Under the pieces are notes generated by a model. That model ran no database searches. It saw nothing but the letters and a program-made list of their open reading frames with translations, and had not been told where the DNA came from. The position numbers were made by a program, and so were the translations under genes. A DNA stretch of 64,000 bases from Hippasteria phrygiana (taxonomy: Eukaryota > Echinodermata > Asteroidea > Valvatida > Goniasteridae): contig JAZGUH010000376.1 in the NCBI GenBank assembly GCA_037893225.1, positions 372,001 through 436,000 on the forward strand, given 5' to 3'. Shown here piece by piece: positions 1-64,000 of the stretch. Position 1 is the stretch's first letter. The number at the start of each line of letters is the position of its first letter.

Positions 1-1146
1 AAGGATTAAGTGAATGAATAAATAATATAACGGAGGTACCTCCATTATAATACATGTAGTTACATGTTTTAGTGACACGATTTAGTGATATTTATTAATC
101 AGCGAATATATATTGAGCAAAAGAAACTTAGGTGCATGACTTTGTGTTGCCGGCCGTGCTGTGACATTAGTTGCAGCACCCCTTGTGATGTTCATGCTTT
201 TTAATTTTTGTGTGTGATTGAGGCAACCTCTTGTTTATTGACATGTAATTACTAAAGTTTACTAGTTTTCAAATGTTTTTCATTTTTCCGTGGAGGATTT
301 TAATGATCGAGTGTACTTCTAAAGATTTGATCATTTTTTTTTGCTGCTCATCAGTGTATTTGTACAATGTCATTTAGTTATTGCGGCGATGAGAGACGGG
401 CCAATATGCAGTCAATTAAGGGCTGAAGTTTTTTCACATGTGAAACCCAGATTGAAATGTTGAGATATTGGTTTTAAGTTGGCAGGTATCAGATTTTATT
501 CATTCCCTTTGGGTGGACAATATTTTTTTAATGTATACAAACAGGAAGTATCCATAGTTGAGTTGTTTTTAATTATAAAGTAACAGTCAAGTTGTACTTG
601 AACGATTTAATGAAGCTAAATGAAGCATCTGAAAAATAAATGAAATCAAACTTTGCATGCTCCACTCGAGAAGTGTTAATTTCTGTCGATGGTTTCACTA
701 GTAACACTCATAACTGTTACTTCAGACAGGAGGGAGAAACATTAAGTAGTAATGTTAAGACTAATCCTTGCCAAATTTTGTGTGAGGTGTAATTTAGTGC
801 AATTAATTCAGTGCGGAGCACCAAGTCTTCGTTTTTTCTCCATTGTGAACTGCAGGCAGGAAACACTGTACTTCGGTTGGTCGCAAGTTTTACCGATCAA
901 AGGTTTGAGGGCGCCCTTCCGCATGAGCGACTACCACACGTTTCATTTCTTCAGTGGCGGGCGGATTGTCCGATCTTCCCTTTTTTTGCTCCCAGTCCCA
1001 GCTACGTCGCCGACTCCGGGATTGTGAATGGATGCCAACAAAAAGGCCCCCCTACCCCCAACAAACCAACAGAAAAGGGGGACATGTAAAATAAGAAATC
1101 AAACATATTTTTAGTCACCTTGGAGAGTTGTAAGTATAATTTTTTT
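1..1146. other. AT-rich DNA, no gene recognised
   Basis: No convincing coding region. Two overlapping short ORFs at 752-1089 occupy a slightly GC-richer patch, but they have no recognisable domain and no convincing splice context. Confidence 0.5.
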
Positions 1147-2302
1147 GTAATCGTTACCTTTACTTTAGCTAGTTCTAGGGTACTTCCAAAAATGTAAGGC
1201 TCTCCGTTAGCCTTACAAGGATATGTGATTTTGGTCCCCGTAACTCAATGGGGTTTGCAATACGCTCTTGCGATATCTGTTACAATGTTCCAGAATTCCA
1301 CTTTCCCAAACCTTAATCTCCCCAGAAGGTTATCCAATCCCTCCTACATATCTTTTAGACTTTTGCGGCCCATATGCGGAACATTGAAACGGACAATTTA
1401 TTGAGTAATGGAGTTTTTACTCACCGACCGACGTATGCAGCCAAAATGAACATGGCGTCGCACAGCTGACTGATACAGTCCACCAGAATGCGCATGCGCG
1501 TGGATTTTTCGAAGAAATTTGGGGCTCGACCATTTTTTGAAGGAGGGGGGTGCATCTTGTCTACATCGCGCAACGGTGATGTGTGCAACGTGAACAAAAT
1601 AATGACCATCGATCCAGATTCTGCTTTATTCTGGTTTGCATAAAATAAAAGCTCGCATTGGCAAAAAATAGCTACGTGGCTACCCGCCATGACATTTAGA
1701 CGTATGGGCATAACAAACATTGTCAGGCCAAGGAACAACACTAGGTATAATAGCGCGCCAATAATTTATCACATTGCACACATCACCGTTGCGCGATGTA
1801 GACAAGATGCACCCCCCTCCTTCAAAAAATGGTAGTAGTTCTAGGGGTAACCTTTAGCCTGGACCCCGTTTTATAAGAGAACGAAGAAGACAGTTTATGT
1901 TTCGGAACTTACCTCAATATTTTGTGATGATACAGGCAGGAAAAGTCACTATGTGTGCTTGAAATCATCTAAATAGTTCGCTAAGATATCATGTTGAATT
2001 ATGAGCAAGCTTATTTTTGTGGAAAGAGGGCAGGGTTTTGATTTCTAAGGGAAATTATGGGGTAAAACGGCAACGTCTCTGACTGCAAATAGAGGTAGGA
2101 AAGTCACATTTTCTTTGAAAGTGCATTTCAAAATTACAACAAACATGAGTTATGAACATGGAGGAATGATCTGAAGAAAAAAAGACTGCTTTGGCCTGCA
2201 AAAGTCACTTTGGTACTGTAAAGTCATCTGTAAAGTCAGTTTTGATGGAACTCGTAAACAAAATAGAGGTGTCCTAAATAACTAAGTAAAGGTAACGATT
2301 AC
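1147..2302. repeat. MITE-like element with 19-bp terminal inverted repeats, interrupted by a fold-back segment
   Basis: GTAATCGTTACCTTTACTT at 1147-1165 is the exact reverse complement of 2284-2302. The part from about 1859 to 2302 is repeated at 62486-62896, where the element is short (about 430 bp). Here about 690 bp of extra DNA lies between two TAGTTCTAGGG words (near 1170 and 1837), so a second sequence was probably inserted. No coding capacity was seen. Confidence 0.65.
1530..1832. repeat. Perfect 59-bp fold-back (inverted repeat with 185-bp spacer)
   Basis: 1530-1588 and 1774-1832 are exact reverse complements over 59 bases. The arms start and end with CCATTTTTTGAAGG / CCTTCAAAAAATGG. 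The spacer shows no gene. A transcript through it would form a long perfect hairpin. Confidence 0.85.
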
Positions 2303-2336
2303 CAATTTTGTTTTCAAATTTGGGGTAGGCCTACCG

Positions 2337-2834
2337 AATCTAGTGTACCACACTAAATTATAGGCCAAACTGATTACCATAAATTGTAAACCCACAACTT
2401 TTGTTGAATAATAATTTTGGGGGGTCATGCAATTGATGATAGATTGTGTACCTAATTATGATCAGCTATCATAACCTGGCTGGGGTTTCTGTGCTAAAGT
2501 TCAACTTTTGTGAAGACTTGATAAATTTTGGCTTTAAAATTGGTCCTATTTTAGTATTTGGCTTGGCAAGTGGTGGGATGCTTTATGAAAAATAGCAGCT
2601 AACGTTAGCCGGTCTGGGAAAAAACTACATTTTCGGGGGTGGTATTCTCTAGGGACTCAACTGCTGACCTGACAAAAATTGAAAGAATTTGACAGATTAA
2701 GATTCAAACTATAATTTTCATTAGTGTCACAAGAACTGAGAGACTCCTGGATAAGGATTTTTTCAGTTCACTGTGAAGTTAGTGGATTTTACACTAAAGT
2801 CAATGGGAGTTGATTTAGTGTGGCGCACCCTACT
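2337..2834. repeat. Possible degenerate inverted-repeat element
   Basis: The left edge carries GTACCACACTAAAT and the right edge ATTTAGTGTGGCGCACCCT. This resembles the termini of the better preserved elements at 15063 and 23613, but the interior is unlike theirs. The remainder up to 4159 holds nothing I recognise. Confidence 0.3.
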
Positions 2835-4159
2835 GACTGTGCACAAGCACCCCCTCAATGGAAAGAAAGGGAGAGTTGGGGAATCACTATCGACGCCATC
2901 TTGCCTGACTTTAATTTGGGTTGTGGAGTGTCTGATTTTCACCTCTATTATTCAGAATCAAAACCGCGAAAAAAGAGATACCCCCGGTAAATACGTTTAG
3001 GCCACATGAACGAGGAACAGCGTGTGTGAAAGCAGCGTAATTGTATGTGACCTGTCCATGTATAGACCTTATCGCAAATACTGCCTGGTTGAGATGTCAC
3101 AATGGTTACAATGCATTGTCAGAAGGCAAAAGTTACAAACATCGCTCCTGTTTCCTTCCCACAATGCCTTTTTAAATTGATAGGCCTAACATTAGGCCTA
3201 CCAAAATGCATCCTCTACAACTTATTCCATCCCTCTCTCATTTCCCAACTTTCGGTCGACAAATCACTTGAATCACTTTATTCATCGTTTTAAAAAAATA
3301 TTTTTAACAAGAAATAAAAATTGAATTCTTAAAAGCTATTTCACGCAAATAGGACTATCATGATTACGTAAGAATAATGCTTCTGTTCTGAACTGTTTGT
3401 AAGCATACAAAAGCCGGGAATTCACTAGGTTTAAGCTACATGTATTTTTTTCTGAGATGTGAGGGCAGTATTGATTTGATGTCAATCAAGGTACTCGCGA
3501 GTTACTGCACTACTACTCTTTCAAAGTTTTGTATCTGATAATTTTCATTGAAGTTTGTTCAAAGTGATGTATAAAAATGTTCCACAAATTACTACACTAC
3601 TCACAAAACGTACTATAGAGGTGCTCGGAATTTATTCTGAAAATCTCCCTGGATTTTGAAGCCAACTTACCGGTACATGCATACTGCTACTGCCACACAT
3701 CAGTGTACATAGACACACACTTGTATGGTGTATTCAACTCCGTGAACATTTAGAAGTACTGGAGTACAAAGTTTAATTATCTGCAACAGAGTAGTAAGGC
3801 CAAGTAAAAAAAGTTTAGTATCCAGGTTTTTAAATTTATAAAAGGAAGGAGGGAGAGGCTTTCTTAATTTTTATTTTCAAGGTGGCCACCATTCTTTATA
3901 AAATTTCCGACAACCGTAAGTTTTCAACTGTTTAAAGACGCAAAAATGGAAGAGACATGTTGGACAAGAGAATTGAACATGTTTACAGTGGTTTTTAATA
4001 CTAGTTTTTAAAGTTATGACTCGCCAGTATTTTATTTTCCGATGGATCGGTTGACATTTTGTTTATTTTTCTCACCTCAATTGGTAACAATTTAAAAAAT
4101 CCAGGCGGCCCCCAAAAAGGAAGCGGGCTGGGACGCTAAAAATTTTTTTTTACTTCGCT
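2835..4159. other. AT-rich DNA, no gene recognised
   Basis: Short ORFs only, without domains, splice pairs or repeats shared with other parts of the window. Confidence 0.5.
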
Positions 4160-4448
4160 TTAACCCCTTGCGTACGGATGCCGCAAATGTGCGCAAAAAG
4201 AACAGTGCCACCAGGCCGGATGACGCAATTGTCCGCCGTTTGTGCAGTTTCAATCCATTGTTGGATTAAACAGTGCCACCAGGCCGGATGACACCATTGG
4301 CCGCTGTTTGTGCAGTTTCAATCCATTGTTGGATTATTGTGTATAGGTTACGCTTGACTGCACAAACACATTGTAGCGGTTCGCTTGGCTGCCATAACCG
4401 CCGCGGCACCCGGACGTCTCCCGTAAAATACCGTACTCAAGGGGTTAA
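4160..4448. mobile_element. piggyBac-type MITE, TTAA-flanked, copy 1
   Basis: The body 4164-4444 starts CCCCTTGCGTACGG and ends CCGTACTCAAGGGG, and is flanked on both sides by TTAA (4160-4163, 4445-4448). A TTAA duplication with C-rich termini is the piggyBac superfamily hallmark. No transposase is present, so it is non-autonomous. An internal segment beginning AACAGTGCCACCAGGCCGG (about 70 bp) is tandemly duplicated, as in the copy at 49706 but not in those at 9281 and 26433. Confidence 0.8.
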
Positions 4449-5172
4449 TACTGCGCATTGTATTTTGCAGTGCTTGTGTGTACATTTTATCAAGGCAATG
4501 ACATGATGCAGAACGTTCTGAAATGAACGGCCGATAGATTCTTCGACCAGAATGAATGCTAGTTCTTGGTAATTTGCCCAAGTATGCTGTTTTGACCTCC
4601 TATCCCCCCATCCAACTGAAATACCAGTGTATTTGGTTTGCTCTGCTCCCAGCCAAGATCCCACCTGCCAAGTATGGCACTCGCAAATAATCAGAAATGA
4701 TGTCTGCTGGCAAACCTCCCAACCCAAGCCTAAAGAGCACACTGCGTGACTTGCTTACTTTACCCACATGCACCACGGCTTTTTCAACAGGCAGCCACTT
4801 AGAAGGTGTAGAGGATGTTTGTTTTCATAGGGCATAATTCCAATAGGTTGGGTAGATGAGGGCCTGAAAGTAGAAATTGTTGTTAATTGACATAAGTGGG
4901 GGTATTTGGTGACGTGATAGTGCCCACTGAGATAATTAGGTACTGTGGGAGGGCTGTTACTGTTTGGCTGCCAGAATGTCACTGTACATTGTACATTTAC
5001 AAAGTCTCCAAGTATTTCCCCCCCCCCCCCCCCCCCCCCCCCCCCAGTGTGAGCTGAGATGTGAGCATGAAGGACAAGATATTGTAGGAATTTATATCAT
5101 TTAGGAATCTTGACAACCCGGGGCACGACTTGAACAGTATTTTTAAGAATTCTGTCCTAAATCTATTTTTTT
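4449..5172. other. No gene recognised; 28-bp poly-C tract
   Basis: An uninterrupted run of C at 5018-5045 is the only notable feature. Its length is likely to be polymorphic or assembly-sensitive. Confidence 0.6.
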
Positions 5173-6318
5173 TGTACGGGTAATTAAGTCGGTCCCCGGA
5201 GTCCCATTTGTAAGGCACCATGTTTTCTTACAGTCAGTCCAAGGATTAATAACAAATTATTGCGGTATTCTTCTTGCAGATGGGTTATTCCATGAAATTG
5301 AGACACACACATTTTGGCATTCTTTGATCATGTAATTGTTTTTCTTGTTTAAACTAAACTGACTTTAATGATGATTATAGTATGAACTTGGAGAGTAAAA
5401 GGAAGGCTTTCGAATGATACAAAACATGAGGGAATTATATGTGATATATTTATGTTTTGTTACCAAGTGTGATGGTGTCCCGGGCTAAATTATGGGGTAA
5501 TTTTGTGACATAAAAACTTACAAAGTACAAATAGGGTTCAGAGGTTAAAAAAATTTACTATTTTTTTTCTTTTACATGAGAAGTTAGGAAAAACTATATG
5601 TAACTTAACAACAAATCATATTTTCAGTATCTCTTACATATTTTCTGTTATATGGCTAACAAATCTGTGGTTAAGGAGGTAACGGATGGTGTCCCACTCT
5701 GTTAAATTTTGTTAAATCCTGCCTGCATGTCTAGCTTTCTTACTTTTCATCAAATGAAGTCTTAATTAAATTTCTTTTCTTTTGTGTGATTACCGTTTTA
5801 ATAAAATTAACTTGTAGAGTCAATATATTGGACTGCCTTTTAAAAATTGGGGAAAAATGGACTCGGATGTAACGGTGGTGTCCCACGTTACATCTTAACA
5901 ATTTTGGGAACTTTCTTCCATAATTTATCTGTAAGCAGTATGTGAAATGTCCATGCAACATAACAAAGACTTGGAGAACCTCTTTTTAAAACATTTAAAT
6001 TGGTGTCATGTGTTAGTTTTCCACCCTTGATGGAGTGGTGTCCCATGTTACATCATTGCAGGCTTGCCAAATCAATTATTACATCAAATGTTTTAGCCAA
6101 TTGTGTTTGATGGGTATGTAAAAGGATAACATTTTCTAACTACCACATACAGATTTGGATGCTTTAACATGATTATTTATGAATTATGAGCAACATAAAC
6201 TAAGATGTAATCGGGACAGAAGAATACCGAATAATTTGTTATTAATCCTTGGACTGACTGTAAGAAAACATGGTGCCTTACAAATGGGACTCCGGGGACC
6301 GACTTAATTACCCGTACA
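5173..6318. mobile_element. 1.15-kb element with about 101-bp terminal inverted repeats
   Basis: 5173-5275 and 6218-6318 are inverted copies differing by about one indel; both termini read TGTACGGGTAATTAAGTCGG outside-in. The AT-rich interior repeats the word GGTGTCCC(A/G) several times and encodes nothing recognisable. The long, nearly identical TIRs suggest recent activity of a non-autonomous DNA transposon. Confidence 0.75.
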
Positions 6319-6652
6319 GAAGACTTCTCTTGAGCGATTCTTTGTCTGAAAGATGATGTTGATTATTAAGAGAAGTCTGCGTCACTAAGTTTTGTAAGTT
6401 TATTAACAGGCAATTATTTCTGCCATGAAATAACAAAAAAGTGACTTTTGAGAGCTATTTTTATCAAGTCCCCTCTCGCGCAGCATAGCCCGCTGGATGG
6501 GGCCATTTGTCTAAAAGTCGTCGCTGCGGGCAGCGAGCAAATCTGACATAAATTCCCCTTTTGTGTCTTTTATAGCACTCTGCACATAAGGGGACTTCCT
6601 GCATATAATAGATAATAGTTGGAACAATGGATCGATATCCCCTTACCTTTCG
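6319..6652. other. Short dispersed repeat fragment
   Basis: About 70 bp around 6405-6470 (CAATTATTTCTGCCATGAAAT and flanks) recurs inverted near 25480-25550. No gene seen. Confidence 0.45.
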
Positions 6653-7400
6653 CCTTAAAGGTAATATACAACATTTGCAAACATCTAAAACAAAACTACT
6701 GAATTATTATGGCATACCTTTAAATAATAATCTTAATCATGTAAAATCATAGTCTATGGAATAGCCGCTCGTGCAACGCGACGAGCGTCTATAATATGTG
6801 TGCAGATCCGGCGATTAATTATGCAAGACATCCGCCTCCTGACCTCTAGATTTTGACCAATCAGCCTGTTCGTTTTTTGGACCTTCGGTAAGCCACTGAT
6901 CAGACAGGCGCGCGTTGCTACCCAGACAAGTGACGTGACGCGCCCCAGATATGCATGTCTTTGAGAAATGTAAACATTTCTGCACGCGCACGGAATCATG
7001 TTGAAGTTGTACTGTACGTACCGCGCCCGCGTGCGCGTGCTGGGGAAGCACGCGCGCGCGACACGGCGGCATTTGAATTATTTCGTTGCTATGGCATTGC
7101 TGCATACGCGCCGTGATGAGTGCTGAGAAATGGACTCAGCTGACACCTACCAACCAATCAGTACCTTCGTCGACATTTCTGATCGAAATGACGTCACAAG
7201 TTGCAAAGTCCACTCCGATTGGCTGGCGCGCGGGGTCGCATAAATTAGCATGTCCGCATATATCAGACGTTGATATGCATGCAATGCATGCAACGTCTGA
7301 TACTCAGACAAGTAAAATCATGGCACCTGGTGTGCTGCCATTTTCAAGAAAATTGAATTTTGTATCAATTTCCAGCGATGGTTGTTGGAAATAGTCCAGT
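6653..7400. repeat. CpG-rich diverged copy of the AAAGGTAGTGTACA MITE family
   Basis: GACGCGCCCC(A/G)GATATG and GGCACCTGGTGTGCTG match the interior of the elements at 38646 and 40081, and the left edge reads TTAAAGGTAATATACA. The region is unusually rich in CG (for example 7021-7060). It holds a small hairpin at 7261-7301 whose arms are ATCAGACGTTG / CAACGTCTGAT. Confidence 0.5.
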
Positions 7401-7880
7401 TCCTCTATAAATCACTCTGTTTTGTCTGAAATAGGGTCAGAGAACCAGACTACCAAAACATAATTTTTTCTCTTCGTTTTTCCAGTATCTATGGACACAA
7501 AACTTTAAACAGGTCAGTGTTACAGTATTTGCTAATAAATACAAATCACCAATCCATTCATTTCTGAAAATACAGCAAAAGCAAATGTTGTATACTACCT
7601 TAAAAAAACCATTGACCCTTCCATATATTCCCTCATTTGACCAGCTGTGTGAGCAGCTCCTTGTCACGCATCATCCAATCCTCAAACCCAATCACAGCTT
7701 CCTAAGAAACTGGCAGGGGGCTAAGTGCCCGCAGCCAGAGATAAATTGCATATTAAGCACCTGCACTATATGGTTTGTTGATATAGTGTGAAGTTGTTTC
7801 ACAGCTACATATGGATATAGGATCGAATATCATTCGTTTCGACATCCCAGGTTTTTCCAGTCAGTCTGAGATGAGTGTGA
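7401..7880. other. No gene recognised
   Basis: AT-rich sequence; the short ORFs have no recognisable features. Confidence 0.5.
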
Positions 7881-8232
7881 TGGGGACGGAGAGGGGGGAC
7901 GGAGAGGGGGGACGGAGAGGGGGGACGGAGAGGAGGGACGGAGAGGAGGGACGGAGAGGAGGGACGGAGAGGAGGGACGGAGAGGAGGGACGGAGAGGAG
8001 GGACGGAGAGGAGGGACGGAGAGGAGGGACGGAGAGGAGGGACGGAGAGGAGGGACGGAGAGGAGGGACGGAGAGGAGGGACGGAGAGGGGGGACGGAGA
8101 GGGGGGACGGAGAGGGGGGGGATGGAGAGGGGGGGGATGGAGAGGGGGGGGCGGAGAGGAGGGACGGGGAGGGGAGGGGAGGACGGAGAGGGGAGGGGAG
8201 GACGGAGAGGGGAGGACGGAGAGGGGTGGCAA
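7881..8232. repeat. G-rich 13-bp minisatellite
   Basis: Tandem array with unit GACGGAGAGGAGG and variants carrying longer G runs at both ends. Purines fill the + strand, giving potential for G-quadruplex or triplex structure. Long ORFs on both strands here are artefacts of the repeat. Confidence 0.9.
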
Positions 8233-9280
8233 GAATTTCCTGAGTCTGGTTGATCTCCACAAGTACTGGTTTACAAATCCCTTTGCTAAAAGTAGTATAA
8301 TATAACTAAACTCAAATCAGTACTAGGCCTACTGAATCATCATCTTATGACTAGCATACCCTGAACAAAAGATCAACATCTTGGAGACCCCCAACATAGC
8401 AGTAGCAGGTTCAAATCCTGCTTCTTTCACTTCATTGGTAACTGTTGAAAATTGAAGAACTACTTATTCAGTTTCCCTGGTGGTTGTTTGACGGGATTTT
8501 ATACAATTTAAAATTAGCGACACAGAAGTGGGGAACTATTTCAAATTGAAAGAAGAAAAGAAGAAAAACACTGACTTATTTACAACAGAAATCATTGGCT
8601 GTACTGACTAAATTGCCTACTGAAAATTAACTCTTCAGGTTAGCCAAAGTCAGTTAGCTCTGAACCATGTAGTTGGAGTTAGGATACTTCCCATTCCTCC
8701 CAGAGGCATGCATTAAGAAATAAACGAAAGACACTCCTTGGCCCATGACCTGTCTGGGGGACAATGATGACCTTAACTTGGGGACATCCTCTGAGGGCAG
8801 CCTGCCTGCCCTGGCTGATGTACCCTGCCAGGGTGGTCTATGAAGCTAATCACCTGTTGTGTGTGGTGTAAGTGTTTTGACCCCAACTCTGCAGGTTGTT
8901 TTGATGATCCAAGGCCCCTGCTTTGATCTAAACATTCATAGGAGGATGGATAGGCTTGCCATGCCTGTATAGTGCAGGGATCAAATCCAATGGAAAAATC
9001 ATTTACTGGGAAATGTTGTTTCATTTTCAAACACCAGTTTCACTGATGGTATTCCCAAACTGAAATAATGATCAGCTTCACCAAAAACCCAGACTTGTTT
9101 TTCTTTTAGAAAAGGACTTTTTTCCTCAGTTTCAGTTTTGCCTTAAATCTTTTTAACTGACTTAAATTATAGTTACCTTGTTGGTTTTGAAATTATTTTG
9201 TTAAACTACGAGGGAAACTTTAAACGGTTTCAAAGTAAACAGGAAAAACTAACCGGTGGGAGCAGAATTTGAAGAAGGAT
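8233..9280. other. No gene recognised; isolated tRNA-like T-arm
   Basis: GCAGGTTCAAATCCTGC near 8405-8421 can fold as a T-arm and contains a B-box-like core, but no A box or acceptor stem was found. It may be a worn SINE head. The rest is unremarkable. Confidence 0.4.
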
Positions 9281-9500
9281 TTAACCCCTTGAGCACGGTA
9301 TTTTACGGGAGACGTCGGGGTGTTGCAGCAGTTCTGGCAGCCAAATTGAACCGCTACAATGTGTTTGTGCAGTCAAGCATGACATACACAATAATCCAAC
9401 AATGGATTGAAACTGCACAAACAGCGGCCAATGGCGTCATCCGGCCTGGTGGCACTGTGTTTTTTGCGCCCTATGGCGTCATCCGTACGCAAGGGTTTAA
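9281..9500. mobile_element. piggyBac-type MITE, copy 2 (inverted)
   Basis: Same family as 4160-4448 in the opposite orientation. Starts TTAA-CCCCTTGAGCACGG (9281) and ends CGTACGCAAGGG-TTTAA (9500), with one base changed in the last C/G run. It has a single internal unit and no tandem duplication. Confidence 0.75.
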
Positions 9501-9820
9501 AAGTGTTACATTTGACCTTTGTTCAATAATGACTTGGAGGGCTGCTGTAAACACAAACTTTGGGGGCTGATCTTTTTCTTTTTAATTTGCATGTTGCTAA
9601 AATGTTGGCAATAGGAAAAACTTTGAAGAGAATTAGAACCCCTGGGAAATCCTGATAACACGAATGGGGGTGTACTGCCAATATATTTGTATTGTTTTTG
9701 TTTTTGTTGTTGTTTATTTTTTTTGGGGGGGGGTAGGTGGCGAATGGGGTTTGAAATCGTGCCAATGTGAAGTGCAATTGATGAGAAAAACAGTTATTAA
9801 AATCTCTGATCTGTCTACAG
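9501..9820. other. No gene recognised
   Basis: Intron-like AT-rich sequence leading into the acceptor at 9811-9820; short poly-T/poly-G tract around 9715-9733. Confidence 0.4.
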
Positions 9821-9935
9821 TGTGGAGATAGGATTACACAGGATCTACTCAGTTTATGGCTCAATGCCAGGAGGCATGTCCCTGAAGCAGCTCATGAAGT
9901 CTTCCTCTGGTGTGTTGGAAGCGTTCACCTAAACG
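9821..9935 (+). CDS. Candidate internal exon of an unidentified host gene
   Basis: Bounded by a pyrimidine-containing acceptor ending CTGTCTACAG (to 9820) and a consensus donor GTAAGT (9936-9941). The 115-nt segment is fully open in one frame (38 codons, beginning CGDRITQDLL). The next frame is also open until a TAA seven bases before the donor, and reads IYSVYGSMPGGMSLKQLM, which is equally protein-like. I cannot choose the frame or identify the protein. The call rests on splice signals and openness only. Confidence 0.35.
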
Positions 9936-9941
9936 GTAAGT

Positions 9942-10952
9942 ATAAATTACACCCTTGGAAAGAAAATGCTCCGCTCACAAACTCACTGTATACCCACTTT
10001 GTAAAACTGAAGAACTGTTAAGAACAATTGTGTAGTATTTGTATTCATTTTTCTCCATAGATACATATTTCTTCATTACATTAAACTGTGTATACAGCCA
10101 AGTATTGTTCATTCATAACAAAACAGCAGATAATGCAATTTGTGGCTGCATGGATTCATACTTTTTTCCCACTTTTTTCTAAACATTTTCAACAAAATTG
10201 CCCTAGAAAATCATATTTTTACATCGACGGCACCATGTACAGTATGTACATGTATTATATGCTGCCCAGAAAAATATCACACAGTACTTGTAACCGCCGC
10301 CAATTCATTCCCCCCTCCCCATTGGATGTGCCACCAGAGGTGGGGTATCTGATGAGCTATAAGGGGGTAGGACACCCGATTAGTTAAGGACGTAGGCCAC
10401 ATGCCTCAGCTTGGGTATGTGCTTCCCATGCGAACCCCCTCCCCCACCCCCACCCTCCCCCAGTTTAAGCCACTGTACAGCAGAAGTCAGTGACATGATG
10501 GCAGTGTTCCAATGGATGCTAACATTTTCCATTGGACAATGTTTGTCAGTACAATCGGTCCTGCTGTACTTGGTTCGTTCAACTTCGTGTTGTTGACATG
10601 CCAAGCCACTGCTCTCATCTCCCAGGCAGGATGTTTCCTTTCAACATCTCCCTGCAGATAAATAATCACCACACATTCTTACATGTTCAAGTGCAGGCCA
10701 CTTAACCTCTTGCTCTACATGTACCTCTAAGCAGTTTCCCAAGAGGTTTGACTTTTCAGCGTTGGGTTTTGTAATTGTATGGGTAGGGGGACTAGAAAGC
10801 AATCCACACTATACATACTGGCTGTCTGTGGAATTGCATTTAAGAAATAGATTACATCATTGGCAACTTATCCCAAATCAGTCTGAACAAGTTATCTCAC
10901 TAACATTTAATACACGAGTACATTCTAGAAAAATACTGAGGATAGTCAGTCT
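9942..10952. other. No gene recognised
   Basis: Contains a C-rich stretch near 10435-10461. No paired splice sites or domains seen. Confidence 0.45.
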
Positions 10953-11255
10953 GTAGTGACTTCAGTGTTGTACTCTTGAAGGGATACATATTTTATTTCT
11001 TTGGGGGACCTGATTTTTTAAAAATGAGCAAGGGGTTGATATTCAAAACCTTGCATAAGGTTTAATCGCAACCAAAGAGTACCTTCCTATTTTGTCCATG
11101 TCTCAAGAAGGCTAATGTATAGAGTACCGAAATGATGACGTCATTGTAATGTTTAGAACCAGAATACTTTTATTATTTTGTGACAATGTGTTTGCATGAC
11201 TGGCTGTTAACAAAGGAACAGTCAAAATCTACATTTGTTTGGAGCCAGTTGTCGT
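10953..11255 (+). repeat. Dispersed repeat, arm 1 of an inverted pair
   Basis: Matches the reverse complement of 12900-13203 over about 300 bp (for example CTTGAAGGGATACAT, TAGAGTACCGAAATGATGACG). A shorter relative is at 43853-43970. CRE-like TGACGTCA words recur in all three. This is probably a non-autonomous transposon family. Confidence 0.65.
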
Positions 11256-12894
11256 GTTTGATTTTTAGTCATAGAATACCTAACCGGCACTTTTTCACAG
11301 CTTTACAGGTGGAATTAAACTTCCCTGCCAACCAATGGCCACATCATCCTGCCGCAATTCAGGCAATAGGCAGTTTGACTCACCCATCCAAACTGGCCAC
11401 ACTGATGAGATGTTTTCCATCTTAGTTTGATGACATCCAGCAGGGGTCCTTTTCTTCACTGTTGACATTGAAGAACATCAGCCACCTACACATGTAGCTG
11501 CTTAGTGTCTGGCCATAGTAATTTTGAGATACAGTGTTGGGGGATCTGTAGCCTAAGGCTATTAATTCAGCCTCACAGAAATGGAGATTTTGGGTTTTCC
11601 TGTGAGTGTTTGATTTACAAAAGTACCCTGCAATTCTTTACCGTGCTGTCTGATCCAACATTATGGGAACAGGCTGTGCAGCCAGTCCCTGGTGGGACTA
11701 ATGTACATGTTGGTGGTCTTTGTGTTTATTGAACTGAAACATTGTTTTATGCAATTTGGATGAGGACAAACGTACATTTGGTGCCTCTGTAAGGATCGAA
11801 CACTGCCAATTCAACATTTTTATCAAAAAACAAAATTAGTATGAGGTACACTCCTAGAGTAGGTGTCACTTGAAAATGATTTTTATAGAAGCGTGGGAAT
11901 TGAGTAGTCATAGGGTGTGAAGGTCAGGAGGTATTAGTTACATGTGTTTGTACTTACTGTACAAAACATGCAGGGTAACCTTGCAGCATCTGCATCAGTC
12001 AACCGATGATAGCAAAGTGATCAGTGGCATAAATCTCTATCCAGAAATTGCAGGGATAAAGAAACCGTAAATTGATGCTTTAAAAAAAAAACAATGTAAA
12101 AAGTGGTAGGGATATCCTAATCCTATCCCAGATCTTCTGGACCCCGATCCCCCCCCATACCCCCCGGACAAAAAAATGGTGGGGAAATATCCCAAATCAG
12201 CCCCCACAGTACACCCCGGATACAACCCTCCATCCACAAGTTCATAATTCAAAGCTGCTTGCATTTCACAAGTGAAATTTGGCTAGTAATGCAATTGATT
12301 GGAAAAGCTTGACCTTCGGATAATGTATGCCTCTGTTCGAGTTGTGACCACAGGGTATGTTCGTAGTCAATTTTTCAATTTTCATTTTGTTCAGTCCAAA
12401 AATAGTTCATTAGTAAAACCATTTGGTTCACTGTCACTTTTGTTTCTAGCAGTACTTGATAATTTGGGCCAACCCCTTCCCTGAGACAAGTTGATGTTAA
12501 ACCTGAATGGCTGTATGTGTGCCACATTTTGTTATTCTCAGATTCGATCTGCAATCTGTCAAAATTCTCGCAGGACAGCTTTATTAATTGTGTCCCAATC
12601 CTAGTGGCCTCAGACTTTCTGACTGCTCTGAAGTTCAAGGCTTTCTATTGGTCTCCGTCAAGGATCTGTCCCTTCTGCACTACTTCGTAAATTCCGGTAC
12701 GGTGCATCCAGTGAAGACTGTATTCCCTTAGAAACTGTATAGTTCATCCCCACTTTTACTCAGATGAAACGAAACCATCCAGACTGTATTTATAATGACT
12801 GTTTTCACCATGATTTAATAACCAAGAACAGTACTCAGTTTGGGAGACATTCTCATATACATGTATAGACCCATACATAAAAGAATTGTGCCTA
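11256..12894. other. No gene recognised
   Basis: Unique AT-rich DNA between the two inverted repeat arms. Short ORFs only. Confidence 0.45.
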
Positions 12895-13203
12895 CTCTAA
12901 TAGAGTACCGAAGTCTGACGTCAGTTGACATGACAACTGGCTCCAAACAGCCAGTCATGCAAACACACTGACACAAATAACAAAAGTATTCTGCTTCCAA
13001 ACATTGCATTGACGTCATCATTTCGGTACTACATTAGCCTTCTTGAGACATGATGGACAAATTAGGAAGGCACTCTTTGGTTGCGATTGAACCTTATGCA
13101 AGGTGGTGAATATCAACCCCTTGCTCATTTAAACAAATCAGGTGCCCCGAAGAAATAAAACATGTACATCCCTTCAAGAGTACAACACTGAAGTCACTAC
13201 AGA
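12895..13203 (-). repeat. Dispersed repeat, arm 2 of an inverted pair
   Basis: Inverted copy of 10953-11255, with scattered differences. The left edge continues with TAGAGTACCGAAGTCTGACGTCA, an inverted version of its own inner motif, suggesting a TIR of form TAGAGTACCGAAGT. Confidence 0.65.
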
Positions 13204-13775
13204 ACTTGAACAACAAAGAATCCTATGTAAAAACCATATTCCCAACAATTCTAGATGCTGAAACTCCAAAAACACCTTCTAGAAAGGGCACTTTTAATTG
13301 TGACCTAAGGGAAGACACAAATGTCTTTTAATTTATAAATAATATTTTCACTAGAAAATGAGTATTGATCGATGTATGGTGTATTTAGTTTGGTAATTTC
13401 TCAGCATACAATCCATCATAAGCATCATATATCAAGAATGCTTGTTCTTGTTTGAAATATCAAGTCTTTTGAGAGATGCAAGATATAAATGAGGCTTGGT
13501 GTCAATTGGCTCTCCTGTGTGAAAAAGTGGTGAAAAATGGTCTCCTTATCAGGTCAAGAGCAGATAATGGATTGTTAAGGACACCCTGAAGAGTGTGAAG
13601 GCTCATGTAAAGTGAAATTTACATGTGTGGGACATTGCAAAGTAGGGTTCGTTGGTCTCTGTGGCTATAACATTTTCAAGACTATAGGCCTTTTCACAGT
13701 AAAGTATTCTGCCAAAAATTGGCAGAAATAAAGTCAATAATTATGCCCTGTTCTGTGTGATCAATTGATGCCATA
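13204..13775. other. No gene recognised
   Basis: AT-rich sequence with no repeat shared elsewhere in the window. Confidence 0.45.
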
Positions 13776-14221
13776 TGTGACCCGCTCTGCAAAAAGGGCA
13801 CATAAGTCGCTGTATGCTTTTACGAGTTATGGGCCGTTCAATGTGAAGAGGGTGAACAATTCTTCAAACAAGTGATTTTGAAGGGAGGGAATTTTTTGCA
13901 TCTTTGATACCTATATTATTCTATTTCATAACCAAAATCTTTGATTTCAGTGAGTAAAGTTGGAAAAACAATGTGTTTTTGTCGAGTGCTTCCATCTATT
14001 GCTTTACTTTTTGTTTCTTTAAATGGCTTCTTTCTCCTTAAGTCATTTCAAGAAATTCCTGAAAACAAACATGCAAATTTCCAAATATCTCGTGATTGCA
14101 AAATGCTAGAGACCTCAGACATATACCATATGAAAGCTTATCAAATTGCCTTTCCAGCTATATATAAAACACTACTTTCAAATTTTGCAACACAAGTGTC
14201 CTTTTTGCAGAGCGGGTCACA
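13776..14221. mobile_element. MITE, TGTGACCCGCTCTG family, copy 1
   Basis: Termini TGTGACCCGCTCTGCAAAAA and its reverse complement (to 14221) bound about 446 bp. The interior encodes nothing recognisable; an open frame at 13941-14267 spans the element end and is not conserved. Related copies are at 19094 and 52656, whose termini have G in place of C after CTCTG. Confidence 0.75.
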
Positions 14222-15062
14222 TATTGTACATTACCGGCTAATATGTCTCTGCCAAATTTCAGGTTAATCGGCCAAAGCACATATAAATTTGGACAGGGGC
14301 ACAATGTATGTGCCCATCACTGCTCCAGAGAGAGCCAAAAATGCCTGATCCCGATATAGGTTTAAGTTTGGGAGATTTAATCAGTAGGCCTATGACTGAA
14401 CAGAACAAATAAACCATCAAGTTGGCAGGCTTAATTAAGATGTTAAAATGAGTCTTTTTTACCGTAACGTTAAATGTTGCCTTTTTTCATTTTAATTTAA
14501 AAATGTAATACTTTTATTCAACCGCTGTATCTTTGTTACGTGCATAGTCACGTTTTAAATTGTTTTTAGTATAACATCTTGCAATTCAGCCTTGTGCTTG
14601 AAAATGAAATGAAAGTGAAGTGAAATTTAATAAATGAAAGGTTGTAAATCATTTTTTCTGTAGGATATGCTGTTTGAAACTAAGTTTAAAAAGTCTTGTT
14701 AACCCCCTCGAAAAAGTAAGTAAATAAATCAATAAATCAATAAATAAATCAATAAATACACTTACAGCAAACCAAGGAATGCTAAGATGATCCTTCATTT
14801 TCATGTTTCTTCAATTTCTTTGTATGATGTCTGAAGTCAAATATCAATTTACCAAGCGTTCAAACAAGAAATGTTATCCAAATTTGGATCAATTTTGAAA
14901 CCTCTCCATCCACCCAGGCCAGCAACAGTGCATACATGTATGCAACAAGAAAACCAATGTTTATACAGTGGTTCACATATCATTCAAAGGCTAATGACAT
15001 TATCAGTTAAACTGTCAAGATCACATCAGCCCAACTCCCCATCTCCTGTAAGTCCACCTGTC
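14222..15062. other. No gene; simple AT repeat
   Basis: Contains a (AATAAATC)-like simple repeat at about 14716-14758. No coding signal seen. Confidence 0.5.
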
Positions 15063-15543
15063 AGGGTGCACCCCACTAATTCCAGCTCCATTGACAACAG
15101 TGTAAAATCAACAAAGTTCAGGGCCAAATAACCTGTACCCCAGCATCACTGGGGTCTACAAAAACAAATGTCACTTATTGTCTGATCTTTTATCTTTCAT
15201 TTTCTGTTCTATTTTTGGGGGGTTAACTAATTACATTTGTTATTATTGACACAAAACAAACCCACCTCCAAAAAGTCCTATTTCCCAAGCTGATCAACAG
15301 CCATTTTTAACATGGCATCCCTCCACTTTATCGGGCAAATAGGACCTATTTTTCAACAGTAATTTTATCAAGTCTGCACACAGATGGAAGCCCAGAAACC
15401 AGGGAGTTGATGCTGGGCTATGTTTACACAATCCCACAATTTTTGGAGGCACAAACTCTCCTTTTTCAAAACAAGTTGTGGGTATACATTTTATGTTGAT
15501 GAGCTGGCGCATAAATTCGGACATGAATTAGTGTAGTGCACCC
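15063..15543. mobile_element. MITE, AGGGTGCACC family, copy 1
   Basis: Termini AGGGTGCACCCCACTAATTC and GAATTAGTGTAGTGCACCC enclose about 480 bp. This is more than 90 percent similar by eye to the element at 23613-24095. A 76-codon minus ORF (15294-15524) is present in both copies but shows amino-acid-changing differences, so I treat it as chance. Confidence 0.75.
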
Positions 15544-16677
15544 GTCAGCCTCAGTGCCTACACCAGGGCTTTTTTTGTGGATGCCAACTGGTGCAGTGTT
15601 GGTGATTCATAATCTAGATTTCCTGAAGTATGTAGAGAGGAGATCTGTCCCTGGTTGCTGAGCAGCTTGTTGAAAGTACACTTGAAGGAACTGGATAATC
15701 AGTCACACATCACTTGGATGAGAAACAATTAAATTTTCAAAAGTGGAAGGTGTTGGATGGGTTTTTGACCTTGGCCCTTCATTCTTGGACGTTCATTCTT
15801 CCATGCTTTGATCTGGCGGTTAATGGGCAGATGGTGGAGAGAGTGGTTGGGAAGAAGAATTGTTGACTACATGTATATTCCTGACATCTGGCTTCAACAC
15901 TAGTGGGTCAACACTTGTGGCTGAATGCTGTTGGATATTAAAATCAAAACTGGCCTTCTTAGTCACAAAGTTACCTTTAGGGAACACTTGTAATGTTCCA
16001 GTGAGAACACTGCATTTTCTTACGAGGAACAGTGTACATACATTGTATAGGAGAATCAGGGATAGCACTTTTTGTATCATGTCTGCTGTCATCACCAGTT
16101 TCTCAAATGTCACCCATTACTATTTTTAGGTAGGCCTATTATTTGAATATGTAGAATCTGTTTTACTGGAATAATTATGTTCATGCATTTTGATCCATTC
16201 ATGTAAATACATGTACTTTTCTCTCAGTGGGTAAATCCTCTAGATCCACTGCCTATCAAAAAGATTGTCCAACTATAATTCAGGTTTTGACAGCTGCATG
16301 CGATTCAAACAGTGTTTGTAGATTGAAGTTGCCAGTTGGGCCTAACCTGGAAGTTAGTCACCAGAGGAGAAAGTCAAAGTGTCACGTTGCTTAAATAAAT
16401 TCATCAAGTTCTATATGGTGGTGGATTTGGGGGCCCTGCCTCCTGTCATTTGTATGGCATGATTAATTGCAGTGAATTGATTTAATAAGACCTACACACA
16501 CCATATGGCAAGATTTGGCGTCATCACTGGGATTGTCTGGTTTACCACACACTAAGACTAGGATCATGCTTCATGCATGAGACAAGTCAAGTTACATTAC
16601 ATTTGATTCTAGGGACATAATTACAGGGTACAGGTACTCCTTTTTGTTGTAACAGCTACCCAGAACAGTGTTTCATT
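15544..16677. other. No gene recognised
   Basis: Unique AT-rich DNA with no domain-bearing ORF. Confidence 0.45.
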
Positions 16678-17057
16678 AGCCGTGTCTGCATTGAATTTAT
16701 TTTTGGTAAAACGTACCGAGACTGTTGTCTAATTGACCAATATAAGTCCAGTGCAGACAGCCGGTAAATTTTCCAAATTGTCAAGTGTCGATCGTCGGTT
16801 GTCAGTTTACCCCTCCGCAGCGGGAACTTTTACAGGGCCAACCGTGTAACGGAAGATTTACGTGGCCAGTTTTATGTCGCTGAAAGTCCAGTGCGGACAG
16901 CCACTGTAATGTAAAAAATGCATTTTGATCACTGCAAAGTTTACGTGGCCAAGGACTTTCCATGAGCCGTGTAATCCAAGTGCGGATGCACAGAAGAATA
17001 TACCACAGTGGAATGTTAACAATCACGGTGGAATGTTAACAATCATGCACGGTAACT
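16678..17057. mobile_element. AGCCGTGTCC-family MITE, truncated on the right
   Basis: Starts AGCCGTGTCTGCATTG and follows the element at 61281 (GTAAAACGTACCGAGACTG..., CCACAGTGGAATGTTAACAA). Instead of the expected inverted right end it runs into a different repeat at about 17058. Confidence 0.6.
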
Positions 17058-17288
17058 TTTGGTACATTGGTACATGCACACGACCAATCTCGGTGATCGT
17101 TGCACGGATGCCGCATCGATGCGAACATTTTGGAGGAGGTCTCGATCCCTGTCACGACCCGCACGGGACCCATGCGATTTTGGTGACCGAGATACACTTT
17201 TGCACGGCACGAAATCTGTGCGCTTGTGACATCAATGTGATTTCATCGCCCAGTACCCGTGTTTCTAACTGTCGTGTGAAACAGGCTT
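17058..17288. mobile_element. Fragment of the AGCCTGTTTCACACG family
   Basis: The right terminus CGTGTGAAACAGGCTT is at 17273-17288. The interior (GCATCGATGCGAACATTTTGG, CCCATGCGATTTTGGTGACC) matches inverted parts of the intact element at 47297-49165. Confidence 0.65.
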
Positions 17289-17497
17289 GGACTTTTGCAC
17301 AGTTTTGCATCCGACTCAGATTGGGACTCGACTACAGCCTTGTTGGGCATAATACAAGCTATTTTTAACTATCAGACTTGCACAAGTGTCGGTTTAATGT
17401 TAGCCCAGATGATTGTCTGTGGGGTGCTTTGTTAATTTCCATTTTTCATTTCCATCTACAAGTAGAAACATTGAATCACTGCATGGCAGTACATACA
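17289..17497. other. No gene recognised
   Basis: Short unique spacer. Confidence 0.4.
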
Positions 17498-17725
17498 TGC
17501 AGTGGCGTAGCTAAGGGGGTGCGTGGGGGAGGGGGAGGGGGAGGGGGCGCACACCCCCTATAAAAAATGGTCACCCCCCAGTCGTCCCCCCACTGAAAAT
17601 TTCGCAACCGCAGAAAATAATAGCATTATAAAGAAAAATCACTGTGAGCGCCCCCCTCCCCCACTGTAACATCCAGCCCCCCCAATCACCCCCCTATGGA
17701 GACATCCCTGGCTATGCTGCTGCAT
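17498..17725. repeat. Repeat with GCAGTGGCGTAGC-like ends and C/G-rich interior
   Basis: The left end GCAGTGGCGTAGCTAAGGGGG and right end CCTGGCTATGCTGCTGC are inverted relatives. The interior is alternating G-rich then C-rich tracts, a layout seen in widespread non-autonomous elements of marine invertebrates. Confidence 0.55.
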
Positions 17726-18252
17726 ACATGTAGCCACGTATGAAAGCCTAAAAACATGAAAGCTTGGATAGCTTTATTTGCCCACTTACCTGGCCCAGCT
17801 GGAAAGAAATCTAGGCCACACCACTGGATCATGTCCTTGTTGAATTAAATCAAATCAAACACCAGCCAATCATGAGCCAATCAACTGTCATGAGACGGGA
17901 AATATATCCTAAATGCTGCAGATAGTCTTTCACTTGAGTGAATCGTTGAATTGCTTCAACTGCACTGAGCTAATGGATGGAAATTTAATAATCTGTAAAT
18001 GTCAACCAAACATGAATGTTAATGTTTTTCATCTCTGATTCTTTGAACCGAGGCCCACCCGTCATGACATTTGTTTGGCTAGTGCTGGGAGCTAGTAATT
18101 GCCATAAACATGTATGTAGGTCACCAACAATGCATTGCAGGCTATCAGTTATGTCACTGTCGAAGGCAAAAGCTAAATGTATAGTTTCTATATTTATCTC
18201 ACTCTGTTTCCTTTATTTGACTGTCATACTCTGCCAGTGCATGTGGGTGTGT
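17726..18252. other. No gene recognised
   Basis: Unique DNA; short ORFs only. Confidence 0.4.
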
Positions 18253-18600
18253 TGGGGTATTCATACCGTGGACGAAAAATGCCAGAGAACAAAAGAGAAC
18301 AATATCGTCCGCGATTCCCCAGCATACGTCCGCGATTGGGAGTGTGTACAAAACCTATGGAGGTCTTCCGAAAAAGTTCAAGTACAAACAAAAGAGGAAC
18401 AATAGGACGTTCACGTTTGGAGGTCGATACACGACTGAGTGTGTGAGTATGTATATAATACCGGCAATCGTGGACTAGGGACAAAAGGGTTACGGCATAG
18501 ACAAAGGGTCCACGTTTGCCTTGCGAAAAAGTTAGAGTATAAACAAAAGAGGAACAATGGGAGGTCCACGATTGCACCCGTTTACATGACTGTGTGTGTG
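18253..18600 (-). repeat. Repeat with TGTAAACGGGTGCAATCGTGG end, internally reiterated
   Basis: Matches 24905-25085 in inverse orientation. The phrase ACAAAAGAGGAACAAT and a GT(C/T)CACG(A/T)TTG word recur two to three times inside, so the element is partly built of internal repeats. A (TG)n run follows at 18591-18609. Confidence 0.6.
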
Positions 18601-18609
18601 TGTGTGTGT

Positions 18610-19093
18610 AAGGGCAGTGGTGGTGCTGGTGTTTGTAATACCTAATGATGAAGATGGAATTGAACTCCTTTTGTCACATCTCACTAGCAATATCCTGTTT
18701 GAAATTGGCAAGGAACTAAATTGTCTGGACAAATGAAATTGGCAGTGAAAGGATATTTGTGTGAAACTCTCTATCTTAGCCTGTAGTGACATTTCACAGA
18801 ACCTATTTATTAGACTTGATCAGCTGTAAGCCACACTGTCTAGACACGTTCATCAAAATGTTGTTACGGAATTTTCTGCATATGTTAAAGGTGTTCTATT
18901 TTAATCATTGTGGGAGTACAAATGTGCTTGAAATTATACAATTGAAAATCCACATCTTAGATGTGATTGGCTCTGTGTCTTTTGCTGCACAAAAAAAGAA
19001 AATATGTCTGTCATTCTTCCCACCAAATTGTAACACCTGTAAAACAAGAAACCATAATGTTACAAACATCAGTCGTCAACTCCTGGCCAAAAA
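18610..19093. other. No gene recognised
   Basis: AT-rich unique DNA. Confidence 0.4.
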
Positions 19094-19542
19094 TGTGACC
19101 CGCTCTGGAAAAAGGTATATCATGTCACAAAATATGCAAAATTAGTTTTATGTTTGTTTGGAAAGCCTGCAATGTAAGCTTTCATTTGGTACATGATAGA
19201 GTTTCAAAGCCCTTTCTGTTCTGGAGATATATCGTATTTTTGCATATTAATTAGTTCTATGGAGTTCAAATTGCATAACAGAGAAAACAGGCTTTGAAAT
19301 AGCTAGTTCTAATACAATGCAATGGAACAATGCACTCTAAAAAGGTAATTTGTTTTCACTTTATTCACTGAAATCAACATTGTTGTGCACCAAACCTGAA
19401 ACTTTAGATATTTAAGATGTCATTTAAGACAAAAAACAAAAATTTTATTTTGACGAAAAATTTTACCCTCTCAACGTTGAAAGGGCCATTAAACGTAAAT
19501 GCATAGCGCGACTTATATCACCTTTTTCTGGAGCGGGTCACA
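19094..19542. mobile_element. MITE, TGTGACCCGCTCTG family, copy 2
   Basis: 449 bp between TGTGACCCGCTCTGGAAAAA and its reverse complement. Closely similar along its whole length to 52656-53101 and more distant from 13776-14221. Confidence 0.8.
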
Positions 19543-19792
19543 AATGTATGACTCAAAACTTTGAAAGTGAGAAAACGCATATTTTGTATTAAGGGGCCAA
19601 ATGCCAAAATCATGTAGAAAGAAATTGTGAAAAAAATATAGCAATAAAAATAATCATTCAAATATATTTTTTTCTGAGAAGCTTCAAGCTTATGAAATAT
19701 TCCTCTGCACATTGTGTCCTCTTGTGGTAATGAAGAGTCGGCACACTTTCTCTACATGTGCCTATAGTGCATGCGCTCATCAGTTTTTGAGT
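19543..19792. other. No gene recognised
   Basis: Short unique AT-rich spacer. Confidence 0.4.
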
Positions 19793-20466
19793 GTGGGTCA
19801 TAGGGGTCCAATTTTGGTGTCCCTGTTACATCTGACATGTAGGCCTATAGGATTTTGCAATTCACTGAAATTCTTTATATAATGCCTTCTATCTCAAAGG
19901 GTAAATATGTAAAGCAAAGTACCTACCAAACAAGTAAAAAATAGTGTGAGGTTGATTTCAGTGATACTTGATGGGAAATGACACAGTTCTGATGGGTGTA
20001 ACAGGGACACCAAAACATGTCACACTTTTGGACCCCTAACATAGGCGGATCCAGGATTTTTCCAAAGGGGGGGGTCCAACTTTCAAAGTGGGGGGGGGGG
20101 GACATACTGTGCTCAAAACTAACGCGAGCGCAAAGCGCGAAGCTCTTACGGCGTGGGGTTCTAGATGCTCTGCGGTGCGATCTGAGGCAATTTCTGACCA
20201 CTTTAACCAAAAAAATTTGGAACAAAAGATCATCATTATTAAACATCATTTTCGAGTTAAAGAGCTAAATAATCAAATATAGGCTACAATTTTTATTCGG
20301 GGACGACAAAAAGTCGGGGTGGGGGGAACAAACGATATGACGTCTCCCACTTTAATAAGTATGTGTTCGTGTGGGGGGGACAAGTCTTCCCCCCTCCCCC
20401 CCCTCCCTAATTAAAAAAAAAAAAAAAAAAAGGATCCGCCTGTGCCTAATTTATAGAATGACCCGT
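19793..20466. mobile_element. GGGTCAT-ended repeat carrying a nested insertion
   Basis: The outer element (GTCCAATTTTGGTGT..., TGTCACACTTTTG...) matches the uninterrupted copy at 59590-59856. At about 20041 it is split by a second element, and its right end TTTATAGAATGACCC resumes at about 20450. Confidence 0.65.
20042..20443. mobile_element. Nested element with AGGCGGATCC ends
   Basis: Ends AGGCGGATCCAGG and AGGATCCGCCTGT. The interior has poly-G then poly-C tracts, an 18-A run and a GCGAGCGCAAAGCGCG word. It is inserted into the 19793-20466 repeat, so it is younger. Confidence 0.65.
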
Positions 20467-21110
20467 GTGCATGCATTCAAGTTAAAATGGAAGTCTAAAA
20501 GTAGCATGAGATACTGCTACATGTAGATCATGCATCTCCTCGGTAGGGGGCCGAAAATTGCCTACGCCGGCCAAATCACGATTTGTGAGCCCTCAAATTC
20601 TCTGCTGTTAGAGCATTTTATGGGCCATAAACCTGAGGGTTTGCAAAAGGGATCGTTGGAAGCGGTGCACAGGACTGCCAGCTTGTATTACATGTGAAAT
20701 TTGGATGAAATTGGGCCCTGATGAAAGTGCTCTATTTTGCAATGTAGCGTAGGCATCATTTTTCAAGCTGGCAATGGGCTACGGGACTGCTTTAAGGGGG
20801 GATCATCTTTGGATGGAAATTTCTTTCAAAAGTCATCGGTTAATCTGCACAAAATTGAACAGAAACTGAAAAATGATGAAATAAGCTTTAATTTGATGTG
20901 TGTCTCAAACTAACACATTGGAGAGTCCTAAGTATTTTTCCTGAATTTTGGAAATTGGCATATTTATCATTGGGGTCTATGGAAGTTGATTTACTGGTGT
21001 GCAACTGTAGGTGATGTGACATAAATCGAAGTCCTGAACATAGTGGCCCACCAAAGATGATTATGGGGGCGGGGGGGGGGGGGGGGGGGGGAGGGGGGAG
21101 GGGGCTTACC
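20467..21110. repeat. Low-complexity region with possible small inverted-repeat elements
   Basis: GGATCATCTTTGG (near 20799) and CCAAAGATGATTATGG (near 21051) face each other, suggesting a 260-bp element. A long interrupted G tract occupies 21066-21101. Confidence 0.4.
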
Positions 21111-22120
21111 CAAATATTTCTACATTTTATAATATTTTGTTTTAAAAATACATGTAGTTAATTTGGCATATCGATATGTAGTAGCTAGGCAGCCATTGAT
21201 CCATATAGTGTACACTCCATGCAGCCAACAAAGCAAATGTACTGTAAAGAGAATCTTGTCATTTACTCTTGTGAAAAATTAATAACCTCAATTTGTTGGG
21301 TCTTACATAGTACAAAATATTGTGGGGGGGGGGGGGGGGGGTGGTTGAACTCACACTCCTTACACCTTTACCGAAGCTGTTTGTGGCCTCCGATGAAATA
21401 GAAAATTAATTTAAATACATCTGGTCATGAAACTGAAACCAATTGACTTGGTGGGATGGGGATCACAACAAGTGACTTTTTAACCCGAGTGATTTCATTA
21501 GTATGGCTTTGAAACAAAGGTTGAAAAATATGTGCCTCATAAAATGTCAAATTATATTGATGAGGCTTACATGTAGCCTGCAGCTGTCAGCTGCCTAATA
21601 AAGTAGGGTCATTTGAGACACTGATGTATGTATCACCCAAGATCTATTGAGGTGCATTCTTTCAATCATTGGTGGACATTTAAACCGCAGCGTCTAACAC
21701 CCACGTGCATTGTTGCACACTTTGTGTGGACATTCCTTTGTTGTAGTTAAGACATAACATTTCAAGCCATGTACACTCTCAAATATGAACACTTTTTGGA
21801 TATGAAATTTGGACTGTCATGTCCGTCACTATTTTACTTTATGTTGCTGCTACAACCCCAACACCAATACGCCTCCAAGACCACTTTTCGGAAAGTGGAA
21901 AATGTTGTGTGGACAAATGCACGTGTGCAAGTCCACACAAAATGTCTTGAGATCTTGCATTGTGTGGACATCCACATACATGTATATGCCACCCAGTACT
22001 TGAATGCTAAAGTGATTAGCGCTTTATGAAATTGCAGGAACCCACACGGCAGTGGCATTCTCCACCAGCTAAGTGTAATGGTGCAGTTTCGTTGTTCATT
22101 GAACTATAAAAAGTCACTTA
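21111..22120. other. No gene recognised; poly-G at about 21324-21341
   Basis: ORFs around 21769-22029 show no domain. Nothing else seen. Confidence 0.45.
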
Positions 22121-22744
22121 AGCCCTGTCCGCACTGGACTTTTTTGGGTAAAACTTACCGAGACGATGGGTACTTTCCCATTTTAAGTCCAGTGCGGACA
22201 GCCCAGGACGTTTTCCTCCCAGTTACTTTTCCTGAGTCCAGCGGTTACTTCTACCGGGCAACTGCTGCCCAGGAAAACTGACCAGGTAACTTTTCCCGAG
22301 ACGATAAGTCCAGTGCGGACAGTGCGAGTTGTTAAAAGCGGCTCAGGAAAGCGTACATCCGGTCCAAGTGCAAGGTCATGCTTTACAGGTAAACCACGCA
22401 TGCGCTTTGCATTTGGAAAAATTTCAAATTCCAGTGCGTTGTTCCTCTTTTGGTCGCAATCATGGCAGATATTATTATTGATAAAGTCGGAAGTTTGATT
22501 GGTGCTGAAGACATAGGCCTGCGTGTGCACATCAGCTGGAAAAATGAAAAGGCACGCGTGATTTGGGTAAATCGCGTCAATTAATGTAGAAAGGTCACGG
22601 AAAGCGCCTTCATGAGTCGTTATATTGACAGCTCGTTTACGGTGTCAAGTCCAAGTGCGGACAGTGGTCACATTTGACTATTTTTCATTTTACCATCGTC
22701 TCGGTAAAACCTTGCCAACAAAAATGTCCATTGCTGACACGGCT
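22121..22744. mobile_element. AGCCSTGTCC-family element, copy at 22 kb
   Basis: Starts AGCCCTGTCCGCACTGGACT and ends GACACGGCT; flanked by TTA and TAA. Internal copies of AAGTCCAGTGCGGACAG and its inverse recur. Nearly collinear with 60400-61077. The 3-bp TWA flanks suggest the PIF/Harbinger superfamily, but no transposase is encoded. Confidence 0.75.
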
Positions 22745-23612
22745 TAAGCTAGGGAAAGTTTGATCACCTGCAACTTCTGAACTTTTATTCAAAATTTCCC
22801 AGCACATGTTGTTGGTTTGACACTTCCAGAAAATGAGTGACACTATTTATTTGGTGGGAGACACTTCTAAAATAGGGCAAAAGATAATGTGTAGAAATGT
22901 TCATGCTCTTCACCTAGACTACATGTATGTTTGATATTCTTGAACACTGGACATTCGCCATAGTAAATGACAATGCACCTGTGCTGCATCCAATTAATAT
23001 GACCATTCCTGCTATGACAGCACCCTCTATTGTTCTCCTGGTTATAACAGAAGCATTCTTGACAAGCGAGTGCTAAATTTAAATTTTCACTTGCAATGTG
23101 TCACATTTTGAAATATTCCTTGAAGGTGTGTTTGAACTCTCCTTGAATGGAAAATATGTCCTCGCCATTCACAGAGTCTAGACACAAGACAACCGACAAT
23201 TCTCAGTCCCATATTTGCCTAACAGCAAAGAGGAAATAAAGGATTACAAACACTATTCCCTGTGGTTGGTAACTTGGTCACCGTGTTCAGTGATTGGAAC
23301 CATCTGTTTCTACAGGAGTGCAAGTGTTGATATTAATAATTAGTAATATATCGGCTACCTTTGGAGTGCGGTTCTTCCAAATGAACTGAATGATTAATGA
23401 CCGTGAATTGTGTTTAAAGTTCAAGGTTACAAATCTGACTACTAGGTGCATGTACGGTATGTTGCACCTTGGCTCATGCTGCTGCTATTTTTGGAATGCA
23501 GACAATTAGCCATAATGTAGCCAATGTTTGTTTTTCTCGGAAGCACAGCAGGTATGGCAAGGAATGGACAGGGGAAGCCAGTTATGAGTGTCATTGCAGG
23601 GTTTGTACATGT
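22745..23612. other. No gene recognised
   Basis: AT-rich unique sequence. Confidence 0.45.
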
Positions 23613-24095
23613 AGGGTGCACCACACTAATTCCAGCTCCATTGACAACAGTGTAAAATCAACAAAGTTCAGGGCCCAATAACCTGTACCCCAGCATCACT
23701 GGGGTCTACACAAACAAATGCCACTTATTGTCTGATCTTTTGTCTGTCCATTTCTTTTCTATTTTGGGGGGGTTAACCAATTACATTTTTAATTATTGAC
23801 ACAAAACAAACGCACCTCCCAAAAAGTCCTATTTCCCAAGCCGATCAACAGCCATTTTTAACATGGCATCCCTCCACTTTCTCGGGCAAATAGGACCCAT
23901 TTTTCAACAGTAATTTTATCAAGTCTGCACACAGATGGAAGCCCAGAAACCAGGGAGTTGATGCTGGACTATGTTTACACAATCCCACAATTTTTTGAGG
24001 CACAAACTCTCCTTTTTCAAAAAAAGTTGTGGGTATACATTTTATGTTGATGAGCTGGCGCATAAATTCGGACATGAATTAGTGTGGTGCACCCT
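23613..24095. mobile_element. MITE, AGGGTGCACC family, copy 2
   Basis: Ends AGGGTGCACCACACTAATTC and GAATTAGTGTGGTGCACCCT, more symmetric than the copy at 15063. GTA occurs on both flanks. Confidence 0.8.
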
Positions 24096-24904
24096 GTAGG
24101 TCTGAAAATTTGGATAATTTCTTTGGTATTTATTGAAGATTTATCCTCTCTTTAGATCTGGACCCAGGAAAACCGTAATGGTGGGTGGTGGGGCTGGCAA
24201 GCTAAAATGTACATAGCCAACCCCACCACCTCTGTTGTAACCCTTTACCTGTCGACAGGGATGACAGGCCTCGATTGACTGGTGGGGGGTAACCCGGGTG
24301 TCATTGGGAAGTAGCAGTGCCGGAGAATAGGTACAACTTTGGTGGAGCATGGTAAGCAAGCCCCCATCAGTACAAAGTTAAAATACATCTTATAATGAAA
24401 CTTCTGCAAGTAAGCATTCAAATCTAGGGTCCACTGGTGTGGAGAATCTTTGCTTGAATGAAAAATGAAGCTGCGGTAATTTCAAAATGTTGTTGGACTT
24501 TTTGGATTCGCTGTTTAAAATTCTGATTTGCAACTGAAATACAGAAACGTATTGAAGAAAGGGGTATAATTGTGCTTGTCTTAACATCTTGTCTGCATTG
24601 GTTAATTCCTTTCTGTTTGTTCATCAGATTGTCGTTTTAAAACAATTCAACAGAATTTTAAACTCTTGATGTGATCATTCAACCTTTTCAAGCTTGTCAT
24701 TTTGACCCGTGCTGATTAATCTAACTTGGCTTCCAAGGTTGCTGTTCATGGTATGGCATTAAACTATGAGTACAAATTTTAGATTTGTAATTTTGACCTG
24801 TGTATAATCATGGAGAAATATATAATGTAGGTGTTTTAGCGATCATCTTGGGCTGAGAAGTTGTAGGTTTAAAAATTATAAGTTTGCTGACAACTCACAC
24901 AGTC
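24096..24904. repeat. Dispersed repeat fragment, otherwise no gene
   Basis: About 24105-24240 (GATAATTTCTTTGGTATT..., AGATCTGGAC...) recurs inverted and diverged at 53174-53310. The rest is unique. Confidence 0.5.
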
Positions 24905-25085
24905 ATGTAAACGGGTGCAATCGTGGACCTCCCATTGTTCCTCTTTTGTTTATACTCTAACTTTTTCGGAAGGCCTCCCATTGGTTTTGTACACGATTTT
25001 CAATCGTGGACGTTAGGTCAAACGTGGACCCCTTTGTCTACGCCCGAATTCTTTTGTCCTAGGTCCACGATTGCCGGCATATACA
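24905..25085 (+). repeat. TGTAAACGGGTGCAATCGTGG repeat, short copy
   Basis: Shares CCTCCCATTGTTCCTCTTTTG and the following AACTTTTTCGG segment with the inverse of 18253-18600. Confidence 0.6.
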
Positions 25086-25948
25086 AACTCATGTATACAT
25101 GTAGGAAACTGTCAATAACAGAGTTATCATCTCAATCCCTAGACTTTGAATGGTTTAGATTGATCTTTTTGGTTTGATGGGTTTCATGCATCAAGGTCAC
25201 ATCGTCACTTCCCACCTCACAATGTGGTCTTTAGTCATTGTTTACATCATTGGAAGCCTGTAAAGCTGTTCAAGGATGCTCAAACATAAATATTACCCTG
25301 AGCAGGGATTTTTCAGAGCTCAGGATATATTTGTTGTCTGTCAGGAATTCCATTTCCTAAAAGTTTGGAAACTTATTTGAAAGGAGCCATGGATGTCTGG
25401 ATCTGTGTGATCATGGAAAGTCATAGAATTTTGTAATTTTTTTTTAAGGAGTTATGGAAAACTGATATTTCAAGAGAGAAAAAGCAGCTCAAAAGTAACT
25501 TTTTCTAAAATTATTTCATGGCAGAAATAATTGCCTGTTTTATTTTAATAAATCTTAATCTACGTCAAGCTGCAACATGACACATATTTTTCTTATAGCA
25601 ATCAACATCCTCGTTAAGATGTTAAAGAAATACGGTAGTGTAAGAATTAGTCATGGGAAAACCATAAATTTCTTTCCTGGAAAGTTATGGGAAAGTCATG
25701 GAATTTAAGATTTGTGTGTGAACCCTGTGTGATGATCTTTCTGTCCACAACAGCTAGTTGAACATGGAGTATTACTTCGGGGATGATGAAATTAGAAGAG
25801 ATTTGTCCCCTTCCCGTTCCAGGAAGGGAAACAAATCTCTACTACTAGCTAGGCTAAAGCTTTTTGTCGCCCAGCTAAAAGCTAAAAGCTTTTGATAAAT
25901 ATTTGGTTCTCCCTTGACAGTGAATGAATATTACCCACTTTTTCTCAG
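25086..25948. other. No gene recognised
   Basis: AT-rich; about 25480-25550 is an inverted copy of sequence near 6405-6470. Confidence 0.45.
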
Positions 25949-26102
25949 TTTTTGGAGGAGGCTGGGATCACTGCTATTGACTTTCCATTAAGCCTTGTTC
26001 CCAGAAGAACTGATGTCCACAGAGAGAAAGAAGCTTCATGAGAAGTACAGATGGGAGGTATCCCAGCAGAAGATTTTGGAGTATTTAGTTTCTGAGTCAC
26101 GG
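25949..26102 (+). pseudogene. Weak exon-like patch, possibly frameshifted
   Basis: A pyrimidine-rich acceptor (CCCACTTTTTCTCAG, to 25948) precedes an open stretch beginning FLEEAGITAIDFPLS that stops at 26041. The adjoining frame is open across the stop for about 35 more codons with charged, coding-like composition. This could be a terminal exon, a broken exon or chance. No family recognised. Confidence 0.2.
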
Positions 26103-26432
26103 ACCATTGGATTTATGAGGTCATATTGGTGACAAATTACCCATTAAAAGTGTTTGGTAAATGGTCCATATGGCTTCAACTTCAGCAATCTAAACTGATT
26201 CTTGATACAGTTTGTTTCACTTAGGCCTATAAGGTGAAAGTCAGTGACCAAAAGAGTGGCAGTGTATGCCCCAAAGAGGATATTTTGTGAGAAATGAGGT
26301 CACCCGAGAAGTGAGGACCTTCAAGTCTTTTGCTTCCTAAGGATTCTAAGACATTGCTGGTTATTTCAGAGAACCCTCTCAAGTCGGGTTACCAAAATTG
26401 TTTGCAAAAATCAATGTTGCTGATATGCCTTC
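26103..26432. other. No gene recognised
   Basis: Unique AT-rich DNA. Confidence 0.4.
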
Positions 26433-26642
26433 TTAACCCCTTGCGTACGGATGACGGAATCTGGCGCCAAAAACAGTGCCACCAGGCCGGATGACGCTAT
26501 TGGCCGCTGTTTGTGCAGTTTCAATCCATTGTTGGATTATTGTGTATAGGTTACGCTTGACTGCACAAACACATTGTAGCGGTTCGCTTGGCTGCCAGAG
26601 CCGCCGCGGCACCCCGACGTCCCCCGTAAAATACCGTACTCA
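26433..26642. mobile_element. piggyBac-type MITE, copy 3, 3' end lost
   Basis: TTAA then CCCCTTGCGTACGGATG at 26437. It follows the family to CCGTACTCA at about 26642, where the AGGGG-TTAA end is replaced by unrelated sequence. Confidence 0.75.
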
Positions 26643-26679
26643 GATCAAGCTTCTGTGTAAATGCTTGTATGATTAATAA

Positions 26680-26935
26680 TAATAATGCGGTACTGTATAT
26701 AGCGCTTTATACAAATGTCTCAAAGCGCTTCACAATTATTACACCCGGTCATCAGGCCTTGAGATAGTTCTATGCAGCAGTTTGAGATCAGTGCAATCTG
26801 TTGTCTACCCTCACAGGTACCCATTTATACTCCTGGGTGGAGAGAGGCAATTGTAGTATGCCCAAGCACACAAGCAGCATCCCCTGGTGTGATTCGAACC
26901 CACATACCATTGCATGCGAGTCAAACATTAACAAC
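26680..26935 (-). repeat. SINE-like repeat with GCGCTTT/AAAGCGC motif and tRNA-like B box
   Basis: ATATAGCGCTTTATACAAA ... CTCAAAGCGCTTCACAAT is a common animal short repeat motif. On the minus strand GGGTTCGAATCACACC resembles a pol III B box. No A box resolved. Confidence 0.5.
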
Positions 26936-27125
26936 GGAAGGAGGAAAAACAAGAATAACCTGGGTATTTATAAAAAGAAGCCGGTATGCCAGGCTGGCTT
27001 GTGCAGCCAAGTGAAACAGACACAAGAGGATGTTTAGCCAAGTGTAACACAATAACCCAACAAAGGATTAAAAATGCAGAAAATGTGGCTATAGCCGTCA
27101 ACCAGCCAGGTGTCAATTTTCAAAC
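26936..27125 (-). repeat. Diverged relative of the TTAA MITE interior
   Basis: Read on the minus strand it follows the same order of words as the family at 4160 (CACCTGGCTGG..., TTTGTTGGGTTATTGTGTTACACTTGGCT...), with heavy divergence. Termini not identified. Confidence 0.4.
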
Positions 27126-27873
27126 ATTGTATTTGTTCATTAATTTCATCTGGACCAGCAGTAAGGGGTTGATTGGTCATTCATTTCCCTCCTATGCAAA
27201 CATACATTCTGAGCCATGTTGTTGTATTGGTCAAAATCAGTCAAGGTGATTGTTTTTGACCCTCCTGCCATAGTACAAAACCACATGTAATCTGATCATG
27301 TCTGTGTAAAAGTATAGCAGGGGAGGTGGAAGGAAATTTTGACTGATTTTGACCTTTTAAATAGTAGGAGGGTTTTAAACATATTTCACCCTTTTCAAGC
27401 ATCTTTCCCTGTACATGTCTACATTCCTGCATGTCCGTATTCCTATAAAAGTCTGAGTTATCTCGACGTACATTATATCTGACGTCTTCAATCCGTAGAT
27501 GCACACCTATTTCTTAACTAAGTCTTCAGACAGATAAGATGGTGAGCCTACGAGAGGGAAGGTGTGATCGTCTGATGGAATCGGCCCAAGAAAACAAAAT
27601 TACCCAAGAGAAGTGTTCCCGATGGTATACAAGCATTGCCAAACATTTAGTTTAGTTTATTTTATTATAAAAAAATCCTCGTGGCCATAAGGCCAAATTG
27701 CGATTTTCTTTACATAATAGAAACATTCCAAAAACACCTAATCACAAATAATAATTACATAACCACAAAGATTATAGCATTAAAAGCTACAATAAAAAAC
27801 TATAAAATATTAAACATACATACATGTATATGAGGGCACCGAACCAATCACACAATCATAGAAGAGTCAGAAA
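27126..27873. other. No gene; small inverted repeat
   Basis: GGTCAAAATCAGTCAAGG (27228) faces TTGACTGATTTTGACC (27339-27354). Otherwise unique, ending in the LINE relic. Confidence 0.4.
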
Positions 27874-28265
27874 TCATTCATTGAGTAACTGAATGAAATA
27901 TGGCAGTGAACTTTGTTGAAACCGGGAAGTCCTTGCATAAAAGGTTGACAATTTACTACTATTTCGCAGGTTGCGGGTATGAGTCCCAAATCGAGTCGGG
28001 GGAATCAGATCTTTTGTCCGTACTGATTGAGAAAGCCCTGCGGCAAACTTACGGCAATGATCCTCCCTCCGGGCAGTCAGAGACTCAAGCCCACTACACA
28101 CAAGCGCTTCACTATAACTAGAATAATTCACACCCAAGATTATCTTGCAGGCCCTTCTCTGGAGCTGCTCCAAGATATTGCACTAATTAACGGAAATGGA
28201 AGAATGCCAGACCACGTCACAGTACTCCAGCAAAGGGCGTACATAACCTTTATAAACCATTTCCA
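27874..28265 (-). pseudogene. LINE (CR1/L2/Jockey-like) reverse transcriptase C-terminal relic
   Basis: The minus strand encodes the conserved region that follows the RT palm in non-LTR retrotransposons: first YVRPLLEYCDVVWHSS (about 28206-28255), then an in-frame TAG, then LEQLQRRACKIILG and, further on, GLESLTARRE and RNLRNSSKL. The last part is an intact 99-codon ORF (27874-28173). The motif order is that of a chromosomal LINE ORF2 end. The N-terminal RT, the endonuclease and a 3' tail are missing, so this is a dead 5'-truncated copy. Family-level placement is from memory of the motif pattern. Confidence 0.8.
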
Positions 28266-29171
28266 ATTAATTGACATTGAATCCAAACATACAGTGTACA
28301 TGCCCCATGTCTTGCACATAAAGAGATCGATGGGTGAATCAGAATGAAAAAGAACAGTAAACAAAGTAAAAAAAAATTAAAGGATTCATAAACATGTCAA
28401 CATACAGATGCCCCTAATTTCTTTGGCCAGACTTTAAAACAAAGATCAACGGTGAAAGAGAAAATTCTCCGGCCCTTTTCATTGCATGAGTTTGTTACAT
28501 CATCCATCCCTCATATCAGTTCAGATGCTGCATTATAAATGTTACAAAATTTTCCGTTATAAATTTTACAACATTTTTATAAAAACCTCAGAAGGCAATA
28601 GGAAAATATATCAATTAAGAAATGTTCACTTTGAAAATGTATTCAAATTTACCTAGTCAGTTTCCCTTGTAGATTGTTTGACGAATTAAAAGATCTTATT
28701 CATTTTAATGACCATTTGATGAAAAAGATTGCCCATAAACAAAATAATAAGCAAAAAAAAAGCATACGTCATTATGTCATTATGCACATTGACGTTCGTT
28801 AAATTGAATACTTCAACCGTCAAAGAATGTCACAAAACTCAATGTGAGAATGCAACAAATGAAGTCTTGAATGCACTGAAATGAAATAGAATGCCCCTAA
28901 TTGAAAACTAACATTGGAAACAAAATCTTGGGTTCTTAAAAAATTGGAACTGAATGCCCAAAACGGTGAAAAGGAATTTGATCAAAAACCACACGAATTT
29001 GAATGACCAACAGCGAAAATGATCAGATAAATTCTTTGGAATATGTTGCGAGCAGAAACTCAATAAGCACTCATGAATGTTCTGATTGCACATGACAGTT
29101 TCTTCTCTTCTTAATAAAAGCCATTTCATAATGGTGTGGCCACATTTTATGAGTACATGTAGTCATTTTTG
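28266..29171. other. No gene recognised
   Basis: AT-rich; may include worn LINE sequence at its left end. Confidence 0.4.
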
Positions 29172-29335
29172 TATAGGGCCTTGGCATGGGCCTTGAGGGT
29201 TAAAGCATTGGCCTGGGCCTTGAGGGCTGATGAAGCCTTGGCCTTGTGAGTCGAAGCCTTGGCCCTGAGGGTCGAATTAGCCTTGGCCTTATGAGAGTCA
29301 AATTAGCCTTGGCCTTATGAGGGTCAAAGCCTTTG
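29172..29335. repeat. Imperfect minisatellite, GCCTTGGCCTT words
   Basis: Five to six imperfect units of about 30 bp built on (A/G)GCCTTGGCCTT(G/A)(T/A)GAG. Confidence 0.7.
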
Positions 29336-30195
29336 CTCCAACACTGCCAGGAACTGAATGAAAATGTACAACTCCTGTTAAAATGTTGTTGCTTGAGATA
29401 TTTGGTTCCGAGAACTATCAGGTGTTTTTATTGATTTAGTGAACACCCAACCACTCACTGTTGTAACAAAACTTGTATTCAATAGGCTATGCCAAATAAT
29501 TTGGACATGATATATATGTCCATCTATGAGTGGGTTTTTATACTGCATACAAACTTTCTAAATGCAAACATGGGAAATTCCAAAATAGTCAATTCTCTTG
29601 TTTGTTGCACTGTGCTATATAAACCTGTTAACGGATTGCATTGTCAAGTGTACACTCCTTTGAGGCGTGACAAAATCTATTATGTTGGGCTTACCTTTGA
29701 AGTGTTTAATTTGATAGGCATCTGTCAACCTCAGTTGTGAAAAGGTGAATGGACTCTTACTTCCAAGGGGCAAATATCCATAATCTTGTTTTGGATTTAC
29801 CTAGGTTAGCCAGAGGCTGTTTTAGATTCGAAATATAAAATAGACCCTTTTTGTGTTATTTCAACTGTGTTTAAGTGGGTGTTGCTGCAGTAATATATAC
29901 ATTTCCTGGCAGGGAGTGTAATGGAAACTGTAAGCTTGTTAGAGAAATGTTAAAAGGTACAATGTTTCTGAAAGCCATTTTTCTTTAATGCGTTCCTCTC
30001 GGTATCGGATCATGTAGGGGCCTACATGTATTTTTTTAGGAAATAGCAAAGGGATCCTGTTACATGCCTTGAATAAAAAATATGGATTATTGCTAAATAA
30101 ATTTTCATTAAAGCTCATTTTGTTCAAGATTTAAATTGTATACCATTGTTTAGGATTAGTGGTAGTGTTACTGAGATACATGTACATGTACTAAC
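29336..30195. other. No gene recognised
   Basis: Unique AT-rich DNA. Confidence 0.45.
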
Positions 30196-30233
30196 TTGGG
30201 GGGGGGAGGGGGGGCGGGGGGGGGGGGGGGGGG
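30196..30233. repeat. Poly-G tract at the left edge of the tandem duplication
   Basis: Nearly pure G (with an A, a C and a T) ending exactly where the 3,954-bp duplicated unit begins. Confidence 0.85.
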
Positions 30234-30367
30234 TGGCCGGGTTGGAGGGTTGGAGGGTTGGAGAAGGCTAGAGAAGGCTAGAGAAGGCTAGAGTACAATG
30301 ATTTACTTACATTTCTTTTTCAGCATGGGGGATGGGGCATTTCTGTATGTTTGATGGAAGGGACTCA

Positions 30368-30372
30368 TGCAT
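30368..30372. repeat. Left target-site duplication TGCAT
   Basis: TGCAT directly abuts the AG start of the element and recurs at 32852-32856 directly after its CT end. Confidence 0.75.
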
Positions 30373-30593
30373 AGTAGTATGGTAATTGCCGGTTCTATGT
30401 CATTTCATGTTTTTTCACTTTTCTCTCTAATTTTGCTGTGGGTACATACGTCAAATTTTTTAGAAACAAAATAGCCCAAAAAATCACCCAAAATTTTGCT
30501 GGGGTACTACACACCAAAATTAGCACAAAATCAAGAAAATAAAAAGTATTTTCCATATCCCACAAGCGTACTAAATCTCCGGGGCGCCCGGGC
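30373..30593. repeat. Left 221-bp terminal inverted repeat
   Basis: Exact reverse complement of 32631-32851. The inner edge is GC-rich (GGGGCGCCCGGGC, containing the palindrome GCCCGGGC); the rest is AT-rich. The short hydrophobic ORF within it occurs in both TIRs and is probably incidental. Confidence 0.95.
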
Positions 30594-30675
30594 TCTGCTC
30601 CTAAAATAACATACGGCAACAAAAAAATTTTTTTTTTTATTTTTTTTTTAAATATTATATTATGTTACTATAAAG
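30594..30675 (+). promoter_or_regulatory. AT-rich leader and putative promoter of gene 1
   Basis: Contains A7T11, a second T tract and ATATTATATTATG, then ACTATAAAG directly before the ATG at 30676. Gene 2 likewise has TTTATAAA abutting its ATG. A TATAAA-type word touching the start codon in both genes suggests compact virus-like promoters; this is inference. Confidence 0.4.
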
Positions 30676-31758
30676 ATGGAAACACAACCCATGATTCGAG
30701 GATACAATAGATGGAACAAAATATCTTTAAAAAGATATATCGATAAGTATAACTTACCTTTAGGAACACCAACAGGACGCTATAATACGTATATCAGGCG
30801 AGATTATATTCGAGCTATAAAAGAAGAAGAATCTAAAGCTTCGTTAGCGCAACTCGCGCACGATAAAAATATTCGGGTCGTCTCAACGGGTAGAAATGGT
30901 CGAGTGATAAAAAAAGATTACATCGAAGCTATAAAAAGATTTAAGGAGCAAAATACTTTTCGAGAAGCAGACTTTCGAGAGACTAGAAGATTTGAAAACA
31001 GTTATCGAAATTTGGAACTGATTCCGAGTCTGTTTATCGACGATCCGGAGCAATTTTACAACACCCATACGTCGATGATCAAAAACAAAATCGTAGCTGA
31101 ATTAATAAAAATAAAAACGATGAAACTACAGATCGCTATTAAAATAAAGTATGTAAAAAAATCAGGTATTAAGACTACAACACAAACCGCTATTCATTTT
31201 AGTTACCAAAATCGAGTATTAAACAAGAGTGAGATAGCTACGACTATCGGGAAACAATATGAAACTATATTATCTCAGATAGATAAATTTACGAATAAAG
31301 GAAGTGGTTGGACTATAGATAAAATAGTCGCGTTTTACATAAACATAAACAGAGTTAAGCCTCTGGTAGGCGCTTCTTACGTAAAACTACCCGAATATAT
31401 AACTAACAAACACGCAACATTTAATATCAAAAACGAAGATCAAGAGTGTATAAGATGGTGTTTAAGAGCCGCCCTAGGTATATATACCGATAGAGTTAAA
31501 AACCAATTAGCAACAAACCCAAAGTACCAATTTCGCGGAAATAATCCATCTACTTATAAAACCGATGATGGATTAAATTTTAAGGACATAGACTTCCCCA
31601 CACCCATAAATCAGATACCGAGAATAGAAAGACAAAACGATATAAGTTTGTTCACGTTGTTAAGTAAGTCAGTCGGTTGGTTGGCAGAGCACGTGTGGAC
31701 ATTATTGGTAGGTGTTGGTACTTTGATACTAGTATACATGCAAAAAAATTTAAAATAA
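30676..31758 (+). CDS. Gene 1: SAP/HeH-like + GSGW region + C-terminal membrane anchor (360 aa)
   Basis: Residues 17-48 and 57-88 are two copies of a helix-extension-helix-like motif, the second being LAHDKNI..TGRNGRVIKKDYIEAI, similar to SAP/HeH DNA-binding folds. Residues about 130-308 match a region I know from invertebrate proteins upstream of type-B DNA polymerase in Polinton/adintovirus-like elements. Landmarks are GSGW (209-212), INRVKPLVGASYVKLPE (224-240), FNIKNEDQECIRWC (249-262) and LNFKDIDFP (300-308). In that family the chain normally continues toward zinc-finger/endonuclease and polymerase parts. Here it ends in a hydrophobic segment (about 335-355, LLVGVGTLILVYM) and a basic tail, so the product is probably membrane-anchored. 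Start: the first ATG after the leader. Gene 2 follows after 16 bp. Function is unknown; nucleic-acid binding at a membrane is inference. Confidence 0.85.
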   Translation: METQPMIRGYNRWNKISLKRYIDKYNLPLGTPTGRYNTYIRRDYIRAIKEEESKASLAQLAHDKNIRVVSTGRNGRVIKKDYIEAIKRFKEQNTFREADFRETRRFENSYRNLELIPSLFIDDPEQFYNTHTSMIKNKIVAELIKIKTMKLQIAIKIKYVKKSGIKTTTQTAIHFSYQNRVLNKSEIATTIGKQYETILSQIDKFTNKGSGWTIDKIVAFYININRVKPLVGASYVKLPEYITNKHATFNIKNEDQECIRWCLRAALGIYTDRVKNQLATNPKYQFRGNNPSTYKTDDGLNFKDIDFPTPINQIPRIERQNDISLFTLLSKSVGWLAEHVWTLLVGVGTLILVYMQKNLK

Positions 31759-31774
31759 TATACGACTTTATAAA

Positions 31775-32419
31775 ATGACCGCAGAATCCGTTTACCCTAA
31801 ATTGCCCGTTGATTATAGTGCACCTATAGAAACGAACGAGTCTTCAGTCTTTAGGTTAAATAAAATCGAACGAGTGCAAAAAGAGATATCTAACGAGAGA
31901 GATAAGAGAGAACGGTTGCACAAAAAGTATAATAAAATTATTACCTGTTTATCTAACGCAGAGACCGTTATAGAATGTTTAGGTGCTTTATTCGGTGTAA
32001 CAGGCATAGTCGGCATTGTTGGTGTCATTAGTATACCTATAGGTGTGGTGTTAGAAGGATTAGCTATAGGATGCGTGGGTGTAAGTTTGGCATTAAAACG
32101 ATTTAGTAAAAAGTTTAGAGGTAAAGCTAAGAAACACGATGAGATTAGAGTAGTAGCCGAAACAAAATTAAATACGATAAATGAATTAGTGTCTCAGGCT
32201 GTAGACGATGGCGATGTAAGTCACGAAGAATTTGCTTTGATTAACGATGAATTAAAAAAGTTTTATGGAATGAAAGAAGCTATTAGGACACAAACTAAAG
32301 CGAGAGAAGAGTCTGTTTCTAACCAAAAAGAAATAGACGATGAGGTTAAAAAGAAAGTTGTTGAGCTTCTAGCGAAAGAAAAAAAAGATCTTATCGCAAA
32401 ACTTACAACTTTAAATTAG
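31775..32419 (+). CDS. Gene 2: coiled-coil protein with central hydrophobic hairpin (214 aa)
   Basis: Residues 1-27 are a proline-containing N-terminus (YPKLPVDYSAP). Residues 28-55 are strongly charged and helical. Residues about 67-107 are a glycine/valine/isoleucine-rich stretch long enough for two membrane helices separated by IPIG. Residues 108-125 are basic (SKKFRGKAKKHDEIR), and 126-210 are helical and charged, likely a coiled coil. I recall similar proteins (basic patch followed by AETKLNTI and an EE(F/Y) motif) in cnidarian and other invertebrate genomes near Polinton-like genes; their function is unknown to me. A hairpin-membrane topology with both ends on one side is inferred. The ATG at 31775 is preceded immediately by TTTATAAA. 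Near the 3' end an A8 run (32379-32386) leads, in the -1 frame, to an open tail. Confidence 0.85.
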   Translation: MTAESVYPKLPVDYSAPIETNESSVFRLNKIERVQKEISNERDKRERLHKKYNKIITCLSNAETVIECLGALFGVTGIVGIVGVISIPIGVVLEGLAIGCVGVSLALKRFSKKFRGKAKKHDEIRVVAETKLNTINELVSQAVDDGDVSHEEFALINDELKKFYGMKEAIRTQTKAREESVSNQKEIDDEVKKKVVELLAKEKKDLIAKLTTLN

Positions 32420-32532
32420 AAATATGTAAAGAGTATGAGCGTGATTCTAACGTGAGTATAGATAAGCCTCCTAGCTACACAAGTGCTCAAGAGAGTTTAG
32501 AGACTAGGCCTAGCGCTCCTTGCAAAGAGTAG
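32386..32532 (+). CDS. Open -1-frame tail with PPSY and PSAP late-domain motifs
   Basis: No ATG in this frame. It is open from 32365 and stops at TAG 32530-32532, overlapping the end of gene 2 and running 110 bp past it. It encodes PPSY (32467-32478) and PSAP (32509-32520) only ten codons apart, in a hydrophilic, acidic tail. These are the two classical motifs that recruit NEDD4-type ligases and TSG101 for ESCRT-mediated membrane scission. Entry could occur by -1 frameshifting on the A AAA AAA heptamer, which is correctly phased to gene 2 codons 202-204. Alternatively, a one-base length change in the A run may have separated it from gene 2. Confidence 0.5.
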   Translation, partial: RSYRKTYNFKLEICKEYERDSNVSIDKPPSYTSAQESLETRPSAPCKE

Positions 32533-32566
32533 TTGTAGTTAGTAACGCAGTAAATCTACATAACAC

Positions 32567-32612
32567 AAAAAAAACCTCACTTCTACTGAGTGTAGAAGTG
32601 AGGGTTTTTTTT
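32567..32612. terminator. A8-hairpin-T8, putative bidirectional transcription end
   Basis: CCTCACTTCTAC (32575-32586), loop TGAGT, GTAGAAGTGAGG (32592-32603): a perfect 12-bp stem, preceded by A8 and followed by G then T8, so A and T tracts can extend it. It lies between the tail stop codon and the right TIR. It resembles a rho-independent terminator or the 3' hairpins of some large DNA viruses rather than a host polyadenylation site. The role is inferred. Confidence 0.6.
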
Positions 32613-32630
32613 GCCTTATGACAAATCTTC

Positions 32631-32851
32631 GCCCGGGCGCCCCGGAGATTTAGTACGCTTGTGGGATATGGAAAATACTTTTTATTTTCTTGATTTTGTG
32701 CTAATTTTGGTGTGTAGTACCCCAGCAAAATTTTGGGTGATTTTTTGGGCTATTTTGTTTCTAAAAAATTTGACGTATGTACCCACAGCAAAATTAGAGA
32801 GAAAAGTGAAAAAACATGAAATGACATAGAACCGGCAATTACCATACTACT
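32631..32851. repeat. Right 221-bp terminal inverted repeat
   Basis: Exact inverse of 30373-30593, ending ...GGCAATTACCATACTACT. Confidence 0.95.
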
Positions 32852-32856
32852 TGCAT
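32852..32856. repeat. Right target-site duplication TGCAT
   Basis: Matches 30368-30372. The sixth base differs on each side, so the duplication is 5 bp. Confidence 0.75.
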
Positions 32857-34187
32857 TAACCGGAGGCCTCTATGACAAATATATGGCGACAGCTGAACTT
32901 CTCTGACATTGAAGTTTGTCTTTATAAGGCAAACACATACCGGTACATACATGTACATGTTTTTAGGCATGTTTTCCTTTGAACATTTTTGAAACCCTTT
33001 TTTTTTATTCACAATTTTTCCAATAATGTTGAAAACTTATGAAATTGTTGTAATATTCAGACTGGTTATTTAAAAAAGTTAACCCAATTTCCCTTAAGGG
33101 GGAGGTTGTTCCACATCCCCGTCCCCCTCCTAGGAATATGGACTGGGACTGTACGTGTTCAAATGTACTGCTGGAAATGAGTCCAGGGGAAAGAGTTAAC
33201 TTTTCCAGGCCTATTTGACTAAAAGCTTGGCAAATTGAAGTGGGATGTATGTGTAGAACATTTTTAAAAGACAACATTTTCTGGGATGTCAGGACCATCA
33301 GGGCAATATCTTGAGAAATGGGATTCAGGGTTCTCTGCCAAACCTGCGACTGTTTGCATGCTTTAAAAAAAGACAGGATATAATGCGGCATTGATGATTT
33401 ATCATGACATTGTGGTGGTATGCCACTGGACAAAGTAAATGTCCATCTATATGCATTCCAGCTCTAAGGAGCAATTTGGCTAACGGGATATTTTTCACAA
33501 AGGCCAGCTTGGTCAGCATCAACGGTTTAATGGATCTGTCAAGTTGTGCTCAGTTTTTTTATATTGGGGAATGAAAGTATTGTTTATGGCATGAGGGGAG
33601 GTCTGACAGAACCTGAAGGACAAGATGTCTTTCAAAGGAACTACATGTACATGTACTAGATTGTTTTACTAAATTAGTGCATTAAAAGTGGTGAAGGTGT
33701 GTTGGTCACTTCAGCAGGGTTTAATGCTCAAACAAAGGTCACAACGCATCCGGAGTTGGCCAAGTCTAGCTGAACTTGCAATGATGGGTTCAGGCATGAC
33801 TCCAAGACTATTATGACAGTAAAAAACAAAGTACTTTTGGAGTCCAGAATCAAGTCTACATGGAAGTAGAATGAATTTTGAGTCTACTTTTCTTCCTCAC
33901 TGTTTTGACCTTGCACATCTATCTGTACTTGGCACTGATAAGTTGGTGGTTCACGGTTCACGTGTTGGTTCTGTTAAAACTTTTTTGTTTTCTCACAAGT
34001 CTAAGCACTGTGTCAGCTGAAAATAGATTCACCAAGTGTAAACAAGTTTTGTTGTATTAATAATGTTTCCTTTTAGGCAAAATCAAAGAATATCATTTCC
34101 AGAAAAAAAGGAGGAGGCCATTTTCCCCGCTTATTTTTTTAGATCATGCCAGGCAGTATCTTTCAAGATGGCCAGTGCCAACCTCAT
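32857..34187. other. Right flank of element within unit 1, no gene recognised
   Basis: A 142-codon minus ORF at 33005-33433 has no recognisable domain. Another minus frame near 33080-33110 gives WNNLPLKGNW, faintly like the WNNLP motif at LINE ORF2 ends, but too little surrounds it to call. Repeated exactly at 36811-38141. Confidence 0.4.
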
Positions 34188-34629
34188 TGGCCGGGTTGGA
34201 GGGTTGGAGGGTTGGAGAAGGCTAGAGAAGGCTAGAGAAGGCTAGAGTACAATGATTTACTTACATTTCTTTTTCAGCATGGGGGATGGGGCATTTCTGT
34301 ATGTTTGATGGAAGGGACTCATGCATAGTAGTATGGTAATTGCCGGTTCTATGTCATTTCATGTTTTTTCACTTTTCTCTCTAATTTTGCTGTGGGTACA
34401 TACGTCAAATTTTTTAGAAACAAAATAGCCCAAAAAATCACCCAAAATTTTGCTGGGGTACTACACACCAAAATTAGCACAAAATCAAGAAAATAAAAAG
34501 TATTTTCCATATCCCACAAGCGTACTAAATCTCCGGGGCGCCCGGGCTCTGCTCCTAAAATAACATACGGCAACAAAAAAATTTTTTTTTTTATTTTTTT
34601 TTTAAATATTATATTATGTTACTATAAAG

Positions 34630-35712
34630 ATGGAAACACAACCCATGATTCGAGGATACAATAGATGGAACAAAATATCTTTAAAAAGATATATCGATAA
34701 GTATAACTTACCTTTAGGAACACCAACAGGACGCTATAATACGTATATCAGGCGAGATTATATTCGAGCTATAAAAGAAGAAGAATCTAAAGCTTCGTTA
34801 GCGCAACTCGCGCACGATAAAAATATTCGGGTCGTCTCAACGGGTAGAAATGGTCGAGTGATAAAAAAAGATTACATCGAAGCTATAAAAAGATTTAAGG
34901 AGCAAAATACTTTTCGAGAAGCAGACTTTCGAGAGACTAGAAGATTTGAAAACAGTTATCGAAATTTGGAACTGATTCCGAGTCTGTTTATCGACGATCC
35001 GGAGCAATTTTACAACACCCATACGTCGATGATCAAAAACAAAATCGTAGCTGAATTAATAAAAATAAAAACGATGAAACTACAGATCGCTATTAAAATA
35101 AAGTATGTAAAAAAATCAGGTATTAAGACTACAACACAAACCGCTATTCATTTTAGTTACCAAAATCGAGTATTAAACAAGAGTGAGATAGCTACGACTA
35201 TCGGGAAACAATATGAAACTATATTATCTCAGATAGATAAATTTACGAATAAAGGAAGTGGTTGGACTATAGATAAAATAGTCGCGTTTTACATAAACAT
35301 AAACAGAGTTAAGCCTCTGGTAGGCGCTTCTTACGTAAAACTACCCGAATATATAACTAACAAACACGCAACATTTAATATCAAAAACGAAGATCAAGAG
35401 TGTATAAGATGGTGTTTAAGAGCCGCCCTAGGTATATATACCGATAGAGTTAAAAACCAATTAGCAACAAACCCAAAGTACCAATTTCGCGGAAATAATC
35501 CATCTACTTATAAAACCGATGATGGATTAAATTTTAAGGACATAGACTTCCCCACACCCATAAATCAGATACCGAGAATAGAAAGACAAAACGATATAAG
35601 TTTGTTCACGTTGTTAAGTAAGTCAGTCGGTTGGTTGGCAGAGCACGTGTGGACATTATTGGTAGGTGTTGGTACTTTGATACTAGTATACATGCAAAAA
35701 AATTTAAAATAA
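34630..35712 (+). CDS. Gene 1, copy 2: SAP/HeH-like + GSGW region + membrane anchor (360 aa)
   Basis: Amino-acid identical to the product of 30676-31758, with the same leader and the same abutting TATAAAG before the ATG. Sixteen bases separate it from gene 2 copy 2. Confidence 0.85.
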   Translation: METQPMIRGYNRWNKISLKRYIDKYNLPLGTPTGRYNTYIRRDYIRAIKEEESKASLAQLAHDKNIRVVSTGRNGRVIKKDYIEAIKRFKEQNTFREADFRETRRFENSYRNLELIPSLFIDDPEQFYNTHTSMIKNKIVAELIKIKTMKLQIAIKIKYVKKSGIKTTTQTAIHFSYQNRVLNKSEIATTIGKQYETILSQIDKFTNKGSGWTIDKIVAFYININRVKPLVGASYVKLPEYITNKHATFNIKNEDQECIRWCLRAALGIYTDRVKNQLATNPKYQFRGNNPSTYKTDDGLNFKDIDFPTPINQIPRIERQNDISLFTLLSKSVGWLAEHVWTLLVGVGTLILVYMQKNLK

Positions 35713-35728
35713 TATACGACTTTATAAA

Positions 35729-36373
35729 ATGACCGCAGAATCCGTTTACCCTAAATTGCCCGTTGATTATAGTGCACCTATAGAAACGAACGAGTCTTCA
35801 GTCTTTAGGTTAAATAAAATCGAACGAGTGCAAAAAGAGATATCTAACGAGAGAGATAAGAGAGAACGGTTGCACAAAAAGTATAATAAAATTATTACCT
35901 GTTTATCTAACGCAGAGACCGTTATAGAATGTTTAGGTGCTTTATTCGGTGTAACAGGCATAGTCGGCATTGTTGGTGTCATTAGTATACCTATAGGTGT
36001 GGTGTTAGAAGGATTAGCTATAGGATGCGTGGGTGTAAGTTTGGCATTAAAACGATTTAGTAAAAAGTTTAGAGGTAAAGCTAAGAAACACGATGAGATT
36101 AGAGTAGTAGCCGAAACAAAATTAAATACGATAAATGAATTAGTGTCTCAGGCTGTAGACGATGGCGATGTAAGTCACGAAGAATTTGCTTTGATTAACG
36201 ATGAATTAAAAAAGTTTTATGGAATGAAAGAAGCTATTAGGACACAAACTAAAGCGAGAGAAGAGTCTGTTTCTAACCAAAAAGAAATAGACGATGAGGT
36301 TAAAAAGAAAGTTGTTGAGCTTCTAGCGAAAGAAAAAAAAGATCTTATCGCAAAACTTACAACTTTAAATTAG
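35729..36373 (+). CDS. Gene 2, copy 2: coiled-coil/hydrophobic-hairpin protein (214 aa)
   Basis: Identical to the product of 31775-32419. The A8 run is at 36333-36340, same phase. Confidence 0.85.
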   Translation: MTAESVYPKLPVDYSAPIETNESSVFRLNKIERVQKEISNERDKRERLHKKYNKIITCLSNAETVIECLGALFGVTGIVGIVGVISIPIGVVLEGLAIGCVGVSLALKRFSKKFRGKAKKHDEIRVVAETKLNTINELVSQAVDDGDVSHEEFALINDELKKFYGMKEAIRTQTKAREESVSNQKEIDDEVKKKVVELLAKEKKDLIAKLTTLN

Positions 36374-36486
36374 AAATATGTAAAGAGTATGAGCGTGATT
36401 CTAACGTGAGTATAGATAAGCCTCCTAGCTACACAAGTGCTCAAGAGAGTTTAGAGACTAGGCCTAGCGCTCCTTGCAAAGAGTAG
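36340..36486 (+). CDS. -1-frame PPSY/PSAP tail, copy 2
   Basis: Same open tail as 32386-32532: PPSY at 36421-36432, PSAP at 36463-36474, stop at 36484-36486. As the copies are identical it is not independent evidence for conservation. Confidence 0.5.
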   Translation, partial: RSYRKTYNFKLEICKEYERDSNVSIDKPPSYTSAQESLETRPSAPCKE

Positions 36487-36520
36487 TTGTAGTTAGTAAC
36501 GCAGTAAATCTACATAACAC

Positions 36521-36566
36521 AAAAAAAACCTCACTTCTACTGAGTGTAGAAGTGAGGGTTTTTTTT
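36521..36566. terminator. A8-hairpin-T8, copy 2
   Basis: Identical to 32567-32612. Confidence 0.6.
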
Positions 36567-36810
36567 GCCTTATGACAAATCTTCGCCCGGGCGCCCCGGA
36601 GATTTAGTACGCTTGTGGGATATGGAAAATACTTTTTATTTTCTTGATTTTGTGCTAATTTTGGTGTGTAGTACCCCAGCAAAATTTTGGGTGATTTTTT
36701 GGGCTATTTTGTTTCTAAAAAATTTGACGTATGTACCCACAGCAAAATTAGAGAGAAAAGTGAAAAAACATGAAATGACATAGAACCGGCAATTACCATA
36801 CTACTTGCAT

Positions 36811-38141
36811 TAACCGGAGGCCTCTATGACAAATATATGGCGACAGCTGAACTTCTCTGACATTGAAGTTTGTCTTTATAAGGCAAACACATACCGGTAC
36901 ATACATGTACATGTTTTTAGGCATGTTTTCCTTTGAACATTTTTGAAACCCTTTTTTTTTATTCACAATTTTTCCAATAATGTTGAAAACTTATGAAATT
37001 GTTGTAATATTCAGACTGGTTATTTAAAAAAGTTAACCCAATTTCCCTTAAGGGGGAGGTTGTTCCACATCCCCGTCCCCCTCCTAGGAATATGGACTGG
37101 GACTGTACGTGTTCAAATGTACTGCTGGAAATGAGTCCAGGGGAAAGAGTTAACTTTTCCAGGCCTATTTGACTAAAAGCTTGGCAAATTGAAGTGGGAT
37201 GTATGTGTAGAACATTTTTAAAAGACAACATTTTCTGGGATGTCAGGACCATCAGGGCAATATCTTGAGAAATGGGATTCAGGGTTCTCTGCCAAACCTG
37301 CGACTGTTTGCATGCTTTAAAAAAAGACAGGATATAATGCGGCATTGATGATTTATCATGACATTGTGGTGGTATGCCACTGGACAAAGTAAATGTCCAT
37401 CTATATGCATTCCAGCTCTAAGGAGCAATTTGGCTAACGGGATATTTTTCACAAAGGCCAGCTTGGTCAGCATCAACGGTTTAATGGATCTGTCAAGTTG
37501 TGCTCAGTTTTTTTATATTGGGGAATGAAAGTATTGTTTATGGCATGAGGGGAGGTCTGACAGAACCTGAAGGACAAGATGTCTTTCAAAGGAACTACAT
37601 GTACATGTACTAGATTGTTTTACTAAATTAGTGCATTAAAAGTGGTGAAGGTGTGTTGGTCACTTCAGCAGGGTTTAATGCTCAAACAAAGGTCACAACG
37701 CATCCGGAGTTGGCCAAGTCTAGCTGAACTTGCAATGATGGGTTCAGGCATGACTCCAAGACTATTATGACAGTAAAAAACAAAGTACTTTTGGAGTCCA
37801 GAATCAAGTCTACATGGAAGTAGAATGAATTTTGAGTCTACTTTTCTTCCTCACTGTTTTGACCTTGCACATCTATCTGTACTTGGCACTGATAAGTTGG
37901 TGGTTCACGGTTCACGTGTTGGTTCTGTTAAAACTTTTTTGTTTTCTCACAAGTCTAAGCACTGTGTCAGCTGAAAATAGATTCACCAAGTGTAAACAAG
38001 TTTTGTTGTATTAATAATGTTTCCTTTTAGGCAAAATCAAAGAATATCATTTCCAGAAAAAAAGGAGGAGGCCATTTTCCCCGCTTATTTTTTTAGATCA
38101 TGCCAGGCAGTATCTTTCAAGATGGCCAGTGCCAACCTCAT
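36811..38141. other. Right flank of element within unit 2, no gene recognised
   Basis: Identical to 32857-34187. Confidence 0.4.
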
Positions 38142-38645
38142 TGTTTCAAGATTTTCTCTGACATTCAAACTGCAATGGATTTACTGGGAATTTTCTCTTT
38201 TCCCTTAATATATTTGATCGTTTTGGTGAGAAATTATAAAAAACATACTACTCAAAACAAAAACAACTTCAACTGCAAAAAGGAAGCAGGCGGGATGCTA
38301 GTTTTTTTTATGTTGCCTTAAGTGTACAGAAATATGACGGACCATGCCGGGAATTGGTATTTTACAGACCAATAAAACCAAGATTTCTAGCAGCCTGAAA
38401 CTAAATGGAATTTTGAGCCAAAAATGTGAGTCCTTCCAGCAGAAAATTCAGGATAAAGCCAGTGAGTGAAGGATGTGAAATTCAGTAGTGTGGCACTTGG
38501 CCTAAAAACTGCCTGAACACTTTTTTGGGGTGCCAGCTGTTTGCCATGGTTGTCCAGTCAGTGTACAAACACCTCATCTTCGTTTGGTCTTAAAAATGTG
38601 CATTGGTGAACACACCCCACCTGTGATTCTGGTGAAGACTAGAGT
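38142..38645. other. No gene recognised
   Basis: Unique AT-rich DNA. Confidence 0.4.
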
Positions 38646-39109
38646 TAAAGGTAGTGTACATGATTGGTCATTGTTGCAATTTTCAGAAATGGGCGGATTT
38701 GGGGGTTAGTATTTTATAGGAAATATCGTTCCTGGTCAAAGTTTTGCATTGTTGGATGGGGAAAAAAACAAGAGAAAAACAGCGCTCGTTTTCAAACGTC
38801 GGGCGGATGACAGCCTTTAGTCAAGGCGCGCGTGGCTACCTGGACGCGTTATGATGCGCCTCGAATGCCAGCATGTCCGGGATGCGCCACTCATCCGGGT
38901 AGCCACGCACGCCTTGACTAGAGGCTACGGCACGGCAGTTTTCCAACGATTTCCAGCTGGAAATCGTTGGAAAATGACAGCACACCTGGTGCCATAATTT
39001 TACAGGATAATTGAGACTACTATAGTATTAACTTAGAGTCTAGTAAGGTATTTCGTAATAATTAAGTAAAAAAATATTGAGGATTACCAATCGTGTACAC
39101 TACCTTTAA
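38646..39109. mobile_element. AAAGGTAGTGTACA-family MITE, copy 1
   Basis: Ends TTAAAGGTAGTGTACATGAT and ATCGTGTACACTACCTTTAA. The GC-rich interior holds GGCGCGCGTGGCTACC and its inverse, plus a perfect 36-bp palindrome at 38939-38974 centred on CAGCTG. Copies at 40081, 55987 and 57884; diverged ones at 6653 and 51295. Confidence 0.8.
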
Positions 39110-39537
39110 GCATGGAATCTGTGCAGGGCTTTGGTGTTTTGGGATATGAAAACACATCGGCAGCCTGAAGCAACAAAACTTTCTGTAAAGGGTCTATGCT
39201 GTAATCACTACAGTTTATCCCAGCAGACTCATGGTTGACCAGTGAGAGAACTGTTTTTCACACACCTGTACCTGCTTTCTAACATAAAAGTTAGAAGCAT
39301 TCATTCAAAAGCTGGAATTCCCATTCTTGATTTCTTGTTATTTTCCCCCCATGGGCCTACACATCCACAAGACTATACATGTATTAACAAGGCTGGAGGA
39401 AAAATAGTCTGGCACTTCACCTAGAAGTATGCAGTGTGGTATTCCATAGCTTGCAAGGATCTAGATACATCAGCAGAATGTCAGCAGGCTATTGCTTGTG
39501 TTTATCTTGTAGGGATTTGACAGGCCCCACCAAATGA
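39110..39537. other. No gene recognised
   Basis: Unique DNA. Confidence 0.4.
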
Positions 39538-39740
39538 GTGAAAGTTACATTATGGCATTCTGTGTCACAAGCAGAAACAATTTTTAGGATTTTCACATGT
39601 TTAAATTTAAAAAGCTGCATTCTATTATCCCATAGTTTTAAAAGTGAATCCAATTTCACTAACTTTAAACTTCAATTTCTCAACACAAGGGGTCAAGACT
39701 CTGACAGCTTCGGAAGGTTATAGCAGAGCCCATATATGAG
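39538..39740 (+). repeat. Dispersed repeat shared with 59022-59290
   Basis: GGTCAAGACTCTGAC(A/G)GCTTCG and flanking phrases (CATTCTGTGT(C/T)ACAAGCAG) match in order, with indels. Confidence 0.6.
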
Positions 39741-40080
39741 CATGTGTATGTTATGTCACAGTGTGAACATAACGTTGAAGACAAAAACGAAAGACAGAAT
39801 AGAGGAGCAATTTCACTATCTTACTAAGTCTATTTCATCCTCACTAAATGCAACCAAGTTCTATCGAATGTCTTAATTTCTCTGTATGTTTCTTTTGTCT
39901 GATTGTCCAAACTGATCATTACTGGCTTTGCTGCCAGGCCCCTTGTTTTGAACTTTAAAAACTATGTAAGGCTCATCACCTCCTGCCTGTTCCGGCCTGA
40001 TCAGCATTACCATAGGCCACTGCAATATGGCTGCAGCATAATTTTGGTGTAAGTTTAGTTTAGGTATGTGGGTGCTCGGA
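39741..40080. other. No gene recognised
   Basis: Unique DNA. Confidence 0.4.
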
Positions 40081-40569
40081 TTAAAAGGCAGTGTACATGA
40101 TTGGTCATTGTTGCAATTTTCAGAAATGGGCGGATTTGGGGGTTAGTATTTTATAGGAAATATCGTTCCACTGACCTGTTCAAAGTTTTGTATTGTTGGA
40201 TGGCGAAAAAACGAGAGAAAATTGGCGCTCGTTTTCAACCGTCGGGCGGATGATAGCCTTTAGTCAAGGCGCGCGTGGCTATGGGGGAATGACGCGCCCC
40301 GGATATGCCATGGCGCCATCATGTCCGGGACGCGCCACTCGTCCCGGGTAGCCACACGCGGCTTGACTAACGGCTACAGGGCAGTTTTCCCAAAGATTTC
40401 CAGCTGGAAATCGTTGGAAAACGATATATATTTCACCTTTTCTTGACAACGACAGCACACCTAGTGCCATCATTGAGATTGAGACTATTAACTTACAGTC
40501 TAGTAAGGTATTTCGTAATAATTCAGTAAAAAAAATATGGAGGATTACCAATCGTGTACACTACTTTAA
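40081..40569. mobile_element. AAAGGTAGTGTACA-family MITE, copy 2
   Basis: Starts TTAAAAGGCAGTGTACATGA and ends ATCGTGTACACTACTTTAA. Collinear with 38646-39109; the central palindrome has decayed on one side (CCCAAAGATTTCCAGCTGG). Confidence 0.8.
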
Positions 40570-42462
40570 CTAAAAGAAATGACTAGTGGAACAGAAATTG
40601 ACCCCAAGTTATTAGCTAAGAGGGTCAATTACAACACATGAGTACACTGGCCATATGGTCACAGCCCAAAAGCATCAATAAAACTGACCAGTTTGACTGA
40701 CCAACATTATTACTGCTGGACTTTGAGTCCATTATATATGGTGAGTCCAAAAATTGCCTTGCAAACTAGCCAGGTTGACACCCTTCCAAAGAATGCAGAG
40801 CCACATGTGAAGCAAATTGCCTCTTAGTTGGACTCATTAAACCCATTAATGTAATTATTTAGCACTTTATTGCTTATCTGAGGTGAGGCACAGTATACAT
40901 ACATACACACACTGTACACACATGTACCTCTGTGGACACTGATTTAGGATGTGGCCCAAGTCCATTGGAAAGTATGCACAAAAACTTACCGGCAAATTTA
41001 TTTTAAAAACTATATGTAATCCCATCAGTTAATATATATCCGTAAGGGTGGTAAGGTTGGCAATTCAAAATGTCACCAACCTCTACCTTTGATCGCAACT
41101 CTTTGCCTAGAGTGGCTTTAACCCTAACCCTAACCCTGCCTGCTGAATCCATCAATATCAATACAAATTTCCACACACCCTGGGGTGTTAGGGTTTTAAT
41201 TTAACCTTTTGTAGGCTGAATAAAAAAAATAGAATACGAAACACTTTTTAAAAAGTATGTTGTGAAAGCAACCAGATTTCATGGCATCAGTGGATTAAAT
41301 TGTTTGCTGAAGAAGGGGTTGGGACTGTCTTGGACTTCAAGGGTAGTGAATGACGAGTAAAATAACAGGGATAGACTTGAAGAGAACTGCAAGTACATTG
41401 AGTTTCCATAAAATATGTTCTAAAAAAAATAGAATCAGTTGGAGGGGGAGGAGTCTTGTAAATTGGAAGGTTGTACAATTTACAGTACACAATGTCAATC
41501 TCGGCGATCAGCTGGCCCACCACGTAGGCTATCATGGCCAGCTGGGTGGGGAAACCTTACATTTTGTGGAGAGTCCCACCACAATATAGTATGAAAAAAG
41601 TTCTCTTACATCAGCTTTCATGGTTCTTATCTTGTTATTCTGGATTTTGCCGTGAAATCAGTACTAGGGAAGCTCTCTTGAAAAAAAAAATTCCTAAAAA
41701 GGAAATAGTTGTTTTCCAATCTCCACAAATGGGCCAATTTAATTGGTGATGTCCTTAGGCTGACAAGAAGAAAAGATCACCAACTGTGCACCAACTGAAA
41801 ATCTTACACGCACTCACCATGCATGACATGATGTGACATGCTAGAGATACTTTGACATACTGGAAAGGGGCCGTGAGGGGCCCACTTTGGACACCTTCAC
41901 ATTTTCATGGACCCTCTACTTCTACATGCCTGGCATGTTTCAACATGGGTCCTTCAACACTTGGCAACATCACCACTTCAAAAATTTCCCAAAATAGCTG
42001 AGAGCTGTTGTGGATGTTTTTCTTCCTCTTTTTCCAGCCCTTCATCATGTGCAGGTGCATAATTACCGGTATGCATGTTCCTGTTAGCAGTAAAGGCTGC
42101 CTGCATGCTCAAAACATTCACCACGTGCCCTCTATGGTATGGCTATAAAAGTATCCTTGAAAAAAGGTCACTGAACATGCCAGGCATGTTACCAGGGCAA
42201 TGACTATAGCAAGAAGCAGAAAATATTAGGGATGATTTCATGAGCAAAACAAATTCCAATTTAGCTACTACTGAACCATTTTGAAAGCCATGCCATATGA
42301 AAGCATATTTTCACCATGCATGTGCACATTATTTTTAATAATGTATATGTATAGGCTGGCATGCAGAAAACTGAAAACCGACTGTAAGCACCCCACATGA
42401 TTATGGTTATTGTATAAATGTATAATGTGCACAAAACCATCAACATGGTACTCGAGGTGATA
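40570..42462. other. No gene; short interstitial telomere-like repeat
   Basis: TAACCCTAACCCTAACCCTG near 41119-41138 is three telomere-type units. A LINE-free, AT-rich region otherwise; short ORFs without domains. Confidence 0.45.
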
Positions 42463-42754
42463 CACATCCGCATCCGTGTTCATCAATTAAAGGGACACTG
42501 CATCTTAGATGCACCGGAAGACTGCAACAGGCATATTCCCAATAACTGTGGTCACTGGTCAAACAATGATGGTCATGCACACAACACCCCTATTTTCTGA
42601 AATTCTTGATGAAAAAGCTTTTCATTGTCAAGAATTTGACCCTCAAAAGTCATAGGTTGATATTTCAGTCACATCCGCATCCATGTTCATCAATTAAAGG
42701 GACACTGCATCTTAGATGCACCGGAAGACTGCAACAGGCATATTCCCAATAACT
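42463..42754 (+). repeat. Direct repeat of 85 bp, 207 bp apart
   Basis: 42463-42547 and 42670-42754 differ by one base (CATCCGTG/CATCCATG). The unit includes TTAAAGGGACACTGCATC, which looks like a MITE end, so this may be a duplicated transposon terminus. Confidence 0.8.
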
Positions 42755-42935
42755 TGTTCAACTAAAATCATGGCTTTGTCGTACTATAACTAAAGCCTAT
42801 TCAGGAGATAATGTAATTGATCTGATACCAAAATTAAAAGCCAAACATTTAATTTCATTACAGTTCATACATAATTGCCTTGTTGCAATGGACAATATAG
42901 AAAGGACAATATAAAAAATGTACATGTACATTTAT
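42755..42935. other. No gene recognised
   Basis: Short unique spacer. Confidence 0.4.
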
Positions 42936-43134
42936 ACAACACCTGAATAAATCCCTGCCTTCTGATTGGTGGATCGTTGATCACGTGCATTGAAATATTC
43001 GTCCCAATGCACGGCGTGGCCACACCGCAAAAATAGAAGTTCTATTCAACGGTGAATAGAACTTTCATTCCACGGTCACACCATCGGTCCTGCTCTGACC
43101 AATCTGATCATGACGAGGATTATTCAGGTGTTGT
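42936..43134. mobile_element. 199-bp MITE with ACAACACCTGAATAA termini
   Basis: Perfect 15-bp TIRs at 42936-42950 and 43120-43134. An internal palindrome AAGTTCTATTCAACGG / TGAATAGAACTT lies near 43037-43064. Confidence 0.7.
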
Positions 43135-43537
43135 ACAATGTATAAAACAAATAATTAATGTTTCACATTCGTGCAAGGGTATTAGTAATTTCATTCTGTG
43201 ACGGATGGAATTTTCCATTCCACATGTCACCTTATGAAATTATTCTTACCATCACACACACAAACATTCATTATTTTTATAATATACTTAGTTTAAAATG
43301 TACAAATCCTGTCCATGTTTTGGCGCTAGGTCTGTACTGTTAAAATTAATCAAAAGCCAGCGTACATTACACGTACATGTACTATGTATATTCAATGATC
43401 CCTTGAACTTTCAGCACGCACTTATAGATTTCAGGATGAATCTTGACACAGGAAATTGCATCTAAATGAGGCTCAATAGTCGGTACATGGAAAAGGTCAT
43501 CTTGACTTGGGCAGGCAGTGAAGTGGGTTTTGCAACC
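43135..43537. other. No gene recognised
   Basis: AT-rich unique DNA. Confidence 0.4.
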
Positions 43538-43690
43538 CCCCCCCCCCCCCCCCCCCCCCGATAAAATGTGCGACATTGCAAATATCTGCGCAGAAATCTG
43601 CAATAAAATGTGCGACAACTCAGAAATCCTGCGCCGAAACGTGATGAAATGTGCGACATTGCAAATATCTGCGCAGAAATCTGCGATGTA
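43538..43690. repeat. Poly-C tract followed by a tandem repeat
   Basis: C run at about 43538-43559, then units built on ATGTGCGACATTGCAAATATC and TGCGCAGAAATCTGC repeated to about 43686, with a diverged middle unit. Confidence 0.7.
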
Positions 43691-43852
43691 TGATGTCCCT
43701 TCAGGGCCACGCTAGGATTTTATAGGAAGAAGTTTCCGAGAATTTTGTAAATTAAATGAAGACAGTAACATCAATTTCTGAAGATTCCTTGAAGTGTTGA
43801 AAAGTTCTGGAAATCAGGTCCTCATCATTGGTTTTATTTCTTTTTCTACTAT

Positions 43853-43998
43853 AGAGTACCGAAGTGATGCAACAATCAATGCAATGTTTGGAACCAGAAT
43901 ACATTCTAAACTGCATGTGTTTGGAACCAGTTGCCGCAGCAACTGACGTCAGACTTCAGTACTCTATTGGCCTGGGGGGGGGGGGGGGGGGGGGGGTG
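43853..43998. repeat. Short relative of the TAGAGTACCGAAGT family plus poly-G
   Basis: TATAGAGTACCGAAGTGATG ... CTGACGTCAGACTTCAGTACTC is an inverted-ended 120-bp element related to 10953-11255; a G run follows at about 43974-43996. Confidence 0.6.
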
Positions 43999-45088
43999 CT
44001 AGACAGGCTACAATGTCAGATACCCTGTAAGCTTGTGAGCTGTGACAATCCACCGATTTCCTGCAATCTCCAAGGGGTATATGTATGACTAATAATACCA
44101 CACTGACGATCTGCCTGTAACAAGTCAAAGGCTGCCTCAATTATAACAGCTCTGCCTCGGGGGATAATAGCTGCCTTTGGACAGAAATCTGAAACAGAAG
44201 GGAAGGGCAGGTTTAAGATACTGACCCTACCTTGGGTAGGTCTTCTCATAAAACCCCAAGACCCATGTGTGAACCCACTGGAGAGCCTATAAAGCTGTCA
44301 GATGTCATCCCGTGTCACAGGATCAAGGCAATGGTCACTGTGTGGGAGTCACTGGCTGTGTGGCACTGATCAATGATAAGGGAGGCAACTCGGCTGCCAT
44401 CACAAGAGTTGACATTTGTTGGGCTCTGCGAGCTGAGTGGCTGGCTGAGGGTTTGCCAGCTGACCAACCAGCTCTTGACTTCACAATGAGAAGAGGCATT
44501 TTGTTGTCAGCCAGCACGTGCGTGCCAGAGTGCCCTGGCTGTGTAACTTTCTCCACACATACATTGTACTCTGTGAGGGTTTCCTGCAGCGCATGTAGTT
44601 GCCAGTGTGAAGAGTACACTCATGCCGGGCTTTGTATCACCGCTGCGACGAATCTGAGGAATTTACCTGAGTGTTGCCCTCCGTCAGTAGCAATTGAATG
44701 CGCCCATTGGATCATGCATGACTGCATGTGGAATTGTATTCTGTTGGATGATGGTATGGTTATTGGAAACATACCTTGGATGACATTCTCATTGCTGTGA
44801 AACTCCCAAAAGGATTTTGACCTGCCTTGGGATTTATTTAATTCAAACCTGCATGGATGTTCCAGCGCAAATAGACCTTAGTTTCGGTTGATTACCGTTT
44901 ATTTTTTAGGTCCATGCAACTACAACTCTAGATTAATCCTGTGGCATCTGTTTCTCATTGGAAGAAATAAAATCCACATGTTGCTGTTGTAATTCTTTTC
45001 TTTGTTAAACAAGGAGACGTTTTCTTCTGGAATTTTGAACTTTATTTTCGTGATTGGAAGTTGGAGATTAGAAGGCCTGGTCATCATT
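43999..45088 (+). other. GC-balanced region upstream of candidate exon; possible promoter/5' UTR
   Basis: 44300-44800 is less AT-rich than its surroundings and holds a 162-codon ORF (44312-44800) with no recognisable domain and cysteine-rich, chance-like composition. I read the region as possible promoter/5' UTR of the exon at 45089, not as a coding gene. Confidence 0.3.
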
Positions 45089-45151
45089 ATGGGTCTCCAG
45101 ATGTTTGGTTTGCAAGTCAGAGCGGTTGTCTGGCTTGGATGGCTACTGTTG
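45089..45151 (+). CDS. Candidate first coding exon with signal-peptide-like sequence
   Basis: ATG at 45089 opens 21 codons that end exactly at a consensus donor (TTG|GTAAGT, 45152-45157), phase 0. The peptide has a polar N-terminus, one arginine and then a hydrophobic core AVVWLGWLLL, as in secretory signal peptides or type II anchors. Context around the start is CATTATGG. The downstream exon could not be identified with confidence; 57128-57294 begins in the compatible phase but is 12 kb away. Confidence 0.4.
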
Positions 45152-45157
45152 GTAAGT

Positions 45158-46020
45158 TTAAAACATTTACAATGATTACGTTTGTTAGATTTTTTAGTCT
45201 GTTTGGTTGTACAAAAGATCTTTCACTGACTATTGGTTGATACAGCAGATGAGGGGAATAGATGAAATTCAATCACTTTGAGCCGAATTGCAAATTATAA
45301 AAAATATAAGCAAAGGTGTTCATATGACGTTGCTATATTTTTAAAAGTTCTTTAACATCAAAATCTCCAGTTCCCAGTCTGTCTCCTGTCATCCAGATCA
45401 GTACCTTAATGTTGTAGGCATATAGGAAGAGACACAAAGGAATTCAAAACAAATTTCACTTTTGGCAAATAGCATAGGCCACTGCATGGTTTCCAAAAGT
45501 GCATTTTCAGTCATTTTGTGTCCATTGCATATAGTTTGACCACAGACACAAATTGGACCAAATGTCAGCTTTCAAAGCTCTTTACTAAACTGAGCTGTAC
45601 AGGCTTGCACTTGCTATTTTGAAGGCTACTGTTATCAAAGGTGGATTGTAAGAGATTTTTGTTTTCTTTCTGGACATCCGTTATCATTGTCCAGAAAAAA
45701 ATGTCAAGTCACGTACATGTACCTATATTTTCCTGACTGCCTGTTCCAAATCAGTGCAGCCAATGTTTTTACAAGCCTTTGTCATCTAAAATAGCAGAGC
45801 TTACGTGCAGGGCTTTTGTGGGCATGTTGACAGTTTCTAGCTAAGTAATAGATTGTTTTGGTACGTAGGCGGAGTGCGGGTAAAATTGTGCTGTTTGCAT
45901 TGTCATGTTGAAACTGTTGTGTGTAAGCACACAAGGTTTGTAATGTAAGGTCTGGAGTCTGGACACCGAGCTGGATTAATTTCTGCTTAGATTTCTTTCT
46001 GTGCATACGTGTACGTATAG
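45158..46020. other. Intron-like DNA, no gene recognised
   Basis: AT-rich with no exon candidates. Confidence 0.4.
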
Positions 46021-46628
46021 CTGTTTCACCTCAATTAACCCGGGTAATTTCTAACCCTACTTTATTTTAGGGGGGGGGGAGGGGGGTTTGTAACTTTCTT
46101 ACAAAATGCTGGATTCCCCTGCCCCCAACTTTTTGACATGATTGATGGCACTATTCAGTGGGAAGCAAAATAATTTAAGCCGTTTTTCCATTGACTTATT
46201 TTTGTCAATCTACCGCGACTTTTCTGTGGAATATATGACAAAGTCCAATGGGGACACACGGTAAACTAACGTCCCTGTCAACTTACCGTGACCGTGATGT
46301 AAAACTACCGGGCTGAAAGCGGTCACGGCAGATTGCCGCGCGGCCGCGAAAATTTATCAGGTACGTTAAAAAGTCCAACAGTACCTGTATTATTATGATG
46401 GTTCAGGGTTTTGGGAGGGCAGCTGCCCGGCAGAGGTCAAGCAATGCACATTCTCAAGGTTACCATTCACATAGTGTGAATGCGGTTACAAGTTACACGG
46501 GAGCATGCTGAAGTATGTTAGCTGAATTGCGGGGTTATTTTTGTAGTGTGAAACCGATTCTCCGGGTTAGTTTCTACCCGGGTAATGGACTACTACCCAG
46601 GTAAGTTCAGAGTAGTGTGAAACCCCTT
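46021..46628. repeat. Element with GTTTCAC / GTGTGAAAC ends and CCCGGGTAA motifs
   Basis: Left end CTGTTTCACCTCAATTAACC and right end GTAGTGTGAAACCCC are inverted relatives. CCCGGGTAA and its variants recur near both ends. About 600 bp; boundaries approximate. Confidence 0.45.
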
Positions 46629-46679
46629 CTATAGTATGTACTATGGTAACACAGTGCTAGCTCCTTATAAATGTGCACT

Positions 46680-46743
46680 GTGGTTCTGAAAAGAACCGGG
46701 GGTGAGTGTATTAACACTCACCCCCGGTTCTTTTCAGAACCAC
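46680..46743. promoter_or_regulatory. Perfect 30-bp palindrome made of two opposed histone-type 3' stem-loops
   Basis: Arms 46680-46709 and 46714-46743 are exact inverses around an ATTA loop. Each arm holds GGTTCTTTTCAGAACC read outward (plus strand 46726-46741, minus strand 46682-46697) followed by ACAC or ACAG. This matches the metazoan replication-dependent histone mRNA 3' stem-loop (GGYYCTTTTCAGRRCC). No histone coding sequence is nearby. Confidence 0.65.
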
Positions 46744-47107
46744 ACTTCTTCCTAGAAGAGATCTATTTCACATGGTGTTACCGGCAATCCCAGTCTCTCA
46801 TTTTCTAACAACCCTGAGTACAAACCAAAGCCAACCAAGCATAACATTTCCTTACAGTACTTCAGTGCCAACTTATTGACAGTTACATGCCATTAGTCTT
46901 TTAATGGCCCAATTAGTTGCATTTAGTGTGTTAATTGATTCAACAAAGAAACAGCCACACAAAAGCTTACCACATGGGCAGAATCTTTGTGTTTAATTGT
47001 CCATGCTTATGTAGTCACTAGACCATATAAAATGCATGTGGTTGCCCACAAATTCTAGCCAGCATCTTTACAAACTGTAAGCTCCATGTACCCACTGTAC
47101 AAGTGAA
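46744..47107. other. No gene recognised
   Basis: AT-rich unique DNA. Confidence 0.4.
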
Positions 47108-47215
47108 AGTGCTGTGGCCTAGTGGTTTGGAGCATTAAATTCGTGGTCTGCGGGTAATTCTGAAAGTTGTGGGTTCGAGCCCAGTCCTGGGCTATAGCAC
47201 TTCTACGCTTAATAT
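47108..47215 (+). repeat. tRNA-derived SINE head
   Basis: A-box-like TGGCCTAGTGG (47116-47126), B-box GGTTCGAGCCC (about 47172-47182) and complementary ends GTGCTGT / ATAGCAC make a tRNA-like cloverleaf. Extra bases between T-arm and acceptor exclude a functional tRNA. Confidence 0.6.
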
Positions 47216-47623
47216 GGGTAGAGCCTTGTGATGGGCGATTTTCATAACATTTGTGTTTTTTTTTTGGATAAAAAAACCCCCAAAACTGCAGTGTTAAGCC
47301 TGTTTCACACGACCATTAGAAACTCGGTCTCTGGCGATGAAATCGCATCGATGTCACGAATGCACGGATTCCGTGCCATGTGAAAGTGTATACAAATCGC
47401 ATGGGTCCCATGTGGTTCGTGACAGGGACTGAGATCTCCTCCAAAATTTCGCATCGATGTGACATCCTTGCACGATCACCGAGGTTGGGGAGATATACCG
47501 TACCCTGTGGAGACATGAAAACAATAGAGACAAAGGAACTGAATATGTCTCCACAGGGCAATTCTATGGGTTAGGTTGTCTCCACAAGGAATTTTGTCTA
47601 CAAAGTCTATGGGGGTTTGCTTA

Positions 47624-48592
47624 AAGGGTGGCTGCAATGCAATTTGTATTGTGTATATTTTGTTGAAACACAACTGTGTGTTGTTTGTATTTTTTTATTT
47701 CGCGTAAGCATTTGAAAATAATTTTTTTAATGCGGGAGGGGGTCAGCCCCACCCATCAAGTGGTAACGCCGATGTGACGTCATCCCGGGAACCCGGCTGG
47801 CTGTGGTATGATCGGCCATAGTACACCGAGCGTGCGTTGCATTGACATGCACGTGTGTTTTCGCTGTGTCGCGGAAAGCTTTCAGTGTTTTGCGAATGTT
47901 TTTCGTCGATAATACCGTGTCGTTGTGTTGCTGCTGGATTCAGCAACACCACTATAAGGATGGTGTCAGTCTTCACCTCTTTCCAGTAGAACTGAAATAC
48001 CGTCGTATTTGGACTCGGAGAATGTTATTTAGCCTAGCAATCGTTGTTTTCAAGTCTTTCACGCGTTCCGCATCGGGAGTCCGATTCGGAGTCTTCAGTA
48101 GTTTCGCTGTTACTCTCACCTTCTGGCTCATACATGCACGGAAGAGCTCCAAGATCCTCCTCTTCCTCGCCCCAATAATGTTCCGAAGAAGTGTCTGAAT
48201 CAACAAGTCTAAAATTGACACTTGATTGTCAGATTCAGATCCAAAAGATTCTTTTTGAAGATTTTAATGCGACGGAAAATGTTTCCCTGGTCCCTTCATC
48301 TAAAGCTATTTAATCGCGCGTGGCTGGTTCCCTCAACAACAGCATACATCCACACGTACACAAACGTACACTGATCAAACTACTCTTGCTGAGTTTCTGT
48401 GTTCCCGAGATGACGTCACGCAGTTAGGGGCGTGGAAACAATAGAGAAAGGGGGGCACTTTATTCCGGGAAAATTAAACACCAAAAATGGGCAGAAACAC
48501 AGAAAACACATTTTAATCACATTTCTTATATTGTAAAAGAGTTATACATCACAAAATTAAATTGTTGGTACAATTTCATTGCAGCCACCCTT
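47624..48592. mobile_element. Nested 969-bp element, AAGGGTGGCTGCAATG termini, TTA duplication
   Basis: AAGGGTGGCTGCAATG (47624) is inverted (with one change) as CATTGCAGCCACCCTT ending at 48592; both sides are flanked by TTA. The interior 47745-48430 is GC-rich and unlike a MITE core, so captured host DNA is possible. Confidence 0.65.
48035..48205 (-). pseudogene. Possible captured exon relic, acidic/serine-rich, P2X7-tail-like
   Basis: A minus-strand frame open from about 48215 reads WGEEEEDLGALPCMYEPEGE and then an acidic serine-rich run before a stop. The layout (acidic leader, then (Y/M)xEPE, then serine/acid run) recalls the start of P2X7-intracellular-domain-like proteins common in invertebrates. 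The cysteine-rich part that would confirm this is absent and the frame has no ATG. Confidence 0.2.
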
Positions 48593-49165
48593 TTAGTACA
48601 GGGACAAAGGGGAGAACAATGCCATGTCTCCACAGGGATGCAAAAACGCGGATGTGTGGTCGTGTGAATGTATCGATGTGATTTTCGCAGGGATACTGTG
48701 CAGTGAAATCGCCTTTACCCCTTGTGCAGCTTGCTGTTGCTCTACGGGAAGGAAACACTGATGGCTTTTGTAAAAACAAATTTCTTCAGTTTTGATTGGT
48801 CAGCTGACCAACTGTAGAACAGTAGATTCTCTGTAAATAAACAACATTTCATTGGTGTTGTATATTTACAGCAAATGTGTTATTATTGTTTACAAAGTGC
48901 ATATAGATTTCTCTTTGTATAAATTAACGTTAAAACATGAAAACTAAGGGTAATGACATGTAATGACATGTAATGACATGTAGGGACCATAATTTTACGT
49001 CCAAAATCTGGTGATGGTTTGTTTTTAAAAGGGGGAAAACTTATTTTACAAATTTTGTTTACAGTGCAGGAAAATCTCGATAAAATCAAAAGGCATCCTT
49101 GGGCATCGGACACCCGGCGCCAATCATCGCAGATGTGTGTTTCCAGTGCTCGTGTGAAACAGGCT

Positions 49166-49705
49166 TTATTATTGCCACATCTGGTGGCTACTTTAATTGC
49201 TACTTTAAAAATGACAAATCAACATCCTGAGCCTTGATCTTGTGAGCAAACTTGACTGAGAAAAGGATTTTTTGAAGTAGTTACATGTACGTGCAAAATT
49301 TTCTAAAATACATTTTTTGTTGAATATACATGTATATATGTTCTGTTGATCCATTTTGATGTACTGTGGCACGGCGCGCAGCACTGGCGATATGTGTCGC
49401 GAGGTAGAGAATGGTACCTGGCGATCATCTGATAGGTTTACAAGGTCACTGGCTGCGGCGCCAGCCTAAAGACTCTTACAGTGTATTTTGCGCATTATTT
49501 AGACGGTAGTATTTACTACTGGAAATAAGTCAATGTTTTGCGGGTCAGATGTAAGGGGTGAGAGGCAAATTTGTTGTTGTTTTGTAATAACTACTCACTA
49601 ATTACAACACATTATACATGTTTTTTTTTGCATGAACAACTCTTATAAAAGATAAGGAACATCCGAACAGCAAAATTTCATGACATTTGAAGGCAATGTG
49701 TCCCT
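49166..49705. other. No gene; end of another MITE
   Basis: GGCAATGTGTCCCTTTAA (49692-49709) looks like a MITE end (TTAAAGGGACACATTGCC inverted), directly abutting the next element. Confidence 0.4.
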
Positions 49706-49995
49706 TTAACCCCTTGCGTACGGATGCCGCAAATATGCGCAAAAAAAAACAGTGCCACCAGGCCGGATGATGCAATTGTCCGCCGTTTGTGCAGTTTCAA
49801 TCCATTGTTGGATTAAACAGTGCCACCAGGCCGGATGACACCATTGGCCGTTGTTTGTGCAGTTTCAATCCATTGTTGGATTATTGTGTATAGGTTACGC
49901 TTGACTGCACAAACACATTGTAGCGGTTCGCTTGGCTGCCATAACTGCCGCGGCACCCCGACGTCTCCCGTAAAATACCGTACTCAAGGGGTTAA
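49706..49995. mobile_element. piggyBac-type MITE, copy 4
   Basis: TTAA (49706-49709), body 49710-49991, TTAA (49992-49995). Near-identical to 4160-4448, including the internal tandem duplication. Confidence 0.85.
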
Positions 49996-50185
49996 GCAAG
50001 TTCTTTCTCAAAGGCAAATGACAGAGTACAAGAAACAAACATATAGGGAACACACATGCATGAGGGGATGGGTGGAGAAACACAAAAGAGGGATGCAAAG
50101 AAGCCTGGCAATGGGTAAACATCAAAGGGAGGGGAAAGGACAGCCAGAAGAAAGGAACAAAGAAGTGTAGTTAGGGTATTAAGGA
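49992..50185 (-). repeat. Penelope-like element 3' end, inverted fragment
   Basis: AAATGACAGAGTACAAGAAAC and GAGGGGATGGGTGGAGAAACAC are inverse matches to 52370-52490, the 3' region of the Penelope-like relic. The fragment begins exactly at the TTAA shared with the adjoining MITE. Confidence 0.75.
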
Positions 50186-50494
50186 TGAAGCTGGGGAAAT
50201 GGGACAAAGAGTGTGGTGAAGGGGGGGGGGGGGGGGACACGACTATAGAATTATATGGAACACCCTGACTGGATTTTCTTTTCTAAATCAGTGTTCTATA
50301 GACATTTTTGTTTTAATCTCTATAGACAGCTTTAAATATTCTGTGGAAAATTATTGCCTCTAGAATTCCATAGAACTTTTTTTGTAAGGGTTAATGTGGG
50401 TGGGGGTCTACTACTGTGGAGGTGTCCAAAGAGTTTTTGTCCAAGATTGTAGTTTTTGACAGCCTGATTATGACCATGGACCTCAGACTGGTTA
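50186..50494. other. No gene; poly-G at about 50220-50236
   Basis: Unique DNA with a G tract. Confidence 0.45.
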
Positions 50495-50887
50495 TGCACC
50501 TATCAATTGTATGATTGTATCCCCGGACCCCTTGAGGAGGTGTGTCATTGTCCAATGGGAGGCAATCTTTTGGGGTCCCATGACGCACCCTGATGCATCA
50601 TGTTCGTGACAAACCATTTACGTACAATTGACGCTATAAAGCATGTTTTTTGACGCACCATGTCCAAACAACAACTCGCCTATATATGACGGACATAATG
50701 TTTTATTCAGTTTGTAACTGCATGATAAGATGCACCATGACGCACCCCAACGCATCTCACTATCTGTTTATGACGAACCAAAGTTGTACTTGACACACCT
50801 CCTTCGTCACGATCTGACTGAACATGAGAGTGACATGACACACCTCCCCCGGGGGTCCGGGGGTGCGTCATACAATTGATAGGTGCA
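50495..50887. mobile_element. 393-bp MITE, TGCACCTATCAATTGTATGA termini, TTA duplication
   Basis: The 20-bp termini are exact inverses and both flanks are TTA. The interior repeats TGACGCACC in both orientations. PIF/Harbinger-like by its 3-bp duplication. Confidence 0.75.
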
Positions 50888-51294
50888 TTAGTGCAGAAAT
50901 TATGCTTTATCATCCACAGACTCAACCTGAGACACACATGGCTTAAATGATAATCCAGTCAACGCTTAGGAAGATTTGTTTGCTGTAGCCAGCCCAGGTC
51001 ACTTTATGTCCAACTTTCAAGTTGGTGTCATAAGTTCAACCATTTGAATCATATGAAAGATGCAACAAAAGAGGGATTGTGGGCAAGGTACCGTGCACCA
51101 AGCATTGGATAGATAATGAGAGGAGATTTTTGTTATTATTGAGGATTGACTGTTCTTGAAAATGGTTGCACATCCATCAGTCAGATTAGTTCCACCAAAA
51201 TGATCAGACTGTTCAGGTTCCCTTTCATTCTTCAGGGTTTATGTTTCAGCATTTTTAGCTGGAGGAAGGAGGGGGATGCACTGGATGCTTAGGT
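50888..51294. other. No gene recognised
   Basis: Unique DNA. Confidence 0.4.
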
Positions 51295-51545
51295 TAAATC
51301 ATTTGCTTTTGCTATAATTTTCAGAAATAAATGGATTTGGGGGGTTAGTATTTTATAGCGTGCTAGCAAATACTGTAACACTGACCTGTTTAAAGTTTTG
51401 TGTGCATAGATGCTCGGAAAACAGAAAAAAAAATATGTTCTGGAAGTCTGGTTTCCTGACCATACTTTAGACAAAACGAAGCAATTTATAGAGTCGGGGC
51501 GTTATCAGGGCGGGGAATGTACAGTCTAGTACCGTAGTTTTGTTT
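51295..51545. repeat. Diverged partial AAAGGTAGTGTACA-family copy
   Basis: ATTTTCAGAAATAAATGGATTTGG ... TTAGTATTTTATAG ... CTGACCTGTTTAAAGTTTTG follows the left half of 40081-40569. Confidence 0.55.
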
Positions 51546-51773
51546 TTTGATGTTTGCAAATGTTTAAGGATGTTGGGTGGTGTTTGCTGGCTTGCGAAGT
51601 TTCCAACTGCATTTTTTTCCCTGTGAAATCTTTACGGAAATTCAAGGGATTGTGGGTTACCCCTTTAGATCTGAGCTCCGACAAAATGTACATGTACCAG
51701 CACAATTAACTTTGTTATGCCATAATTATCAGTATCACACAAACTGTAGCCATATCAACTTAAGCTTGGACAA

Positions 51774-52160
51774 ATGCTGCAGATGGTTGGAAAATGTCCG
51801 ATCTTCAGCCATAGTTCCATCCCTCACAGAACCAATGGCAACATTACTTGCAACACCTCTAATGTCATATATCTCATTTCTTGCAGGGTTTGTGGTATCC
51901 AGTATGTCGGGGAGACCAAGAACACGCTCAAGAAGCGTTTCTATGGCCATCGATCGACTGTAAACACCAAGAAAATTGACACCCCTGTTGGTCATCACTT
52001 CAACTTGCCTAACCATTCCATTTCTGATATGATTCTACAGGGCATAGAATCACTTTTCCACCGCAAGGACTCAGTTCGCCTCAGCCGAGAGAAAGTTTGG
52101 ATGAAACGTCTTCGGACTATTCAACCACATGGTCTAAACATCCAGGAAGGGAATGATTAA
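51774..52160 (+). pseudogene. GIY-YIG endonuclease domain of a Penelope-like element (128 aa, truncated)
   Basis: NVIYLISCRVCGIQYVGETK is the GIY-YIG core as found in Penelope-like elements (IYL...QYVGET), followed by LKKRFYGHRS, HFNLPNHSISDM and a WMKRLRTIQPHGLN end motif. In intact elements this domain is C-terminal to a reverse transcriptase and nicks target DNA for integration. Here the upstream sequence lacks RT motifs, so the ATG at 51774 is an internal methionine and the copy is 5'-truncated. The surviving frame is open to its natural end, implying fairly recent insertion. Confidence 0.8.
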
Positions 52161-52470
52161 CTTTTAATTTTTTCCCCCATTGTCATTTGTTTACAGATTA
52201 TCCTCCTGGCAAACCCTCTTGGGGTCTCTTGGCCAAATGGGGTTGTCTTACCATTTCCTGTTTATCTTTGCCACTAACCACATTCCTTTGTCCAATTCCC
52301 CAGCTTCAACCTTCATCCTAATCCCTCCCCGCATTCATCCTTACCCAAACCTCTCTCTTTGATGTTTACCCACTGCCATGCTCCCTTGCATCCCTCTTTT
52401 GTGTTTCTCCACCCACCCCCTCATGCATGTGTGTTCCCTACATGTTTGTTTCTTGTACTCTGTCATTTGC

Positions 52471-52504
52471 CTTTGAGAAAGAACTTGCTTAAGTTCGAAA
52501 CGTC
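52471..52504 (+). ncRNA. Hammerhead-like motif in the Penelope-like 3' region
   Basis: Stem GAACTT-GCTT-AAGTTC followed by GAAA-CGTC resembles stem II plus the GAAA and GUC parts of the small hammerhead ribozymes described in Penelope-like elements. The CUGANGA box is degenerate (TTTGAGA), so activity is doubtful. Confidence 0.35.
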
Positions 52505-52655
52505 AGGCCAGCAAATTTTTTGATAGTTCCATCCCGTTAGATCATTCATGTTTTGAACTCCATTCTAATGGAAATTGATCGTTAGCAGGCAAGAGAAAAA
52601 TTATTATTTTGTTCCATAATGTAAAGTTCTGCACATGCCCATCAACTTGCTTAAT

Positions 52656-53101
52656 TGTGACCCGCTCTGGAAAAAGGTATATTATGTCGCAAAATATGAA
52701 AAATTAGTTTTATGTATGTTTGGAAAGCCCGCAATGTAAGCTTTCATTTGGTACATGATAGAGCTCCAAAGCCCTTTCCGTTCTGGGGGTATCACGTTTT
52801 TGCATATTAATTAGTTCTATGGAGTTCAAATTGCACAACAGAGAAAACAGGCTTTGAAGTAGCTAGTTCTAATACAATGCAATAGAACAATGCACTCTAA
52901 AAAGGTTATTTTTTCCCTTTATTCACTGAAATCAACATTGTTGTGCACCTAACCTGAAACTTTAGATATTTAAGATGTCATTAAAGACAGAAAAACAAAA
53001 AATGAATTTTGACAAATAAATTCACTCTCTTAACGTTGAAAGGGCTATTACACAAAAACGCATAGCGCGACTTATACCACCTTTTTCTGGAGCGGGTCAC
53101 A
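52656..53101. mobile_element. MITE, TGTGACCCGCTCTG family, copy 3
   Basis: 446 bp; collinear with 19094-19542 with scattered substitutions. Terminal TGTGACCCGCTCTGGAAAAA and its inverse are intact. Confidence 0.8.
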
Positions 53102-53920
53102 ATTGGCAAGTCCTTCTTTATGGAAGTCACCCAATACAAGGCTAAAAGATAATGCAGATATAAAGAGCTACACCGCTACACACAGATGGGTGGGGTTGGC
53201 TAGTGGCTACATTTAGGTTGCCAGCCCTAGCTACTACCCTTACAGTTTTCCTCAGTCCAGATCTAAATGAAGGATAAATCTTCAATACCAAAGAAATTAT
53301 CCCAGTATCTCAGTTACCCAGGTGGGGTAACTTCCATCATTGGTGAGACCAACTTACAATGTACCTCCCCTTAAATGACCACAAATACAAAAAAACTTGA
53401 CTACTTCAAACCATGTTCATACTTTGCACTTTTCTGGGGTTTTAGGTGTGGACGATAGCGGCAGATTTCAATGACATGAAGCAACTCTAATATGGTGTGA
53501 ATTTGAAATCTGCCGTGATGAATTATGACATCATATCTTGACCTTGACCAGAAAATTGTCAAATATTTGTGTGTGCTGGGCATGACCTGTACTAGAAGGC
53601 TATGGATGACTTGCATCTTATATTTAGAAATACATCTTGGGGGCAGAAAAGGCAAGGATTTTGTGCCATGCGTGAAGGTTTCGGCAGATGGACACATCTT
53701 AATTTAGCTCCACCTGTCTCCAGCCACCCACCTATTCCAGTTTGATCAGACTGATATGAGTGTGCACTTCCTTGGTATAAATGGTTGGTGGGGGAAATGG
53801 AGTGACAATTAGGGGCAAGGCCTTTCCACTTTTTTAAATGTCATATACAGCTGTTTCCTATGAAGCTGGCTCCACAATCCAGGGGTCAAGTTAAGGGGGA
53901 TCTGATGATGAATCATGGCA
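53102..53920. repeat. Repeat fragment at left, otherwise no gene
   Basis: 53174-53310 is an inverted, diverged copy of 24105-24240. ORFs near 53401-53707 on both strands have no domain. Confidence 0.45.
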
Positions 53921-54346
53921 TTAACCAGTTCGCGCCAGGATTATTTTTGCCGAAAATTTATATTTTCAAAAAAGGCAAAATATAGCAGCTAACTTCTGAT
54001 ATACAGCCAAACGCCAGAAATACTGATTTGCAAGAGTCATTTCAACAGTATTTGTACAATATTTCTTGCCGAAACCTCATATATTTCAATACTCCGGGTG
54101 TGCCCACCGGAGCGTAAATTGTAGAACAGGCCGTGCACAGCGGCCAAGTTCAAGTTCAACACACGGTCCGCCTCCACAGACTTCTCGGACTTTGTGTGTG
54201 TGTGTACAAAACAAATGAGGGATTAGGGTGTTGAGACGTCACCCAGAGGTGAGTTGAGGCAAGCTTGACGTTTTAACCTGTCAGCCATGCCCGTATATAA
54301 AAACAGCCAGATCGTGTTAACACATCATCCGACCCGAACTGGTTAA
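53921..54346. mobile_element. TTAA-flanked element with CCAGTTCG termini
   Basis: TTAA-CCAGTTCGCGCC (53921) and GACCCGAACTGG-TTAA (to 54346) enclose 418 bp. The TTAA duplication suggests a piggyBac-type element distinct from the CCCCTTG family. No transposase. Confidence 0.7.
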
Positions 54347-55184
54347 CACAGCTGCAGAACTGTTTGAAATTAGACTAGTGTTGCGTCCTATAATGGGGGA
54401 CTCATCAAGTGGGTTTCTTGAAAGTGCACCCACCACCCTGCATTAGCCTTTCAAAAGATCCCTGCATGTAAAAACAGCTTGCCTATATAAGATACCGTTA
54501 GTTACTCAGTTGCAATAATACAGTTTCTTGAATCCTGTACGTACCTAGAACCTCTACGATAGGAAATCGAAGCTATAAAGCCATAGGCCTATGGGCTCCG
54601 TGCGTCACCAAAAGAGGGCACTGTCCACATAGCAACCGCACTTCCATGGGGAGTACATCGCTGGTATTACGCACTGTGCTTCACGTTCATTTGATACTCG
54701 TATACCAGTGGGATTGCTTTGTCTGTTTGGCGACTCTCAATAATATCATAGCGGGAACCAGACACTTAAATTGAAGTCAGGTAAGATGGCATCGATATTG
54801 ACCCCCCAACTCGCCCTTTTGTTTTCGCTGAGGGGGTAGTTGTGCACGGAGCCCATAGCTCCTGTGCATTCATTTTAGACTTTTGTAGTAAACTAGTAAT
54901 GACAATAAAAACATTCTGTAAAGCACATAAACACTGTACCATACATAGCATAACAAATAGAGAAGAAATCACAGCAAAGAGTCAAAATTTAAATCACCCT
55001 TAGTTTCGATCAAAACAATCTGAGGTTAAAAAGTTTGAAAGAAAGATGTCAATTAAAACCCTAACCCTTCAGGGTATTTTGGCTAGAAACCCTGCCAGAC
55101 GCATGAGATTGCATACTTTGTCACATTGACTTGTGTGCGGATCCGGAGTGCAGCAAGGTCAAGCTGTCAGCACAGATGTACGTG
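54347..55184. other. No gene recognised
   Basis: Unique DNA with some CpG-rich patches (54541-54720). Confidence 0.4.
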
Positions 55185-55400
55185 CACTGTATATATCTCC
55201 GAGGACAAGAGAAGAAAGGAAACACAAAGAAACCTTTCAGTCCTCGAATGTAGAGTCTTTTGTTGAAATCGGTCCTCGAACGTAAGGATACGTGCTTAGT
55301 CTATGGGGGTTGGTTATATTAAAGGAACAATAGGAAACACAAAGCATTGTCCTCGGACGTATTGGGGAAGTACGACTACGTGCACTGTGCTGTGTCTGGC
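55185..55400 (+). repeat. CCTCGAACGTA repeat, copy 1
   Basis: ATCGGTCCTCGAACGTA, GCTTAGTCTATGGGG and GGAAACACAAAGCATTGTCC match 63390-63570 in order. CCTCG(A/G)(A/G) words recur within each copy. Confidence 0.65.
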
Positions 55401-55986
55401 AGGGTTAGGGTTATTCCAAAAAACTAACACTACATTTACATTACAAAATGTAAAGAGAATAAATGAATTGCATCTTTTAATGTACATCTAGAGCCGCACC
55501 AAAGTGGCTTTAGACTCAAATTTGACCTAAAGCAGCAGTGAGTGGGTGTGGCATCCCTGAGTGGACGGATGTTGTATTAAGCTGTGGTCCCAGCTTGTTC
55601 AGAATGAAGCAGGTGTTGCCGGTGTTGCCAGCCCAGAATGCCAAGGGTTGACCTGAATAAAAGGAGGCTAAAGAAACGATGTTCGGTTTACAGCCTACTG
55701 AATCAAAAAATTCACTTTTCAATTCTTTGCGACACTGACTCAGTTTAAAAAAAAAAAAATTGTCACTGACGTTTGGAGAAATAGATGTTGTGTACATGAA
55801 TTGTAATTAATAAAAGTCAGATTACATATGTTTTGTGAGACGTCTAAGCAAACAACCTCATCAGTTTGAATCAGTGTAATTTGAGTAACAGTTCAAATCA
55901 GGATATTGTTCAGCTATCAAACACATTCCAAAACGGTTTCCAGAGAGATTTTAGCAGTAGATGAAGCACTGACCTCTTTCTCTGGG
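55401..55986. other. No gene recognised
   Basis: AT-rich unique DNA. Confidence 0.4.
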
Positions 55987-56283
55987 GTTAAAGGTAGTGT
56001 ACACGATTGGTAATCCTCAATTTTTTTTACTGAATTATTACGATATACCTTACTAGACTGTAATTTAATAGAAGTCTCAATCTTCCTGTAAAATGATGGC
56101 ACCAGGTGTGCTGTTGTTGTCAAGAAAAGTGGAAATGAATATCGTTTTCCAACGATTTCCAGCTGGAAATCGTTGGAAAACTGCCCTGTAGCCATTAGTC
56201 AAGGCGCGCGTGGCTACTAACCCCCAAATCCGCCCATTTCTGAAAATTGCAACAATGACCAATCATGTACACTGCCTTTAAGT
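55987..56283. mobile_element. AAAGGTAGTGTACA-family MITE, internally deleted copy
   Basis: Both ends are present (TTAAAGGTAGTGTACACGAT, ATCATGTACACTGCCTTTAA). The 36-bp palindrome is perfectly kept at 56145-56180, but much of the GC-rich half is missing. Confidence 0.8.
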
Positions 56284-56552
56284 TTACCTAAATCCCATCA
56301 TTATTCCATGGTCATTCCAACCAGGCTTCTCCCCCCCCCCCCCCCCCCCCCCCAGCCCTCATTGACCTGCCCTGACTGATTTTCCAAATGATAAGTGATT
56401 AGGTTGTCGCCAAGTTGTCGGTTGATCACGTATCATTTCATAATTTCTTTTGCAAGAGAATGATTGCCTGAGGTGTATTTTGGGTGAAGCAGTGAACTTG
56501 AAGGTTATCCAGTTTGAAGTGTGCACAAACTGTGGGAGTACTGTAGGTGTAC
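56284..56552. other. No gene; poly-C at about 56330-56353
   Basis: Unique DNA around a C tract. Confidence 0.45.
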
Positions 56553-56822
56553 AATAAGCCATTTGCGAGTTAAATTTGAATAACATCTAGTACACTGATG
56601 TGTTTAAAATGCTTTGCACATTTTAACTTTGAATACCCATTATGAACAATGTATTGGTGCTAAGCGTCTCTTACGTAACTATGCAAGAGCTTGCCCTGAA
56701 TCATGTGATATAGCAACAATGTCTTTAATTGGTCTGGAGAATTCAAAGTTAAAATGTGGCAAGCATTTGGAGCAAGTCAGTGTACCAGATGTTATTCAAA
56801 TTTAACTCGCAAATGGCTTATT
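56553..56822. mobile_element. 270-bp MITE with long inverted arms (AATAAGCCATTTGCGAG)
   Basis: AATAAGCCATTTGCGAGTTA at 56553 is inverted at the right end (to 56822). The arms remain related for about 90 bp each, leaving only a short centre. Confidence 0.75.
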
Positions 56823-57127
56823 TCAGCCTGTGTTCAGTTTGGTCCAACCTGCAGCAACTATACTGGTAATAGGCGTGAGTGAACACAGAGAAAGACTGAG
56901 CTTGACTGCATACAGTACCAAGGCCACCAGTTGTTTGCAGTGTTTTTAGCCAGACTGTTTGGCTGTCTAATCGGAGAAAGCATATTCAAACAATGTTGAA
57001 GCTTTTGGAACAAACTAATGAAAATTATTTGGTAATGACTTTCCTTCTCTCCTTTTTGTTTTTGATAAAAAAAAAATAAATAATAATCCCACTTTATTTT
57101 TCATACTTATATTGGTTGGTTTTTCAG
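56823..57127. other. No gene; intron-like
   Basis: AT-rich, ending in a pyrimidine-rich acceptor. Confidence 0.4.
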
Positions 57128-57294
57128 AAATGTGTCACTATTCGTTTTTGGACGAACAGTTCACCTTCACAGCTACAGACCAAAGCTGAGCATTATGCCC
57201 CCTTAGGACTTACGTATGAGTTGCATACAAATATCTTTCCTGGACCAGAGGCCCTAACAAGTAGCCGACAAAGATCCTTCCTATCATTCAGATT
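57128..57294 (+). CDS. Candidate internal exon of an unidentified host gene
   Basis: Acceptor TTGGTTTTTCAG (to 57127) and consensus donor ATT|GTAAGT (57295). 167 nt; one frame is open throughout (55 codons plus 2 nt, beginning KCVTIRFWTN), the other two carry stops. Less AT-rich than its flanks. No domain recognised; an untranslated exon is possible. Confidence 0.35.
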
Positions 57295-57300
57295 GTAAGT

Positions 57301-57883
57301 CCACATTATCAGATTATTGCCCAGTTATAGCTACAAGTAGTTAGTTGATGATATCTGCCATGCTTACTTATTGCTTGACTGTGGGTCGTGCACCATTGAC
57401 TATGAGACAGCGTGTTTATCCTCTTTAAATCTTTCGGAAATCTGGGGCCTTACTGATGAACAGTACCTTGGCTGCTCACCAGCTGTTGCTTATAGTGTTA
57501 GTGAGAACATACGTAGATGATTAGGAATACAATTTAGACCAGGGGTTCATGTACAATGCACATTTTATATGTTCAGAACTCTGTAAACAGATGAAAGGGT
57601 GTTTCATATTTGGAATTTAAAATGGACACGGCCATTAAGAGAAATTTTCAACTATATGCATCCAAAATGTTCAACTATATGCATCCAAAATTTTATCAAA
57701 TTTCCCCAAGTCACACCCTTACCCAAACACACCAAAATCCCCATTTTTACACCACTATTAGTTCACACCATTTAATCCAAGCTATGAATTTGCATGAGGA
57801 TTTGCAATCCATGGTATGGGAACAAGTGATTAGGGAAGGTCTTGAGACACACATTGGGTTTCTTTCTTTTTCACCAGGGCTAC
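57301..57883. other. No gene recognised
   Basis: Intron-like AT-rich DNA. Confidence 0.4.
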
Positions 57884-58464
57884 TTAAACGTAGTGTACAC
57901 GATTGGTAATCCTCCAATTTTTTTTTATACTAAATTATTACGAAATACCTTACTAGACTAAGTTAATATAAAAGTAGTCTCAATCATCCTGTGAAATGAT
58001 GGCACCAGGTATGCTGACGTTTTCAAGAAAAGTGGAAATTTATATCATTGTTGTTCGGCCAAACAATCGTTGGAAAACTGCCCTCTATTGACTGAATGTA
58101 GTTAATCTGTGTTGTGTCTAAAATGGGTTAACAATCCGAAAACGGGTGCACGCGTAGTGTACCGAAGCGATGCGTTGTAACCAGTGCATGCAGTGGATCT
58201 TGGATGTTCCGCTCGGCCCTCGGCCTATGTGACCAATTGAAAACGATCCCATTTAAGAAAATTGGGCTATTTTACAAGAGGGCGCTATAACAAATGTCGC
58301 CCGGCGTTTGAAAACGAATGCCGTTTTTCTCTCGTATTATCGCCATCCAAGAATGCAAAACTTTGAACAGGTCAGTGAAATGATATTTCCTATAAAATAC
58401 TAACCCCCAAATCCACCCATTTCTGAAAATTGCAACAATGACCAATCATGTACACTACGTTTAA
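57884..58464. mobile_element. AAAGGTAGTGTACA-family MITE, long copy
   Basis: Starts TTAAACGTAGTGTACACGAT and ends ATCATGTACACTACGTTTAA. It has an extra CpG-rich middle (58141-58290); the palindrome has decayed. Confidence 0.8.
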
Positions 58465-59021
58465 GAAAGGGTGCATATTTTCCTACCACATACCAAATAT
58501 GAAAAAAATTCAGACATCATTCTCTAATTGCTTTTGGCGTTCTTTGTGTCAAGTAGGCTATCTAAACAGTCTAGCACTCAGCACCACAACCCTCCTGCTC
58601 TAGATGCAGAGTGTGATTTTCACTCTAACATTACCTCACTAGTCGGTGTCGGTGGCATTTGTCATGTGACTCGTAATTCCGGTACCTTGAGCATGGTGGA
58701 GGTACGAGATTGTACAGAGGGGAGCAATGCCCTTTTTGTGAATTGAACAGCTTTTAAAAAGCTGGTTATCCGTGTTTCAAATGAATAAACAAATATATGT
58801 CTAGGGGGAATTGAGATTTCTGATTTCAAACAAACTTGTAGACGTTGTATTCCATCGCCTTCATCCGTTACCTTACATGTACATGTACATGTACATGTCC
58901 CTCGAGCAATTGAGAGGATGTTTTTTTTCTTCAGACTTAACTAATCCCAAAGTTACACAGGCCTAAATGAAAACCTAGAATTATATGTGACCTGGCATGG
59001 TGACCGCACGAAATGAATGGG
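58465..59021. other. Weak exon-like patch; (TACATG)n repeat
   Basis: 58564-58695 is open and coding-like (ITSLVGVGGICHVTRNSG) between TCTAAACAG and GAG|GTACGAG, but the acceptor lacks a pyrimidine tract. TACATGTACATG repeats at about 58873-58898. Confidence 0.3.
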
Positions 59022-59290
59022 AAGTCACTGCATTCTGTGTTACAAGCAGTTACAGCAATTTACTGCCAAGTCATTTTTGGGTTTTTCACATTTTTGCATT
59101 AGAAAAGCTGTAGGCCTATTGTATCATACCCTGAAGTTTTAAAACTAAATTCCGTCTCAAAATATTTTATGGGGAAGATTTCTTTTTTTGAAGTGTGCAT
59201 GTACAGTTCACTAACTTTGAGCTTCATTTTCTTAAAACAAGAGGTCAAGACTCTGACGGCTTCGAAAGGTTATAGCAGGGCCTACATATG
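59022..59290 (+). repeat. Dispersed repeat shared with 39538-39740
   Basis: Same ordered phrases with insertions. Confidence 0.6.
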
Positions 59291-59584
59291 ACCTACAGCA
59301 ACACATAATACATCAAATTAAAGCTTATTGCTTGTACTTGTAGGCAATACCATAATCTCAATATTCAAGTCTGGCTACTTTCCTCTTTTTTCGTGGGGAC
59401 AGTTATAATGGTTTGGGTAGTTTTAGCATACACATGCAACACATCTTGGGATAGACCTTTTACATCTTTGTGCAAATGTATCCCTGCACTGTGAAGCTGA
59501 TTGACAGGCCACTCTGAAATTACCCCCTCCCCAGCCTCTCCCCTCTCTCTGCTGCACACTTTGAACAAGGTATCTGACTGTCCA
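59291..59584. other. No gene recognised
   Basis: Unique DNA. Confidence 0.4.
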
Positions 59585-59857
59585 ATGCCAGGTGGGTCAT
59601 TCTATAAATTTGGGGTCCAATTTTGGTGTACCCCGTTACATCTGACATGTATAAGATTTTGCAATTCAGGACACATTCTTTATTGCCTTCTATCTCTAAG
59701 AGTGATTATGTATAGCAAAGTACATGTACCTGCCAAACAAGTAAAAAATAGTGTGAAGTCAATTTTAATGATACTTCATGGATCAGGTGTAACAGTGACC
59801 AAAAAATGTCACACTTTTGTACCCCAAATTTATAGAATGACCCAGGTGCGAATTATT
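59585..59857. mobile_element. GGGTCATTCTATAAATTTGGGG-ended MITE
   Basis: GGGTCATTCTATAAATTTGG (59592) is inverted at the right end (CCAAATTTATAGAATGACCC, to about 59843). This is the uninterrupted counterpart of 19793-20466. Confidence 0.75.
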
Positions 59858-60399
59858 ATCTTGCAGCAGTGGCCCTATGGATCATGGAACAGAGGAGCTG
59901 GGCTTTTGACACATTTTCCATGGGATTAGACATGGATCGAGTGTCAAGTGTGTACATCTTGGAATGCAAGTGATTTCTTTGTCAATTGTATAATTGTTGC
60001 ACTTGATGTAATCTGGTAACCTGCTGATTCTTTTTGAAGTCCTACAGCTATAGCTTTCTGTATGCCATCGCCCTTAATTTCTCAGTATGAGTATGTGTAG
60101 AAAGGCCCGTGCCTCATTCGAACTCTTATCCTGGACTGAACTAAACTGCCAGCCATTGTTGTCCAACTACCTGCAGTCTTGGACTGATTTTCAGCTTCTT
60201 TCAGATGTAATACAACTTCTGCTGACAATAACAGGCTTCCTTGCTTTCCCCCAGGTAGCCCCACTGCAATTATAATACCTCCCCCTTCCATTGAAATTCC
60301 TGCCAGCTGTTGAAAGCGGAGGCACTTTAGAGTATGATTTCCTTTACTTGTAAAGAGGACCAATGGGATGGAATCACTTTGGGAAAAGTACTTGTCTAA
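59858..60399. other. No gene recognised
   Basis: Unique DNA. Confidence 0.4.
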
Positions 60400-61077
60400 A
60401 GCCCTGTCCGCACTGGACTTATTTTGGTAAAATTTACCGAGACGATGGGTACTTTTCCCATTTTAAGTCCAGTGCGGACAGCCTAGGACGTTTTCCTCTC
60501 AGTTACTTTTCATGAGTCCAGCGGTTACTTCTACCGGCCAACTGCTGCCCAGGAAAACTGACCAGGTAACTTTTCCCGAGACGATAAGTCCAGTGCGGAC
60601 AGTGCGAGTCGGTAAAAGCGGCTCAGGAAAGCGTACATCCGGACCGAGCGCGAGGTCATGCTACACTGGGACACCACGCATGCGCTTTGCATTGCTTCAC
60701 CGCGGTGCGGTGCACGTGGCAAGTTTCCAAATTCCAGTGCGTTTTTGTTCCTTTTTTGTCTGCAATCATGGCAGATATTATTATTGATACAGTCAGAAGT
60801 TTGATTGGTGCTAATCGATGTAGTCCTATATGTACACATGCAGCCGGAAAAATGAAAAGGCACGCGTGATTTGGGTCAATCGTGTCAATGTAGTAAGGTC
60901 ACGCAAAGCGCCCCCATGCTTCCTTATATTGACAGCTCGGTTACTTCTCCCACGGTCTCGGTAAAATTTTCCCGTGTCGAAAGTCCAAGTGCGGACAGTG
61001 GTCACATTTGACCATTTTTCATTTTACCATCGTCTCGGTAAAACCTTCCGAAAAATAAGTCCAGTGCGGACACGGCT
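60400..61077. mobile_element. AGCCSTGTCC-family element, copy at 60 kb
   Basis: AGCCCTGTCCGCACTGGACT to GTGCGGACACGGCT, flanked on both sides by TAA (60397-60399, 61078-61080). Collinear with 22121-22744 plus extra middle sequence. Confidence 0.8.
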
Positions 61078-61280
61078 TAAGGATAAAAGCAGGAGGGTGT
61101 GGGTTCGGGTCCCACCTGAGTGATTTTTTCCCAAATAATCTCTTTCCGGACAACACTGAGTATACAGTGTTTTATAAACAAACACGTCAGTGAAGGGCAA
61201 AACCCATATTGAATTTACATCATCCCGACTCAAATTTCATCTTATGAAAAGATACATGTAGCTTAAGCGCTGCATTGTAA
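61078..61280. repeat. tRNA-like B-box fragment (SINE remnant)
   Basis: GTGGGTTCGGGTCCCACCTG near 61100-61119 forms a T-arm with a B-box core; nothing else of the SINE was resolved. Confidence 0.4.
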
Positions 61281-61622
61281 AGCCGTGTCCGCATTGGACT
61301 TTTTTTGTAAAACATACAGAGAGTCGGACTGTTGTCAACTTGTCCAAATTAAGTCCAGTGCGGACAGCCAGTAAACTTTACAAAAGTCAAGTGTCAATCG
61401 TCGGTTGTCTCTTGTCTGTTGATCCCTCTGCAGCGGCAACTTTTTCAGAGCCAACCCTGTAGCGGAAGAGTTACGTGGCAGTTTTATGTTGCTTGACAAC
61501 TGCAAAATGTACTCGGCCAAGGACTTTCCGCGACTGAGCTGTGTGCAATCCAAGTGCAGACGCATGGAAGAATAACCACAGTGGAATGTTAACAATAGTT
61601 TTAGTCCAATGCGAACATGGCT
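61281..61622. mobile_element. AGCCGTGTCC-family MITE, short subfamily
   Basis: AGCCGTGTCCGCATTGGACT to AGTCCAATGCGAACATGGCT; TAA on the left flank. This subfamily matches the truncated copy at 16678. Confidence 0.75.
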
Positions 61623-62469
61623 TTGTTCTTTGTTTGTATAAGGACAGCCACTTGTGTTTGACAAGCTGGAAAGGAATGTTGACAACAAACTGTAAAGTTA
61701 CAATTCCAACTGGTATTATTTCTAGTAATACAGGGCTCTAACAGTGCTGCTTATTACATTGTTGATGAGGCATAACATTGTTATTATTGCTCAAGAACCA
61801 TTAATGAAAATATTTAAGTAAGGTACCCCCATCATAATTAACATGAAAAGTATCCATTGTCATACAATATGTAAGTGACTGAATTTCCGTGATCTGTTCA
61901 CAGTCCAAGTAGACTGTGTGTGCACAGTAACAGCTTCTGAGTTTCTACGGTTTTTCATCGTTTGAAGGATGTAGTCTGTGTAAGCAAGTGTTACGTGCAT
62001 GATAAGGTAATGGACATTTTTTGGGTCCAATGTACTGCAGTGTTGTCCAGGTCTGAGTTTGAAGCAACAATTACAAAAAGGTACACTGATGAAGTCTAAA
62101 GCTAGAACAATCTAAAACTGGAAAAAAAAAATGTGGATTGAGCAAGTCTGGAGTCTGCAGGCATTAGTTTAATACAGTAAAAAGGACTTGGGAATGTAGA
62201 ATCAGTCTACATCATGTACATTTGAGCAAAAGGGACCACATCAATTGGTCCAGAATTGAGCCTGGTGTTTTTTAAAAAGTTTTTAATGTTGGATGAAACT
62301 TGGATCCAATTGAATAGTGCTTTTTTAAATAACAAATCTGTGAAAGTTGGATCTCAGTCCATCATCAGTCACAAGAAAATAGTGAAAAACCATTTGGTTT
62401 TAACTGTGATTTTTGTGCATGTTCAAATGTGCTTATCTTGAATGTTGAAATTGAAACAATCCATATGTT
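61623..62469. other. No gene recognised
   Basis: AT-rich unique DNA. Confidence 0.4.
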
Positions 62470-62897
62470 GGTAATCCTTACCTTTTTGGACCCCGTTCCA
62501 TATAAGAGAACGAAGGAGACAGTTTATGTTTCGGAACTTACCTCAATATTTTGCGATGATACAGGCAGGAAAAGTCACTCTGTGTGCTTCTAAATAGTTC
62601 GCTAAGATATCATGTTGAATATGAGCAAGCTTAATTATGTGGAAAGAGGGCAGGGTTTTGATTTATGAGGGAAATTATGGTGTAAAACGGCAACGTCTCT
62701 GACTGCAAAAAAAGGTAGGAAAGTCACATTTCCTTTGAAAGTGCGTTTCAAAATTACAACAAACGTGAGTTAATCTGAAGAAAAAAAGACTACTTTTGGC
62801 CTGCAAAAGTCACTTTGGTACTGTAAAGTCATTTGCAAAAGTAAGTTTTGAACGGAACTTGTAAAAAAATAGAGGTGTCCTAAAGGTAATGATTACC
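62470..62897. mobile_element. MITE with GGTAATCCTTACCTTT termini
   Basis: GGTAATCCTTACCTTT (62470) pairs with AAAGGTAATGATTACC (to 62897). The body matches 1859-2302 closely, without the inserted fold-back. Confidence 0.7.
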
Positions 62898-63389
62898 CAT
62901 TTTTTGGGGAGGTTTTTAGATAAATTATGTCGTGCATACGAGATAAAAAAATAGATTTGGAAGTCCCTTTAGTGGCTCCGTAGAGCTATAATGAATGGTG
63001 CAAATCCTAAAGGATTGATCAATGTAAGTTCTACATGTATGCTGTAAAGCTTTACATTTAAGCATCATGAATTAAGAAATTCCAAGAACTCTAACGCAAA
63101 GCCACGTGCTTTTGACGCAACTCCCACCAATTTAGTCCTTGAGTGACTGCACTGACTGGGAGTGTTATAATTGGACTGGGCAGCTATCTGCCCTGTAATT
63201 TAACAGGTGTTGACCTTCACCATGGTCTCACCCAAGCCCTGCTAAGTACATGTATTAAATTAAGACAAATCTTACCAGGATTATACAGTGATCCTGAGTT
63301 CGACATCATTATTTTCCTTAAATTTTCTGTAAGAAGGAAATTGGCATTGACAAACTTATTCCTCCATAAGTATGTGTACATGTACTGTA
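62898..63389. other. No gene recognised
   Basis: Unique DNA. Confidence 0.4.
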
Positions 63390-63570
63390 TTACGTTCGAG
63401 GACAAGCGGAGAAAGAAAACACAAAGTAATCTTCGAGAGATGGTCTTTTGTTAAAATCGGTCCTCGAACGTACGACTACGTGCTTAGTCTATGGGGTTTG
63501 GCTTTATTAAAGGAAGAATAGGAAACACAAAGCATTGTCCTCGCGAGTATAGGTAAGTACGACTGTGTGA
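63390..63570 (+). repeat. CCTCGAACGTA repeat, copy 2
   Basis: Collinear with 55185-55400. Confidence 0.65.
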
Positions 63571-64000
63571 ACATGTTAGTCATACTTTCATGCAAATGGT
63601 TTAAAAAGATGTACATGTATAGGCCAAAAATGTTAACATTCTCCACTACGGTTTTCCCTCAAGCTCTTCAAATCTACTACTACAACACCCTCGCCTCTTG
63701 TGCTTCAGTGCAGGATGCATTTGACTAAATATTCGTTATTGAATTTAATGGTGTAATTGACAAATCAATTCAACGTAATTTCCAATTCACAGTTCACACG
63801 TCTGTCACCTTCATGGAATTTTTATGTTATGAATTAAGTACATTCTCCAGCCTGATTAGGCCTAGGTGCAGGGCATTCTGGAATCTGCCGGACCATACTG
63901 TTCGTCAACACTTCACCTCCTTGTTTTGGTTAAATGTGTATCACTTCAAAAGTGTTCTTAATCAAAGTGCACCCAATACTGGATGGAAATCCTTGAAACA
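63571..64000. other. No gene recognised
   Basis: AT-rich unique DNA to the window end. Confidence 0.4.

Follow-up and report, generated by a model that had tools for sequence, protein, structure and literature searches.

Layout of the element and its tandem copy

The window, by which we mean the whole 64,000-nucleotide stretch of DNA that was analysed, is part of contig C376 in a 944-Mb assembly. At positions 30373..32851 (+ strand) it holds a 2,479-bp internally deleted copy of a Polinton, parts of which match both ends of larger relatives. The element runs from tip AGTAGT to tip ACTACT and is bounded by two perfect terminal inverted repeats (TIRs) of exactly 221 bp, the left one at 30373..30593 (+) and the identical right one at 32631..32851 (-). 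Immediately outside each lies one copy of the target-site duplication TGCAT (30368..30372 and 32852..32856). The interior carries two open reading frames (ORFs) on the same strand, ORF1 (360 aa, 30676..31758, +) and ORF2 (214 aa, 31775..32419, +), and a hairpin of A8, a 12-bp stem and T8 (32567..32612) between ORF2 and the right TIR. TIRs, flanks, both same-strand ORFs and the hairpin had been described in the initial annotation, and all were confirmed when the sequence was re-checked. Genes for polymerase, exonuclease, integrase, and ATPase are absent from 30373-32851, so this is not a full-length autonomous Polinton; because the polymerase, integrase, and ATPase genes are missing, its movement would need a relative's enzymes. 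The left TIR would be expected to act both as a protein-primed replication origin and as the end recognized by an integrase.

The segment 30234-34189 recurs in tandem at 34188..38143 (+), identical over 3,956 bp, and the second segment contains another copy of the element (34327-36805) with the same flanks. The two window copies are one insertion that was duplicated, either as a genomic segment or in the assembly, and not a second insertion. The perfect duplication begins beside a long G run.

Large relatives in the same genome

Searching the host genome with the TIR gave 1,020 candidates, of which the best 40 were scored. Thirty of these form 15 pairs lying 14.5-23.5 kb apart, four are the window's own, and six had no partner among the 40; for five of the six a complete partner was then found 15.0-16.3 kb away, while the partner TIR of the sixth, C83, is short by 73 bp. 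Allowing at most two mismatches, a 34-bp TIR tip matches the 944-Mb genome at 138 sites and its reversed control at none, which shows that the sharing of TIRs is not due to chance. The 100 tip sites listed out of 138 resolve into 48 pairs and four unpaired tips. Of the 48 pairs, 45 enclose 14.5-31.4 kb and a single one 6,192 bp; the other two are the window's own copies at 2,479 bp. Four of the five sizes obtained above for the completed partners turn up again in this listing. These sizes rest on 100 of the 138 sites, and there may be further short elements whose tips diverge more. The large Polinton elements with the same TIR ends that the initial annotation had proposed to look for are thus present in dozens, at 14.5-31 kb and mostly 15-24 kb, with TIRs 94-100% identical to those of the window element in the large copies examined. 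Exact 5-bp target duplications, all different, flank 15 of the 15 large copies with both ends read and complete.

In family scans of two copies (C803, C197), pieces matched the rve integrase and Pox_A32-type ATPase families; a large-copy protein of 1,344 aa combines Endonuclease VII and family-B polymerase motifs, as in a protein-primed DNA polymerase (PolB). PolB and ATPase ORFs with the same start are also found in other large-copy pieces. Since PolB, rve integrase, and A32-like ATPase are the genes that fit, the large relatives are, judged by gene content, Polintons. Candidate ORFs for capsid and protease gave no Pfam match above the cut-off, five proteins of the large copies had none above the cut-off in NCBIfam, and a 425-aa ORF found no match in a PDB sequence search. 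In place of the 6-bp target duplication expected of Polinton/Maverick elements, the family and the window element have 5 bp, which we count as a peculiarity of the family since the genes fit.

ORF2 is a complete gene of this large family, with a middle portion that is hydrophobic by eye. Its identity is 91-98% in all eight ORF2-bearing ends (hereafter ORF2 ends) compared, and 24 relatives were recovered among 395 candidates in a protein collection. Neither Pfam nor PHROGs assigned it a named domain with a match above the cut-off, and an IMG/VR search found no relatives. Weak family matches of ORF1 and ORF2 (best E 0.0029 in Pfam, none above the cut-off; best E 0.011 in PHROGs) were set aside. 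The hairpin is shared with the large copies and is possibly a transcript end signal. By eye, where the stems of the window element and its relatives differ, both arms have changed and pairing is preserved; in one relative (L017) the loop is inverted.

The 6,192-bp pair belongs to an element on C305 (L034, C305:1010397-1016788, element 101-6292). It has the TIR tips of the window family (213 bp, 97.65%), with CCCTC on both sides, around a core from another, abundant family. Each 1,504-bp arm of this element contains a PolB fragment. Its ORFs include a death-domain protein (PF00531, 8.5e-5), a PCNA-like protein (PF00705, 1.7e-7), and an RPB5-like protein (PF01191, 3.6e-20); no integrase was found among the four distinct ORFs scanned. 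The C305 element looks like a TIR-capture chimera, and acquisition of its ends prior to insertion would mean that these TIRs were used in trans. Because the flanks are C-rich, its target duplication is weak evidence. The PCNA-like protein had no relatives in an IMG/VR search and 118 matching stretches in the host genome, 57 of which cover the full 252 residues with at least 92% identity. One further copy that was read (L042, C693:622300-630300) represents a second, abundant Polinton-like family, whose long inverted arms both hold PolB and which carries a PCNA-like gene; this copy had no match to the window element.

The deletion junction and the chimeric ORF1

The window element consists of 1,275 bp of the PolB-bearing end (PolB end) of a large copy joined to 1,204 bp of an ORF2 end. 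In none of the 16 PolB ends and none of the 18 ORF2 ends compared does similarity to the element continue past 31647|31648, which places the deletion junction at 31647..31648, with no exact shared bases at the breakpoint. Five of these ORF2 ends are already diverged over the initial 20 bases beyond the junction. Among the eight PolB and eight ORF2 ends compared, the closest relative is C327 (98.7% and 97.9%, respectively), and its length of 20,504 bp against 2,479 bp means that about 18.0 kb are missing. The element has ten substitutions unseen in these eight PolB and eight ORF2 ends, two of which (element positions 256 and 277) are also present in a decayed copy, C464. It has also lost 27 bp (nine codons, in frame) at 30830..30831 that are present in all 16 large PolB ends read. 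When the best 40 of 657 candidates were scored for this loss, the two window copies came out on top and 35 of the other 38 spanned 224-228 bp, as expected without it. The remaining spans were 202 bp in C464, 200 bp in C139 (81% identity), and 210 bp in C127; the comparison of C139 and C127 at this site is by span only, and an older copy sharing the loss is possible. C464 was considered as a full-length parent and not taken as such: it is a decayed copy of full-length type with a different, frame-breaking length at the 27-bp site. By these sequence comparisons the element is young, yet no fresh copy of any single sampled relative.

ORF1 is a chimera created by the deletion junction. Its codons 1-324 (30676..31647, +) come from the beginning of PolB. 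Codons 325-360 with the stop (31648..31758, +) correspond to the last stretch of the gene found ahead of ORF2 in large copies; the two parts share one frame, and the tail is hydrophobic by eye. The region of this 36-codon tail is present twice in some ORF2 ends (L007, L018, L019, L025, L032, L040, L041), and in L007 it ends two similar consecutive ORFs. The element had initially been credited with two intact genes, accessory ones only. Both frames are indeed open, but ORF1 joins the N-terminus of PolB to the C-terminus of another gene at the junction, and ORF2 is an ordinary gene of the family. Nor is ORF1 a novel protein, a candidate reading dropped once 18 relatives emerged from a search with the full PolB, for which residues 1-440 were scored. 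A homologue search with ORF1 found none among 1,576 candidates, comparing only proteins 0.55-1.75 times its length, and PDB sequence searches with ORF1 and the full PolB gave no match.

In the available text of PMC11071308, Polinton PolB is ordered as terminal protein, vOTU protease, exonuclease, and palm. The priming residue of the terminal protein, Ser or Tyr, follows the second helix, precedes the last strand, and has a Gly or Pro nearby. The residue at that position is Ser210, within GSGW, which is invariant in 20 of 20 aligned rows. ORF1 is predicted to retain the whole terminal-protein (replication primer) domain, at about residues 99-229, with Ser210 as the predicted priming serine: in structure prediction the region adopts the little-finger (LF/PAD) fold, with the Ser/Tyr at the place given in that text (PMC11071308). 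The ORF1 model has a mean pLDDT of 59.6, with low confidence outside the terminal-protein domain, and its Foldseek TM-scores are low. A fold search with PolB residues 1-440 again returned little-finger matches, with one unrelated row at rank 41, and no OTU chain was among the best 50 fold matches of this model. The vOTU assignment, taken from the available text of PMC11071308 and from position, is therefore putative. An active vOTU needs both a catalytic Cys and a His; ORF1 keeps the invariant Cys258, and the invariant His382 of PolB lies beyond the breakpoint and is lost, along with the exonuclease and polymerase. The prediction for ORF1 is thus a primer protein separated from its polymerase, which retains a nonfunctional piece of the presumed protease and ends in a hydrophobic tail.

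The same junction was searched for elsewhere with a 300-bp query lying across it, scoring the best 40 of 1,366 candidates in the host genome. Two matches are full length, and both are the tandem copies of the window; the other 38 cover one half of the query. Any full-span copy should head such a ranking, and the best 40 of 1,366 contained no second insertion of the short form. The initial annotation had seen here a Polinton-related miniature satellite and had anticipated many dispersed copies with different target-site duplications. Its Polinton affinity is borne out by the large relatives, which combine the same TIRs with PolB, integrase, and ATPase, but the satellite is not: instead of dispersed copies there is one junction at one locus, seen in the two tandem copies only (best 40 of 1,366). 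Both outcomes that the initial annotation had named as refuting its satellite were observed, as far as tested: the parts derive from a larger element that has suffered a deletion at this locus, and a further copy with an independent target-site duplication was not met with, the junction being found nowhere else among those 40. We rejected an independent two-gene satellite on the two-end origin, the chimeric ORF1, and the single-locus junction. As far as the assembly shows, the element is a single-locus internal-deletion derivative and not a two-gene satellite; it resembles a defective-interfering genome, with mobility hypothetical.

Origin of the short element and comparison with known systems

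Our preferred reading, to which we give a probability of roughly one half, is that the two ends of a resident Polinton were joined, likely by internal deletion during protein-primed replication, and that further copying would need full-length relatives. The deletion would have joined the PolB N-terminus in frame to the tail of another gene, and the deleted form would then have been inserted in the manner of a defective-interfering genome. If both TIRs act as origins, a helper PolB could copy the short genome and a helper integrase could insert it. ORF1 would then be a stand-alone terminal protein with its priming serine and a hydrophobic tail, predicted to be blocked in self-release because the presumed vOTU histidine is gone; surplus primer protein could either feed or poison helper replication. 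A more elaborate version, in which the element is a minimal protein-primed replicon of two origins, a detached membrane-tailed primer, and one accessory gene, copied and inserted in trans by a helper while the uncut terminal protein interferes, is doubtful.

The deletion may instead have occurred in place, a full-length copy having inserted (duplicating TGCAT) and then lost about 18 kb by end joining, which would make the fusion ORF accidental and the copy dead. The single junction at a single target site, the breakpoint without shared bases, and the presence of other damaged copies, C83, whose TIR is truncated, and C464, which has a stop and a change that breaks the frame, all agree with this course of events, and we regard it as a serious contender at somewhat below even odds. 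It fits less well with both tips and both ORF frames being intact despite the additional 27-bp in-frame loss, and with the sizes of the 48 listed TIR pairs, among which the window's own and the chimeric C305 alone fall below 14.5 kb. Because tips, frames, and hairpin survive and the listed pairs are of such sizes, replication followed by insertion is slightly favoured, with deletion in place nearly as likely.

Far less probable is an established, helper-dependent coding satellite, a mobile parasite of the large family. The retention of TIRs, hairpin, a complete ORF2, and a predicted primer domain would suit such a parasite, and C305, a foreign core enclosed by these TIR tips in which the four distinct ORFs scanned include no integrase, suggests mobilization in trans; the failure to find the junction elsewhere among the best 40 scored of 1,366 candidates argues against it. 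It is likewise very improbable that the two ends of a long repeat were wrongly joined in the assembly. Assemblers may handle G runs badly, and the tandem 3,956-bp copies start beside one and lack any difference. The element nevertheless has a 27-bp loss and substitutions of its own that are unseen in the end pieces compared (two of the ten recur in C464), as well as a precise target duplication of the family's length, none of which would result from collapsing known copies; the tandem duplicate itself is still suspect.

A deletion derivative as such is ordinary for DNA transposons, and the stand-alone primer gene is the sole unusual feature of the element. It amounts to a natural experiment in which the predicted terminal-protein domain of a Polinton polymerase has been split from the remainder, so that the use of the PolB N-terminal domain as a separate primer becomes testable; with dozens of copies of the larger family in the same genome, so does the sufficiency of Polinton TIRs for copying in trans.

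With the full-length Polintons of the same genome, the window element has in common the TIRs, the AGTAGT tips, the 5-bp duplication, ORF2, and the PolB N-terminus; they are 14.5-31 kb long and carry the enzymes, whereas it is 2.5 kb long and has no polymerase, exonuclease, integrase, or ATPase. Defective-interfering genomes arise in protein-primed replicons such as adenoviruses; like the window element, they keep both terminal origins (a role that the TIRs would play here) and lose the middle, but the window element is integrated in a host genome and is known from sequence alone. Non-autonomous DNA transposons formed by internal deletion also keep their TIRs, lose the interior, and need the enzymes of relatives, though the window element sits at one locus only and its junction makes an open chimeric gene. 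The "N" in the name Polinton-1N1_DR stands for non-autonomous. This named Polinton occurs in the available text of PMC9341505. Vertebrate Mavericks differ in having target duplications of 6 bp, as reported in the available text of PMC8097293, against 5 bp in this family. Among the titles and abstracts listed from the open-access library searched, none describes a stand-alone primer gene in an internally deleted Polinton. Stand-alone terminal proteins are known from adenovirids and one coral Polinton in the available text of PMC11071308, and there, as in ORF1, the primer domain is encoded apart from the polymerase; ORF1 differs from them in being made by a deletion, in its partial putative vOTU domain and foreign hydrophobic tail, and in belonging to an element without a polymerase.
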